Shown piece after piece: positions 1 through 46,846 of a stretch of DNA of 46,846 nucleotides (position 1 is its first letter; every line of letters starts with the position of its first letter). The stretch covers positions 1-46,846 of IMG/VR virus record IMGVR_UViG_3300028615_000105. One strand, given 5' to 3'. The notes under the pieces were generated by a model. It did no database searches and had not been told where the DNA came from. It was given only the letters and a program-made list of their open reading frames with translations. A program made the position numbers and the translations under genes. The DNA is from a virus.

Positions 1-1392
1 ACTGTCATATCCAACTGCGCAAAATAAAGACAGTTCAGAACTCCATGCTATGCTATATAAATAACCTGACACACCACTTGTTCTTGAAGTCCATGTTGAC
101 GAATCTGAACTTGTAATTATAGTTCCTGTGTCACCGACGGCAATAAAAATAGATCCATTAGAAGTAATTTTATTTAAATCTACATTTACTGGATTAGATA
201 CTTCAGACCAACTTGGTGATCCTCCTGACCAGTTTGGAAGTTCTGAATATGGACATCTTAATATGTAAGAGTCTCCAGTTTCAGCATCTCCTACAGCGAC
301 CCACCATCCACCATTAATATTTTTATCAAAACATACAGAATTTAAGCTAACGTTTTTATCTGGGACATTGGCTCTTACCCAAAAAACCCCATCTCTACTA
401 CCATATATTTGCGCTTCTGCTCCAGCATAAAAACCAACAGCACAAAAAAATTGCTGGTCATGTGTTGAATCTACATAATATAATCCCGGTGCAACATCTT
501 TTAGATCTGAACCATCTATATCAGTATATCTGTGCGGCCAATTTGCCATAGCTGTTTTTGCCAATTCGTCTTTTGATATATGTATATCGGCTATATCTGG
601 ATACGAAATCAAAGCAGTTTGTCCACTGGTGTCAAATGTACTAGGCGTTCCACCGTTACCAGTTACAACACCAGCAAAAAAGAAATTTCCTGTTGAAATC
701 GGATTACCAGTTTCTCTTTTTACAGATATACCTACTAATTGAATTGTGTAATCCGAAGCAGTTGTTGATATTGTTGTTTGCCCAAGTGTTCCAGAAGTTG
801 TTATAGTATTATTTGGTGAACTATATGAAACCGTTGCTTCTTCAATTGCTATTGATTCAGATGTAGCGTTTTTAGCCGGAGATTTTTTAAATACTCTGAT
901 GGTTCTACCAGAACAATCTACACCAGATCCACAAATTGAATTTACATTAAATGTAATATCTGTTCCATTATCGGTTACACTTGTTGGGTCCGCTTCTTCA
1001 CCAACATCTTCTTGCCATTTTTGATATTCAGGATATCCGGTATCTTTGTTGATTTGTATTCCAACTGGTTTTAAGATAAAACCAGCCCCCACTTCATAAT
1101 TTACACCATTTGTATTTTCAAATGATGCTGATCTTGTAATGAGAGATAGATCCAGAATATTTCCTTGACCATCGTGAACATCACCTTTACCACTTGTCTT
1201 AAGTAATATTTGGACTTTATCTGCACCATCATTATCAAGTTGCATAATTTCGTCAAAGCTACCTTCATTATACAATCTTTCAATAGAATTTTGGTTTATT
1301 GTCCTAAGATAATCCAAAAACAAATCTTTAAAGTCGGTAATCCCCATTAATTTTTTCTGTACAATATTTGTAAATTGTTGACCTGTAGTCAT
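1..1392 (-). CDS. Tail fibre-like protein with beta-propeller-type repeats, partial at 3' end
   Basis: An open frame runs from an ATG at 1392 to the window edge without a stop, so about 464 N-terminal residues are seen and the C-terminus is missing. The start is supported by AGGAG seven bases upstream. The first 100 residues (MTTGQQFTNIVQ...) are helical and polar, as in an attachment domain. The middle is Thr/Ser/Asn-rich and beta-prone. From about residue 330 come repeated blades with FCAVGF, WVAVGD, FIAVGD and FCAVGY, each followed by a segment such as IYGSRDGVFW or IITSSDSSTW. This is the pattern of BNR/kelch-like beta-propeller repeats in phage fibres. It follows the gpI-like gene by 12 bases, the usual place for a tail fibre. 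The fibre role is inference from position and repeats. Confidence 0.75.
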   Translation of the reverse strand, partial: MTTGQQFTNIVQKKLMGITDFKDLFLDYLRTINQNSIERLYNEGSFDEIMQLDNDGADKVQILLKTSGKGDVHDGQGNILDLSLITRSASFENTNGVNYEVGAGFILKPVGIQINKDTGYPEYQKWQEDVGEEADPTSVTDNGTDITFNVNSICGSGVDCSGRTIRVFKKSPAKNATSESIAIEEATVSYSSPNNTITTSGTLGQTTISTTASDYTIQLVGISVKRETGNPISTGNFFFAGVVTGNGGTPSTFDTSGQTALISYPDIADIHISKDELAKTAMANWPHRYTDIDGSDLKDVAPGLYYVDSTHDQQFFCAVGFYAGAEAQIYGSRDGVFWVRANVPDKNVSLNSVCFDKNINGGWWVAVGDAETGDSYILRCPYSELPNWSGGSPSWSEVSNPVNVDLNKITSNGSIFIAVGDTGTIITSSDSSTWTSRTSGVSGYLYSIAWSSELSLFCAVGYDS

Positions 1393-1404
1393 AATAAACT
1401 CCTA

Positions 1405-2658
1405 TTAATTTATGTCTATAAAATCTGTTTCTAACGGCAATTCAAAAATTTCAACTTCGTCTATATAAATTTTCATATTTGTAACCCTAAAACCAGTTTT
1501 ACCACTATTAATTGTTAATGATGTATCTATGTGGCTTAGATATTCAACAGAATCTATAAAAAACTTTATTTCTTTTGTATCATTTATATTAGTACACGTT
1601 ACACGAAACATATACCATACATTTTCAAACAATTGAAGATTGATAGTATCTGAATCAATCGTTGTAACAATTCCATCTTTTACTTTTCTAATATGTATAT
1701 CAGTTGTAATTCCACCATAAGGATATATTCTTATGTAATAAAAATTATTTTCGTCAACATAATTAAAAATCATTCTAAATATAGGTGAAGTTGCTGTTTC
1801 AAATTTTAAGCGTGTTGAAAAAACAATTTCATCCCAATCTGTATTAGGTACATTTGTATATGTAGATATCGTGCCAGAATCGTTACCGAAATTCATGTAT
1901 CCATTTAAAATATTCATTATTCCACCACCACTTAAGTCTGGCACTAACCATTGTGACGTATCATTTTCTATTGTAAATAGATCTAAGAAATCTATATAAC
2001 TTATAGTCACACGTTCACCGCTTGGACGTGTTAATTTTGCTAAATCAACAACTAAAGTTCTGTCAATATTACCATCGTCAACAATTCTAATTTCATAATT
2101 TTTTTCCACATAGCCTGGAGCCCCGGGTAATGATAACATCCATGGATCTCTGCCTTGATTATCTTCACTCAACACTGTTTCTTCAACAATAAATTTGAAA
2201 TCAAACCAATTCCATATTCTAAGCCTTGATCCTGTTGCAAGCTGTAACACATCTTTTATTGCGTCCTCAACACCACGTTTTTTCCAGAATGGAATTGATG
2301 CAGAAATTAACCTTCTAAGCGTTAAATTGTCTAAACCATTAGTTATACTATCTAATTCAGAAGTCCATCCAACAATCCATTTTAAGTATTTTAAATATTC
2401 ATTATCTATATCTGATATGGACCACAAACTTGTAAGATTTTTTATGTTTGCGTCTGTTGATTGCCATCTTTGTTGACAACCATTTAATAATCTTTCTAAC
2501 AATTTATTGCCATTATTTTGATCTTCTGTACGTATAATTTGAATAATAAATTTGTATATCGATAGTGACAATTCTTGTTGTATATCAACAGGAACATACC
2601 CGATCATTGGCGATGATTGGGTTATTAAAACATTTCCAACTGTATCCTGAATTGTCAT
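1405..2658 (-). CDS. Baseplate tail protein I (P2 gpI-like) with C-terminal lectin-like domain
   Basis: The N-terminal 230 residues match the phage tail protein I family. They include LLNGCQQRWQSTDANIKNL, then LKYLKWIVGWTSEL, and the conserved block LRRLISASIPFWKKRGVEDA, with a typical downstream RIWNWFDF. The protein helps join baseplate wedge and fibre in P2-like tails. From about residue 240 the sequence becomes beta-rich (MNFGNDSGTISTY, FYYIRIYPYG, VWYMFRVTC, KEIKFFIDSVEY, YIDEVEIFELP), which looks like a laminin-G/concanavalin-type jelly roll and could bind glycans. The gene overlaps the upstream gene by four bases (ATGA) and lies just after the gpJ-like module, as in P2. Family call strong; lectin-like domain moderate. 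Confidence 0.85.
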   Translation of the reverse strand: MTIQDTVGNVLITQSSPMIGYVPVDIQQELSLSIYKFIIQIIRTEDQNNGNKLLERLLNGCQQRWQSTDANIKNLTSLWSISDIDNEYLKYLKWIVGWTSELDSITNGLDNLTLRRLISASIPFWKKRGVEDAIKDVLQLATGSRLRIWNWFDFKFIVEETVLSEDNQGRDPWMLSLPGAPGYVEKNYEIRIVDDGNIDRTLVVDLAKLTRPSGERVTISYIDFLDLFTIENDTSQWLVPDLSGGGIMNILNGYMNFGNDSGTISTYTNVPNTDWDEIVFSTRLKFETATSPIFRMIFNYVDENNFYYIRIYPYGGITTDIHIRKVKDGIVTTIDSDTINLQLFENVWYMFRVTCTNINDTKEIKFFIDSVEYLSHIDTSLTINSGKTGFRVTNMKIYIDEVEIFELPLETDFIDIN

Positions 2659-3383
2659 GATAAAACTATTCCTAACTGATCAGATGTTATAACTGAATTG
2701 TTTATTTTATTTAGTAAAACTCCTGTTATATTTAAATTGTATTGTTGTCCTTCTACTTGATCTGATGTTTGTAGAGTTACAATATTGTCTACAACACTTT
2801 TTACACTATTAGTTACCAAACCACCATCCCATGTATAATTATTGGGATTTCTTATGTCAGCATTATCCAGCATATTTTCACTAAAATACACATCTACTTC
2901 ATTTTTAGATACAGCTAATACAAGGTTGATTGTTGGGTTTACACCTTTGCCTATATAATTATACGAATATTCTCCATTTGCAACATTATTACCAATAACA
3001 CTCGGATTTATTGTTACAGAATATTCTGCATTATCTGTATGTTCACTTGTAGACAATTCTACATAATTGGTTTCACTAACACCAAATGGTATAGCGACAT
3101 TTGTTACAACAATATTTGATGCACCAGGTGTAACAACACTTATATAGTAATTGTTTTTGTTAATCAAATGTGCATTAACAATTGCTGGACTTGAAAAAGT
3201 AATCTTTATTTTTTCTGAATTTATAGGTGCTACTTTTTTTATTCTAATTTTTGAAGTTACAGTAAGTAAATCTTCTACTTCTGTAACTCCATTTAAAAAT
3301 TCGTGACTACAACTACACTCTTTTAGTATAGAGTCGGTTACCGCTATATTGTCCGGAACTATTGTTGGTTCTTTAAGCGGCAT
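2655..3383 (-). CDS. Baseplate-associated protein with Ig-like domains
   Basis: 242 residues. After about 40 residues with two close cysteines (ECSCSHEF) there are two similar beta-sandwich units. The first begins near PINSEKIKITFSSPAIVNAH and the second near LVLAVSKNEVDVYFSENMLDN, each followed by NxxNYxxx. The form 'V.V.FSE.M....A.NP.NYT' resembles Big_5/SbsA-type Ig-like domains that decorate surface and phage tail proteins. The stop/start junctions with the gpJ-like gene (one base apart) and the gpI-like gene (ATGA overlap) place it in the baseplate operon. It may extend or decorate the baseplate or hold a fibre. I do not recognise a specific phage homologue. Confidence 0.6.
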   Translation of the reverse strand: MPLKEPTIVPDNIAVTDSILKECSCSHEFLNGVTEVEDLLTVTSKIRIKKVAPINSEKIKITFSSPAIVNAHLINKNNYYISVVTPGASNIVVTNVAIPFGVSETNYVELSTSEHTDNAEYSVTINPSVIGNNVANGEYSYNYIGKGVNPTINLVLAVSKNEVDVYFSENMLDNADIRNPNNYTWDGGLVTNSVKSVVDNIVTLQTSDQVEGQQYNLNITGVLLNKINNSVITSDQLGIVLS

Positions 3384-3384
3384 C

Positions 3385-5547
3385 TTATACTTCCTGTATT
3401 GTTATAGAAAACGTTCCAGAAACTGGCAATTCTCTTGCGCCTAACGTTATGTCAGAAGATGGAACGGTTATTTCAACATCTTCAATTCTGTCATCTATAT
3501 CAAATATTTCATGAATTAGTCTAGATATTGGTATTGTGTCACCAAAGTTCCATTCGTATGTTATTCCATCTTCTTTAACGGCTTCTGGTTGTATAATCAA
3601 ATTAAGTCCGTTAACTATGGATTGTTCTGTTACTCCACTTTGTGCGTATACAGTAGCAGTAATGTTTATTGTTTTTGGTACATATGGAACTGCTACAACT
3701 TCATTATTTGCAACATAATGCTTTTCTATTGGTGGATTAGCATACTTATCACCATTGAAATATAATTCTATTTCATCTAATTGTGCTGCTGTAGGTATAC
3801 TTCCACCAGATCCAACAAGCACCAATTCAAGTGTTTTTGGTCCAAAACCTTCTTCAAAAAATATAGCTCTACTAAATGGAGATGAACCATCAGAAGCTAT
3901 GAAAGATGATGCGAGTATAATAGCATCATCGCCATTAAGAGCAACATCTTTTATTCTAAGTGTAGCTGGCGCAGATATTTTTACTCTTTCTAGACTTTCT
4001 TCAGTTGCGCCTTCTGGTTCCGACCATCCAGATGCTTGTCTTGGATTATATACAGAATTTACATATGTCAGTCCTGTTTTATCCACAACAATAGTATTAG
4101 CTCCAACATTACCGTCATTATTTGCATTATATCTATAATCTATAGATATATTACTCTGTCCAATAGGTGGAATTAATCCATTTGTTCCGTCACCAAACTT
4201 TACAATTGCTCTGTCGTTACTAGTCAATTCAATTGTATAATGTTTATCTTGTGGACTTGATTCAAGAAAATTGTCAACTCTTATCCATTCTTCTTCATCA
4301 ACTGTAACTGTTTCACTTTCATTGATAAAATAATCTCTAGTTGTTTCAAATTCTTGATTTGGTAGTCCATTTGATGATCCAAGTGGGTCATCTGACACAG
4401 TTCTTCCTTGAACAACCGGAGAAATTACATACTGAGTGCCAGTATCAAGTCTACATCTATTAAATGTTGGAGATGTAGGTGTGCTGACTGTAAATATTCT
4501 TAACCTAATCCAAAAACCATTTATGTCATTTATAGTTGTTTTTTGCCAATTGTGTAATTCATCTTGTGGTAATTTGAACGACACATTTCCATCAAGCAAA
4601 CTTGTATCCGAAAATTCTAAATCAGGTTCTAATTCAAATTCTGTCCACGCTGTTCCTATTGTATAGTCACTTGAAGATGTTGATGGAGTAGTTTGACCCA
4701 ATAAATTTGTAGCAGCTATATTTTTTGATCCATCCCAAGTAGAAACTACTTCTTGATAAGCACCTGTAAGATTCAACGATACTCTTACAATACTGCCAGT
4801 TCTATTGTCAGTACCTAGTAGACTTGTTAAATCAAACTCCAAATTTCCACCACCTATATTAGATACTGATGTTGGTGGTGTTTTATATAAATTATTTTCG
4901 TAATATTCCCATGCAGCAGTAATGTTATATGGTGGGGACACAACGTCAATATTTAGCAAATCCCACATTATATCGGAATGTCCAAAATAAAGCGTATCTT
5001 GTGAAGTTGGTGAAGGCCACGGTGTGAAATTCACTCCAGAATTTGCATCAGAAGTGTGGTCTGTAAAAACACCACTATCACTTGATTGAACAGATGTAAA
5101 TTGATCTGTTCTTGCAACAGTTACCCCATTAAGTGATTCAAAATAAATAATTGGACTGTCACCTTCTATTTCAGTTGCAGCTTGAGCATTTTCACTAACA
5201 ACATTAAAGCTTGATGAAAATACCTTGTTTAACTCATACACAAGTTCGGATGTTGCCGGTATTGCAGGAGACAATTCGTAATCTATCAATCTTAACATAT
5301 TACGAACAGTTTCTCTTAATTGCGCTGTTGGCAGAGTACTTTCGTTTGCAACTATATCTAATAATACATTATTAAGGTGGCCTACTAATGCAAATGATCT
5401 TAACAATTGAATAGTAGGTTCAAACTCACTTTCATCTGTTAATTCCGGAACATCTATTCTTTTTCTGAGAATTAAAGCTTCTAGTATTTGCGGATAATAA
5501 AAAGCAGCGAAATTAAACGACGGAACTTGTATTGTTTTTGATGCCAT
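3385..5547 (-). CDS. Baseplate assembly protein J-like (large, CIS type)
   Basis: 720 residues, longer than P2 gpJ (about 300) and in the range of the 'putative baseplate assembly protein' family found in phages and contractile injection systems. Typical blocks are visible: VVQGRTVSDDPLGSSNGLPN, EEWIRVDNFLESSPQDKHY, VKFGDGTNGLIPPIGQSNIS, YRYNANNDGNVGANTIV, and a C-terminus with DIDDRIEDVEITVPSSDI. The N-terminus (DVPELTDESEFEPTIQLLRSF) is the helical wedge-interaction region. The product should form the wedge ring around the tube end, partnering the gp25/gpW-like protein encoded just upstream. Residues 150-400 form a beta-rich insert. Confidence 0.88.
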   Translation of the reverse strand: MASKTIQVPSFNFAAFYYPQILEALILRKRIDVPELTDESEFEPTIQLLRSFALVGHLNNVLLDIVANESTLPTAQLRETVRNMLRLIDYELSPAIPATSELVYELNKVFSSSFNVVSENAQAATEIEGDSPIIYFESLNGVTVARTDQFTSVQSSDSGVFTDHTSDANSGVNFTPWPSPTSQDTLYFGHSDIMWDLLNIDVVSPPYNITAAWEYYENNLYKTPPTSVSNIGGGNLEFDLTSLLGTDNRTGSIVRVSLNLTGAYQEVVSTWDGSKNIAATNLLGQTTPSTSSSDYTIGTAWTEFELEPDLEFSDTSLLDGNVSFKLPQDELHNWQKTTINDINGFWIRLRIFTVSTPTSPTFNRCRLDTGTQYVISPVVQGRTVSDDPLGSSNGLPNQEFETTRDYFINESETVTVDEEEWIRVDNFLESSPQDKHYTIELTSNDRAIVKFGDGTNGLIPPIGQSNISIDYRYNANNDGNVGANTIVVDKTGLTYVNSVYNPRQASGWSEPEGATEESLERVKISAPATLRIKDVALNGDDAIILASSFIASDGSSPFSRAIFFEEGFGPKTLELVLVGSGGSIPTAAQLDEIELYFNGDKYANPPIEKHYVANNEVVAVPYVPKTINITATVYAQSGVTEQSIVNGLNLIIQPEAVKEDGITYEWNFGDTIPISRLIHEIFDIDDRIEDVEITVPSSDITLGARELPVSGTFSITIQEV

Positions 5548-5557
5548 TGTTTTGATC

Positions 5558-5947
5558 CTAGATCAACGATCCTGTAGATGCGTTAAATGATTGTCTAAAT
5601 ATTTTTTCTTCATCACTTTCTAAATTTATATACTTGAATTCTAATACCAATTGTTGGTTTTGATCTTTTTGCCATTTAATTGTGTTGGTTTTCAACAAAT
5701 ATCTTTTTTGAGACTCAAATTTTCTAAACACTTCCGTCAACCTTCTCATAATTTTAGGTCTAGATAATTCATCTGCAATACTAAAAATCATACCGACACC
5801 AAGACCTATATTTTGCTGAAATGCATTTTCGTTATCGTCGTCTCCCAATGATAAACTGATAATTTTTTTATCGTTTTCGTCTCCGGATACAAGAGACAAT
5901 CCACCTTTTTTATTGACAGAAATGGGCACTTTAAGTCCTGTTGGCAT
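5558..5947 (-). CDS. Baseplate wedge protein, gp25/gpW-like
   Basis: 129 residues. The central block NIGLGVGMIFSIADELSRP followed by KIMRRLTEVFRKFESQKRYLL, then a beta-rich C-terminus ending in FNASTGSLI, and the size fit the GPW/gp25 baseplate wedge family. Position immediately before the gpJ-like gene and shortly after the spike gene is the usual order V-W-J. The start ATG overlaps the region just after the upstream stop (TAATAATG), with GGAGG about 12 bases upstream inside the preceding gene, so translation is probably coupled. The N-terminal 35 residues are variable. Assignment rests on position, size and helix/strand pattern; sequence identity to gp25 itself is low by eye. Confidence 0.7.
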   Translation of the reverse strand: MPTGLKVPISVNKKGGLSLVSGDENDKKIISLSLGDDDNENAFQQNIGLGVGMIFSIADELSRPKIMRRLTEVFRKFESQKRYLLKTNTIKWQKDQNQQLVLEFKYINLESDEEKIFRQSFNASTGSLI

Positions 5948-5949
5948 TA

Positions 5950-6234
5950 TTAAGTCAAACCTCCTTCGTTATCACTACCAGGAGCAGCATCTGGATCACC
6001 TTGTAAGTTAATAGGGGTTGGGTTAGGAACTCCAACTGCTGGTGCTCCTGATCCTCCTGATACCGAAATTATAACAGATCCTGCTGGAATACTACAATTA
6101 ACCAGAGCTGTTTTGACGAAATCATCAATAGCTGTTGCGATTTCTGTTGCTTTATCTTCTGCACACATTTCTGGATCTAAATCACAAAAAATAGATTTTA
6201 ATGTGGATGCTAAACCTGCTTTATCTAAACTCAT
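5950..6234 (-). CDS. Small baseplate-region protein, unknown
   Basis: 94 residues with GGAG five bases before the ATG. The N-terminal half is helical with two cysteines (FCDLDPEMCAEDKATEIATA). The C-terminal half is Gly/Ser/Pro-rich (VSGGSGAPAVGVPNPTPI, ending in DAAPGSDNEGGLT) and looks disordered or extended. It lies between the gpV-like spike and gpW-like genes. Small proteins here in myophages can be spike tips (PAAR-like) or assembly factors. No PAAR histidine pattern is visible, so I do not assign a function. Confidence 0.6.
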   Translation of the reverse strand: MSLDKAGLASTLKSIFCDLDPEMCAEDKATEIATAIDDFVKTALVNCSIPAGSVIISVSGGSGAPAVGVPNPTPINLQGDPDAAPGSDNEGGLT

Positions 6235-6249
6235 ATATACTCCGTTTTT

Positions 6250-6978
6250 TTATTCGGTTTTAACCTTATTTGATAAAACGCTTGATGGTAATGGGTTTGT
6301 TGGTACACTTGATGGGCCCGCTGGTGTTGGATGGGTATGTGAATTAAATAGTGAAAAAAATGTTGTTCCTAATAAAACCTGTTCTGTGTTTCCAGCAAGT
6401 TCAATATTATTTGCATCAATTACTGCTTTTGGACAAGTTATTGTTACTTGTCCATCTGTACCATTTAATTCTATTTTTGTGTCTACTTTATTCGATAATA
6501 ATACAGTTCCGTCTTTATCTATTTCGATTAAACAATTATCTCCATTTGCATTTTTCCATTTCAATCGTATAGTTTCAGATCCTTCTTTATCGTCAAACAT
6601 GAAAACATGTCCTGTTGGTGTTGCAAAACCTCTTCTTTTTCCATAATTTGATGATGTAAATTCTTCATTTATAGGAGTAGGAGTATCAGTTTCTGTATTT
6701 CCATATACTCTTGCCGATCTCCATTTTATATCTATATTGTCAATAGATATTTGTCCGTTTTGTTCGTCATCTGATGCACCTTCTGTTACTTCTATTTCTA
6801 CTGTTTCTCCTATATCTGGTATATAAAACCAACCCCAATCGTGTATAGGTTCAATATCAATTGGTATTTCAGATTCTTCATCTCCTAATAATCCTGCACA
6901 AGCAACCCTTATTCTGCCTAATTGTTCAGGATCATTATTAAATGTAACAGTAGCCAAATATGTTGATGTATTAATCAT
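6250..6978 (-). CDS. Baseplate spike protein, gpV/gp5-like
   Basis: 242 residues. The N-terminus carries the OB-fold pattern of the phage baseplate V/gp5/VgrG family (LGRIRVACAGLLGDEESE, then WGWFYIPDIGETVEIEV). The middle has repeating beta segments (KWKNANGDNCLIEIDKDGTV, DTKIELNGTDGQVTI) consistent with a triple-stranded beta-helix needle. The C-terminus has SHTHPTPAGPSSVPTNPLP, the 'HTHP' motif common near the end of phage spike proteins. The product should pierce the cell envelope at the tip of the tail tube. The ATG overlaps the upstream hub gene stop as ATGA, indicating translational coupling. Confidence 0.87.
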   Translation of the reverse strand: MINTSTYLATVTFNNDPEQLGRIRVACAGLLGDEESEIPIDIEPIHDWGWFYIPDIGETVEIEVTEGASDDEQNGQISIDNIDIKWRSARVYGNTETDTPTPINEEFTSSNYGKRRGFATPTGHVFMFDDKEGSETIRLKWKNANGDNCLIEIDKDGTVLLSNKVDTKIELNGTDGQVTITCPKAVIDANNIELAGNTEQVLLGTTFFSLFNSHTHPTPAGPSSVPTNPLPSSVLSNKVKTE

Positions 6979-8273
6979 GCTAATTCCGGAACAACCTTTC
7001 TGACATTACACTCTAATTCGTATCCTGATCCAGCAGACATCCTGTGTGTTACAGTACTAAAAAAATATTTGCCGTCAAGCCCACCACCAAGCCCAGACAA
7101 CCTATGTATTTGCCTAGCCATAATATTTTCAATTCCGATCGTGGATGCGCTAGCTAATATAAAATTTTCTCTATTTCTTCTAAACCATTGTTTTGCCCAG
7201 TCTATTAAGTCTCCTTCGTCCTGAAATTTTCTCTGTGTAATAACATTAAAGCTAAAATCATTAATAAATAGTTTGATATCACTACCAGTTGTATGTTCAC
7301 CTTGCAATTTGTTATTAGACATACTTAAATCAGGTTCACCTTCTGCTATTGGATCTGGTGATTTATTATTTTCTTCTGAAAATGTTACCTCTATATTTTT
7401 ACCTGTTTTGTAATGTTTAACAATTGCTTTTAATTTGGTAATCGCTCCTTGTATAGCAAGTTCTGGTTCAAATTCCAACAAGGTTCCATAATTACCTTGA
7501 TCATATTCTAAATTATATTCTTTATCTTGTATGATATCTTTTTGCATTTTTTCTGGGTTTTTAAAATGCAATGTCCATTTGCCATCTGAATCTCCGTCCA
7601 CCCAAAAATAATAACCTGTTATGTTAGATATACCTTTTACAAAATCATAATCGGACAAACCTACTTTTTGTATGAAATTATGTGGTTTATCATTTGTTTT
7701 ATCTATATCTAATTCAAACCCATAATCGTTTGCTCTATCAGTGACAGCATCTGCATAAGTAGCATTGTTAAATAATCTACCGCCTTTACCCTTTTTCTTT
7801 TTTGATTTTTCAGGTGCATTATCTGACATAACAGAATCTTTTGTGTATGCTATTACCTCCAAACTTGGAATTTCACTTCTTGGATACGTTACTCGAATTT
7901 TCCTAATAATTGCTCTACCAATATGTTTTAATTGAGTTCCGTATCCAAAAAACACACTAATTTCGTTCCCTGGTTGTATAACTTTGGTATCGCGCAGTGA
8001 AACAGATGTTCCAGATCCACTTCCTCCAATTCCACCAAAACCACTTATAGGTCCAATAGACTTAAGGCCTTTTGGAGGAATTAATCCTGGATCTCTAAAT
8101 GTTATTCTCATCAAATCTGCCATTCCATCAGATGATTCATACTCTATTTGCTGAACTAATTGTCTTACTCCAAGTGGCGCACGTCCACCTTGTATTTTAA
8201 TGTCAAAATTAGGCGCATTAAAACCTGGATCGTTGAACGATGGGTTGTCTAATATTGATGATATGCCTACCAT
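6975..8273 (-). CDS. Baseplate hub protein, late control gpD-like (gp27 type)
   Basis: 432 residues. Segments such as PGNEISVFFGYGTQLKHIGR, LEVIAYTKDSVM and YADAVTDRANDYGFELDID, followed by SDYDFVKGISNITGYYFWVD, match the gpD/gp27 hub family that connects the tail tube to the spike. A Gly/Ser stretch near residue 85 and a KSKKKKGKGG stretch near residue 155 are inserted loops. The gene follows the LysM/CIS-tube gene by five bases and overlaps the spike gene by four. There is no clear Shine-Dalgarno before this ATG, so expression likely depends on coupling to the upstream gene. Confidence 0.85.
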   Translation of the reverse strand: MVGISSILDNPSFNDPGFNAPNFDIKIQGGRAPLGVRQLVQQIEYESSDGMADLMRITFRDPGLIPPKGLKSIGPISGFGGIGGSGSGTSVSLRDTKVIQPGNEISVFFGYGTQLKHIGRAIIRKIRVTYPRSEIPSLEVIAYTKDSVMSDNAPEKSKKKKGKGGRLFNNATYADAVTDRANDYGFELDIDKTNDKPHNFIQKVGLSDYDFVKGISNITGYYFWVDGDSDGKWTLHFKNPEKMQKDIIQDKEYNLEYDQGNYGTLLEFEPELAIQGAITKLKAIVKHYKTGKNIEVTFSEENNKSPDPIAEGEPDLSMSNNKLQGEHTTGSDIKLFINDFSFNVITQRKFQDEGDLIDWAKQWFRRNRENFILASASTIGIENIMARQIHRLSGLGGGLDGKYFFSTVTHRMSAGSGYELECNVRKVVPELA

Positions 8274-8278
8274 AGTTA

Positions 8279-9076
8279 TTACTGTAACAGATGAGACGTA
8301 TAACTTTCAGATCTGCTTTCAAAAAACCTTATTCTTAGTTGTTTTTGTGGTGTATTTTTTTTACCAAATGCTGTTTTTAATGGAACAGATGTTTGTTTTA
8401 CTTCTTGATTTCTAATACCTTCTATAGAAGGTAATTTTACTATATTTCCTGGTTGTAATCGCTGATATTGTGGGTGGTTTTTGCGAATTATATCGCCTAA
8501 TAATGGGTTTCCATACTCTTGATAAGCTAATAATTCATAATATTCTCGTTCTTTAACACGCGCATACCTAGTGTCTGTTTGTTGTTCATCGTCAAGACTA
8601 AATGTAACGAATTGTTTGAGCGATATGTCAACAGATATATCACGTAAACCACCAAAAAAATCAGGTCGTCCGTACTTTTGAGACAAACCAGTGATTACAC
8701 AATTCATATTTATATGTCCATCGCCAACAGACAATTGTAAAATTGGTGGTCTACGTACAGAAGAGTCGATTCTTATCCATGATTCTAATTTTTCTAGTTT
8801 ATCTTTTGGCGAATCATCAAGGGAGTGGTTTCTAAAAAGACGTGCTGTAAACGCAATTTGATCTGATTGACCTTGTAAAAACTGCATTATTGGATTTTGT
8901 CTGTTTAATGATGTAAATTCGCCCCATGTCGAGTTAACTTCTTTAGTCAAACCTTCTGGTTCAAACTGTCCTTGTAATTCTTCACCGGTGTCTAGATTGG
9001 TTAAAATCCAAACCTTCATATTTGGAATGAGATTTGATGCTAATGATGCGCCTACTCCAATTAAACTAGCAACCAT
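8279..9076 (-). CDS. LysM-containing tail/CIS tube protein
   Basis: 265 residues. The N-terminal part (MKVWILTNLDTGEELQGQFE, then EVNSTWGEF) resembles the contractile injection system tube/adaptor family. Near residues 180-220 a LysM-like segment (ELLAYQEYGNPLLGDIIRKN, then GNIVKLPSI) is visible. Proteins of this kind (T4 gp53/P2 gpX-like; eCIS Afp7-like) sit between tube end and hub. Start ATG overlaps the tape-measure stop (TAATG) and has GGAGG seven bases upstream. The order tape measure, LysM protein, hub, spike is typical. Confidence 0.82.
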   Translation of the reverse strand: MVASLIGVGASLASNLIPNMKVWILTNLDTGEELQGQFEPEGLTKEVNSTWGEFTSLNRQNPIMQFLQGQSDQIAFTARLFRNHSLDDSPKDKLEKLESWIRIDSSVRRPPILQLSVGDGHINMNCVITGLSQKYGRPDFFGGLRDISVDISLKQFVTFSLDDEQQTDTRYARVKEREYYELLAYQEYGNPLLGDIIRKNHPQYQRLQPGNIVKLPSIEGIRNQEVKQTSVPLKTAFGKKNTPQKQLRIRFFESRSESYTSHLLQ

Positions 9077-11469
9077 TATACACCTCCAACCGGAACAGCG
9101 CCGTGTTCTGCTGAAATTCTACGTTGCCATGGTGTTGCTTTGAATCCAGATCGTTCACTCACTTCTTGTCTATGACGTTGTGTTGCTTTAGCTACTGTTT
9201 TTCCATCAACACACATTTTGCTTTCAACATTTATATCTTTTGGCATATTTGCACCAACAGCATTCCCAACCTTTTCAGCCATTGAATCAGCAGATTTTGG
9301 ATCAATGGACATTAGTTTTTCTTCTTGATCCATACTCATATTTTCTAATTCTGTTGACATTAGTGCTGTACTTTCTTCTTCTATTTTTGGTGGTTTTTCA
9401 AAACCGGCTCTAATATCAAATTTCCCTGCTCCAAATTCTTTAAATGGCTTACTTATATCTTCAAGGCCAGCAAATTCAGCAATTGAACCAATTATTCCAG
9501 ACACCCATTTTATGGCATTTACAACACTTTCCACAACAGCCATAATAATATTTGTTACAACTCTTATCGTGCCGCCTATTACAGCAAGTAATCCAGTAAA
9601 CAGCATTCCAATCCCTTGAACTAAAAAGCTAGCTGCTGTTCCTATTACTGTAAATATACCTATAAAAAGAGGTTTTAATGCGCCAATTGTCCTGATCATT
9701 CCTGATACATATGTTCCTATATCTTCTTTAATCCATCCAAATATTTCAATAATTTTGTCGCCCATTTCTCCGAATAAATTTGGTGCAAATTTAAACGCAT
9801 CTAAAAATGGATTAACAGCAGTTTCCATAATCCAGTCAAAACCAGATTTAATCATGTCAAACATTCTTGAAAATGTATCTCCAACACTTTCGCCATCCTG
9901 TCTAAATAATAAAAATGCTGCACCAGCAGCAGCTATTACTGGCAATAAAACACTTCCAAAAACAGCACTAACAATTGTTCCAATTGCGCCAAAAGCAGGT
10001 ATAATTACAGAAGATATTATAAAACCTATACCACTAAGCGCAATCAAAACAGGAGCAATTGCACCTACAACTATAAAAATCATTGTAGCAATTTTCGAGA
10101 TCTGTTGTATCATTTCCGGAGATTGATTTCCAGTAAAGCTTGATATAGAATCAGTAATTGTATCACGCAATTTTTCCCAAGCATCTATTACAGTATCTAT
10201 ACCTGCTCTTATTCCCTTTGCAACTGCTACATTTGTTGCGCCAGCCTTTTTAGATGTTTCTTCTGTTAAACCTGTTTCTGTATTTAATTCTTGTAAAACA
10301 AGTACTGTGTTTGATAAATTGTCTGTAAAATTTTTAACTCCTTGTCTCATTGGCCCTAAAAACATCCCTGCTGTTTCCAAAACAAAACCTTCTGCAGCAG
10401 ATTTAAGCAAAGTAAATGAACCAGCAAGATTGTCTAGTCTTATTTCTGACATTCGTTTGGCTGATCCTTCTGCGTTATATAGCTCATCAGTTAATTTTTC
10501 TAATCTTCCAGCATCTATTGCCGTCATAACAGCGTTAACGGCCTTTTGTCCGCGTACTCCAAACAATTCTGAAATAGCTGTTGCTTGATCAAGAGGATCT
10601 TCAATTTCTTTTATTCCTTGAGATAATTGCTTAAATGTATCAATAATATCCGTTGTTCCTTTTTCTGTTTTTCTTATTGTTATATTGTATTTATTTAAAA
10701 GCTTTTCTCCTTCTCCTGTTGGTTTTAGCAATTTAATCATCGCTTGTGTGAACGATGTACCTCCTATAGATCCTTGAAGTCCAGCATCGCCAGCAGCACC
10801 AAGAACAGCTGCTAATTGTTCAAACTCAATATTCATCGATTTAGCTTGTGGGGCTGCGTATCGTAATGCTTCACCAAGTTGAGTTATATTTGTATTAGAT
10901 TTTGCTGATGTTAAAGCCAATACATCTGCTACACGTGCCGCATCTGATGCCGGCATATTCATAGATCTAAGTGCATTTGCAACTATATTAGCTGTTTCGC
11001 CTAATTCCATTCCATCTGCTGCTGCTGCATTAAGCAATGGTCCAATAGCAGATATTTGTTCTCGTACGCTAAAACCAGCCCTGGAAAGGAATTCCATTCC
11101 TTGACCGGCTTGTGTTGCTGAAAAGGCCGTTGTTGCACCTTGACGTTTTGCTTCTTGTGTTAATTGGGCCATTTCTTCTGCTGTTGCGCCTGTAATAGCA
11201 CGAATAGCAGACATTTGTTTTTCAAAATCTATACTCTGCTTTGTACCAAACCCAATTGCAGCAGTCATAGGTAATGCTGCAACACCCAACGATCTAGCAG
11301 ATCTAGACAGTTGATTCATCCCTTGACCAACACTTCTTGCTACACTAGTTATACCACTAAAAGTTTTTGAAAATAATTGAGATGCTTTACTTGCTTTTTG
11401 CATACCACGAATAGCGTTTTGATGATCAAACGATAAAATACCACCTAAACCTATTTTTTCAAATGCCAT
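9076..11469 (-). CDS. Tail tape measure protein
   Basis: 797 residues. The region of residues 75-330 contains the TP901-type tape-measure core: FEKQMSAIRAITGATAEEMA, GATTAFSATQAGQGMEFLSR, and later ELFGVRGQKAVNAV. Three or more strongly hydrophobic segments lie at about residues 460-525 and 600-645. The C-terminus is polar. The product fills the tail lumen, fixes tail length and later leaves with the DNA. It follows the chaperone frameshift cassette, the canonical position. GGAG lies seven bases before the ATG. By length the tail would be moderate (roughly 1.5 angstrom per residue in other phages), which is an estimate from family knowledge. Confidence 0.93.
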   Translation of the reverse strand: MAFEKIGLGGILSFDHQNAIRGMQKASKASQLFSKTFSGITSVARSVGQGMNQLSRSARSLGVAALPMTAAIGFGTKQSIDFEKQMSAIRAITGATAEEMAQLTQEAKRQGATTAFSATQAGQGMEFLSRAGFSVREQISAIGPLLNAAAADGMELGETANIVANALRSMNMPASDAARVADVLALTSAKSNTNITQLGEALRYAAPQAKSMNIEFEQLAAVLGAAGDAGLQGSIGGTSFTQAMIKLLKPTGEGEKLLNKYNITIRKTEKGTTDIIDTFKQLSQGIKEIEDPLDQATAISELFGVRGQKAVNAVMTAIDAGRLEKLTDELYNAEGSAKRMSEIRLDNLAGSFTLLKSAAEGFVLETAGMFLGPMRQGVKNFTDNLSNTVLVLQELNTETGLTEETSKKAGATNVAVAKGIRAGIDTVIDAWEKLRDTITDSISSFTGNQSPEMIQQISKIATMIFIVVGAIAPVLIALSGIGFIISSVIIPAFGAIGTIVSAVFGSVLLPVIAAAGAAFLLFRQDGESVGDTFSRMFDMIKSGFDWIMETAVNPFLDAFKFAPNLFGEMGDKIIEIFGWIKEDIGTYVSGMIRTIGALKPLFIGIFTVIGTAASFLVQGIGMLFTGLLAVIGGTIRVVTNIIMAVVESVVNAIKWVSGIIGSIAEFAGLEDISKPFKEFGAGKFDIRAGFEKPPKIEEESTALMSTELENMSMDQEEKLMSIDPKSADSMAEKVGNAVGANMPKDINVESKMCVDGKTVAKATQRHRQEVSERSGFKATPWQRRISAEHGAVPVGGV

Positions 11470-11472
11470 TCG

Positions 11473-11736
11473 TTATCTCCGTCGTCTCATCCTATTTGAT
11501 CGTTTACCACGATATTTCTTGATTCCTCCTTGTGAATCTTTTATTGATTTATTTTCTTTCTTTTTTTGTTCATATATTCTTTTTATGTGCCACTGTCTTT
11601 CTTCATATTCTAAATCTTCTACATCACTATATGTAAAACCTCCTTCAGAAAAATAGTATAAGCTAAATATTTCTTCCCGTAACTCGTTTACATCTGTTAT
11701 CGGGAAGAATGACCGAAAAAATTCTGATACTCCCAT
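11473..11736 (-). CDS. Tail assembly chaperone frameshift extension (T part of G-T fusion)
   Basis: This frame lies -1 relative to the upstream chaperone and overlaps its 3' end by 40 bases. The ATG at 11736 has no Shine-Dalgarno, and the first seven codons overlap the chaperone frame. I infer that it is mainly translated by a -1 slip at 11715-11721, entering at codon CGG (RSFFPITDVNELREE...), which adds 80 residues. The extension is charged: an acidic/aromatic first half with EEIFSLYYFSEGGFTY, then a very basic tail KKENKSIKDSQGG...RSNRMRRRR. In lambda (G/GT) and P2 (E/E') the equivalent extension recruits the tape measure protein, whose gene begins four bases downstream of this stop. Confidence 0.8.
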   Translation of the reverse strand: MGVSEFFRSFFPITDVNELREEIFSLYYFSEGGFTYSDVEDLEYEERQWHIKRIYEQKKKENKSIKDSQGGIKKYRGKRSNRMRRRR

Positions 11737-12533
11737 CTAATAGGTTGTACAAATTTTCTATTTCCACTCCTGTTGTGTTGACAAAGATCTTCTGGATACA
11801 CTCCTTCAACGCTCATATTTGGGCCAATAAATCTGTCATCAATTTCAGACACAAGGTTTTCAAAATCTGGTTTTGACAAATCATCAAGTTCATGCTGTGC
11901 CAATGCAATTGGTTCTTGACTGTCATTTAATCCAATAATTGAATTGATAAGAATAGCGATTTTAACATCAGCACTATTCAAATTTCCACTATTTCTCTCA
12001 AGAACTTCCCATTTAGGATAACTAAGTTGAAATTTTTCAACCATATTTCCACGTAATTCAATAGGATCTTCTAATTCATATTGCCAAATCATATCCTCTA
12101 TATTGTTTACATACACAACATCTAATGTTGATAAATCTGCAACATATTTAAATTCTGCATCACATCCAGGAAACGGACAATTAATTTGAAGCTTCAAATT
12201 TTTGCCCATTGTTTTCATTCTCAAAAGGGAATAAACATAAAAAACGTCTCCAAAATACATCATGGATACAACTAGTTTTTTCTCTTTATCACTTAGAGAA
12301 TCCATGTTATGTGGGCCCAATTTTTCACACATGTTTGAAACAATAATGCTTACATGTTTCGGCATTTCAGTAGGACAATTTGCGAATTTTTTCCCCAATT
12401 CTCTTTCGTCTTTTGTTCTCCATTTTTTAGTAACAATATCTTTTGTAATTTTGCCATCAGAATCTTGAATTCCAATTGGCAATTGATCTCCGTATTCACC
12501 AAGTGTTGTTTTTATTCTTTTTTCATTTTCCAT
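11697..12533 (-). CDS. Tail assembly chaperone, T4 gp26-like
   Basis: 278 residues from the ATG at 12533. A longer frame opening with TTG at 12545 would place the start inside GGAGG, which instead serves as the Shine-Dalgarno five bases before this ATG. The region INCPFPGCDAEFKYVADL has a CxxxxC pair seen in the T4 gp26-like baseplate/assembly-chaperone family. Other parts are helical (SDKEKKLVVSMMYFGDVFYV). Located between tail tube and tape measure, it fits the tail assembly chaperone. Codons 272-273 (TTT TTC) form the frameshift site. Normal termination follows five codons later; frameshifting gives a predicted 353-residue fusion. Function by position and frameshift is strong; family name is moderate. 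Confidence 0.8.
   Translation of the reverse strand: MENEKRIKTTLGEYGDQLPIGIQDSDGKITKDIVTKKWRTKDERELGKKFANCPTEMPKHVSIIVSNMCEKLGPHNMDSLSDKEKKLVVSMMYFGDVFYVYSLLRMKTMGKNLKLQINCPFPGCDAEFKYVADLSTLDVVYVNNIEDMIWQYELEDPIELRGNMVEKFQLSYPKWEVLERNSGNLNSADVKIAILINSIIGLNDSQEPIALAQHELDDLSKPDFENLVSEIDDRFIGPNMSVEGVYPEDLCQHNRSGNRKFVQPIRWEYQNFFGHSSR
11715..11721 (-). promoter_or_regulatory. Programmed -1 ribosomal frameshift slippery site T TTT TTC
   Basis: The heptamer TTTTTTC on the minus strand fits X XXY YYZ exactly in the zero frame of the chaperone (AAT TTT TTC GGT). Slipping back one base makes the next codon CGG and continues in the downstream frame for 80 residues. The position, near the end of the chaperone gene before the tape measure gene, is the classic tail-phage arrangement. 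I did not find a clear downstream pseudoknot by eye; some phage sites work without one. Confidence 0.85.
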
Positions 12534-12585
12534 ACTTACCTCCAATCAACCGTAGTCTTGATAGGCCAAATTTTTGTTTTGTTAA

Positions 12586-13023
12586 TTAGATAGGTATAAC
12601 GTCATCAGCAGACATTACCCATTCTACATTTGCCATTTCACCTTCATTGGCTTTTTCTAGATCTGGCAAATTCCTTTGTTTTGGAAAGACACCGGACAAA
12701 GTATATCCTCTTGATACATTCCCTGAAATAGATTGGTGGGTAAGCGTACAAGGCTTTTTATAAGTTGGAGATACTGGATCTTGAGATTCCCTAAACCACA
12801 ATTCTAAAGCCGCTTGTTCAGAAAGATGGTGCATAGGAACCATAATAGTAAATTCTGTTGCGTTTCTATTACCACCACTTGCAACCGTTCTGTCTGGCAG
12901 TTCGGTTGTTTGCAATTCATCTTCGATTCCTGATATCTCAACAGCAGTGATCGGAATTAATCCGACAATTTGTAATACATATTTGTTGACCGGCATATGG
13001 TCTGCTAAAATTTCACCTTTCAC
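12586..13023 (-). CDS. Tail tube protein
   Basis: 145 residues, starting with GTG at 13023 behind AGGAGG five bases upstream. Segments PVNKYVLQIVGLIPITAVEIS, TELPDRTVASGGNRNATEFT, then HHLSEQAALELWFRESQDP match the tube/gp19-like pattern, where a 'FTITVPMH...' strand precedes a helix. The product would form hexameric rings stacked inside the sheath. It lies between sheath and chaperone genes, as expected. The alternative is another tube-like structural protein; only one such gene is seen here. Confidence 0.82.
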   Translation of the reverse strand: MKGEILADHMPVNKYVLQIVGLIPITAVEISGIEDELQTTELPDRTVASGGNRNATEFTIMVPMHHLSEQAALELWFRESQDPVSPTYKKPCTLTHQSISGNVSRGYTLSGVFPKQRNLPDLEKANEGEMANVEWVMSADDVIPI

Positions 13024-13067
13024 TTGATCCTCCTATAGGCAAAGTAGAAAATTGTTTTTTTTAAAGA

Positions 13068-13508
13068 TTAAGTCTCGATAGTTATAGGCTTAACTCTAAT
13101 AGTCGCTGCAACATTAGCTGCTCCTGTAGCGACGGCACTAAAATTGATCTCAATAAGATCACCAGCTGAAATATTTTGATCAACAGCGAGACCCTTTTTT
13201 GTTCCATCAGCTTCTGTGTTTGATACACTTAGTGATCCAACAGAACTTCCGTTTACAAGCACCTGAACAGTAGTAGAATTTGCAGTTCCAGTGGTACCAA
13301 CATTAACATATAGTGTACCAATTTTTGAAGAAACATCAGCTACCATTGACGCCTTAATACCAGTTGATGGACTAGCCTCCTTAATGCTTAGAGGTTCTCC
13401 CATGCTGGCTAGCGCCGTCAATACAGCCAACAAATTGTCATCACCATGTTCATCGCTTATAAAAGCGCCGCCATCGCCTAGCGATCTTTTTAGTGTTGCT
13501 CTTGACAT
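13068..13508 (-). CDS. Putative virion protein, unknown
   Basis: 146 residues. The N-terminus (LGDGGAFISDEHGDDNLLAV, then ALASMGEPLSIKEA) is followed by a beta-rich, Ala/Thr/Ser/Val-rich domain (SKIGTLYVNVGTTGTANSTT, VQVLVNGSSVGSLSV, SAGDLIEINFSAVATGAAN). It looks like a small beta-sandwich structural or decoration protein. The gene is between sheath and tube, a spot usually empty in P2-like phages. The start has a good GGAGG site (AUGGAGGAUAG before ATG). The region between it and the sheath gene contains overlapping inverted repeats. Confidence 0.65.
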   Translation of the reverse strand: MSRATLKRSLGDGGAFISDEHGDDNLLAVLTALASMGEPLSIKEASPSTGIKASMVADVSSKIGTLYVNVGTTGTANSTTVQVLVNGSSVGSLSVSNTEADGTKKGLAVDQNISAGDLIEINFSAVATGAANVAATIRVKPITIET

Positions 13509-13522
13509 TCTCTATCCTCCAT

Positions 13523-13554
13523 GGCGCATTGCGCCTAATTTGTTGTTTTTAGGC
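13523..13554 (-). repeat. Overlapping alternative inverted repeats after the sheath gene
   Basis: On the transcribed strand the sheath stop is followed by GCCTAA, a 10-base spacer and TTAGGC, then the GC-rich hairpin GGCGC-AAT-GCGCC. The bases GGC are shared by both hairpins, so only one can form fully at a time. No T-run follows on the minus strand, so a simple intrinsic terminator is unlikely. A role in RNA processing or in setting the level of the next gene is inference. Confidence 0.55.
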
Positions 13555-13555
13555 T

Positions 13556-15880
13556 TTACGCCACCTCTTCAAAAATCCCTTGTTTACCAATTTTAATGAT
13601 AAACCTTTCAACTGTATCTGCTAGTCTCAAACTAACAGAAGCTATTTTTTCTCCTGCTGCACGCACAGCATTAGTATTCAATTCATCATCTACCTTAATG
13701 ATACAAGCATCAGAAAATATATCGCCTCTTAATGCTCTTTTTACGAATTCAGGCAAGAAGAAAGATTGCAATGCTGTATATGCTAATTGATCAGACACAG
13801 CATCGTTTATTGCAAAAATAATAAAATCAAAACTTTCAATCAAAACATTTTCGTAATAACTCATCAATTCGCGCTGATGTTTCCACATCCAAGCAGGATC
13901 ACGGTGCAACATTCTATCGCCCCAAATTACATAATTTCCCTGCTTTTTCTTGATAACGGCTATTCCTGCTGGATTAAGCAATTCTTCATTCAAATTACGA
14001 TCCAGTGTTGGGATCTTTAGTATTCTTGGAAGCGTTGCGTCAATACCAGCAGCAGCCTTATGATATCCATTCCAATCTCTTGCAATAGAAGCTTCTCTAC
14101 CATGAATCATTCCTGTAAGAGATACAGTCTTTAATCTTCCTTCGCGAGCAAATGTCGGGTTGGGGTCCGGAACAGATCCATAAGAAGGCCATGCTAATAC
14201 AGCATAATCAGATCGTCCTAGTGTATCATTGACAAGTGCCAAAACATCTTTTTCTGTAACCACTGCGCTAGAAGCTTCATACCTATATTGGTGGTTTTTA
14301 GCTTCTGCATATGCAACACCAGCTTTTTGAACAGTTGTTGCTGTTACACCAGGAGTTGCAAATTTTACAAGACCTAGATTATTACCAGCTATATCGTTGA
14401 ATGGACTGTTGTCAACATTCCATGCTTGATTTACATAATCAGCATCAACAATATCAGCATTTCCGTTGCGACCACCAGACATTTCTAAATCAGCAGATAC
14501 CATAAATTCATCACTCGCCGAACCAACAGTTGTCATATCAGATCCACCAGCAGCAGTGATTGTTTTATGATCATTGTCAACTATTCTAAAAAAGTCTCTC
14601 TTATTATTAACCTTATCCGGATATACAGATCCGCCTATCAGACTATCTGCAACAAAAGGTTTATAGTTGATAACCAAAGTATCACTTATAGCCAGAGCTG
14701 TGCCACCAGCAGTTACAGTAAATGGAGGAACCCATTTATTGATATTAGCACCACCAGCGCCACTTGGAGGATCAAACAAGGTTCCAAGAGTTATAGATCC
14801 AAGATCTCCAAATTTGTCAGAAACGGCGTCGCCAGCTGTAGGACTAGTCATTGTAATAGTAATCTTCTGGGCAATCATTGCATCGGAAGTTGTTCCCAAC
14901 GTCATAGTTGGATCGCCACCACCAGGACTATTGACAGTAAAATCATGTATTTCTGCTGTCAAAACAGTCTCGGTGATTGTATCAATAATTCCATAGTGAT
15001 TAGCTGGTCTAACGTTTGCCGTATGAGCACCAGTCCATAAATCAACAACTTCTGCAAAATAATTTGCGCCATCATTATTTATAACATTTACCCAATAACG
15101 CGCATTATTAGGATCGGTGCTTAGATTGCCATATTTCTTTACAGAAGCACCATCAACAAAAAATTCAAGTGAAAATTCTGTATCAGGATTTTCTTCTCCA
15201 TCACCAATTTTATACGAAACAGCCTTACCTTCATTTTCTAATACAAGGTAGAAACGTAGATTTGCAGGAGCGCTTGCTGCAGTCCAATCATCTTTCATCG
15301 TTTGATCAGATGCTACAGTAATCAAACCTGTATTATCATTACTAACAATCGGATATTGTTTATTAGTAACAGCATCAAGCTCAATATATCCGCCTTTAAA
15401 TTGATCGGTTGTCAGTGAACTTGCAACAGCAGCAGGAAGTTGCAAAGTTGTATTTGTTAGATCAGTATCTGCATCTAAATCATAAGACCTATTATCTTTT
15501 TTACCGCCCCATCTTCCACCATTTGCTGCTTTTACGGTTCCCATGGGAGTCAATACACTTCCGTATCTAGCGTATAAAGTACTAGCAGCTTGCAATTCGT
15601 TGCCATCAGTTACACGTACTAACAACAATCCACCAGCGCCAGCAGCAAGCGAAAAATAATCTTGTGCGGCATCTGGTAACAAACTATCAGATATAATTCC
15701 TCCGGTCATTGCTAGCAATTCGGTCAAGGAATTTACTAACATTAATTCTCCAACCGGACCTTTTTCCATAATACCGGCGTATCCTGCCCAACCAAGAGCA
15801 CCAGGAGTAATTTGCTTATCGCCTTCTTGTTCTTCTATTACAGTTCCTGCGCCTCTTGTAGGTCCAAATCTTCGTGCCAT
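13556..15880 (-). CDS. Tail sheath protein
   Basis: 774 residues. The N-terminus MARRFGPTRGAGTVIEEQEG..., followed by GYAGIMEKGPVGELMLVNSL and AQDYFSLAAGAGGLLLVRVT, is the typical sheath start. The C-terminal core includes WGDRMLHRDPAWMWKHQREL, then VLIESFDFIIFAIND and a final VSLRLADTVERFIIKIGKQG. The C-terminal domains form the conserved inner sheath that contracts around the tube. The long middle part (about residues 150-480) is a beta-rich surface insertion, making this sheath larger than P2 FI (about 400). GGAGG lies six bases before the ATG. The sheath defines the phage as contractile-tailed. Confidence 0.93.
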   Translation of the reverse strand: MARRFGPTRGAGTVIEEQEGDKQITPGALGWAGYAGIMEKGPVGELMLVNSLTELLAMTGGIISDSLLPDAAQDYFSLAAGAGGLLLVRVTDGNELQAASTLYARYGSVLTPMGTVKAANGGRWGGKKDNRSYDLDADTDLTNTTLQLPAAVASSLTTDQFKGGYIELDAVTNKQYPIVSNDNTGLITVASDQTMKDDWTAASAPANLRFYLVLENEGKAVSYKIGDGEENPDTEFSLEFFVDGASVKKYGNLSTDPNNARYWVNVINNDGANYFAEVVDLWTGAHTANVRPANHYGIIDTITETVLTAEIHDFTVNSPGGGDPTMTLGTTSDAMIAQKITITMTSPTAGDAVSDKFGDLGSITLGTLFDPPSGAGGANINKWVPPFTVTAGGTALAISDTLVINYKPFVADSLIGGSVYPDKVNNKRDFFRIVDNDHKTITAAGGSDMTTVGSASDEFMVSADLEMSGGRNGNADIVDADYVNQAWNVDNSPFNDIAGNNLGLVKFATPGVTATTVQKAGVAYAEAKNHQYRYEASSAVVTEKDVLALVNDTLGRSDYAVLAWPSYGSVPDPNPTFAREGRLKTVSLTGMIHGREASIARDWNGYHKAAAGIDATLPRILKIPTLDRNLNEELLNPAGIAVIKKKQGNYVIWGDRMLHRDPAWMWKHQRELMSYYENVLIESFDFIIFAINDAVSDQLAYTALQSFFLPEFVKRALRGDIFSDACIIKVDDELNTNAVRAAGEKIASVSLRLADTVERFIIKIGKQGIFEEVA

Positions 15881-15893
15881 AGTGATCCTCCAA

Positions 15894-17132
15894 TTATGTG
15901 ACTTGAATGTTTATATTTCCGCCAGTCACGTTAAATTCTTTTACACCATTTATTGGTTTGGCATCTTCATTTAATAATAAAGCTTTTTCTACTCGAATTG
16001 TAATTCTGGCGGTAAAAACTTCTTTTTGACTCGGTGTATACGAGTCATTAAAACTATTTTCTATTCTATATGAGTAATCCTCATCCTGTCCGTAAGAGTG
16101 TAAAAATACACTATTAGTAAAATATCTTCTAAGCTCATCTGATAAAACATGTAAATTTCTCATTGATCCAGTAATTATACGCAACGGAATAACTAAATCG
16201 CACTGGATTGCATCATTAAACATAAATCCGTTACTAGTTGATTTGTTTATAACATATGGACGTGGTCTTACATCAATTTCATTTTCTATTATGATATCTT
16301 GTATCAATACAACAGGAATTTTTGCTATTTCTGTATAATCCTGTGATTGACTCAAAACAACATGAGGCTTCCAAATAAATCTGATAGTAATTATATTGTC
16401 TATTGGTTGTGCAGGAAACGATATTGTTTTTGTAGACAAATCAAATGAAACCCCTGTCAATGGAGATAAGTGATTTGGATCTGTTGTTGAGTTGTATACA
16501 GCATCTATACCTATTATTTCATATGGAGTTTGTGAGTTCAGAACTACTGAAGATTGACCGCTTGACTTTAATTTATAAATAGATATAGGTCTAACATTAT
16601 CTTCAATACCTCGTTTAAATGATCTGACAATATAATCTTCTAAAAAAATTATATCAGAATCGTATAGAAGTCTAACTTCGTATACATACGGAGTATAATA
16701 TTTATTTTGAGTAGACAAATTAATAACTATTTGTATCGATTGGTTTTTGTATTCATGTATATTGTTTGCAATTTCTTCTTCAGTATTCCAATTATTTGAA
16801 GAAGCGATCGCCCATGTATTAGATCCTGTATTCCAATAATAGTCATTAATTCCATCACTAATTCTAAACATGACATTAGTTATTTGATTTCCGGATACAC
16901 TCTGGTTTTTAAGTATTACAAAAAACCCACTCCATTTTCTTAATGAATTTGGCGTAGTTATGCGTGTTCTTGCGTATAAATCTTGTGTTGTTGGGTATTC
17001 TCCATTTATTTGCTTAATTTCTAACCTGTGTTTTTCAGGATTTAATCTAACACCAGCATCCAATTCAACCATATCTTTTCTAATACTCTCTTGGAATAAA
17101 AAATTTTTTATCATTTTTCTATACCTAGTCAT
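15894..17132 (-). CDS. Putative neck/tail completion protein
   Basis: 412 residues, not recognised as a named family. It is beta-rich with a helical start (MTRYRKMIKNFLFQESIRKD). A repeated use of ITIRFIWKPHVVLSQSQDY, ARITIRVEKALLL and an ending VTGGNINIQVT suggests a structural protein. It lies directly before the sheath gene and overlaps the upstream gpS/gp10-like gene as TAATG, which is the usual place for tail terminator or tail completion proteins. The N-terminal half contains sequences like FFVILKNQSVSGNQITNVMF that could form a jelly roll. Function is inferred from position only. Confidence 0.6.
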   Translation of the reverse strand: MTRYRKMIKNFLFQESIRKDMVELDAGVRLNPEKHRLEIKQINGEYPTTQDLYARTRITTPNSLRKWSGFFVILKNQSVSGNQITNVMFRISDGINDYYWNTGSNTWAIASSNNWNTEEEIANNIHEYKNQSIQIVINLSTQNKYYTPYVYEVRLLYDSDIIFLEDYIVRSFKRGIEDNVRPISIYKLKSSGQSSVVLNSQTPYEIIGIDAVYNSTTDPNHLSPLTGVSFDLSTKTISFPAQPIDNIITIRFIWKPHVVLSQSQDYTEIAKIPVVLIQDIIIENEIDVRPRPYVINKSTSNGFMFNDAIQCDLVIPLRIITGSMRNLHVLSDELRRYFTNSVFLHSYGQDEDYSYRIENSFNDSYTPSQKEVFTARITIRVEKALLLNEDAKPINGVKEFNVTGGNINIQVT

Positions 17133-17752
17133 TATTTATTCCTTGCCCGTTCACTAAACGCTTTATCTAAAGCCATTTTCCAATTTTTTACAGCTTGTCT
17201 TTTCATATCTGGTTGATTGAATGCAATTTTTATCCATGGTCTTGGTGGTACAACAATTAATGTTGTATCTTGTTTTAATGGTAACCATCCTTTATTCATT
17301 CGATTAAAAAGTTCTTTTGCCCTTCCATCTAATTTGTTTATTGGTACCTTTCCAATAGATGCTTGCCACAAAATAAAAAACATACCTCGCATTTTTTTTG
17401 TAACATTTACTTCATAACCTTCATGTAATGCAAGACCGACATCAAATGATTTATCTGTTCTAAGGAGTCCTGTAAATACCGTAAAATCATCAATAACTTT
17501 ATGCGTTATAGACTGAAACAAATCCCCATAATCGGTAAGCGGTTTGTTTGTGCCTTTTATTGCTGCAGTAAGAGCAGCATTTTTTTTCAATCCACGACCA
17601 GATTGTATAACTTTCCTTTGAACTTTTGATCCTAAAAGTCCATTTAATTGAGTTGCACGTCTCATATGGAATCTAACAGATCGATCGAAGCCGCGAGCAT
17701 TAAGAGCTTTTTGCCATCTTTTCAATCCTTTTATTTTAAAACTGGTAGCCAT
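17132..17752 (-). CDS. Tail completion protein, gpS/HK97 gp10-like
   Basis: 206 residues. The N-terminus is basic (KIKGLKRWQKALNARGFDRS), followed by RRATQLNGLLGSKVQRKVIQ and DYGDLFQSITHKVIDDFTVF. A late block VVPPRPWIKIAFNQPDMKRQ matches the 'PxRPWLxxA' signature of P2 gpS / HK97 gp10-type proteins. These sit at the head-tail joint or complete the tail. Start and stop overlap neighbours as TAATG on both sides, so it belongs to a tightly coupled neck cluster. Assignment to the gpS side of this broad group is tentative. Confidence 0.72.
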   Translation of the reverse strand: MATSFKIKGLKRWQKALNARGFDRSVRFHMRRATQLNGLLGSKVQRKVIQSGRGLKKNAALTAAIKGTNKPLTDYGDLFQSITHKVIDDFTVFTGLLRTDKSFDVGLALHEGYEVNVTKKMRGMFFILWQASIGKVPINKLDGRAKELFNRMNKGWLPLKQDTTLIVVPPRPWIKIAFNQPDMKRQAVKNWKMALDKAFSERARNK

Positions 17753-18558
17753 TATAAACCCCGTGTTTGCCTTTTAGGTTGCTTGTCTGAGAAAAATATT
17801 TTTAATAAAGATGGACCACCATGATGTTGATAATGACCTTCATATCTTAATTGTGTAACATATACATCTAAGTCAATTTTATTATATCCAGTTCCATATC
17901 CAGCTATTCGATCACCTATTTTGATATTTTTGCCTATAAAATTTAAATCATATGTTCTTACTAACACATATCCATTGGACACTTCTTCTAATCCATACCT
18001 TTGTATATTTAATTCTTTTTCAGAATACCATTTCCATTGACCAGGTATTGTAAAATATTCGTTATAACAAGTGTTGTAAACAGGTTCATTGTATCCATCA
18101 TCTTGTATTGTGTCGTCTACAGATAAAGATTGTATATATGTTGGAATAGGATGTAGTAATCTTGGAATCCCTCTATTACCACCACCTATAGGATATGTTA
18201 TTGTTTTACATTGTTTAGTTAATTCAAAATCTTCTGCATCGTATTGATAAACAGAACTCGAATTTAATTTCCATCTCCAAACTATCCTATGTGTTCCAAC
18301 AATAAGGTTTGATTGTGGCGTCCATCCTTTTGATTCCAAATTGTTATACGCATAATAAGATCCAGTTGAAAATCTACCAGGAGGATTTGTGACATCTTCA
18401 AAACCGGAGGCAGGGAAAATTTGTATACCTGGTATGCCACCATTAATATTATATATAGCATACTCCACTAAATACATATTGGTTAAAACTCCATTTACGG
18501 TAGTAAACCAATTAATATTGTTTACAGTATTTTCTTCTCCTATGTTAATCGATGGCAT
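17752..18558 (-). CDS. Putative neck protein, unknown
   Basis: 268 residues with no family I can name. The N-terminal half has an Ig-like beta pattern (INWFTTVNGVLTNMYLVEYA, then GTHRIVWRWKLNSSSVYQYD). The C-terminal half has basic and aromatic segments, including KIDLDVYVTQLRYEGHYQHH near the end. The N-terminal 'Y.I.N...G.PG...FP..G.....PPGRFSTGSYYA' form resembles the N-terminal Ig-like domain of the connector at 22683-23786 (which has TGRYVAVYTIPLNSP), suggesting the two share that module. It overlaps the gpS-like gene by TAATG. A head-tail joining role is an inference. Confidence 0.55.
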   Translation of the reverse strand: MPSINIGEENTVNNINWFTTVNGVLTNMYLVEYAIYNINGGIPGIQIFPASGFEDVTNPPGRFSTGSYYAYNNLESKGWTPQSNLIVGTHRIVWRWKLNSSSVYQYDAEDFELTKQCKTITYPIGGGNRGIPRLLHPIPTYIQSLSVDDTIQDDGYNEPVYNTCYNEYFTIPGQWKWYSEKELNIQRYGLEEVSNGYVLVRTYDLNFIGKNIKIGDRIAGYGTGYNKIDLDVYVTQLRYEGHYQHHGGPSLLKIFFSDKQPKRQTRGL

Positions 18559-18568
18559 AATTTATAAC

Positions 18569-18838
18569 CTATGTATACGTTCCGGATGGATGAAATGGTG
18601 ATCCAATTGCTTCCTCCTCTATATAAAAACCCTGCATTTCTTCACCAGGATCTGGTGATGAATTTAATGTAATGGATGTATTGCTGTTTTCTACACAACC
18701 AAATCTTGGATCATTTTGCTCATATACTATTCCACCCCATATTGGTCTAAAACTACCAGTAATAAAAGATGTTGGTGTAGTAAATGTTGTATTTACTCCA
18801 TCAACAGTACCTATTAATTTTTTTATAACAGCAGACAT
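18569..18838 (-). CDS. Small virion-associated protein, unknown
   Basis: 89 residues. The sequence VIKKLIGTVDGVNTTFTTPT followed by strands is typical of small phage tail or fibre-associated domains, where '..DGVNTTFTTP..F..GS....NG' recurs. It probably forms a small beta-barrel. ATG begins right after the upstream gene stop, with little Shine-Dalgarno, so it is probably translated by coupling. It belongs to the run of fibre-like genes at 18.5-22.7 kb. Confidence 0.6.
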   Translation of the reverse strand: MSAVIKKLIGTVDGVNTTFTTPTSFITGSFRPIWGGIVYEQNDPRFGCVENSNTSITLNSSPDPGEEMQGFYIEEEAIGSPFHPSGTYT

Positions 18839-19279
18839 TTATACATAATCCTGATCATATTTGCCTAACCAATTTATTCCATCAAATTCAAATTCAAGTC
18901 TATCAATAGCATTTGATCCTATAGAAATAATAGGTGGAGTTCCACCACCAGACCATTTTATTTTAGATGGATAGTTTGTAATGTTATATGGAGTTGTTGA
19001 ATCTTGAACAACAATCAAAACAAGTCTTGCAGGACCAGCAGGATCTGTAAATGATGGAGATGTAACATCTTCATTTAATGTTATTTGAAGGTAATTTGTA
19101 CCACTAAAATCAAATGTAGCTGCTCCGGATGAAGATGTTACGTTTGGAATTGTTTTATGCGATATAGATCCTACTTTTTCTATATCAACTTGAGAAGTAG
19201 ATCCTTTCCCTATATCAATTGTATCTGAATCACCATCAAGTACAAGTTTGTTTTTTGCTTTCAGTATTTTAGCTACCAT
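18839..19279 (-). CDS. Fibre-associated beta protein, unknown
   Basis: 146 residues from ATG at 19279, preceded by AGGTGG five bases upstream. A GTG three codons earlier lies inside that site and is less likely. The protein opens with MVAKILKAKNKLVLDGDSDT, and continues with strands such as FSGTNYLQITLNEDVTSP, RLVLIVVQDS and a C-terminal RLEFEFDGINWLGKYDQDYV. This last pattern ('..LEFEFDG.NW') is common in C-terminal domains of phage tail fibre proteins. It may form a fibre tip or a chaperoned fibre domain. It follows the beta-helix protein directly. Confidence 0.6.
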   Translation of the reverse strand: MVAKILKAKNKLVLDGDSDTIDIGKGSTSQVDIEKVGSISHKTIPNVTSSSGAATFDFSGTNYLQITLNEDVTSPSFTDPAGPARLVLIVVQDSTTPYNITNYPSKIKWSGGGTPPIISIGSNAIDRLEFEFDGINWLGKYDQDYV

Positions 19280-19280
19280 A

Positions 19281-20900
19281 TTATCCACCTATAATCGAAC
19301 CATTAGTAATTTCTGTAAATTTAGCTCCTGATGTCAATTCTGAAATTGGGTATGTTGTATCACCTTCATCAATACTAAAATCACCACCAGCACAATTTGT
19401 ATTTATAGGATATGAAGCTAATGTCCTTATCATTCCATGATCTTTTACCACCATACCTATTCCACCACATTCAATTTGCATTGCATTAGAAGTTAGAGGG
19501 TATAAATCAATTATTCCATTGTCTTGACATTCAATTCCAATATTAGAACTTCTTATTTGTAACATATTTGAATTAAATGAAACTGCGTAAATATATCCAT
19601 CCGAACATCTTATACCTTTATCTGTTCCAATTAAAGAACCTATAATAGTTGGTTGATTATTTGCATATATATAACATTTCGATCTCGAAAAAACACCTAA
19701 TCCAAAAGAAGGACCCCATAATAAACCACCGAGTAAAAACATGAATGTGTAATCACTTAATTCAATTGATTTTCCTGTTATGTATCCATGTAAAAAACCA
19801 GATCCGTATATAATCATTCTGCCATCAGCTTGTTGTGATCCTATTGACCATCCACTCCAACTTGTATTACTAACAACTCCTAAATCAGAAACAGAAGATG
19901 GAACAGAAGTACTACTACTACTATGTCTTTCTACTCCAAAATTTATTACAGAATTTACAAGATCAAACAACAATGTTTCTAATCCATATATTCCGTAGAA
20001 TTCAACACTACTATCATTAATAATAAGATAAACAATTCCTCCTGGAGCATATATATTAAAATTAACAATTTTTAAATTATAATAATTAATGCCAGAAAGA
20101 TTTAAAGCCGATGAATACCCACATTTTTCCACAAATACTTTATTATTAACATCATATTCTGGATATATATTTGTTTCTGGAAGAAGTATTCTGTATGTAT
20201 CATTTTCTGCAATTGTTGCAGAAAAAGGGTACAGTGGATATATATCTGTTGCAGTATTATTTCTTATAGTACGTCTATCACCAGCAGCAGCACCAGTTAA
20301 TATTTCAATTGTGTATCCATGATACTGACCATTTCCTTGAAATTCACTAGTACTCAAACCAGATGTTTTAATAAGTAGATTCGTACTGCCAGATAATGCA
20401 GATGTAGGACTAACAATTTCATTAAAACCATCAGTTATTCCACCACCACCATCTCCAATCATCCAAACATTTGCTTTAAAATTTCTTGGTCTAAAGTGGC
20501 ATATTTCATATCCATCTCCTGTATGTGGTCCAACATGTATTATTACAGTATGATTTACTTCGAGAGGTATACGTTTTTCAGCTTCTATTAATGTTGCTAA
20601 TGGAGTTGATGTTGTTAATCCATCATTAGAGTCATCTCCATCTACAGCCCTAACGTATATATGTAATACATCATATGTTGCATCTTTATTTGATACAATC
20701 CAAGAATCAGCAGATGATGTTTTTTTACGCCACCAAATACCACCAGTTGCTTGTAAAAACCAAGTGCCTTTTGGAGAACCTTGTAAAATAGCCGGCGCAC
20801 TTCCATCATTTGGATCTCCATCATAACCAGTAATTTCGTATGTCAGATGAGCAGATCTTCTGGGAAGTTCTAAATTTACAAAATCTTCAAAAGCAGTCAT
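19281..20900 (-). CDS. Tail spike/fibre-like protein with right-handed beta-helix
   Basis: 539 residues. The N-terminus (residues 1-85) is an attachment-like domain. From about residue 86 there is IYVRAVDGDDSNDGLTTSTP, then LIEAEKRIPLEVNHTVIIHV, the common opening of right-handed beta-helix (pectate lyase-like) phage proteins. The rest is a ladder of short strands (NLKIVNFNIYA, VYLIINDSSVEFYGIYGLET, KCYIYANNQPTIIGS, YIYAVSFNSNMLQIRSSNIG, GIIDLYPLTSNAMQIECGGI). Such proteins often bind or cut surface polysaccharides. No catalytic residues can be assigned by eye. It overlaps the upstream gene (TAATG). Confidence 0.72.
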   Translation of the reverse strand: MTAFEDFVNLELPRRSAHLTYEITGYDGDPNDGSAPAILQGSPKGTWFLQATGGIWWRKKTSSADSWIVSNKDATYDVLHIYVRAVDGDDSNDGLTTSTPLATLIEAEKRIPLEVNHTVIIHVGPHTGDGYEICHFRPRNFKANVWMIGDGGGGITDGFNEIVSPTSALSGSTNLLIKTSGLSTSEFQGNGQYHGYTIEILTGAAAGDRRTIRNNTATDIYPLYPFSATIAENDTYRILLPETNIYPEYDVNNKVFVEKCGYSSALNLSGINYYNLKIVNFNIYAPGGIVYLIINDSSVEFYGIYGLETLLFDLVNSVINFGVERHSSSSTSVPSSVSDLGVVSNTSWSGWSIGSQQADGRMIIYGSGFLHGYITGKSIELSDYTFMFLLGGLLWGPSFGLGVFSRSKCYIYANNQPTIIGSLIGTDKGIRCSDGYIYAVSFNSNMLQIRSSNIGIECQDNGIIDLYPLTSNAMQIECGGIGMVVKDHGMIRTLASYPINTNCAGGDFSIDEGDTTYPISELTSGAKFTEITNGSIIGG

Positions 20901-22690
20901 TATACAATTTCCTCTACGTCTGTAATTTGAGCTGTTCCACTACTATTGGCATTTGCAGCATCTATATCATTCCACCATAATGTTTGCGGATTTGTTGATA
21001 ATGGAGACAAAATAGTATATTCATTATCAGCATCAGACTGATCTCCTTGTGGTGTATGTCGTATTGCTGGTTGATTTGTGGAAGTAAATATACCGGCTTG
21101 TATTTTTGTATATGTTGTTACTTCAACGTTTAGTGTTGTTGATTGACTAAATGCTGTAAATGTCAATGATCTGGCTACAAAACCACCTAATACATAACTA
21201 CTATCACCAGTAATAGTGTTTGTAACTATTCCTGCTAGATTTGTAGCAACTAAACTCTGCCAATTATATGTCCCTTTCAAATCGTCATCATGAACTTGTA
21301 GAGTACGAGTATAATTAACAGGACCACCAGTCCAAGAGCCAATAAATGTACCGCCACCAGTATCTTCTGACATACTGGGAGCTTCAAGTAATTGTTGATT
21401 ACTTGATATACTAATCGTATGTGATTGGATAGAGGTTCCATCGTTTCCTCCAGACCTTAATCTTGAAGCCGGTTCTGTCACATGAATTTCTGCTGCTACA
21501 TTAGCTATATTAACAACTTTATCAACAATAGTTGTTGCATCGTTAGCACTTCTATTTGCAGAAATTCTAAAGTTTGTACTAGTTATATTATAATCTCCGC
21601 CAATTCTAGAAACATTTTTAGACGTTTCATAAGTAGATATATTTGATATATTAATTTGAGTTCCAGTTGGATCTGAATAAGTAATTGTATCGAACGAAGA
21701 ACATGTATTAGATACACTAGCAGATTCAGATCCCTTAAGTGCTTGTTGAATTCCTGGATATGTAACAGAACCTATTGCAACACTTGGATGTAAATTATTA
21801 CAATTTATAACATGAATACCGTCCGTTGTTCCACCACCTTCATTTGTATCTCTTGTTGGGCCCCATGCACCAGTAACAGCGTCCCGCGCTCTTATTCTTG
21901 CCGGTCTAAGTACTGCTGTATCGCCTCTATCTGCTATTGTTATTTGTTCACTAAATGATGTTCCAGATAAACCAGCTATTAATTCATATTTGCCAGCTTC
22001 ATAGTCGTATACTTCGATAGCATCAATAGGTTTATCCGTAGTGCCGACAATTCCATAATTGTCATCTTCCTTTAATTCTGTTTGTGATCCTGGATAATTT
22101 CCTGTAAATGATAAACTCAATAAAGATGGAGGTGCTGATAATGTAGCAGTACAATTGTCTATAGCACCCAATTTATTATCTGGTGTTATAACTTGTACCT
22201 TTATATCTTCGCTTCCACCAATTGTAAAATTTATATCGCCATAGTAAAAACCACCACCTATATCACGAGTTAATTGGTTTGGAATTCCATCAATTTGAAT
22301 ACTGGGATACGATGCAACTATTGAAACAACAATATTTGTAGTGCTTGTTGTAAATGATTGTAAAATTGTATTTCCAGTATCTTGATATACTTTACTTGTT
22401 ATAGTTCCACTGGACTGTACATCAACATCTGTTATATAAATAAATCCACTACCGCCCCCAGTACCTGTTCCGGAAAGAAGTGCTTTTAAAGATGCGTCGT
22501 CTGTAAAAATATTTGTTATATCATCTGTCCAGTTTCCAGCGTCGTTACCATGTATAATTCTTTTTATTTGACTTAATATTGCTGATACAACTTCTGAATA
22601 GTCTATTGCACTAGATTCTATATTATCTACTTCGCTGCCAGACAAATCATCGTTGTAATCTGGAACGTCTATGTGTTTCAATTTAACCAT
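20900..22690 (-). CDS. Large beta-rich fibre-like structural protein
   Basis: 596 residues. A helical start (MVKLKHIDVPDYNDDLSGSE, followed by AILSQIKRIIHGNDAGNW) leads to a Gly-rich joint GTGTGGGSGFIYITDVDVQ near residue 95. After it come several Ig-like or fibronectin-like beta domains, for example LSFTGNYPGSQTELKEDDNY, DAIEVYDYEAGKYELIAG, and TYNWQSLVATNLAGIVTNTI. The 'LKEDDNYGIVGTTDKPIDAIEV' pattern is a typical Ig-like domain in phage fibres. The position among fibre-like genes suggests surface exposure on the head-neck or tail. Its precise role is unknown. Confidence 0.6.
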   Translation of the reverse strand: MVKLKHIDVPDYNDDLSGSEVDNIESSAIDYSEVVSAILSQIKRIIHGNDAGNWTDDITNIFTDDASLKALLSGTGTGGGSGFIYITDVDVQSSGTITSKVYQDTGNTILQSFTTSTTNIVVSIVASYPSIQIDGIPNQLTRDIGGGFYYGDINFTIGGSEDIKVQVITPDNKLGAIDNCTATLSAPPSLLSLSFTGNYPGSQTELKEDDNYGIVGTTDKPIDAIEVYDYEAGKYELIAGLSGTSFSEQITIADRGDTAVLRPARIRARDAVTGAWGPTRDTNEGGGTTDGIHVINCNNLHPSVAIGSVTYPGIQQALKGSESASVSNTCSSFDTITYSDPTGTQINISNISTYETSKNVSRIGGDYNITSTNFRISANRSANDATTIVDKVVNIANVAAEIHVTEPASRLRSGGNDGTSIQSHTISISSNQQLLEAPSMSEDTGGGTFIGSWTGGPVNYTRTLQVHDDDLKGTYNWQSLVATNLAGIVTNTITGDSSYVLGGFVARSLTFTAFSQSTTLNVEVTTYTKIQAGIFTSTNQPAIRHTPQGDQSDADNEYTILSPLSTNPQTLWWNDIDAANANSSGTAQITDVEEIV

Positions 22691-23786
22691 TGTAACTCCA
22701 ATTTGCTGGTGTAGCTATACCAATTGGCGCTTTATATAAAGTGATTATACGTTGTACTTCTGGGTCGTTTATTAATCCAGCTAAACCTGGTGCTCTTGAC
22801 CTTAATTCTCCACCACTTATTTGATATTTGATTTTATGCCCATCTGTCCATTCTTCTTGAATATTGCCTGTTGTTAATGGTGGTGGTACAAGATAATCTG
22901 TTGATGGCACAATTGGATTACCAAGATCATTGATAACCAATTTCATTAATGCTCTTTTGATCAATAAAGGAGTTGATCCATCTGATTCAACATAACCAAA
23001 TACACCCTTAACATATTGATTCTGCCTACCTTTATAAAATTTCAATCTTGTATATGGATCGCTTGCTGTATAAATATCTCTTCTGTAATAATAATCATGT
23101 ACCAATTTTATTCTTGGGTTTTTTCTATCATCTGGATATTGTGTACTGTTATAAACCTTATAACTATTCGTACTCAAGGCACTTGTGTTATCATTAATAA
23201 TTAATTCCTCTATCGATATTATAGGAATTGCAAAATGCAGTGTATCACTGTCATTACCATCCAAATACATTTCAAGTTCAACTGGTCTAAACCATTGACG
23301 AGTTGCACGCTCTAATACTTGTTGCCATAAAGCAATTGAAGATTGTATAGTTGCGTCATCTGGTGGATCTGTATTTATACCTTGTGACCTTACATCAGAA
23401 ACAGATATGTAATATTGATCTGGTGCTAATGTTGCATCTGCAAGCACTTCAAATTCTTCTGAAAATGTTTGTTCAGGACTAGACGGGGTTAATTTTGTAT
23501 ACCACCTTATTTCATAAGTTCCTATCGGCGAATTCAATGGAATCGTATATACAGCAACATACCTTCCTGTGTCAACCCTATTCCCAGTTGGACATGGATT
23601 CAAATCAACATTTTGTCTACCAGAATTTGGGTAAATCTGTATAGGTGTGCCAGGATTTGTTACTTTATCAAAAATTTGAAAAGATAATTCGGATACATTT
23701 ATGGGAACTCCATTTTGATCCCTCGTAAACACATCCAATTTTGGATTGCTACAATCGCTAACTTCACCGCGTATCAATGCTGGCAT
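22683..23786 (-). CDS. Head-tail connector (gp6-like) with N-terminal Ig-like domain
   Basis: 367 residues. Residues 1-110 form an Ig-like domain (LDVFTRDQNGVPINVSELSF, then TGRYVAVYTIPLNSPIGTYE). Residues 120-360 resemble the head-tail adaptor/gp6-like connector: QQVLERATRQWFRPVELEMY, followed by LDGNDSDTLHFAIPIISIEE and a 'YVKGVFGYVESDGSTPLLIK' segment with '..GY....VP..IK.A...L'. This family caps the portal after packaging. The N-terminal Ig-like fusion is an extra. ATG follows the stop of the upstream repeat protein closely, with AGGGTG as ribosome site. Confidence 0.72.
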   Translation of the reverse strand: MPALIRGEVSDCSNPKLDVFTRDQNGVPINVSELSFQIFDKVTNPGTPIQIYPNSGRQNVDLNPCPTGNRVDTGRYVAVYTIPLNSPIGTYEIRWYTKLTPSSPEQTFSEEFEVLADATLAPDQYYISVSDVRSQGINTDPPDDATIQSSIALWQQVLERATRQWFRPVELEMYLDGNDSDTLHFAIPIISIEELIINDNTSALSTNSYKVYNSTQYPDDRKNPRIKLVHDYYYRRDIYTASDPYTRLKFYKGRQNQYVKGVFGYVESDGSTPLLIKRALMKLVINDLGNPIVPSTDYLVPPPLTTGNIQEEWTDGHKIKYQISGGELRSRAPGLAGLINDPEVQRIITLYKAPIGIATPANWSYNG

Positions 23787-23790
23787 AAAT

Positions 23791-26688
23791 TCACCCTACA
23801 ATGCCTATAAAGTCGTTAAGTTTAATTTCGTTTTCCATATTAATTATTGTACTGTCATTATATGATACATAATCACCTTTACTTAATACAAATCCTGTGG
23901 GTGGTGGATCGTATTCAGATCCACCAGAAATTGTAACCGGACCAGTTGGAGATACAGAAAAAATATTTGCTGGTCCGTATTTAATTCCATCTTCTACCGT
24001 AAATACAACCAATCCAACGTCTCCTATATACAATCCATCTTCTGTATTTATATCATCAATAATATTTAGATCGTATACAGAATTTACATTAATAGAATCA
24101 ACAATCGTTATAATGTCCGGAGACATGGATACTTTGTTTATATTTAATGTGTCAGATATATTTATTGTATCACTTGCATATGCACCCAACTCATATATGT
24201 AACTAATTAAATCTTCTGATTCGATAAAGTCTGTAAAAGATGCTGACATTTCAAGCGAAACAATTGTTTCTTCATTGACAGAAACAGTATCAAATATTTC
24301 TTTAACAACACCCTGCAATTCTGTATACGCAAAATCATTTACAGATATATTGTCATTAATTATTTTATTGATATCAGATTTGGTTTCGATCGTATCAACA
24401 GTAGATATAAAATCACTATGATCTATTAGAATTGGCGCTTCTGATGCAGCAAATATAAAGTCTCCAACAACTATTGAGTCTTCAATATTTTTTAAGTATA
24501 TAGATTCTGCACTAAACGTGTCTGTACTAGATACAGTATCATCAATATTGCTTATATAAGTAAACGATGTTTGTATCGAATCATCTACAATTATCGTATC
24601 TGAATTTGTTTTATCATACTCAGATTCACTCAATATTGAGTCTAAAATTTCAATACTATCATTCAACTTTACACTTTTCAATGCAACTTTTTCTATATAA
24701 TCTGTTGCAGATATAGAATCTGTGATAGATCTATCTAATTCTGAATACGCATTAATAAAATCATTTTCAGAAATTGTATCAGAAATTTCTATTATTTTTT
24801 GTATACTAGACGTAAGTTGATCCGATACAACGTTAGCATCATCTATATTTAATATATATTCCGTTCCAGTAACACTGCTGTCAGATACAGATAAAGAATC
24901 ATTTATTGTTGTTTCGTAAACAACATTTCTATTTATTTCATCATCGATTGTTACAGAATCACTATCAACAACACCAATTTCTAAACTTGATAGTAATTGA
25001 TCTAATTCGACTATTGAATCTTCAATATTTTTTTCATACTGATTAGAACTTATTATGTCATCAAATACATTTTCAGAATCTTCAATCGATCTAACGTAAT
25101 TTGTAACAGAATTTATTTGATCAAAATAGTCTACAGTATCATCAATATTTTTATCAGCAATCAAATCTTTATCTAACTGATCGCTTATTGATATAGATTC
25201 GTTTATTTGTTTGACAAATAAAGATTCATTATTCAATAAATCACTTGCATTAACAGAATCATCTACCGATGTTTCATATACAATATTAGTATATATATCA
25301 TCATTTTCAGATATTGTATCGTCTATACTTTTATCATATATCGATTCAGATTCTAAAAGATCTGTAACAAATACAGAATCATTAGATTGTGTTTCTACTT
25401 CTGTTTTTAATGAATCTGTTATAGATATTGTATCATTTGTAATTTTTAAGTGATCTAATCCAGCAGATATTGAATCAGAAACATGTATTGTTTCAACGGT
25501 CGTTAAACCCCACAATATCAATCCACTTTGAACACCAGCAGTGTTTTCTCTATTTCTACCAACAGTAGAAGTTGACGGTGTATACGCAGTTTTATATTGA
25601 GTTTTCCACGTTTTTGCAGTACTAATTTCTTCTGTTGCTGCCAATAATGTTGGTACAAGATCTGAATCAGAATTAAACCCACTGTTATTTAAATATTCAC
25701 CAGCACCAACACAATACTGATTTCCATCTGTACTTTGATACAGTCTAAAAATTGTTGGAGAGTCACTGTCGTTATTACTTACACATTGTGATAATGCTAT
25801 AACGTATTCTAATTGAGATGGAGTATAACTAGTAGTTAGTCCAGAGAAATCAACATAGGTAGCACTAGTTGTTGAATCTCCGGATGTATCGATAGTCTGT
25901 TTAATTTGTTGAAAAGCTTCTTTTCTAAATGCCCATATTCTTGATCTTCTAAAACTAGATGACCCATTTAATCTTGACGCACATTCAATTTTAAAAGTGT
26001 TGCTGCCTTCAGGGATAGTAACCATGGATTTACTGACAACAGAATCCCAATCATTATCATTTTCCCATTCTTGTAGATGTCCAACACTTGTTTCTGTTGG
26101 TGTTAATTCTGTATCTCCAACATAATATCTTGTTTTCCATGCTGAATCTTCGCTATTACCGCCGGCATTACATTCAGCAGACATCAATACTATATATTCT
26201 GTATTAGCAGTATTCCAAGTTGCTGATCTTAAAGTCGTCCAGCTTGAACTTACATCGCTTTCTTCTTCTGTGTCGCTATTTGTTCCACTATAAAAGAAAT
26301 CATATCCTTCAACAAGATACTTTAATGGAATAGCTATAATATATTGCCCACCAACTCTTGCAGTTCCAGATGATTCAATCCAAAATTGAAATTTTAATGT
26401 GCTGCTTCCGTCTCCTGTGACACGTGCAAACCCTTGCAATTGAACACTATCCCAGTGGTAATCAAGACCTTTACCTTCACCTTCTGTTTGCGCAATTACA
26501 CTTGATCCAAATAGCAATTGAACATGGGCTCTATTTGAATCCGAATCACTACCAGCATTATTGACATATATGACTAAATAATCGACGCCATCTTCAAGAG
26601 CGCTTGTTTCACAGCTTGAATCTACAGGACTTGTTGATGTAGTGTTCTGCTGTATATTATTATAATCATATATAGGATCTAATTTCAT
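23791..26688 (-). CDS. Giant repeat protein with 25 tandem 20-residue repeats
   Basis: 965 residues in three parts. Residues 1-400 are beta-rich, with repeated blocks like TEYIVLMSAECNAGG and LEYVIALSQCVSN, suggesting two or three related jelly-roll-like domains. Residues 401-900 are twenty-five consecutive 20-residue repeats with consensus I-x-V-x-D-x-I-x(8)-Y-x-x-x-I-x-D-S/T. Examples are VFVTDLLESESIYDKSIDDT and ISISDQLDKDLIADKNIDDT. Residues 901-965 are a Pro/Gly-rich cap. The repeats are acidic (Asp-rich), with one hydrophobic strand each, and suggest a solenoid or extended stalk that might bind calcium. Its place next to connector genes suggests a virion surface fibre. No known name can be given. 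Confidence 0.72.
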   Translation of the reverse strand: MKLDPIYDYNNIQQNTTSTSPVDSSCETSALEDGVDYLVIYVNNAGSDSDSNRAHVQLLFGSSVIAQTEGEGKGLDYHWDSVQLQGFARVTGDGSSTLKFQFWIESSGTARVGGQYIIAIPLKYLVEGYDFFYSGTNSDTEEESDVSSSWTTLRSATWNTANTEYIVLMSAECNAGGNSEDSAWKTRYYVGDTELTPTETSVGHLQEWENDNDWDSVVSKSMVTIPEGSNTFKIECASRLNGSSSFRRSRIWAFRKEAFQQIKQTIDTSGDSTTSATYVDFSGLTTSYTPSQLEYVIALSQCVSNNDSDSPTIFRLYQSTDGNQYCVGAGEYLNNSGFNSDSDLVPTLLAATEEISTAKTWKTQYKTAYTPSTSTVGRNRENTAGVQSGLILWGLTTVETIHVSDSISAGLDHLKITNDTISITDSLKTEVETQSNDSVFVTDLLESESIYDKSIDDTISENDDIYTNIVYETSVDDSVNASDLLNNESLFVKQINESISISDQLDKDLIADKNIDDTVDYFDQINSVTNYVRSIEDSENVFDDIISSNQYEKNIEDSIVELDQLLSSLEIGVVDSDSVTIDDEINRNVVYETTINDSLSVSDSSVTGTEYILNIDDANVVSDQLTSSIQKIIEISDTISENDFINAYSELDRSITDSISATDYIEKVALKSVKLNDSIEILDSILSESEYDKTNSDTIIVDDSIQTSFTYISNIDDTVSSTDTFSAESIYLKNIEDSIVVGDFIFAASEAPILIDHSDFISTVDTIETKSDINKIINDNISVNDFAYTELQGVVKEIFDTVSVNEETIVSLEMSASFTDFIESEDLISYIYELGAYASDTINISDTLNINKVSMSPDIITIVDSINVNSVYDLNIIDDINTEDGLYIGDVGLVVFTVEDGIKYGPANIFSVSPTGPVTISGGSEYDPPPTGFVLSKGDYVSYNDSTIINMENEIKLNDFIGIVG
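23986..25488 (-). repeat. 60-bp period coding tandem repeat (25 units)
   Basis: The DNA shows a 60-base period. From about 24430 to 25440 almost every 60-base interval ends with a variant of ATTGAATC, ACAGAATC or ATTGTATC on the plus strand (the DS/DT codons reversed). The units are diverged at base level but constant in length, with only one or two residues gained or lost across 25 copies. This is protein-level repetition under selection, not recent DNA amplification. Confidence 0.85.
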
Positions 26689-26692
26689 TTAA

Positions 26693-27073
26693 CTATTTTT
26701 GTGACATTACTGGTATAGCTTCTGGCTTAAGTGTTGATACATCAGAAATAAATTGATCAAATTCAGGTGTTAAAACTTCATTTTGCAATTGTTTTTGTGT
26801 CAATTGAGACAATTGATTTGCATATTCAACTGAATTGTTTAGTTTTATTTCTGATTCTTTTATTGGTGCTACATCATTTGGATTATGGTTTGAACATATG
26901 TTTTGTAAAGCAACAATTTGTGTAGATGACAATCCATTATTTGATATGTTATCTTCGTATTCAACAACATCGTCATACCAATGTATTGACAAACCACCTA
27001 ATCCATTTTCCCATATTGTAGAAGAAAAAGATGGTCCAATTCCTTGAATTACATTTATTTTTTGTATTGACAT
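26693..27073 (-). CDS. Small virion-region protein, unknown
   Basis: 126 residues. It starts with MSIQKINVIQGIGPSFSSTI, has an acidic middle (WYDDVVEYEDNISNN) and helical Gln/Asn-rich parts (SVEYANQLSQLTQKQLQNEV). No family is recognised. AAGGT lies just before the ATG, and the gene sits four bases before the repeat protein. Possibly an assembly factor or chaperone for the long repeat protein, but this is only from adjacency. Confidence 0.55.
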   Translation of the reverse strand: MSIQKINVIQGIGPSFSSTIWENGLGGLSIHWYDDVVEYEDNISNNGLSSTQIVALQNICSNHNPNDVAPIKESEIKLNNSVEYANQLSQLTQKQLQNEVLTPEFDQFISDVSTLKPEAIPVMSQK

Positions 27074-27080
27074 GACGACC

Positions 27081-27416
27081 TTATATCATGTAATTTTTAT
27101 ATAAACAATTTTTATTTGAACAAATTCTTGCCTTTGTTTTTTCTACCATTCCACCACTATATTGTTTAGTTTCATGACCACAATATTTACATGCAAATCT
27201 TACTGATCTTCCATTAATTATTTGTATTTTTTCTACACCTTGATCTTGAATCTTTCTACACTTTTTATTTGAACAAATTCTTCTGTGTTTTTCAAGATCA
27301 TATTCTATATGTAGTTTTGTTTCAGATCCGCATTGTGAACACGGAAAAAGAGGTTCAGCTCTATCGGCTTCAATTGAAGCCGATAAGCCATCTAACAAAT
27401 GCTGATTATCTTGCAT
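27081..27416 (-). CDS. Double zinc-ribbon protein
   Basis: 111 residues containing two copies of one zinc-ribbon-like unit. The first (about residues 26-56) has CSQCGSETKLH, then RRICSNKKC. The second (about 76-107) has CKYCGHETKQY, then ARICSNKNC. Each gives four cysteines in the order C-x2-C...C-x4-C, suited to bind one zinc ion. Such small zinc ribbons bind nucleic acid or protein. It is encoded between two virion-type genes, which is unusual for a regulator. Function unknown; the internal duplication is certain from the sequence. Confidence 0.68.
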   Translation of the reverse strand: MQDNQHLLDGLSASIEADRAEPLFPCSQCGSETKLHIEYDLEKHRRICSNKKCRKIQDQGVEKIQIINGRSVRFACKYCGHETKQYSGGMVEKTKARICSNKNCLYKNYMI

Positions 27417-27418
27417 TA

Positions 27419-27898
27419 CTACGTAATCCTAACGTTATATGTCAACTTCAATTTATCAGCAATACTTTTGTTTACAGAAGTAAAAATAGCTCGCATTAAT
27501 GCAGATCCACCAGGACTTGTATTTTGATTAAGTACACAAGCTTCTTGAATATTAGTTCCTGTCAAACTACCAGCGCCAGAAGGATAACTAATTACAAGTT
27601 GTAACGTTCGTGTACCAGACAATAGTGTTTTTGAATCTGCTGTATTTAAAGAATTTGCGATTGGAGACAATACATTTGTATGACCACTATTCGGACTTGC
27701 GCCACTGGTACCAATTCTAAATTGATCCCAATCATTAGCATTAAGTCCGCAAGCTTGACGCCATGTTTGCCTTTTTCCTGTATTGACCACAAGGTTATGT
27801 GTTCTAACCTTTTTAATTACCTTAGGACCGTCTTTTCCATCTCTGATGACTTCAATATCTAGCCATCCTCCAAATCGATTATTATCATTAATTTCCAT
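27419..27898 (-). CDS. Putative virion structural protein
   Basis: 159 residues. The pattern KKVRTHNLVVNTGKRQTWRQ, then FRIGTSGASPNSGHTNVLS, is common in phage tail or head-surface proteins where 'HNLVVNTG....' is followed by a GTG/GTS block and Thr-rich strands. The rest is beta-strand rich (RTLQLVISYPSGAG, ALMRAIFTSVNKSIADKLKL). It begins inside the last codons of the methyltransferase-glycosyltransferase gene (11-base overlap), with GGAGG before the ATG. It is a plausible target or partner of that enzyme, which is inference. Confidence 0.62.
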   Translation of the reverse strand: MEINDNNRFGGWLDIEVIRDGKDGPKVIKKVRTHNLVVNTGKRQTWRQACGLNANDWDQFRIGTSGASPNSGHTNVLSPIANSLNTADSKTLLSGTRTLQLVISYPSGAGSLTGTNIQEACVLNQNTSPGGSALMRAIFTSVNKSIADKLKLTYNVRIT

Positions 27899-29708
27899 TA
27901 TATACCTCCGTACTTTGGGTTAAAAGCGCTTCTTTTATTATTGTAATATTATTTGTTGCTTCTTGACAAGCTTCTGGGGGGCAATCTGATGGTAACAAAT
28001 CCAATACTTTTTCAGCCCATTCCAATGATTCTTCTAATTTTCCTAATTCACCACAAATTTGAGCCAACCTTTGTGCAGGGATATAACTGTAATATCCAAG
28101 ATCTATCCACCATATAGTAAATGGTTGTCTGTTTATGCCTGTTGACGCATACAAATAAAATTTATATGCTTTTTCGTATTCTTTTTCCATGTAAGCTAAA
28201 TCACCTAGCCAAATAAAATGCTCTGATCTTGACCAATCATCACTTGTACATCCATGCAAAATTCGATAAGCATCCTTAATTTTCCCCTGCTTTGAGTATT
28301 CTTTTGAAAGTATTAATCTTGCTTGATATTTTTGCACTCCATTGTTTGACGTTGCAAGAAATTGTTCTAGTCGATCTATAGCTTTTTCAGGATTTATATC
28401 TCTCCATTCTTGGCCCAGATAAAATAAATCTGTTTCAGCTTTCCTTGTCATCCAATCATCAAGTAAAGCTTTTCTGTTTTGCGCTTTACGCTGGACAGAT
28501 CTAGACTTTCCTCTTGTTTCATGACGTTCATGAATTGTTATAACCTGTGGAAGCTTTACACAAAGTGCTGTTTCCGGATAATCTAATATATTGTGTACAG
28601 GTCTAGTGAATTTTATATTATCTGATTTTTTAAATAGCCATGGAAACGCCCACTGTTGTCCATTACCTTGTCTAAGAACAAATCCTATAGATGCATTGGC
28701 TGGCATAACCTTGTCTAAATCAAGAAGACAATCATGACCGTGAGCTAAATATTCGTGACCTTCTGTCATAAATATCCAATCGCCATTACATTTATCAACA
28801 CACTGGTTTCTAACCCAAGAAAAATTAATTCCTTTGTAACCCATATACTCTTTACATTTTACGTGATTACATTCTGGACAATATGCTTTTGAATGTCCTG
28901 TTGGTGGACCCATAGGATTTGTGAGATAAAAAACAGTATCCGCATATCTTGAAGCAACTTCAAATGTATTGTCTTTTGTTCTTGGATCTATTCCAACAAC
29001 CATTTGATCAGATATACCCATTAAACTAGCAAGTGTTTTTTCTAAATCTTCCCCTTCATCCCTAACGGGTAGTGTTGACGATAATGTAAAATTTTTTTTA
29101 GCTATCTCACCACATACACCTAATAAATATCCATCAATAACTTCTACACGCACATACTTAAAATATTTTTGAAGCAATCTTTTAAATTGTAACGCTGTAA
29201 ATTTTACTGTATGTTGTGGTTCTTCTTCCGGACCTAGTCTGTTGTTTGGTACTGAAATTAATGCGCCATTTGCATGACTTATGTTTTGTAATAAATATTC
29301 TCTTGTAGATTCTGAAAGATGTTCAAAACATTCTGTTGATACAAATAAATTATATAACTCAAATAGTTGACTTAGGTTTTGTTCTTCTAAACAATGTTTT
29401 TGAGATTTTAAACCTTTATCTTTACACCTTTTGATTGCATAAATACTATTGTCAATAACAAAAATATTATTTTTATCAACAACATTACAGCATTCTTTTG
29501 CAATTTTATCTGCTAGTATCCCATTTCCGCCACCTATATCAACAGCGCGAATTTTACACTTTTTAGTATTTATTTTATTTATCAAGAAGCATATTCGACT
29601 ATAAACATTTTTTAATGCATATTGTCGCCATGTATCATCACCTTCTGTTTCCCATATTCGATCCCATTTTTTGGAATCATTTGCTGATTTGGCAATGGAT
29701 AGATCCAT
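27888..29708 (-). CDS. Methyltransferase-glycosyltransferase-TPR fusion
   Basis: 606 residues in three domains. Residues 1-200 are a class I SAM methyltransferase: motif I VDIGGGNG (56-63), then VSTECFEHL (about 123-131) at the motif IV position. Residues 205-400 are a family 2 glycosyltransferase: LPVRDEGEDLEKTLASL (213-229) as the nucleotide-binding start, GIDPRTKDNT (239-248), and WIFMTEGHEYL (311-321) where the usual DxD is found. A Cys/His cluster CPECNHVKC (277-285) is inserted. Residues 410-600 hold several TPR-like helical repeats (YRILHGCTSDDW, YEKAYKFYLYAS, ECGE-type turns). Likely modifies virion or host surface components. GGAG precedes the ATG. It stands alone among structural genes. 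Confidence 0.8.
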   Translation of the reverse strand: MDLSIAKSANDSKKWDRIWETEGDDTWRQYALKNVYSRICFLINKINTKKCKIRAVDIGGGNGILADKIAKECCNVVDKNNIFVIDNSIYAIKRCKDKGLKSQKHCLEEQNLSQLFELYNLFVSTECFEHLSESTREYLLQNISHANGALISVPNNRLGPEEEPQHTVKFTALQFKRLLQKYFKYVRVEVIDGYLLGVCGEIAKKNFTLSSTLPVRDEGEDLEKTLASLMGISDQMVVGIDPRTKDNTFEVASRYADTVFYLTNPMGPPTGHSKAYCPECNHVKCKEYMGYKGINFSWVRNQCVDKCNGDWIFMTEGHEYLAHGHDCLLDLDKVMPANASIGFVLRQGNGQQWAFPWLFKKSDNIKFTRPVHNILDYPETALCVKLPQVITIHERHETRGKSRSVQRKAQNRKALLDDWMTRKAETDLFYLGQEWRDINPEKAIDRLEQFLATSNNGVQKYQARLILSKEYSKQGKIKDAYRILHGCTSDDWSRSEHFIWLGDLAYMEKEYEKAYKFYLYASTGINRQPFTIWWIDLGYYSYIPAQRLAQICGELGKLEESLEWAEKVLDLLPSDCPPEACQEATNNITIIKEALLTQSTEVYNGN

Positions 29709-29751
29709 AATCCTCTCCTATTTTTGATAATGAAAAATCATGTCAATAAAA

Positions 29752-30444
29752 TTATACTGTATAATCCCAAAAATCTTTTATAACCCAACCACAACAGAAT
29801 AGAGACTTTTCTGTTTTTTCATTTTCATATGAAGGCAACAGCTCTTTTGCATGGTTTTTTAAATGTTTTTCAGCTTTCTTTTTTTGAGCATCAGACATGT
29901 CTGATTGTGATAATCTAGCCAGTGCATTTTTTAAGTGTGAAAGATCAACAGTTTTGTTTTCTGTTGGACTTTTAACATCCATATCATGATGGGGAAGCAT
30001 TCTTAGTGTTCTAGGTACAGTTTTACCATCCTCATCTTTTTTCCCACCTGGAAGTATAATTGCAAATGAAGCATCTGGTAAATCGTTTATATATTCTGTA
30101 CTCCATTTTGCTTTTGAAATATCTTGTTTTTTCTGTTGATATCCGGATACTCTTTCAACTTCTGTAAGATTAGAAAATTCAAAATCTCCATTTTCTTTTC
30201 TTGTATACGAACATGCATAATATTTATCAATAGTCTCTCTAAGATCTCTATCATATTGACTTACGGTTACAATAATTGTTTTGCTAAATACCTCAATAGG
30301 TCTAATATATGCACCTTCATTTTTCAAATTTAATTGTTGTTTTACCCATTTCATTACAGGTTTGTTAATTTTGTTAGCATATGCTTGAAGACTTTCACCG
30401 TTCATTACCGGTATATCTTTTCTAACAAAAATTTTTTGTTGCAT
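29752..30444 (-). CDS. Capsid-region protein with GGKKDEDGKTVPR module, unknown
   Basis: 230 residues. The block PDASFAIILPGGKKDEDGKT, then VPRTLRMLPHHD, and later HLKNALARLSQSD, is a module I recognise from capsid-region proteins of many phages ('LPDS.FA.I.PGGKKDE.G.T.PRSLR.LPHHD......H..NALARL'). Its function is not established. The N-terminal half (MQQKIFVRKDIPVMNGESLQ) is distinct. AAGGAG five bases before the ATG gives strong initiation. The module is often fused to protease or scaffold polypeptides; here it is a separate gene downstream of the major capsid protein. Confidence 0.62.
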   Translation of the reverse strand: MQQKIFVRKDIPVMNGESLQAYANKINKPVMKWVKQQLNLKNEGAYIRPIEVFSKTIIVTVSQYDRDLRETIDKYYACSYTRKENGDFEFSNLTEVERVSGYQQKKQDISKAKWSTEYINDLPDASFAIILPGGKKDEDGKTVPRTLRMLPHHDMDVKSPTENKTVDLSHLKNALARLSQSDMSDAQKKKAEKHLKNHAKELLPSYENEKTEKSLFCCGWVIKDFWDYTV

Positions 30445-30456
30445 TTTTTCTCCTTA

Positions 30457-30852
30457 TCAATATGGTTTATATTTTTGTTTCCCTATTTTTGATACAACAA
30501 TTCTTGTTGCTGGTTGTGATTTATGAGCTGTTAATACTAATCTAATGTCGTCAGCAAAAATAATAATTTTTTCACAACCTTTATTGTTACTATAATCATT
30601 TGATTCTACATCAAACGATATATTTCTGAAAAATTCTGGTCGTGAAATAGAATATTGAACTCCAATTTCACGTGGATTTACGCCACCACAATGCTTGCAT
30701 CTTCCGGTTTTGTGTTTTTCAACTAAAGACACACCCTTAATTGTTCTTTGAAAATCATGCCTATTTAGGCTTTTCAAGAGCGTATTTGCTTGTTCTTCGC
30801 TGAACAAATCAACTTTATGTGTTTGTCCATCGGACGTGTGTATCTTTAACAC
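30457..30852 (-). CDS. Small protein with CxxC motif, unknown
   Basis: 131 residues, starting with GTG at 30852 behind GAGG. The N-terminus (MLKIHTSDGQTHKVDLFSEE) is followed by a CKHCGG knuckle near residue 52, then NNKGCEKIIIFADDIRLVLT. The beta-hairpin ending with a basic tail suggests binding to nucleic acid or another protein. It is encoded among head genes. No named family. Confidence 0.55.
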   Translation of the reverse strand: MLKIHTSDGQTHKVDLFSEEQANTLLKSLNRHDFQRTIKGVSLVEKHKTGRCKHCGGVNPREIGVQYSISRPEFFRNISFDVESNDYSNNKGCEKIIIFADDIRLVLTAHKSQPATRIVVSKIGKQKYKPY

Positions 30853-30879
30853 TGATTCCTCTAATTTATTTATAAATTG

Positions 30880-31230
30880 TTATTTTTTCTTTTTGCGTTT
30901 CTTGCCTTCAGAAGGCCCTTCTGAAGGCTGATCGTGTCCATATATAGAATGAGTCATTGAGTTATCAAAATCGTCTACAATCAAATCCTCATTTGATTCT
31001 GATACAAAATTAACAAGATCTTCTTCAACCTTCTTTTGTTTTACAGCGTGATCGTGTAAAATTTGAAACGGAATTTTCATATTTTTCATATATTCCATTT
31101 CATCAGAAGTCACCATTTTAGTCGATCCTGGTTTAATATGAATAGATCCTTTACACGACCTTGAACAATTTTTAGGAAAATTTTCAATCTGTTGTATTTG
31201 TACAGTAGGACTGAACCGAATAGTAAACAT
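30880..31230 (-). CDS. Small head-region protein, paralogue of upstream gene
   Basis: 116 residues. The N-terminal 60 residues align by eye with the next gene upstream: CSRSCKGSIHIKPGSTKMVT here versus ASHCGYRGRVIKSGQSIITT there, both then 'EE/DEM-Y-Y/M...F..ILH/LQ'. The C-terminal half differs, being acidic and ending in a Lys-rich tail (KKRKKKK). The ATG overlaps the upstream stop (TAATG). This looks like a duplicated small domain, perhaps a head decoration or completion factor, but function is unknown. Confidence 0.55.
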   Translation of the reverse strand: MFTIRFSPTVQIQQIENFPKNCSRSCKGSIHIKPGSTKMVTSDEMEYMKNMKIPFQILHDHAVKQKKVEEDLVNFVSESNEDLIVDDFDNSMTHSIYGHDQPSEGPSEGKKRKKKK

Positions 31231-31682
31231 TATTCATCCTCTTCTTCGTTCTGTGCTTCAAGAATTAGATCAACAATTTCTCTTTTACTAGTCTGTTTTG
31301 GAATATCTCTTGGAGTAAGAGACAAATCGTTATCTTCTTTAATCAAATTTACCAATTCTTGTTTTGATAATTTGAGAAGATCTGATTTCTCATACAAACC
31401 TGTAACCTCATTATTATCTTCTTCTTGTTCAATTTCTTCTTGTTCGGTATTTACAAAATTATTTTTTACAGGATCTTTTTCTTTTTTAGGTTCACCCAAA
31501 GATCCTTGTAAAATTCTACAACTAAAACCATATTGATTTGTATAATACAAATACTCTTCTGGATTTGTTGTAATAATAGATTGGCCACTTTTAATAACAC
31601 GTCCCCTGTATCCACAATGGGATGCAGGGGATTCGTGTTTACCACCTAAGCGAATTTTAGCTCTAAAATTTGTATTATTCAT
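31230..31682 (-). CDS. Head-region protein with C-terminal SAP/HeH-like domain
   Basis: 150 residues. The N-terminal domain (residues 1-65) carries GGKHESPASHCGYRGRVIKS and YYTNQYGFSCRILQ. An acidic linker follows (EQEEIEQEEDNNEV). The C-terminal end, YEKSDLLKLSKQELVNLIKE..TPRDIPKQTSKREIVDLIL, has the helix-loop-helix pattern of SAP/HeH/LEM-like domains, known to bind DNA or proteins. It is directly downstream of the major capsid gene, where head-completion or minor head proteins often lie. AGGATC before the ATG serves as ribosome site. Confidence 0.6.
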   Translation of the reverse strand: MNNTNFRAKIRLGGKHESPASHCGYRGRVIKSGQSIITTNPEEYLYYTNQYGFSCRILQGSLGEPKKEKDPVKNNFVNTEQEEIEQEEDNNEVTGLYEKSDLLKLSKQELVNLIKEDNDLSLTPRDIPKQTSKREIVDLILEAQNEEEDE

Positions 31683-31760
31683 TCCTTGATCCTTTCTATG
31701 ACAATCAAAATGATATTAATTACTTAGTGTTGTAACACAAGTGTGGCAATTTTAAGGTTA

Positions 31761-32957
31761 TTATACACCTTTACCAATATTTCGCACTTTTACAATCGCA
31801 GTCAATTCTTCAAATTGCACATCAACTTTGGCCGTGATTGCATATTGATCAACAGTCTTGTAAATATCACGATCTTTTTCGATTCTAACATCTCTACCGA
31901 TACCAACAATAAAATTGCTCATATGGGTTAGAAGAAGTTGTGGATATGAACGATATGTAACCTTAACAGTATCACCATCACCAATTGCGCCACCACCGAT
32001 ACGTGCAATAGTGCCATTTGTAGCATCAAGCGTATAATCAGTACCAGATACGTAATCAGCAGTAGGAATCTTGTCAAGGTTTTCCGGATGAACAACAACG
32101 TCTGTAACAGGTCCGTTCCAAAGTGGTGTAACAGTAGTTCCGTTAAGCGTAATATGCTGTACGGTAAGAGGTTCAAACTCCCATAGTGGGACAGGAACAA
32201 CCGTAATTCCAAACGGACCAGGCATTCCACCACCACCACGAACAGCGTCATCTCCAAGCATAGTTGCGCGAGTGCTTAGCTTTTCAAGATATAGTTGATA
32301 AAGATCAGGACTCATGAACCATCGCAGCATAGCTTTATTTCTTCGGAATTTAGTAGGCATATTACGAATAGCCTTACTAAAAATACTCAAACCAATATTG
32401 GCGCCATTAGCATCAACAATATTTGCTGACTCTGCTATTCTAGACCATCCGTTAACAAGTGCAAGATAGGAATCCTTCACCTCATCGGAAGCGCCATTCT
32501 CAATAAGATCCGATTGAGGAACAGCAGGTCCATACGTATTACCATTGATATATAGATCTTCAAGATCATTGGCGAGTTGAGTAGCCATCAATCTGATAAT
32601 CGTATCCTTGATATTGTCACCTTCAATGTTCAGTTCCCTGAATTCATCACTGATTTCAAAAGGAACCATCAAGGTTTTTGGAGACAGTGTAATTTTTGAC
32701 GTTGAAATTCCACGTCTAACCTGTGGATCAACTGCTTCTGATTTCGGAACAGCAACTCTTTTGCCAACACCAATTTTATCGATATCTAGACTTTCATTTC
32801 TGAATCGAACAACGCGAGCATTATCCGCAAGTTTAGTTTCATCAACAACATAATCGATAAAACGATCACTCTGTGCTGGGTTTAGTTTACCGCTAGATGC
32901 AAGATCATCTGTAGCAATAATCGCTTTCCTGACAACATCTTCATTCTTTATTGACAT
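31761..32957 (-). CDS. Major capsid protein, HK97 fold
   Basis: 398 residues. Features of HK97-type capsid proteins are visible: an N-terminal arm region (NARVVRFRNESLDIDKI), TLMVPFEISDEFRELNIEGD, RLMATQLANDLEDLYINGNT (the long spine helix region), RRNKAMLRWFMSPDLYQLYL, then the typical FGITVVPVPLWEFEPL and a C-terminal YAITAKVDVQFEELTAIVKV. An insertion (about residues 270-320, TLNGTTVTPLWNGPVTDVVV...) may form a surface loop. Strong AAGGAG precedes the ATG. It lies directly after the scaffold-like gene, as expected. Confidence 0.9.
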   Translation of the reverse strand: MSIKNEDVVRKAIIATDDLASSGKLNPAQSDRFIDYVVDETKLADNARVVRFRNESLDIDKIGVGKRVAVPKSEAVDPQVRRGISTSKITLSPKTLMVPFEISDEFRELNIEGDNIKDTIIRLMATQLANDLEDLYINGNTYGPAVPQSDLIENGASDEVKDSYLALVNGWSRIAESANIVDANGANIGLSIFSKAIRNMPTKFRRNKAMLRWFMSPDLYQLYLEKLSTRATMLGDDAVRGGGGMPGPFGITVVPVPLWEFEPLTVQHITLNGTTVTPLWNGPVTDVVVHPENLDKIPTADYVSGTDYTLDATNGTIARIGGGAIGDGDTVKVTYRSYPQLLLTHMSNFIVGIGRDVRIEKDRDIYKTVDQYAITAKVDVQFEELTAIVKVRNIGKGV

Positions 32958-33015
32958 TTAATTTCTCCTTTAAATCTTAAAATATATATTTTTAAACACT
33001 AAAATTTTTTAATGA

Positions 33016-33966
33016 TTATAGTGCTCCTTCCCAAAGATCATTGCTTTTTTCTACCTTTGAATCAGTTACACCTTCATCGTCAACACTATTACTAGGATTT
33101 CTAGCCTTTTCAATTGCTTCAACCCGTTCATTGATCTTCTTAATCTCACCTTCAAAGCTTTTGATAGCTTCAACAATTTCATTGTTTTCACTTTTAGAAA
33201 TTTTTGGCATCTTTTTAGGACTAGAAAGTTTAGAAGTGCCGCTAGGATTACTATGTTGCATCATACCAGGAACGTTAGTTGCTGGACTCATATTTGGCGC
33301 AACAGATTCAAGCATAAGCTTCAAAATTTCTTGCGCTTGCTTTAGCTGTTGAATTCTAGACGGAGTAAAAGCAGCAGCTTTTGAAACAGCATCAACAAAT
33401 CCTTGCATCGTCATCGGTTGATCTTCTGAAACACAATTATCATCTGTATCTTCATCAGCAGATTTTTTAACCGGAGGTTTTGCAGAAGGGAAAGACGCAT
33501 TTGGATCAAGACCTAGCTTCTTAAAAGAAGCACAAACCTTTTCTAGCATTTCTTTTTCAAGTCCAGCAGAAGAAAGAACAGACTTGATAGATGATTTTTC
33601 AACATCGCATTCTGACTCATTTTCTGACTCATTTTCTTGATCGTTTTGTTTTTCAACATTTTCTTTTATTTCATCCACTTCTTGATCCTCACCTTCTTTT
33701 GTTTTGAGTGTCATTTTTGCAATATTTTCTACAATAGAATTAACGTGTTCCATTGCCTTTGCCACATCATTATTTTCATTATTTTCTGTATCTTCTACAG
33801 AAACCACAACACCTTCGTTGTTTTTTTTATCTGCCATATTACTCTCCTGATTCTTATTTTTCATTACTAAAAATTCTTGTTCATTTGCTGGTGTATCAAC
33901 TAAAGACACTTCATTAGTGTCTAGTAATTCAAATCTGCGAATTGCTTTTTTATCAAAATTATTCAT
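33016..33966 (-). CDS. Capsid scaffold-like protein with XkdF-type C-terminal motif
   Basis: 316 residues, charged and mostly helical/disordered (for example NDQENESENESECDVEKSS), with a helical C-terminus (NEIVEAIKSFEGEIKKINER). This is typical of scaffolding proteins. The N-terminus FELLDTNEVSLVDTPANEQE resembles the '..EVSLVD.PAN..' segment that usually follows directly after the XkdF-like protease domain in one polypeptide. Here it starts the next gene, eight bases overlapping the protease stop and in the +1 frame. The protein should fill the procapsid and be cleaved by the protease. Confidence 0.75.
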   Translation of the reverse strand: MNNFDKKAIRRFELLDTNEVSLVDTPANEQEFLVMKNKNQESNMADKKNNEGVVVSVEDTENNENNDVAKAMEHVNSIVENIAKMTLKTKEGEDQEVDEIKENVEKQNDQENESENESECDVEKSSIKSVLSSAGLEKEMLEKVCASFKKLGLDPNASFPSAKPPVKKSADEDTDDNCVSEDQPMTMQGFVDAVSKAAAFTPSRIQQLKQAQEILKLMLESVAPNMSPATNVPGMMQHSNPSGTSKLSSPKKMPKISKSENNEIVEAIKSFEGEIKKINERVEAIEKARNPSNSVDDEGVTDSKVEKSNDLWEGAL

Positions 33967-34501
33967 TCAAATATTTTACCTTAGCTTTACCGCCAATGCT
34001 AAATCCTGTAATTTTTCCATCCTTTACCCGTTGCCACAATTCTTTATCAAGAATCTTTACTGTCATAATCCAAGATCCCTGTTTTATTGTTTTTGCTCCT
34101 ATAACTAAATTATGTGGAGCTATCCAACTTTCAACCAAATTCATTTTACCTTTTGGGAAAGTTGAATGTTGCACTCCTAATTTTGTATATTTATTATAAT
34201 TGCTTAAAAACTTATATGCACTATCACGAATAACTTCTGAACTATATATATCTCCTTGCGCATCAACAACTTCTGGCTGTAATACTACGCCGGTAATAGT
34301 TTGTTGTTCCTGATTAGCTTTTTCTATTTGAACAAAAAAACGTTTTTCTACTGTACTCTGTTCAAAATCTTCATTTTCTTTTGTGATATCTGTAATGTTT
34401 TTTAGATTATCTTTAATTAAATTTTGATCATACGTATCCATGCCCGCGTTGCGAGACACGCACTTTGCTATTTCGGCTATATGGTAGCTAATATCCGCCA
34501 T
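33959..34501 (-). CDS. XkdF-like capsid maturation protease domain
   Basis: 180 residues. The core QTITGVVLQPEVVDAQGDIY, then KLGVQHSTFPKGKMNLVESW, and the final LWQRVKDGKITGFSIGGKAK match the XkdF-like putative serine protease. The histidine of QHS and the serine in FSIGG are the likely catalytic pair. It is short because the segment normally following in the family is in the next gene. The start lacks a Shine-Dalgarno and abuts a 10-bp inverted repeat. Function: cleaving scaffold and capsid N-termini during maturation. Confidence 0.8.
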   Translation of the reverse strand: MADISYHIAEIAKCVSRNAGMDTYDQNLIKDNLKNITDITKENEDFEQSTVEKRFFVQIEKANQEQQTITGVVLQPEVVDAQGDIYSSEVIRDSAYKFLSNYNKYTKLGVQHSTFPKGKMNLVESWIAPHNLVIGAKTIKQGSWIMTVKILDKELWQRVKDGKITGFSIGGKAKVKYLNE

Positions 34502-34529
34502 ATAAAGACTATGATACCCTAGTCTTTAT
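34502..34529 (-). repeat. 10-bp perfect inverted repeat abutting the protease start codon
   Basis: ATAAAGACTA, an eight-base loop, then TAGTCTTTAT. The arm nearest the protease gene ends directly at its ATG, while the other arm covers the stop codon of the MuF-like gene. No ribosome binding site is visible outside it, apart from the bases TAGGGT in the loop. It could hold back or couple protease translation. Confidence 0.65.
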
Positions 34530-35764
34530 TCAGGTTTCAAAATATCACGTGTTTTTGGAATTACAGCAGGCAATTTACTTGCCTTCTTTTTTGGCGGTTT
34601 TGTAGTTGGAGTTTTTCTTCTTGGTGTATTTCGAGTTGTTGGTTGTTTTCTATCCGGAATACTTGTTATTTCTGAAGTAGATAATTTACCAAATGATACC
34701 GATTCATCTGATATATCAACTGTTGTTCGGCACCTAAAATGATACGGAGGTAAAACAATACCTTGTTTAGCCAAATCTTTAGTGCCACCAGCCCCTATTT
34801 CTTTTACTTTTTTTGCAGATAACCATGGATGAAATTGCTTAACTTGATCTGGGGTTGTGGCGCCACTTACTTTTTCTATTTGCGATACAGCTTGTGGAAT
34901 TGTAAAAACTTTACCGTTCATATATTGGCATATTTGAGAAGTTCTATTATCCATTGGATTTACAATTTCTAACCTTGTTACTCCAACATCAACAAAGCTT
35001 CTAACTTGTCCTCTTACACGACTATTTGTTGCTGTATTTGCAGCTAAACCTTCAAAATACTTTGCATCAGAACCACTAAAACCTCCAGGAACAACAACCT
35101 TTTTCAATTGCTTCTCTATTATTCTCGATAATCTTTTGCCGGCTTCTACTCTACCTAATCCTTCAATAACATTTGGTTTTACAGCAGTTCTAACAGTATC
35201 TCTTACGTTTTTATCGTAATGTTCTCCAATCCATACCATCTGATCATCTTGCAATTGAGCTATTGCTTGTTCGTCATACAGATCAAAAGATGGCTCTGTT
35301 TGCGCTAATCTTGCTTTTTTTATCTTGACATTTCCACTTTCTATCTTGTCTGTAAAATTTGGAACACTATACTGTAATGAACTTGAAGTTTGACCATTTG
35401 CTTTTTTCCATCCAGCTTTTCTAGCTAATCTATATATTTCTTCTATATCAGATCCTATTCTTTTTGCTACTTCTTCATCCCATCGATTCATTACTTTATC
35501 AATGTAAGTAAAAATTTTTTCTAAAGAACTTCCATTTACATATAAAAAATTTACACGTTTTGAAACTGTATTTACTCTTAATCGCCATTTATTTAACAAA
35601 TACTGACGCATACGTGACTCTACTTTTGCAATCTGCGCAATTTCGCTAACCATAAGCGCTTTTGCTATAGCTTTATCAGAATATGCTATTATATCGTTCA
35701 ACAAATCTATTTGACTTGAACAACATTCGCAATGTATAGCGTGATACAGTATTTGATTATTCAT
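34526..35764 (-). CDS. Minor head morphogenesis protein, Mu F-like
   Basis: 412 residues. The Mu F-like domain lies at about residues 230-355: FVDVGVTRLEIVNPMDNRTS, QICQYMNGKVF and the final GIVLPPYHFRCRTTVDIS, with the conserved cysteines and histidine. The N-terminus is helical (IDLLNDIIAYSDKAIAKALM), with a helical coil up to residue 230. The C-terminus is Lys/Pro/Thr-rich and probably disordered. MuF-type proteins sit near the portal and may be injected with DNA. The gene overlaps the portal stop by eight bases (ATGAATAA). Confidence 0.85.
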   Translation of the reverse strand: MNNQILYHAIHCECCSSQIDLLNDIIAYSDKAIAKALMVSEIAQIAKVESRMRQYLLNKWRLRVNTVSKRVNFLYVNGSSLEKIFTYIDKVMNRWDEEVAKRIGSDIEEIYRLARKAGWKKANGQTSSSLQYSVPNFTDKIESGNVKIKKARLAQTEPSFDLYDEQAIAQLQDDQMVWIGEHYDKNVRDTVRTAVKPNVIEGLGRVEAGKRLSRIIEKQLKKVVVPGGFSGSDAKYFEGLAANTATNSRVRGQVRSFVDVGVTRLEIVNPMDNRTSQICQYMNGKVFTIPQAVSQIEKVSGATTPDQVKQFHPWLSAKKVKEIGAGGTKDLAKQGIVLPPYHFRCRTTVDISDESVSFGKLSTSEITSIPDRKQPTTRNTPRRKTPTTKPPKKKASKLPAVIPKTRDILKPE

Positions 35765-37622
35765 CAGACTCTTCTGCTTGCCTTTGTCTCCATAAAATTT
35801 CAGCAGCTCTGTTTAAAGAAAGCAATTTTTTTGCAACATCAATAACACTTTCTGGATCATCAATATCTATATTATCAATTTCCAGATCTGACAAATCAAT
35901 ATTTTCTTCACTATCTATAATTCCTAACGATTTCAATGTTTTTAGCGCAGTAACCTGTTGACCAGGTTCGTTTGGTTGTGCTTGGTTTTTAACGGCTTCT
36001 GCCATCGTCATACTAAATGGAACATCCGCAGGGAATTCATCCGGAAAGTCTGGTAAATCTATTCCCAGAATATCTTCCATAATAACCCTAGCAATTCTTG
36101 GAGTTATCCCACCTGTTTTTTCTGCACCACCAAGAATCTTAACAAGTTGTGCGTTATCAGTAGTATTAGGAGTATTACTCTTATATTTATGATATACAAC
36201 TTCCATCTCTGGAAAAATATATCTATTCATATATTCATCAAATTCATCCCGTTCCGGTTTAAATACTTGTTCATCTGCTAACCGTCTACTCGATTCGGCA
36301 ACAGCTCTATTATATTCTTTAGCTCGCCCAACAAATACAGGCGGTAATCTAAAAGCACGACGTATTTTATCTTGATTATTTTCGCTATAATTTTGAAACA
36401 AAGCATCGTTATGTTGACTTTCTGTTAACGGTTTGATATCTATCTTGACATGACCACCATCTTCACCTTCTTCACTAGTTGGTTCAGCTTCTACAATTAA
36501 GAATTTTGAATAGTTATCCGATCCTTGTATTTGAGATTCAACAAAGCTTTCTATTCTTCTTACAGTTGCTTCTGTAAGTTGTCCATTTGACACTGCTAGC
36601 ATCATGCTTGGAACATTATTGTTTTTAAACGTAATCCAATTAATTTCTTCTGCAGCACGATCACCTAAAATAGATAAAAGATTTCCTATATATCTTGGCA
36701 AACCATATGGACTTCTAGTGCTATACAATTTAAGATGTATTAATTCGTTTGCTTGTTTATTTTTTGCAATATTTTTTTCAATTTGACCAGTATATCTAGA
36801 ATAAGAACGATTATCGCCAAATTCTTTATACCAAACAACTTTATGTCCTAAAGTAGTGTGTCTGCTACCACTATTTACTATTCTACTCTGCACATAAGTC
36901 CTAAACCTTTTGATTATCTTCTGTTTTTTTACTTTGACAGAGCCGTCTATTTGCAATTCAAGAATTTTTCTTTCAGTTTCTATTTGTTTATCTTCTAATT
37001 TGCCAAGTCTCATTTGATAACTTGGCAAATGCGTAAACCCCTGTATTTGACCAGAATCATTACGTATTACTTCAAAATATGCGTTGCCAGTTGTTTCGAG
37101 ATCTTTTCTAATTTTTCTTCTAAAACACACAAAGCTTTCTTGTGTAGCATACGTAAAAAAATTAATAAGCTTAGTTTTTTCATGTTTAGATTGTTCAAGA
37201 AGTTGTCGTTGTTTTTGCGTTAATGGTTTTTTATTTCCATTAACATCGTTATTAAACATATTCTCATCCAGCTTGAGTCTAGAAACAAATCTGTGTCCAG
37301 TTGCATCAATATTTGTTTCCATTGCTTCAATACACTGATTAAGTTCTGTATTATGTTCAATCAACATAGATAATGTAAGCATATCAAAAGGAGGAAGAAT
37401 TATTCTTCCCATTTCACCAAGTTGATGAAAGGGTTCCTCCGGAAGACTATTCGATGATCCTGGAGAATTATTATTTGATAAAATCCCGTTTGGAGCGCCT
37501 GTTGATTTGTTTACATCTATCACAAGTGCTTTAACTTTATTCACAGCTTTTTTATTAACCTTATTAGACTCTTTAGTTGAATTTTTTTGTCTTTGTACTG
37601 CAATTAAATTTGCTGAATCCAT
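35757..37622 (-). CDS. Portal protein
   Basis: 621 residues. Portal features: DMLTLSMLIEHNTELNQCIE near residue 80, KDLETTGNAYFEVIRND near residue 180, SPYGLPRYIGNLLSILGDRA near 315, then RRIESFVESQIQGSDNYSKF, RAFRLPPVFVGRAKEYNRAV, and the C-terminal NRYIFPEMEV. The order and motifs fit the PBSX/Phage_portal family. It forms the dodecameric DNA entry ring, gated by the terminase encoded just upstream. Start overlaps the terminase stop (TAATG). Confidence 0.9.
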   Translation of the reverse strand: MDSANLIAVQRQKNSTKESNKVNKKAVNKVKALVIDVNKSTGAPNGILSNNNSPGSSNSLPEEPFHQLGEMGRIILPPFDMLTLSMLIEHNTELNQCIEAMETNIDATGHRFVSRLKLDENMFNNDVNGNKKPLTQKQRQLLEQSKHEKTKLINFFTYATQESFVCFRRKIRKDLETTGNAYFEVIRNDSGQIQGFTHLPSYQMRLGKLEDKQIETERKILELQIDGSVKVKKQKIIKRFRTYVQSRIVNSGSRHTTLGHKVVWYKEFGDNRSYSRYTGQIEKNIAKNKQANELIHLKLYSTRSPYGLPRYIGNLLSILGDRAAEEINWITFKNNNVPSMMLAVSNGQLTEATVRRIESFVESQIQGSDNYSKFLIVEAEPTSEEGEDGGHVKIDIKPLTESQHNDALFQNYSENNQDKIRRAFRLPPVFVGRAKEYNRAVAESSRRLADEQVFKPERDEFDEYMNRYIFPEMEVVYHKYKSNTPNTTDNAQLVKILGGAEKTGGITPRIARVIMEDILGIDLPDFPDEFPADVPFSMTMAEAVKNQAQPNEPGQQVTALKTLKSLGIIDSEENIDLSDLEIDNIDIDDPESVIDVAKKLLSLNRAAEILWRQRQAEESDE

Positions 37623-39103
37623 TATAAAACTCCTGGTTCGTATTCTCTTCTTTTTCGCCCCTTCATTTTACTAACATCCCATGCCATGTAAAACGCATCA
37701 AACAAGTCTTTATATTTGTGATTTGGGAATAATACTAAATGTTCGATCAATAAATCTTGTATAGATTTTCTAAAAAACACTTTTTTCTCATCAAATATTG
37801 AAGATAATTTCCACGCACGTGTTATTTTATCTTTATCTGTTTGTATTTTGATTAATCTCATGTCTGGATACTTCTTTTTAAGAGCCTGATATTGAGCTAA
37901 TTGATATTGATTAGTTTCTATACCACATCTAATTGGCTTCCATTTTCTATAATACTCCCATATCTTTCTTGTTTGTTCGTTAAATCTTATTTGATTTTCA
38001 TAATAGTCTAACACAAAATATCCTGTTCGATCTTTTGTTATACCTATTACTACTATTGCGAACTTTGCGTTATTGTTTTTTTCTTCTTCTGTAATTGCAA
38101 GATCAACACCCATAAATATACGTAATTTTTTATGATTAGGCCAATTCTCTTCTGTAACCCTTTGACAATTATCATATTGGAATATCTCACCTTTCATCGC
38201 TTCAACATCATTTTGATATTGAGCGTTGAAAATGATAATACCAGAACGTTTTCTTTTTTCAGCAAAAAATTCTGGTGGAAATTTTTCTGGCCATGGACTT
38301 TGATTAAATTTATTTAACGCATGTATTACATTGTAATTATCTTTAAGTTCATTCTCTATAAGATGTCCGTAAAGATCATCGTAATGATATCGTGTGCCCA
38401 ACATGTGGTGTTCACCACGGTGTTCAACTTGATTATCTGGTGGCTCTAAAGTTGGCATCAAACTGTTGTAATACCACTTTACCAATTTATCTCTTAACAA
38501 TTTTGTTGCACTATTTTCTTCATCAACCAAATCATCAAGAATAAATACATCATAGTGTTTAGACACAACAGTGCCTTCCCATCCTATACATGTAACAGAA
38601 GCTTCTTTTGCAACCTTAGTTCTTGGCAATACTTCTATTTCACGTTGATCCCATTTATTGACTTTACGTGGATCATAATAGACACCAAATACTTCTTGCA
38701 ATCTATAATTGTTTTCAAAATGTGCTTTTATATTCTTCAGAAAACCACAAGCATTTTGTATCGTCTTAGAAGCGATAAGAATACGTAAATTAGGATTCTT
38801 AAGCAATAAGTGTATTACCTTAAGTTCGTTACATGTTGTTGATTTTCCTGATCCTCTAAAACACAATTGCAAATTTTCTTTATGTTTAAATTGAAATTGT
38901 AGCATCCTAAGATGAAATGGTTTGATCTCTAAGCCAAGAATTTCAGTTGCAAGAATATCAATTCTATTATTCTGTAACACTTGTTTCCGAATCCATTCAT
39001 TACTGAGTTTATTTATGTCTTTATAATACTCAATTAATTGCTGTCTATTAGCACGACACAATTGTTTTTCATCCGGAATAGATATTGAACCTATTTGTGT
39101 CAT
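37622..39103 (-). CDS. terL: Terminase large subunit
   Basis: 493 residues. ATPase: Walker A at residues 82-89 (FRGSGKST) and Walker B at 185-191 (DVFILDD) with the following DEE. Motif III-like LGTRYHYDD is at about 235-243. Nuclease: acidic residues at D334 (MGVDLA), E396 (GIETNQ) and D469 (DLFDAFYMA). The enzyme pumps DNA into the procapsid and cuts concatemers. Probable partner small subunit is encoded at 41954-42643, about 2.8 kb upstream, separated by unrelated genes. The product is full length for the family. Confidence 0.93.
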   Translation of the reverse strand: MTQIGSISIPDEKQLCRANRQQLIEYYKDINKLSNEWIRKQVLQNNRIDILATEILGLEIKPFHLRMLQFQFKHKENLQLCFRGSGKSTTCNELKVIHLLLKNPNLRILIASKTIQNACGFLKNIKAHFENNYRLQEVFGVYYDPRKVNKWDQREIEVLPRTKVAKEASVTCIGWEGTVVSKHYDVFILDDLVDEENSATKLLRDKLVKWYYNSLMPTLEPPDNQVEHRGEHHMLGTRYHYDDLYGHLIENELKDNYNVIHALNKFNQSPWPEKFPPEFFAEKRKRSGIIIFNAQYQNDVEAMKGEIFQYDNCQRVTEENWPNHKKLRIFMGVDLAITEEEKNNNAKFAIVVIGITKDRTGYFVLDYYENQIRFNEQTRKIWEYYRKWKPIRCGIETNQYQLAQYQALKKKYPDMRLIKIQTDKDKITRAWKLSSIFDEKKVFFRKSIQDLLIEHLVLFPNHKYKDLFDAFYMAWDVSKMKGRKRREYEPGVL

Positions 39104-39104
39104 A

Positions 39105-39374
39105 TTACACGATATTATTCCAAAAATCTTTTTGTATTTTAGTTGCAGCAGGTTCTATATAAGATTTGAATCCATGATCTTTGAGCCATTTTTTTGCTTC
39201 ATCTATAGTCCATTTGTCTTTATCAAATCTTATAGACTGTATGCTAGTTTTACCATTTTTTATTCCATAAATTACGGATACACCAGATGGAAAACCACTT
39301 GGTATACCTCTTCTAAATTGATCAAATTGATCTGGCGACAATTGTCTAGCAGCGTGTTCGTTTTTATATGGCAT
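39105..39374 (-). CDS. Small EHAAR-type phage protein, unknown
   Basis: 89 residues. MPYKNEHAARQLSPDQFDQF and IRFDKDKWTIDEAKKWLKDH are a module I recognise from many phage proteins ('MPYK.EHAAR...P..FD.FRR' followed by '..FDK..FT..EAK.WLK.H'), where it is often linked to capsid protease or terminase polypeptides. Function is not established. AGGTG before ATG, and its stop is one base from the terL start. Confidence 0.65.
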   Translation of the reverse strand: MPYKNEHAARQLSPDQFDQFRRGIPSGFPSGVSVIYGIKNGKTSIQSIRFDKDKWTIDEAKKWLKDHGFKSYIEPAATKIQKDFWNNIV

Positions 39375-39397
39375 TTTTTCACACCTATTAAATAATT

Positions 39398-39853
39398 TTA
39401 CAAGGTATGATCTAAACCGTATCCTTGTGCAAAAATAGCTACTACACCAGATATTGCATTTGTGATTGCTGGCAACAATATAGATCCATTTGCATTATCT
39501 ACATCAACAATATATGCTGTTCCGGCGCCAACACCTGTTTTTGTAATTGCCGTGTCAAACGATAAAAACTTTTGAGCACCAGCAGCCCAAATCATTATTT
39601 CTGTATCGGGATTTTGTGTCCCACCAGGAGCAGCACTTGGAACTTCGGTCGGATCATTATCATAAGGAACTACTGAGAATCTAACCTTTTTATAATTATC
39701 ACAATTGATCCCTAATTTTTGATTATCAAAAACAGAATCTTGTGCGCTCACAACTCTACACAAATGCCAATCAGGACTGTTCGCTGGCGATGTATTTATG
39801 CTTTTGAGTGGATCTGATTTTCTTCTTCCATCACGATCATCATAATAACCCAT
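39398..39853 (-). CDS. Putative virion protein, unknown
   Basis: 151 residues. Acidic/Arg N-terminus (MGYYDDRDGRRKSDPLKSIN) followed by a beta-rich region (VRFSVVPYDNDPTEVPSAAP, EIMIWAAGAQKFLSFDTAIT, GAGTAYIVDVDNANGSILLP). This is like small decoration or fibre-base proteins. AGGAG lies before the ATG. It is downstream of the paired inverted repeats at 39890-39985, so its expression may depend on that intergenic region. Confidence 0.6.
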   Translation of the reverse strand: MGYYDDRDGRRKSDPLKSINTSPANSPDWHLCRVVSAQDSVFDNQKLGINCDNYKKVRFSVVPYDNDPTEVPSAAPGGTQNPDTEIMIWAAGAQKFLSFDTAITKTGVGAGTAYIVDVDNANGSILLPAITNAISGVVAIFAQGYGLDHTL

Positions 39854-39889
39854 AACATTCTCCTATTTGTATTTAAAATAGTAACATTG

Positions 39890-39933
39890 ATATACGTAGC
39901 ATAGTGTTGATAAAATCACTATGCTACGTATAT
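39890..39933. repeat. 17-bp perfect inverted repeat
   Basis: The arm ATATACGTAGCATAGTG is followed by a 10-base loop and its exact complement. No substantial T-run follows on the minus strand (CAATG...), while the plus strand has TTTT after the stem. Since all genes are on the minus strand, a terminator for them is not obvious; an RNA-processing hairpin or protein-binding site is equally possible. Confidence 0.8.
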
Positions 39934-39943
39934 TTTAATATAA

Positions 39944-39985
39944 AATACACAGTATAATTGTAATCAATTAGATGTACTGTGTATT
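39944..39985. repeat. 11-bp perfect inverted repeat next to the 17-bp one
   Basis: AATACACAGTA, 20-base spacer, then TACTGTGTATT. It lies 10 bases from the larger inverted repeat, in the same 153-base gap between two virion-like genes. The wide spacer and palindromic arms would suit a dimeric regulator or a looped RNA. I could not identify a convincing promoter in the gap. Confidence 0.7.
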
Positions 39986-40006
39986 ACTAACAATGCCATG
40001 GGGTTA

Positions 40007-40318
40007 TTATTCGTGAGCGACCCACATAATAGTTTCGCCAGATGCGTTTAGATCCGAATCGGCACCAATAGTAAAACCATCTGAAAGTGGAGTAATTCCA
40101 TCACTAGTAACTGTAGAAATGTCGGTTGCACCAGCACCACTGTCAACAACTTTCTGCATAGATGCATCAGCCATATCGTTCTGCCAAAAACCCATACAGT
40201 CACCATCAACATTTCTCAATTCAACTCTGCGAGGTCTAAACCCAACAGTCCTAACGTTGATAGCAGATCCAGTCCCTTCAACAGCACCGTTTACACTTCT
40301 CTGTACACCTGAACTCAT
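40007..40318 (-). CDS. Small virion structural protein
   Basis: 103 residues. The pattern TVGFRPRRVELRNVDGDCMG, then GITPLSDGFTIGADSDLNAS and GETIMWVAHE, is typical of a family of small phage virion proteins with a beta-sandwich ('..GF.P..V.L.N...' through 'G...TIGADTDLN.SGE..HWVA.E'). Probably a head decoration or head-fibre base. AGGAG before the ATG. The 133 bases upstream contain interleaved repeats. Confidence 0.65.
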   Translation of the reverse strand: MSSGVQRSVNGAVEGTGSAINVRTVGFRPRRVELRNVDGDCMGFWQNDMADASMQKVVDSGAGATDISTVTSDGITPLSDGFTIGADSDLNASGETIMWVAHE

Positions 40319-40451
40319 ATTATTCTCCTAATTTCCGAAGGCATTACACACCTTCTGTTGTGTCGATCCTTGACAGATTGCATACCACCTTCAACACACA
40401 ACCCTGCTTTACGCTTGGATCGAGATTTACAACAATTAGAATAATATAAAT
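40319..40451 (-). other. Structured intergenic region with interleaved inverted repeats
   Basis: The 133-base gap is richer in GC than its surroundings. It holds GTTGTGT (40357-40363) and CGATCC (40364-40369), side by side, with complements ACACAAC (40396-40402) and GGATCG (40417-40422). Their order A-B-A'-B' is that of a pseudoknot. Two near-direct repeats, GCATTACACACCTTC at 40341 and GCATACCACCTTC at 40380, lie in the same stretch. It could be a leader RNA, a small RNA or a packaging-related site. No coding frame is seen. Confidence 0.45.
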
Positions 40452-41021
40452 TTACGGAACATACAAGTTATCAAAATAATCGTCAACACCCCTTGCTCCT
40501 TTTTCTACGCAAGATCCTCTGTAGAAATCTTCGCCACGGAACCAAGATACAATATAAGAACAACCCATGTAAATCCATGGAAAAACAGCAAATATAACAA
40601 TTGGGACTATTAACGATTTGCACAATATAGCAAAAAATATTGTGCAAATAAACCCAATCAAACCACCAACTTCAAATTGTTGACTATGGAAATGTTCATG
40701 ATCTTGTATTCTACTCCAATCCATACTTTTAATTGGAGGTCTTTTACCATGACGATATATTATAATATGTGGCGCAAGTGTTATAGCATCATATTTCCAC
40801 CACAACAATACATTTTTTTTCAAATCACAAGTTAAGCACCAATTTCCTGGCATAACATAGTTTTCTGAAAATATGTTAGGTTTTTTTTCAAAAGACAAAT
40901 GTTTACCGTATATAAAATATATCAATAAAAATACAAGTAACCCAAGAAAATCAGATAGCAAACAAAAAATGTATAAAAATAATTGTCTCCAAACTCGTAC
41001 ACCCAACATTTCTTTTGTCAT
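40452..41021 (-). CDS. Membrane protein with HEHFH (HExxH) motif
   Basis: 189 residues. Hydrophobic segments lie at about 13-37, 119-134 and 137-158, so it is a polytopic inner-membrane protein. Between the first and second is the sequence RIQDHEHFHSQQFEVGG: H108, E109 and H112 form HExxH, the zinc-binding catalytic motif of metallopeptidases, and Glu173 in CVEKGARGVDDY may be a third ligand. A CxxC (C62/C65) is present. Small phage proteins with 'HE..H..QQ' followed by hydrophobic helices are known, but their role is not established. The ribosome site is GAGG. Peptidase activity is inferred. Confidence 0.65.
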   Translation of the reverse strand: MTKEMLGVRVWRQLFLYIFCLLSDFLGLLVFLLIYFIYGKHLSFEKKPNIFSENYVMPGNWCLTCDLKKNVLLWWKYDAITLAPHIIIYRHGKRPPIKSMDWSRIQDHEHFHSQQFEVGGLIGFICTIFFAILCKSLIVPIVIFAVFPWIYMGCSYIVSWFRGEDFYRGSCVEKGARGVDDYFDNLYVP

Positions 41022-41070
41022 AATAACCTCTTTTTTTGTTTACATCTGTAAAAACCAAAGTTTTTTTTTA

Positions 41071-41877
41071 CTAACTATTTTTTTCCAAAAATTTATTAAC
41101 CTCTTCAATAGTCATAAACGGCGCAAAAAACCTAAAATCTTTAGACATAAAAGAAACACTTGGTTGCATAAACCAGGATGGAATAAAATATTCCGGAAGA
41201 TCATTACGTTTTTTACCAGAAAATTGGCCTTTTGACCATAAAGCTTTTTTCCATAAACTCCACAATGGAGACTTTACGCCTTTTGATTTCGGTCTAACAA
41301 CCCATTGTCCATCAATACTACCATGTTTAGATCCATGCCCTTCAAATATCCTTACATATGGATTTCTTGTTGTATGTCCAGCAGTTGTATGTGAATATAC
41401 TTTGCATTCCCCTAAATTATTTTTACACAATTCGTCTCTAAATTTATCAGCAAATCCACCATCACCACCTTGATTTACTTTTGATCCTCCGGTTAGACAA
41501 CAATACAATATTACATGAAATAAAGAACATTTTTCCCTTCCTGTTTTTGCATTTAATTTTGGAATTAATATCTTAATAAATTTGTCAATAGTATTACTAG
41601 TAGTTAAACCACATTGAATTCCGTCTCTCCACCCATGCATAAAAAACGCTATATCGCAAATACTACCATGAGTATAAGTATCCAAATCATTTGTTAAATC
41701 AAATAATTGTTGTCTTCTTTTGTTCATAGATTGAGACACGTCTATTTTTATTAATGTATGTGGTCTCCCAACATATGGTATAACTTCTTTAAACCTTTCC
41801 GCTTCTGGCTTAAATGCATATTCATAATCTTTTTTGTGAACATTTCTATCACCAGTAATTATTAATGTTGTAGCCAT
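41071..41877 (-). CDS. Protein with clan-CD (caspase-like) peptidase hallmarks, unknown
   Basis: 268 residues. DIAFFMHGWRDGIQCGL places His81 before a Gly after a hydrophobic strand. About 45 residues later HVILYCCLTGG places Cys126/Cys127 after another hydrophobic strand. This His-Gly/strand-Cys arrangement is the signature of caspase-like (clan CD) peptidases. Further conserved-looking blocks are GGDGGFADKFRDELC and YSHTTAGHTTRNP. The N-terminal GDRNVHKKDYEY and the C-terminal basic and aromatic region are unassigned. No membrane segment. It lies between a membrane protein and the probable small terminase. I infer the fold from motifs only. Confidence 0.5.
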   Translation of the reverse strand: MATTLIITGDRNVHKKDYEYAFKPEAERFKEVIPYVGRPHTLIKIDVSQSMNKRRQQLFDLTNDLDTYTHGSICDIAFFMHGWRDGIQCGLTTSNTIDKFIKILIPKLNAKTGREKCSLFHVILYCCLTGGSKVNQGGDGGFADKFRDELCKNNLGECKVYSHTTAGHTTRNPYVRIFEGHGSKHGSIDGQWVVRPKSKGVKSPLWSLWKKALWSKGQFSGKKRNDLPEYFIPSWFMQPSVSFMSKDFRFFAPFMTIEEVNKFLEKNS

Positions 41878-41914
41878 ATTTTATTCCATTTACATTTTGA
41901 TAAAAATCAATTAC

Positions 41915-41944
41915 CTATAATATCTTCTCTATTTAATATTATAG
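41915..41944. repeat. 9-bp inverted repeat downstream of the probable small terminase gene
   Basis: CTATAATAT, a 12-base loop, then ATATTATAG, starting ten bases after the stop codon of the gene at 41954-42643. It is entirely AT except for the end bases and is not followed by a T-run on the minus strand. A weak transcript-stability or processing element is possible. Confidence 0.45.
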
Positions 41945-41953
41945 CCTGATCTT

Positions 41954-42643
41954 TCATTTTGCTTTTCTTCGACCAGCAAAACGTTTACTTGTTTTTGCTT
42001 TATTTTTATTATCCACTTTATCTTCTTTCATTAGTGGCGCCCCATATGAAGCTGTAGAAGATACATCTTCTGGTAAAGCATCAATTCCTTTACCATAATA
42101 CAAATTATTTGCATGTAGATCTGTTAAAGAATCTTCATTTCCATATTTTTTCATCAATTTGTTTAGTCCGGATACAGCTTTAATAATTCCCTTTTTCAAT
42201 TCTTTATCTCCTATATCCGAGATCGCAACACCACCAACAAATACCTTTTTTTCCGGCTCTTTGTCTATAACACCTAATGTTTGTCCTGTTGATATTATTC
42301 GATCAAGAATATCTGATCGTAATCGAATAGCACCAACTAAAGCATTGTATTGAGTTTTGCTATTTAGGTTTGTTATCAAATCATTTAAATCCTTTATATT
42401 TTGTTCTTGCTTAATAACATATGAAGCAAAACGTTCTTTAGAAGAAGTCTGTAATTCTTCCCCACCTTTATTTTCCAAAAGGAATTTTTTTACAACATAA
42501 TATGTTTGTGTATCTAGACCAAGATTATCTATTATATCTACATCAGAACTTCCATTCAACATCTGTTCATAAATTGCAGAAGCTAATTCTAGTTTTTCTG
42601 ATCTTTTTAAACTTATCTTATCTTTCATGGTAAAAGATTCCAT
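41954..42643 (-). CDS. Probable terminase small subunit
   Basis: 229 residues. N-terminal half is helical with a helix-turn-helix-like segment (ASAIYEQMLNGSSDVDIIDN, then LGLDTQTYYVVKKFLLE). The centre is a coiled coil-like run (KQEQNIKDLNDLITNLNSKT, ALVGAIRLRSDILDRIISTG). The C-terminus is basic (TSKRFAGRRKAK), as in many small terminases that bind the packaging site. The position before the terminase region supports this. Two starts are possible: ATG 42643, or ATG 42628 which overlaps the upstream stop as ATGA. Neither has a good Shine-Dalgarno. Confidence 0.6.
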   Translation of the reverse strand: MESFTMKDKISLKRSEKLELASAIYEQMLNGSSDVDIIDNLGLDTQTYYVVKKFLLENKGGEELQTSSKERFASYVIKQEQNIKDLNDLITNLNSKTQYNALVGAIRLRSDILDRIISTGQTLGVIDKEPEKKVFVGGVAISDIGDKELKKGIIKAVSGLNKLMKKYGNEDSLTDLHANNLYYGKGIDALPEDVSSTASYGAPLMKEDKVDNKNKAKTSKRFAGRRKAK

Positions 42644-43593
42644 GTTGTAAATTGATATAATAGTGATTCTATTTTCTTTATAGAATGTGTGTCAAATTTC
42701 CACTCTTTTATTTTTTCTTTAGTCAACAAATTTTCAAGTTGTGGAATTATTAAACAATCCCTAACCTTTTCACTTGTCATAGATTTGTCAATAAAAGATT
42801 CTTCGTTATAATTATCAAAAAAACCTTTTATTCCCTTTTCTGCATTACCGTATATAGCTGATAAATCTTGTCCATATACATGTAATGAAGATGAAAAATC
42901 AGTATAACTACCAGGAATAACTACTTGATTCGATTTCCATTTTCCTTCACGACACAACATATGCTGTAAAAAAGTCATCCCAATAACATTGTCACACCAT
43001 GCTTTATAAAGATCTCTTGATCTCCATACAGTTCCCATATTTAGAGAATTATGCAATGGGAAATCATGTTCAAAACACCTTAATTGTACTTCTCTTAAAC
43101 ACGGAATATCATCTTTAAGGTTACAATCTATATACGGTATTGCAGTTGTAGCAACAGCTCTTCTTGAATATGGAGTTTTATTCAATCTTTCAACCAACAA
43201 TTCTAATTGATCGATCAATCCTCCACCCAAAGGATGAGGGTATTTGCACAACCTTTGATGGTACGTATACGGCCATTCTTTAGATTCTAAGCGTTCATTG
43301 TTCATCAACTTCATGTTTGACACAACAAGATGATCTTTGATTCCTAACAATTCTGCTATGTACACTCCAATTTCACAAAACGAAATTGGAGGAAACCTGG
43401 GTTCCGACAATGGATCTTTAATTTCAACTAAGACCCTAGCATCCTTACTAGGAGGATCAATGTAATCACCATTGCTGTCTTTACGATCATATTCTGTTCT
43501 TATATCAATTCCGTTTTCACACACTGCTTTTAAAGTTCTGTAAAAAGCAGACGGAATAGAATTAGCAACTATGTGTAGTGTCGGTATATCCAT
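42625..43593 (-). CDS. Thymidylate synthase family protein (ThyA-like)
   Basis: 322 residues. Alignment by eye with E. coli ThyA: SRR at 143-145 (phosphate-binding arginines), catalytic Cys165 in IPCLREVQLRC, then R191-S192-D194 in WRSRDLYKAW, N202 in DNVIG, and H238/Y240 in SLHVYG. The spacing R-S-x-D and the Asn eight residues after Asp agree with ThyA. The retained Asn suggests dUMP rather than dCMP as substrate. N-terminus (residues 1-100) is divergent. Reaction: dUMP to dTMP using methylene-tetrahydrofolate, or a hydroxymethylase variant. Start has AAAGGAA. It overlaps the downstream gene. Confidence 0.8.
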   Translation of the reverse strand: MDIPTLHIVANSIPSAFYRTLKAVCENGIDIRTEYDRKDSNGDYIDPPSKDARVLVEIKDPLSEPRFPPISFCEIGVYIAELLGIKDHLVVSNMKLMNNERLESKEWPYTYHQRLCKYPHPLGGGLIDQLELLVERLNKTPYSRRAVATTAIPYIDCNLKDDIPCLREVQLRCFEHDFPLHNSLNMGTVWRSRDLYKAWCDNVIGMTFLQHMLCREGKWKSNQVVIPGSYTDFSSSLHVYGQDLSAIYGNAEKGIKGFFDNYNEESFIDKSMTSEKVRDCLIIPQLENLLTKEKIKEWKFDTHSIKKIESLLYQFTTWNLLP

Positions 43594-43657
43594 CTATATT
43601 TCCTTTCCAAAATCAATAATATAAAGCATTTATTTTTTATTCATGTTAATTTTATTT

Positions 43658-43927
43658 TTAATCTTCTACTTTTTGACATGAACCGCAACATTCGTTTTTC
43701 CCCTTATCATATCCTTTATTCTCTGCATCCCTTAACGCAGATGCGATAATGGATAACGGTCCTGGTTCACTTGATTGACCATTTCTTTCTGAATAATTTA
43801 TAGCATCTAATATGTTTTTACACCTTTTCCTCATATCAAGAGGAAGAGGGGGCGAAAGTTTTTTTATTCTATCTTTTAAATCTTCGATTATTTTTTCGTA
43901 ATTATTATCCAACATAAACCACACCAT
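43658..43927 (-). CDS. Small charged protein, unknown
   Basis: 89 residues. The sequence is mostly helical (NNYEKIIEDLKDRIKKLSPP) with a C-terminal CCGSC cluster (ECCGSCQKVED), perhaps a metal or redox site. The start is uncertain: ATG 43927 has AAAGG directly adjacent, while ATG 43915 has it 12 bases away. The gene is packed between the TM-anchored metallopeptidase and thymidylate synthase. Not recognised. Confidence 0.5.
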   Translation of the reverse strand: MVWFMLDNNYEKIIEDLKDRIKKLSPPLPLDMRKRCKNILDAINYSERNGQSSEPGPLSIIASALRDAENKGYDKGKNECCGSCQKVED

Positions 43928-43938
43928 CCTTTTGCTAT

Positions 43939-44553
43939 TTATAGAGAAAGCGTATACTTGTTGTTGTACATTGAAACAGCAAGTTTTTCAACTTCCCAAT
44001 ATTTTGATTCATGTAAGAAATCTCCACCGATATATTTTGTACAATTCATAATAAGAGCGTGCACTGTTTCATGAATTACTACATGTGCAGCATGTTTTTC
44101 TTCTAACCTAGAATCAACAACAATAAGGGGCGCTGATGGAGGAAATGAAGAAGTTGCTTCAGTTAAATATCCATATATTATTGTTGTTTCCGGAGCAGCA
44201 TAATCACCATAATATTCATACACTGTATCATTAACGAATTCAACACCTATAGCAGAAAACACTTCTTCTGGATTCGGCATATCTTTATTTTTTACAGACT
44301 CTCGAACTCTCCATGCATCAAAACAACATGAAATTGCATTTACACACACATTAGCAATTATATCGTGTTCATATGGTTTTTTATATTTTTTAGACGAATT
44401 AAAAACATATACTGACACACCTCTATCAGTTTGCTTTTCTACCTTTTTACTTTTGGGCCATTGAATTTTCATTCCCTTAAAAATAACCCAACCGATCATA
44501 AATAAAATGCCGGCAAGTGTTAAACTAATTACTATAATCATGGCTGTTGTCAT
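43939..44553 (-). CDS. Membrane-anchored HExxH metallopeptidase-like protein
   Basis: 204 residues. Residues 4-26 are one transmembrane segment (IIVISLTLAGILFMIGWVIF), followed by a basic stretch (KSKKVEKQ), so the rest is probably on the cytoplasmic side by the positive-inside rule. HVVIHETVHALIMN gives H161, E162 and H165 of the HExxH zinc site. E187 or E189 in YWEVEKLAV is a candidate third ligand. The surrounding architecture is like peptidases in which the 'HE..H' helix precedes a Glu. AGGAG is nine bases before the ATG. Cellular target unknown. Confidence 0.68.
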   Translation of the reverse strand: MTTAMIIVISLTLAGILFMIGWVIFKGMKIQWPKSKKVEKQTDRGVSVYVFNSSKKYKKPYEHDIIANVCVNAISCCFDAWRVRESVKNKDMPNPEEVFSAIGVEFVNDTVYEYYGDYAAPETTIIYGYLTEATSSFPPSAPLIVVDSRLEEKHAAHVVIHETVHALIMNCTKYIGGDFLHESKYWEVEKLAVSMYNNKYTLSL

Positions 44554-44580
44554 AACAATTGTCTCCTGTTCTTCTTTTTA

Positions 44581-44799
44581 TTATTTTTTTGGAACATGTT
44601 TTTTACAAAAGGTTCTTGTTGCACTTTTATGCCAAGTCCAAGTCCAATCTTGATTATCAAACTGTATATCTATAGGTATAAACGATATCTTGTTTTCAAA
44701 ATTTGAATTCAACGATTTCATCTCTATTTTAATTATAGCTTTTGTGCTTTCATTGCATCCATCATGATCACAAATTGCTTTAAATTTTTGAACCAACAT
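44581..44799 (-). CDS. Small Cys/His protein, unknown
   Basis: 72 residues. CDHDGCNES near the N-terminus and FCKKHVPKK near the C-terminus make a possible zinc-binding pair of CxxxxC and CxxH. Between them is a beta-strand-rich part (SFIPIDIQFDNQDWTWTW). No family recognised. The Shine-Dalgarno is weak (GTGG). Confidence 0.5.
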   Translation of the reverse strand: MLVQKFKAICDHDGCNESTKAIIKIEMKSLNSNFENKISFIPIDIQFDNQDWTWTWHKSATRTFCKKHVPKK

Positions 44800-44826
44800 T
44801 ATACCACACTTTTCTAAAAATTATTT

Positions 44827-45141
44827 TCATGAATCATCTTCTACACCAAAATCATTATCTATGTATCTTGAATCAGACACATCTATAGAAGAATCGTCTA
44901 TCATTCCAGAATCCATATATTCAAATTCTTTTGTAACAGATCGCTTTTGATTCTGTAATTGTTTAGCAATCAATTTGCTTAAAAAGTCATTAATGCCTTC
45001 ACCAACATACAAAATTGGAGTTGTTATTTTAACAGATCCAATACCACCATCTGGAATAATCTTGTCCATACCTTTTACTTTTAATTTTATAGTACAACTA
45101 GATAATATAATAAGTAACAATATTGCTAATATACGACTCAT
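44827..45141 (-). CDS. Small predicted lipoprotein
   Basis: 104 residues from ATG at 45141, which follows GGAGG by five bases; an upstream GTG would translate through that site and is less likely. MSRILAILLLIILSSC is a lipoprotein signal with lipobox LSSC (Cys16). The mature part is acidic (SGMIDDSSIDVSDSRYIDND). Located with other small accessory genes. Lipoproteins in phages can be spanin components or superinfection-exclusion factors. I cannot choose between these; no endolysin or holin is seen nearby. Confidence 0.62.
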   Translation of the reverse strand: MSRILAILLLIILSSCTIKLKVKGMDKIIPDGGIGSVKITTPILYVGEGINDFLSKLIAKQLQNQKRSVTKEFEYMDSGMIDDSSIDVSDSRYIDNDFGVEDDS

Positions 45142-45179
45142 CAATTCCTCCAACACAGCTTTCTTAATGTTGATTCCTT

Positions 45180-45452
45180 CTACATGCTTTTTTTCAATTG
45201 TATATCTTCTTTAAAGAAAATGCATAATGTTGCTGCTAAATATTCTGGATTTTCTTGAAAATCAAAAAATTTGTATATGGGTACACTATGTTTATAAATT
45301 TCTCCATCTATTTCTAAAACAAATAAAATATCACCTGTATATACGTCACGTTCGGAATAAATATGTGTAACACTGTTTTTAAATTCTTCACTTAAAAAAT
45401 TTACAAGCATTACAACAACATCATTTATTTGATCATTTATTTGTTTTGACAT
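45180..45452 (-). CDS. Small protein, unknown
   Basis: 90 residues, alpha/beta mix (NDVVVMLVNFLSEEFKNSVT, GDILFVLEIDGEIYKHSVPI). The ATG overlaps the stop of the TSCPD gene as TAATG, suggesting co-translation and possibly a joint role. AAGGAT upstream acts as a ribosome site. No known family visible. Confidence 0.55.
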   Translation of the reverse strand: MSKQINDQINDVVVMLVNFLSEEFKNSVTHIYSERDVYTGDILFVLEIDGEIYKHSVPIYKFFDFQENPEYLAATLCIFFKEDIQLKKSM

Positions 45453-45940
45453 TATTCATCCTTATTATATTTATCTTGTATTGAAATAGACGGATCATTA
45501 TTGGTATCAGTAGATCTCAATTTTTTATCCTCATATTCTGTCATATTAAGATATTGAATAGCGAGTATTCTAAATATAGCATCTACAATTGATGTACAGT
45601 TTTTTACTTTATCAAAACCAATAACAATACCATTTGGCTCAAAATTAGTATACGAAAAAAAATGTATATAAGTTTTAAGAGGCACACCGTATTGCAAACC
45701 TAAGGACACAGCAATTGCTAGACAATTAAATATAGCTCTCATAGTACTACCTTCTTTATGCAAATCTATAAATATTTCTCCAACATCACCATTATCATAC
45801 TGTCCGACACAAAGGAAAACAGATTGGTTTCCAATATCAAGTTTATACGTAGTGTTCCTTCTTTTGGTTTTAAATCTTCTAGGGTACAAAAATTTTTGCA
45901 CCTTTGTGTTAACAGATTCGTAAAAATCATTTAAAACCAT
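45452..45940 (-). CDS. Stand-alone TSCPD-domain protein (RNR C-terminal domain-like)
   Basis: 162 residues. Typical TSCPD features: RRNTTYKLDIGNQSVFLCVG, YDNGDVGEIFIDLHKEGSTM, AIAVSLGLQYGVPLKTYIHF, FEPNGIVIGFDKVKNCTSIV, then DAIFRILAIQYL. In adenosylcobalamin-dependent ribonucleotide reductase this domain is at the C-terminus after the catalytic part; stand-alone versions occur in phages and bacteria. No reductase gene is seen in the window, so the partner may be outside or in the host. AAGGAG is five bases before the ATG. Confidence 0.82.
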   Translation of the reverse strand: MVLNDFYESVNTKVQKFLYPRRFKTKRRNTTYKLDIGNQSVFLCVGQYDNGDVGEIFIDLHKEGSTMRAIFNCLAIAVSLGLQYGVPLKTYIHFFSYTNFEPNGIVIGFDKVKNCTSIVDAIFRILAIQYLNMTEYEDKKLRSTDTNNDPSISIQDKYNKDE

Positions 45941-45942
45941 AC

Positions 45943-46182
45943 CTACTCCTTTTTATTCCCTTTGTAATTCAATACAACCTTGTTACATCTATTAATATGC
46001 CATCTAAATTCATGTTGATCTTTTATTGTATCCAAGCATTTTTTGATATAATTTTTTTTTACATCAAATTTTTTAGCTAATTCAGGAATAGAGACAATGG
46101 GTTCATTTTTAGGAAATTTGTATAAATAATCCATCAATTCTATTGCTGATATTTTTTGTTTCTTAACTCTGTTTTCTTTCAT
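45943..46182 (-). CDS. Small HTH-like protein
   Basis: 79 residues, basic. The segment IVSIPELAKKFDVKKNYIKKCLDTIKDQ looks like a helix-turn-helix of winged type. A candidate DNA-binding regulator of the early region. It begins 12 bases from AAAGG, so initiation may be weak. Its stop is two bases before the start of the TSCPD gene's ribosome site region. No named family. Confidence 0.55.
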   Translation of the reverse strand: MKENRVKKQKISAIELMDYLYKFPKNEPIVSIPELAKKFDVKKNYIKKCLDTIKDQHEFRWHINRCNKVVLNYKGNKKE

Positions 46183-46209
46183 TTCATTTATGCCTTTATT
46201 ATTATGAAT

Positions 46210-46287
46210 CTATGAATCTGATGCCACCAAAACACCAAATACAAAAATAACACCTATTATAACTATTGTTGCTAGCAATTGAAACAT
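46210..46287 (-). CDS. Micro-ORF, 25-residue membrane peptide
   Basis: An ATG at 46287 preceded by AAGGAG encodes MFQLLATIVIIGVIFVFGVL plus five residues and a stop. The sequence is a single transmembrane helix. The good ribosome site and fit between neighbouring genes argue that it is real. Such tiny membrane peptides occur in phage early regions, with functions that are mostly unknown. Confidence 0.55.
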   Translation of the reverse strand: MFQLLATIVIIGVIFVFGVLVASDS

Positions 46288-46313
46288 TTTTTTCTCCTTG
46301 TAAATTATATACT

Positions 46314-46511
46314 TTAAATTGTTTTTGAATTGTTATATCCACCAAAAATTGATTCAGTTTTAGTTTCAGTTTCAACAATTAAAATAATGTCAGATGTTTT
46401 TCCTTTCTGTAGGGTTTCCAACAATTGTTCTGCAAAATCTTCTGCTTGATCAATTGTTTCAAACATTCCAGAAATAATACCTTGATTTTTAAGTTTTACA
46501 CAATAACTCAT
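46314..46511 (-). CDS. Small protein, unknown
   Basis: 65 residues, alpha/beta (GMFETIDQAEDFAEQLLETL). AGGAG seven bases before the ATG. Its neighbours are the truncated hexapeptide-repeat gene upstream and the 25-residue membrane peptide downstream. Not recognised. Confidence 0.55.
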   Translation of the reverse strand: MSYCVKLKNQGIISGMFETIDQAEDFAEQLLETLQKGKTSDIILIVETETKTESIFGGYNNSKTI

Positions 46512-46578
46512 TCCCTATCTCCTGTTTTATCTATTTTGTATACCGTATTTGTTATCTTTTTGATGAATAATTTTGTAA

Positions 46579-46846
46579 TCATTTATATCCAGAGATACGA
46601 GCCTCACCGGAAATATAAGCCTTACCGAAGACCCGAGCCTGACCGAATACCTGAGCCTGATCAAAGACACAAGCCTCGCCGGAGACACAAGCCTCGCCGG
46701 AGACACAAGCCTCGCCAGCAACCCAGCAGGCACCATCCTGGCTTAAGTTTTTTTCACTTTCGACCCAGCCCCCTAGTTGCCCTTTTTTGACCGATCCGAA
46801 ATCTTTTAACGCTTGGATCCTGTATAAGGTCCTGCCATTTGGCAGG
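46579..46846 (-). CDS. Hexapeptide-repeat protein (left-handed beta-helix), 5'-partial
   Basis: The minus frame is open from the window edge to a TGA at 46579-46581, giving 88 residues. It starts within the gene, reading RTLYRIQALKDFGSVKKGQL, GGWVESEKNLSQDGACWV, then six-residue repeats such as GEACVS, GEACVF, DQAQVF, GQARVF and GKAYIS, ending GYK. This is the pattern of phage/prophage hexapeptide-repeat proteins ('..LGGW.ES..NLSQ.G.CWV.G.A.V.G.A'), which fold as left-handed beta-helices. The N-terminus is outside the window. Confidence 0.82.
   Translation of the reverse strand, partial: LPNGRTLYRIQALKDFGSVKKGQLGGWVESEKNLSQDGACWVAGEACVSGEACVSGEACVFDQAQVFGQARVFGKAYISGEARISGYK
46594..46719 (-). 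repeat. 18-bp tandem repeats encoding hexapeptides
   Basis: Seven 18-base units with the plus-strand form GACACAAGCCTCGCCGGA. Units five and six (46666-46701) are identical and the others are diverged. The units match the hexapeptide period of the minus-strand protein exactly, so they are coding repeats. They are richer in GC than the flanking DNA. Confidence 0.85.

Follow-up and report, generated by a model that had tools for sequence, protein, structure and literature searches.

The locus examined here raises the question of whether a phage tail gene that ends in a run of thymines, with a second open frame overlapping its end, encodes one product or two, and by what means the second would be made. 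The DNA analysed as a whole, hereafter the window, is a 46.8-kb virus record (46,846 nucleotides) that carries a contractile-tail module on its minus strand, in the order tail sheath, small ORF, putative tail tube, chaperone gene and tape measure. The chaperone gene is thus placed between the tail tube and tape measure genes. The tape measure gene (9076–11469, minus strand), which adjoins its 3′ side, was identified by PF10145 (E 1.9e-42) and by PHROG tape measure families; the putative tail tube gene (12586–13023, minus strand), which adjoins its 5′ side, is a weak assignment made from gene position and a PF06841 match at E 0.09. As developed below, the sequence comparisons leave us highly confident that this locus encodes both tail assembly chaperones (TAC-N and TAC-NC) of a contractile-tailed phage through a −1 frameshift.

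The chaperone coding sequence spans 12533–11700 and encodes 278 amino acids; with its TAA codon at 11699–11697, the gene for the short form (TAC-N) covers 11697–12533 of the minus strand. Read directly on that strand, its 3′ end is CAG AAT TTT TTC GGT CAT TCT TCC CGA TAA. The first-pass annotation of this DNA had proposed a programmed −1 frameshift at this point, and the reading bore out its layout: the slippery heptamer T_TTT_TTC lies at 11721–11715 in the zero-frame X_XXY_YYZ register, and the overlapping frame is exactly −1, being open for 82 codons from the heptamer. This −1 extension, which includes the two Phe codons and ends with a stop codon at 11475–11473, occupies 11473–11721 of the minus strand. 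The recomputed sizes of the two products were likewise those proposed, 278 residues for the short protein and 353 (271 + 82) for the fusion (TAC-NC). The −1 frame does reach the tape measure gene as described, but the gap before the tape measure ATG at 11469 is of 3 bases and not of 4. As the window is AT-rich (GC3 0.18), the heptamer by itself is unsurprising there, and the case for a frameshift site was therefore built on a comparison across loci.

A direct search with the chaperone returned no match among viral contigs and only the Melnitz phages among named phages, and the tube protein was therefore taken as bait. With this bait 18 IMG/VR loci were gathered, and 24 through the chaperone alignment, with many contigs in common; after removal of duplicates, the compared set comprised 24 loci, the window and 23 relatives. 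Searches with the tail sheath and with a divergent chaperone found no named phage, and no relative turned up when bacterial genomes were scanned. Within the set, tube identity goes down to 51% and chaperone identity to the window ranges from 28 to 56%. NNT TTT TTC or NNT TTT TTT is present at the same C-terminal Phe-Phe in all 24 loci, the register of the heptamer having been verified by script at each of them, and in all 24 the −1 frame is open for 62–82 codons and ends just before the tape measure gene. The check on homologous phages suggested by the first-pass annotation thus came out in its favour, the heptamer being found in 23 of 23 relatives, none of which has a −1-frame stop shortly after it. 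The heptamer is kept although GC3 rises to 0.93 in the set, where TTT and NNT codons are rare. The product of codon-usage probabilities for the heptamer over the 24 loci gives a nominal log10 P of −32, a value that treats the loci as independent and overstates the strength of the result because they are related; since chaperone identity to the window is so low, neutral retention of the heptamer is implausible.

The −1 extensions of the set form a conserved family, and purifying selection acts on them: in close pairs, most differences past the zero-frame stop fall on the third base of −1-frame codons, and dN/dS there is 0.07–0.22 where synonymous sites are unsaturated. The model of the extension is helical (pLDDT 80). 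Its richness in Arg and Lys, which had been described as unusual, amounts to 24% K+R and is common to the relatives. No consistent Pfam match was obtained for it, and no Foldseek match at E ≤ 0.001. A profile comparison with the gp51 region of T4-like phages gave an E value of 5.8e-6 (probability 85%), and phrog_634 was matched by one of 15 members (E 1.2e-5). By these matches, the extension of the clade is a distant relative of that gp51 region.

The short form was said to be a T4 gp26-like chaperone with a CxxxxC pair, and both descriptions held. PF12322 (T4_baseplate, gp26) matches the window protein at E 6.6e-6 with 26.4 bits, above the curated cut-off of 24.5, and is matched at E ≤ 0.1 by all 15 sequences scanned (best E 3e-13); phrog_150, a baseplate hub family, matches the window chaperone at E 6e-8. 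The chaperone model (pLDDT 91) matched gp26 and baseplate hub models in the viral structure library with E values down to 4.8e-16, while its best PDB match, the HK97 tail assembly chaperone 2ob9, was non-significant (E 0.19, probability 0.63). The cysteine pair is located at Cys119/Cys124. Most relatives carry a zinc-ribbon-like CPxC...CxxC; the window protein reads CPFPGC at residues 119–124 and has only one Cys of the second pair (251). In Leptospira phage LE4, and likewise in Myoviridae sp. ctgXL3, one protein was matched by the chaperone and another by the extension, the latter match being non-significant; this is what one would see if each half had been annotated there as an ORF of its own.

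We then considered stimulators of frameshifting. A hairpin is predicted downstream of the heptamer, the 5′ arm of which, TTCTTCCCG (11701–11709, minus strand), starts 5 nt past the heptamer, and the 3′ arm of which, CGGGAAGAA (11671–11679, minus strand), is separated from it by a 21-nt loop. Its energy in the window is −15.6 kcal/mol, with a z score of −3.9 against synonymous shuffles in which the doubly coding overlap was held fixed and downstream codons were swapped synonymously. Over the 24 loci the same test gave a mean z of −1.54 (Stouffer −7.5), against a mean z of −0.17 at 480 control positions within the chaperone and tape measure genes; no draw of 24 controls out of 20,000 reached −1.54. 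The hairpin uses another 3′ partner in three loci (L012, L034, L043) and is wholly different in a fourth (L014), and several relatives (L003, L004, L017, L018, L019) show no excess stability. RNAalifold found no consensus hairpin, and column covariation at fixed register was at shuffle level (81.5% paired, 80.5% in shuffles), the sole pair kept at all loci being 16/48 (UA, CG, UG); the hairpin claim therefore depends on the comparison with synonymous shuffles and on the control positions, which make the hairpin likely. The signal for an upstream Shine-Dalgarno-like stimulator was weak (Stouffer −2.5).

These features make it very likely, as judged from sequence, that the 278-residue chaperone ends in a programmed −1 frameshift site that yields the 353-residue fusion. 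Most ribosomes would stop at 11697 and release the short form. In a minority, which is the efficiency that we infer for the slip, the P- and A-site tRNAs paired with TTT TTC would move back together by one base onto TTT TTT, a movement probably aided by the hairpin, the stem of which would begin about 5 nt downstream of the heptamer; these ribosomes would read 80 more codons and complete the fusion. If the analogy with lambda gpG/gpGT holds, the short form may cover the tape measure protein in many copies, and the long form, which is rarer, may use its basic, helical extension to recruit tube subunits.

The main alternative makes the −1 ORF an overlapping gene of its own, translated by coupled re-initiation from the ATG at 11736, the heptamer being incidental. 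Such an ATG does exist in the window: it lies at 11734–11736 of the minus strand, 15 nt upstream of the heptamer, and is the sole −1-frame start codon upstream of it. The downstream part is moreover annotated as a separate gp51 in T4-like records, and in Vibrio phage D528 the heptamer is absent and stop and start overlap as TAATG. Against this, the ATG is not conserved and, as the first-pass annotation had noted, no Shine-Dalgarno precedes it (acaacctattagATG), while the chaperone ATG has ttggaggtaagtATG. In 13 of the 24 loci the open −1 frame has no ATG, GTG or TTG up to and including the heptamer, and the nine heptamer-bearing T4-like phages (9/9) have no start codon there either, although the FFRxFFP segment of this frame is conserved in the clade; in those 13 loci, a ribosome initiating independently at a usual start codon there could not produce the conserved segment. 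A separate gene would also leave unexplained why NNT TTT is retained against codon usage, and we regard this alternative as improbable.

Slippage of the RNA polymerase on the T run, which would produce a mixed mRNA population in place of a shift by the ribosome, is more improbable still. The site is a homopolymer run of 6–8 T, as this mechanism would have it, but in most loci just 6 T are followed by C, a rather short run for transcriptional slippage in bacteria; the retained X_XXY_YYZ phase and the hairpin at ribosomal spacing also speak for the ribosome. A chance overlap or a sequencing error was entertained too, the heptamer being not improbable in the AT-rich window (GC3 0.18) taken alone; the same arrangement on separate contigs in 24 of 24 loci rules this out, leaving it a negligible probability.

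The gp26 and gp51 genes of T4-like phages were compared as well. Among the 12 named phages in which a gp26-like gene was examined, T_TTT_TT[C/T] ends this gene in nine (Melnitz, S-SM1, OC, Milchi, IG49, EniLVp02, MED4-213, phi-ST2 and PX29), and in these nine the −1 frame is free of stops through the next annotated small ORF, which is often gp51 or else hypothetical. The gp51 gene ('baseplate hub assembly catalyst') or its equivalent is annotated from an internal −1-frame codon at L044–L048, L052–L054 and L020. Phage T2 (L049) has TTC TTT at the end of gp26 and no heptamer. Its gp51, encoded at 716–1465 (minus) of L049 on the strand opposite gp26, is a fused paralogue of full length that comprises a gp26-like part and the extension, and it can be aligned with the frameshift fusions over almost its entire length (E 8e-17). 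CBA120 and D528 (L050, L051) have an extension-like −1 frame and no standard heptamer; in D528, the stop/start overlap at the end of the gp26-like gene could permit re-initiation. We lean towards the view that gp26 and gp51 were ancestrally one frameshifted chaperone gene, in T4-like phages as in the clade, that the stand-alone gp51 of cyanophages and Vibrio phages is a mis-annotated C-terminal half, and that the two-gene state of T2/T4 reflects a later duplication which made frameshifting dispensable. Part of this one-gene reading may already be stated by Vladimirov et al. (2022), a work on T4-like chaperones that, by its title, has them arise through some other mechanism than frameshifting. 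The same work is cited in a 2025 paper as a source for poly-T signals of frameshifting in the TAC-N genes of T4-like phages (PMC12846349).

For the uncultivated phage clade, the annotation of the chaperone pair is settled by these results, where gene callers would split it, and for T4-like phages they offer a simple evolutionary reading in which gp26 and gp51 are the products of one frameshifted gene. Tail chaperones made by frameshifting are textbook material, with T4 noted as an exception (review PMC5009743). The kind of frameshift described here is thus already known and its mechanism is an ordinary one; what is new is its occurrence in this clade.

The analogy with lambda G/GT and P2 E/E′, drawn by the first-pass annotation, rests on gene position, on the two-frame layout and on the weak match to the HK97 chaperone fold. 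As in lambda gpG/gpGT, the gene lies between the tube and tape measure genes, the −1 shift is placed near the end of the short frame and the extension is read until just before the tape measure gene; unlike lambda, the slippery site of which is G_GGA_AAG, the window has T_TTT_TTC, and its gp26-like protein has about twice the length. P2 E/E′ shares a contractile tail and a poly-T heptamer (T_TTT_TTG in P2), whereas the match to Phage_TAC_7 is sub-threshold, at E 0.06 in the window and at best 0.014 in a relative. The T4-like gp26/gp51 genes of cyanophages, Melnitz, phi-ST2 and PX29 belong to the same Pfam family, with T_TTT_TT[C/T] at the C-terminal Phe-Phe and a distantly related −1 domain; they differ in that gp51 is annotated as a stand-alone ORF, and T2 differs in having no heptamer and a separate gp51 that is fused and of full length. 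Finally, a conserved −1 frame with GTTTTT has been reported in Vandenendeviridae, and the chaperone frameshift of Vandenendeviridae/Andersonviridae resembles the one proposed here in its conserved −1 frame, in the GTTTTT at the end of TAC-N and in its place upstream of the tape measure gene (PMC12846349).
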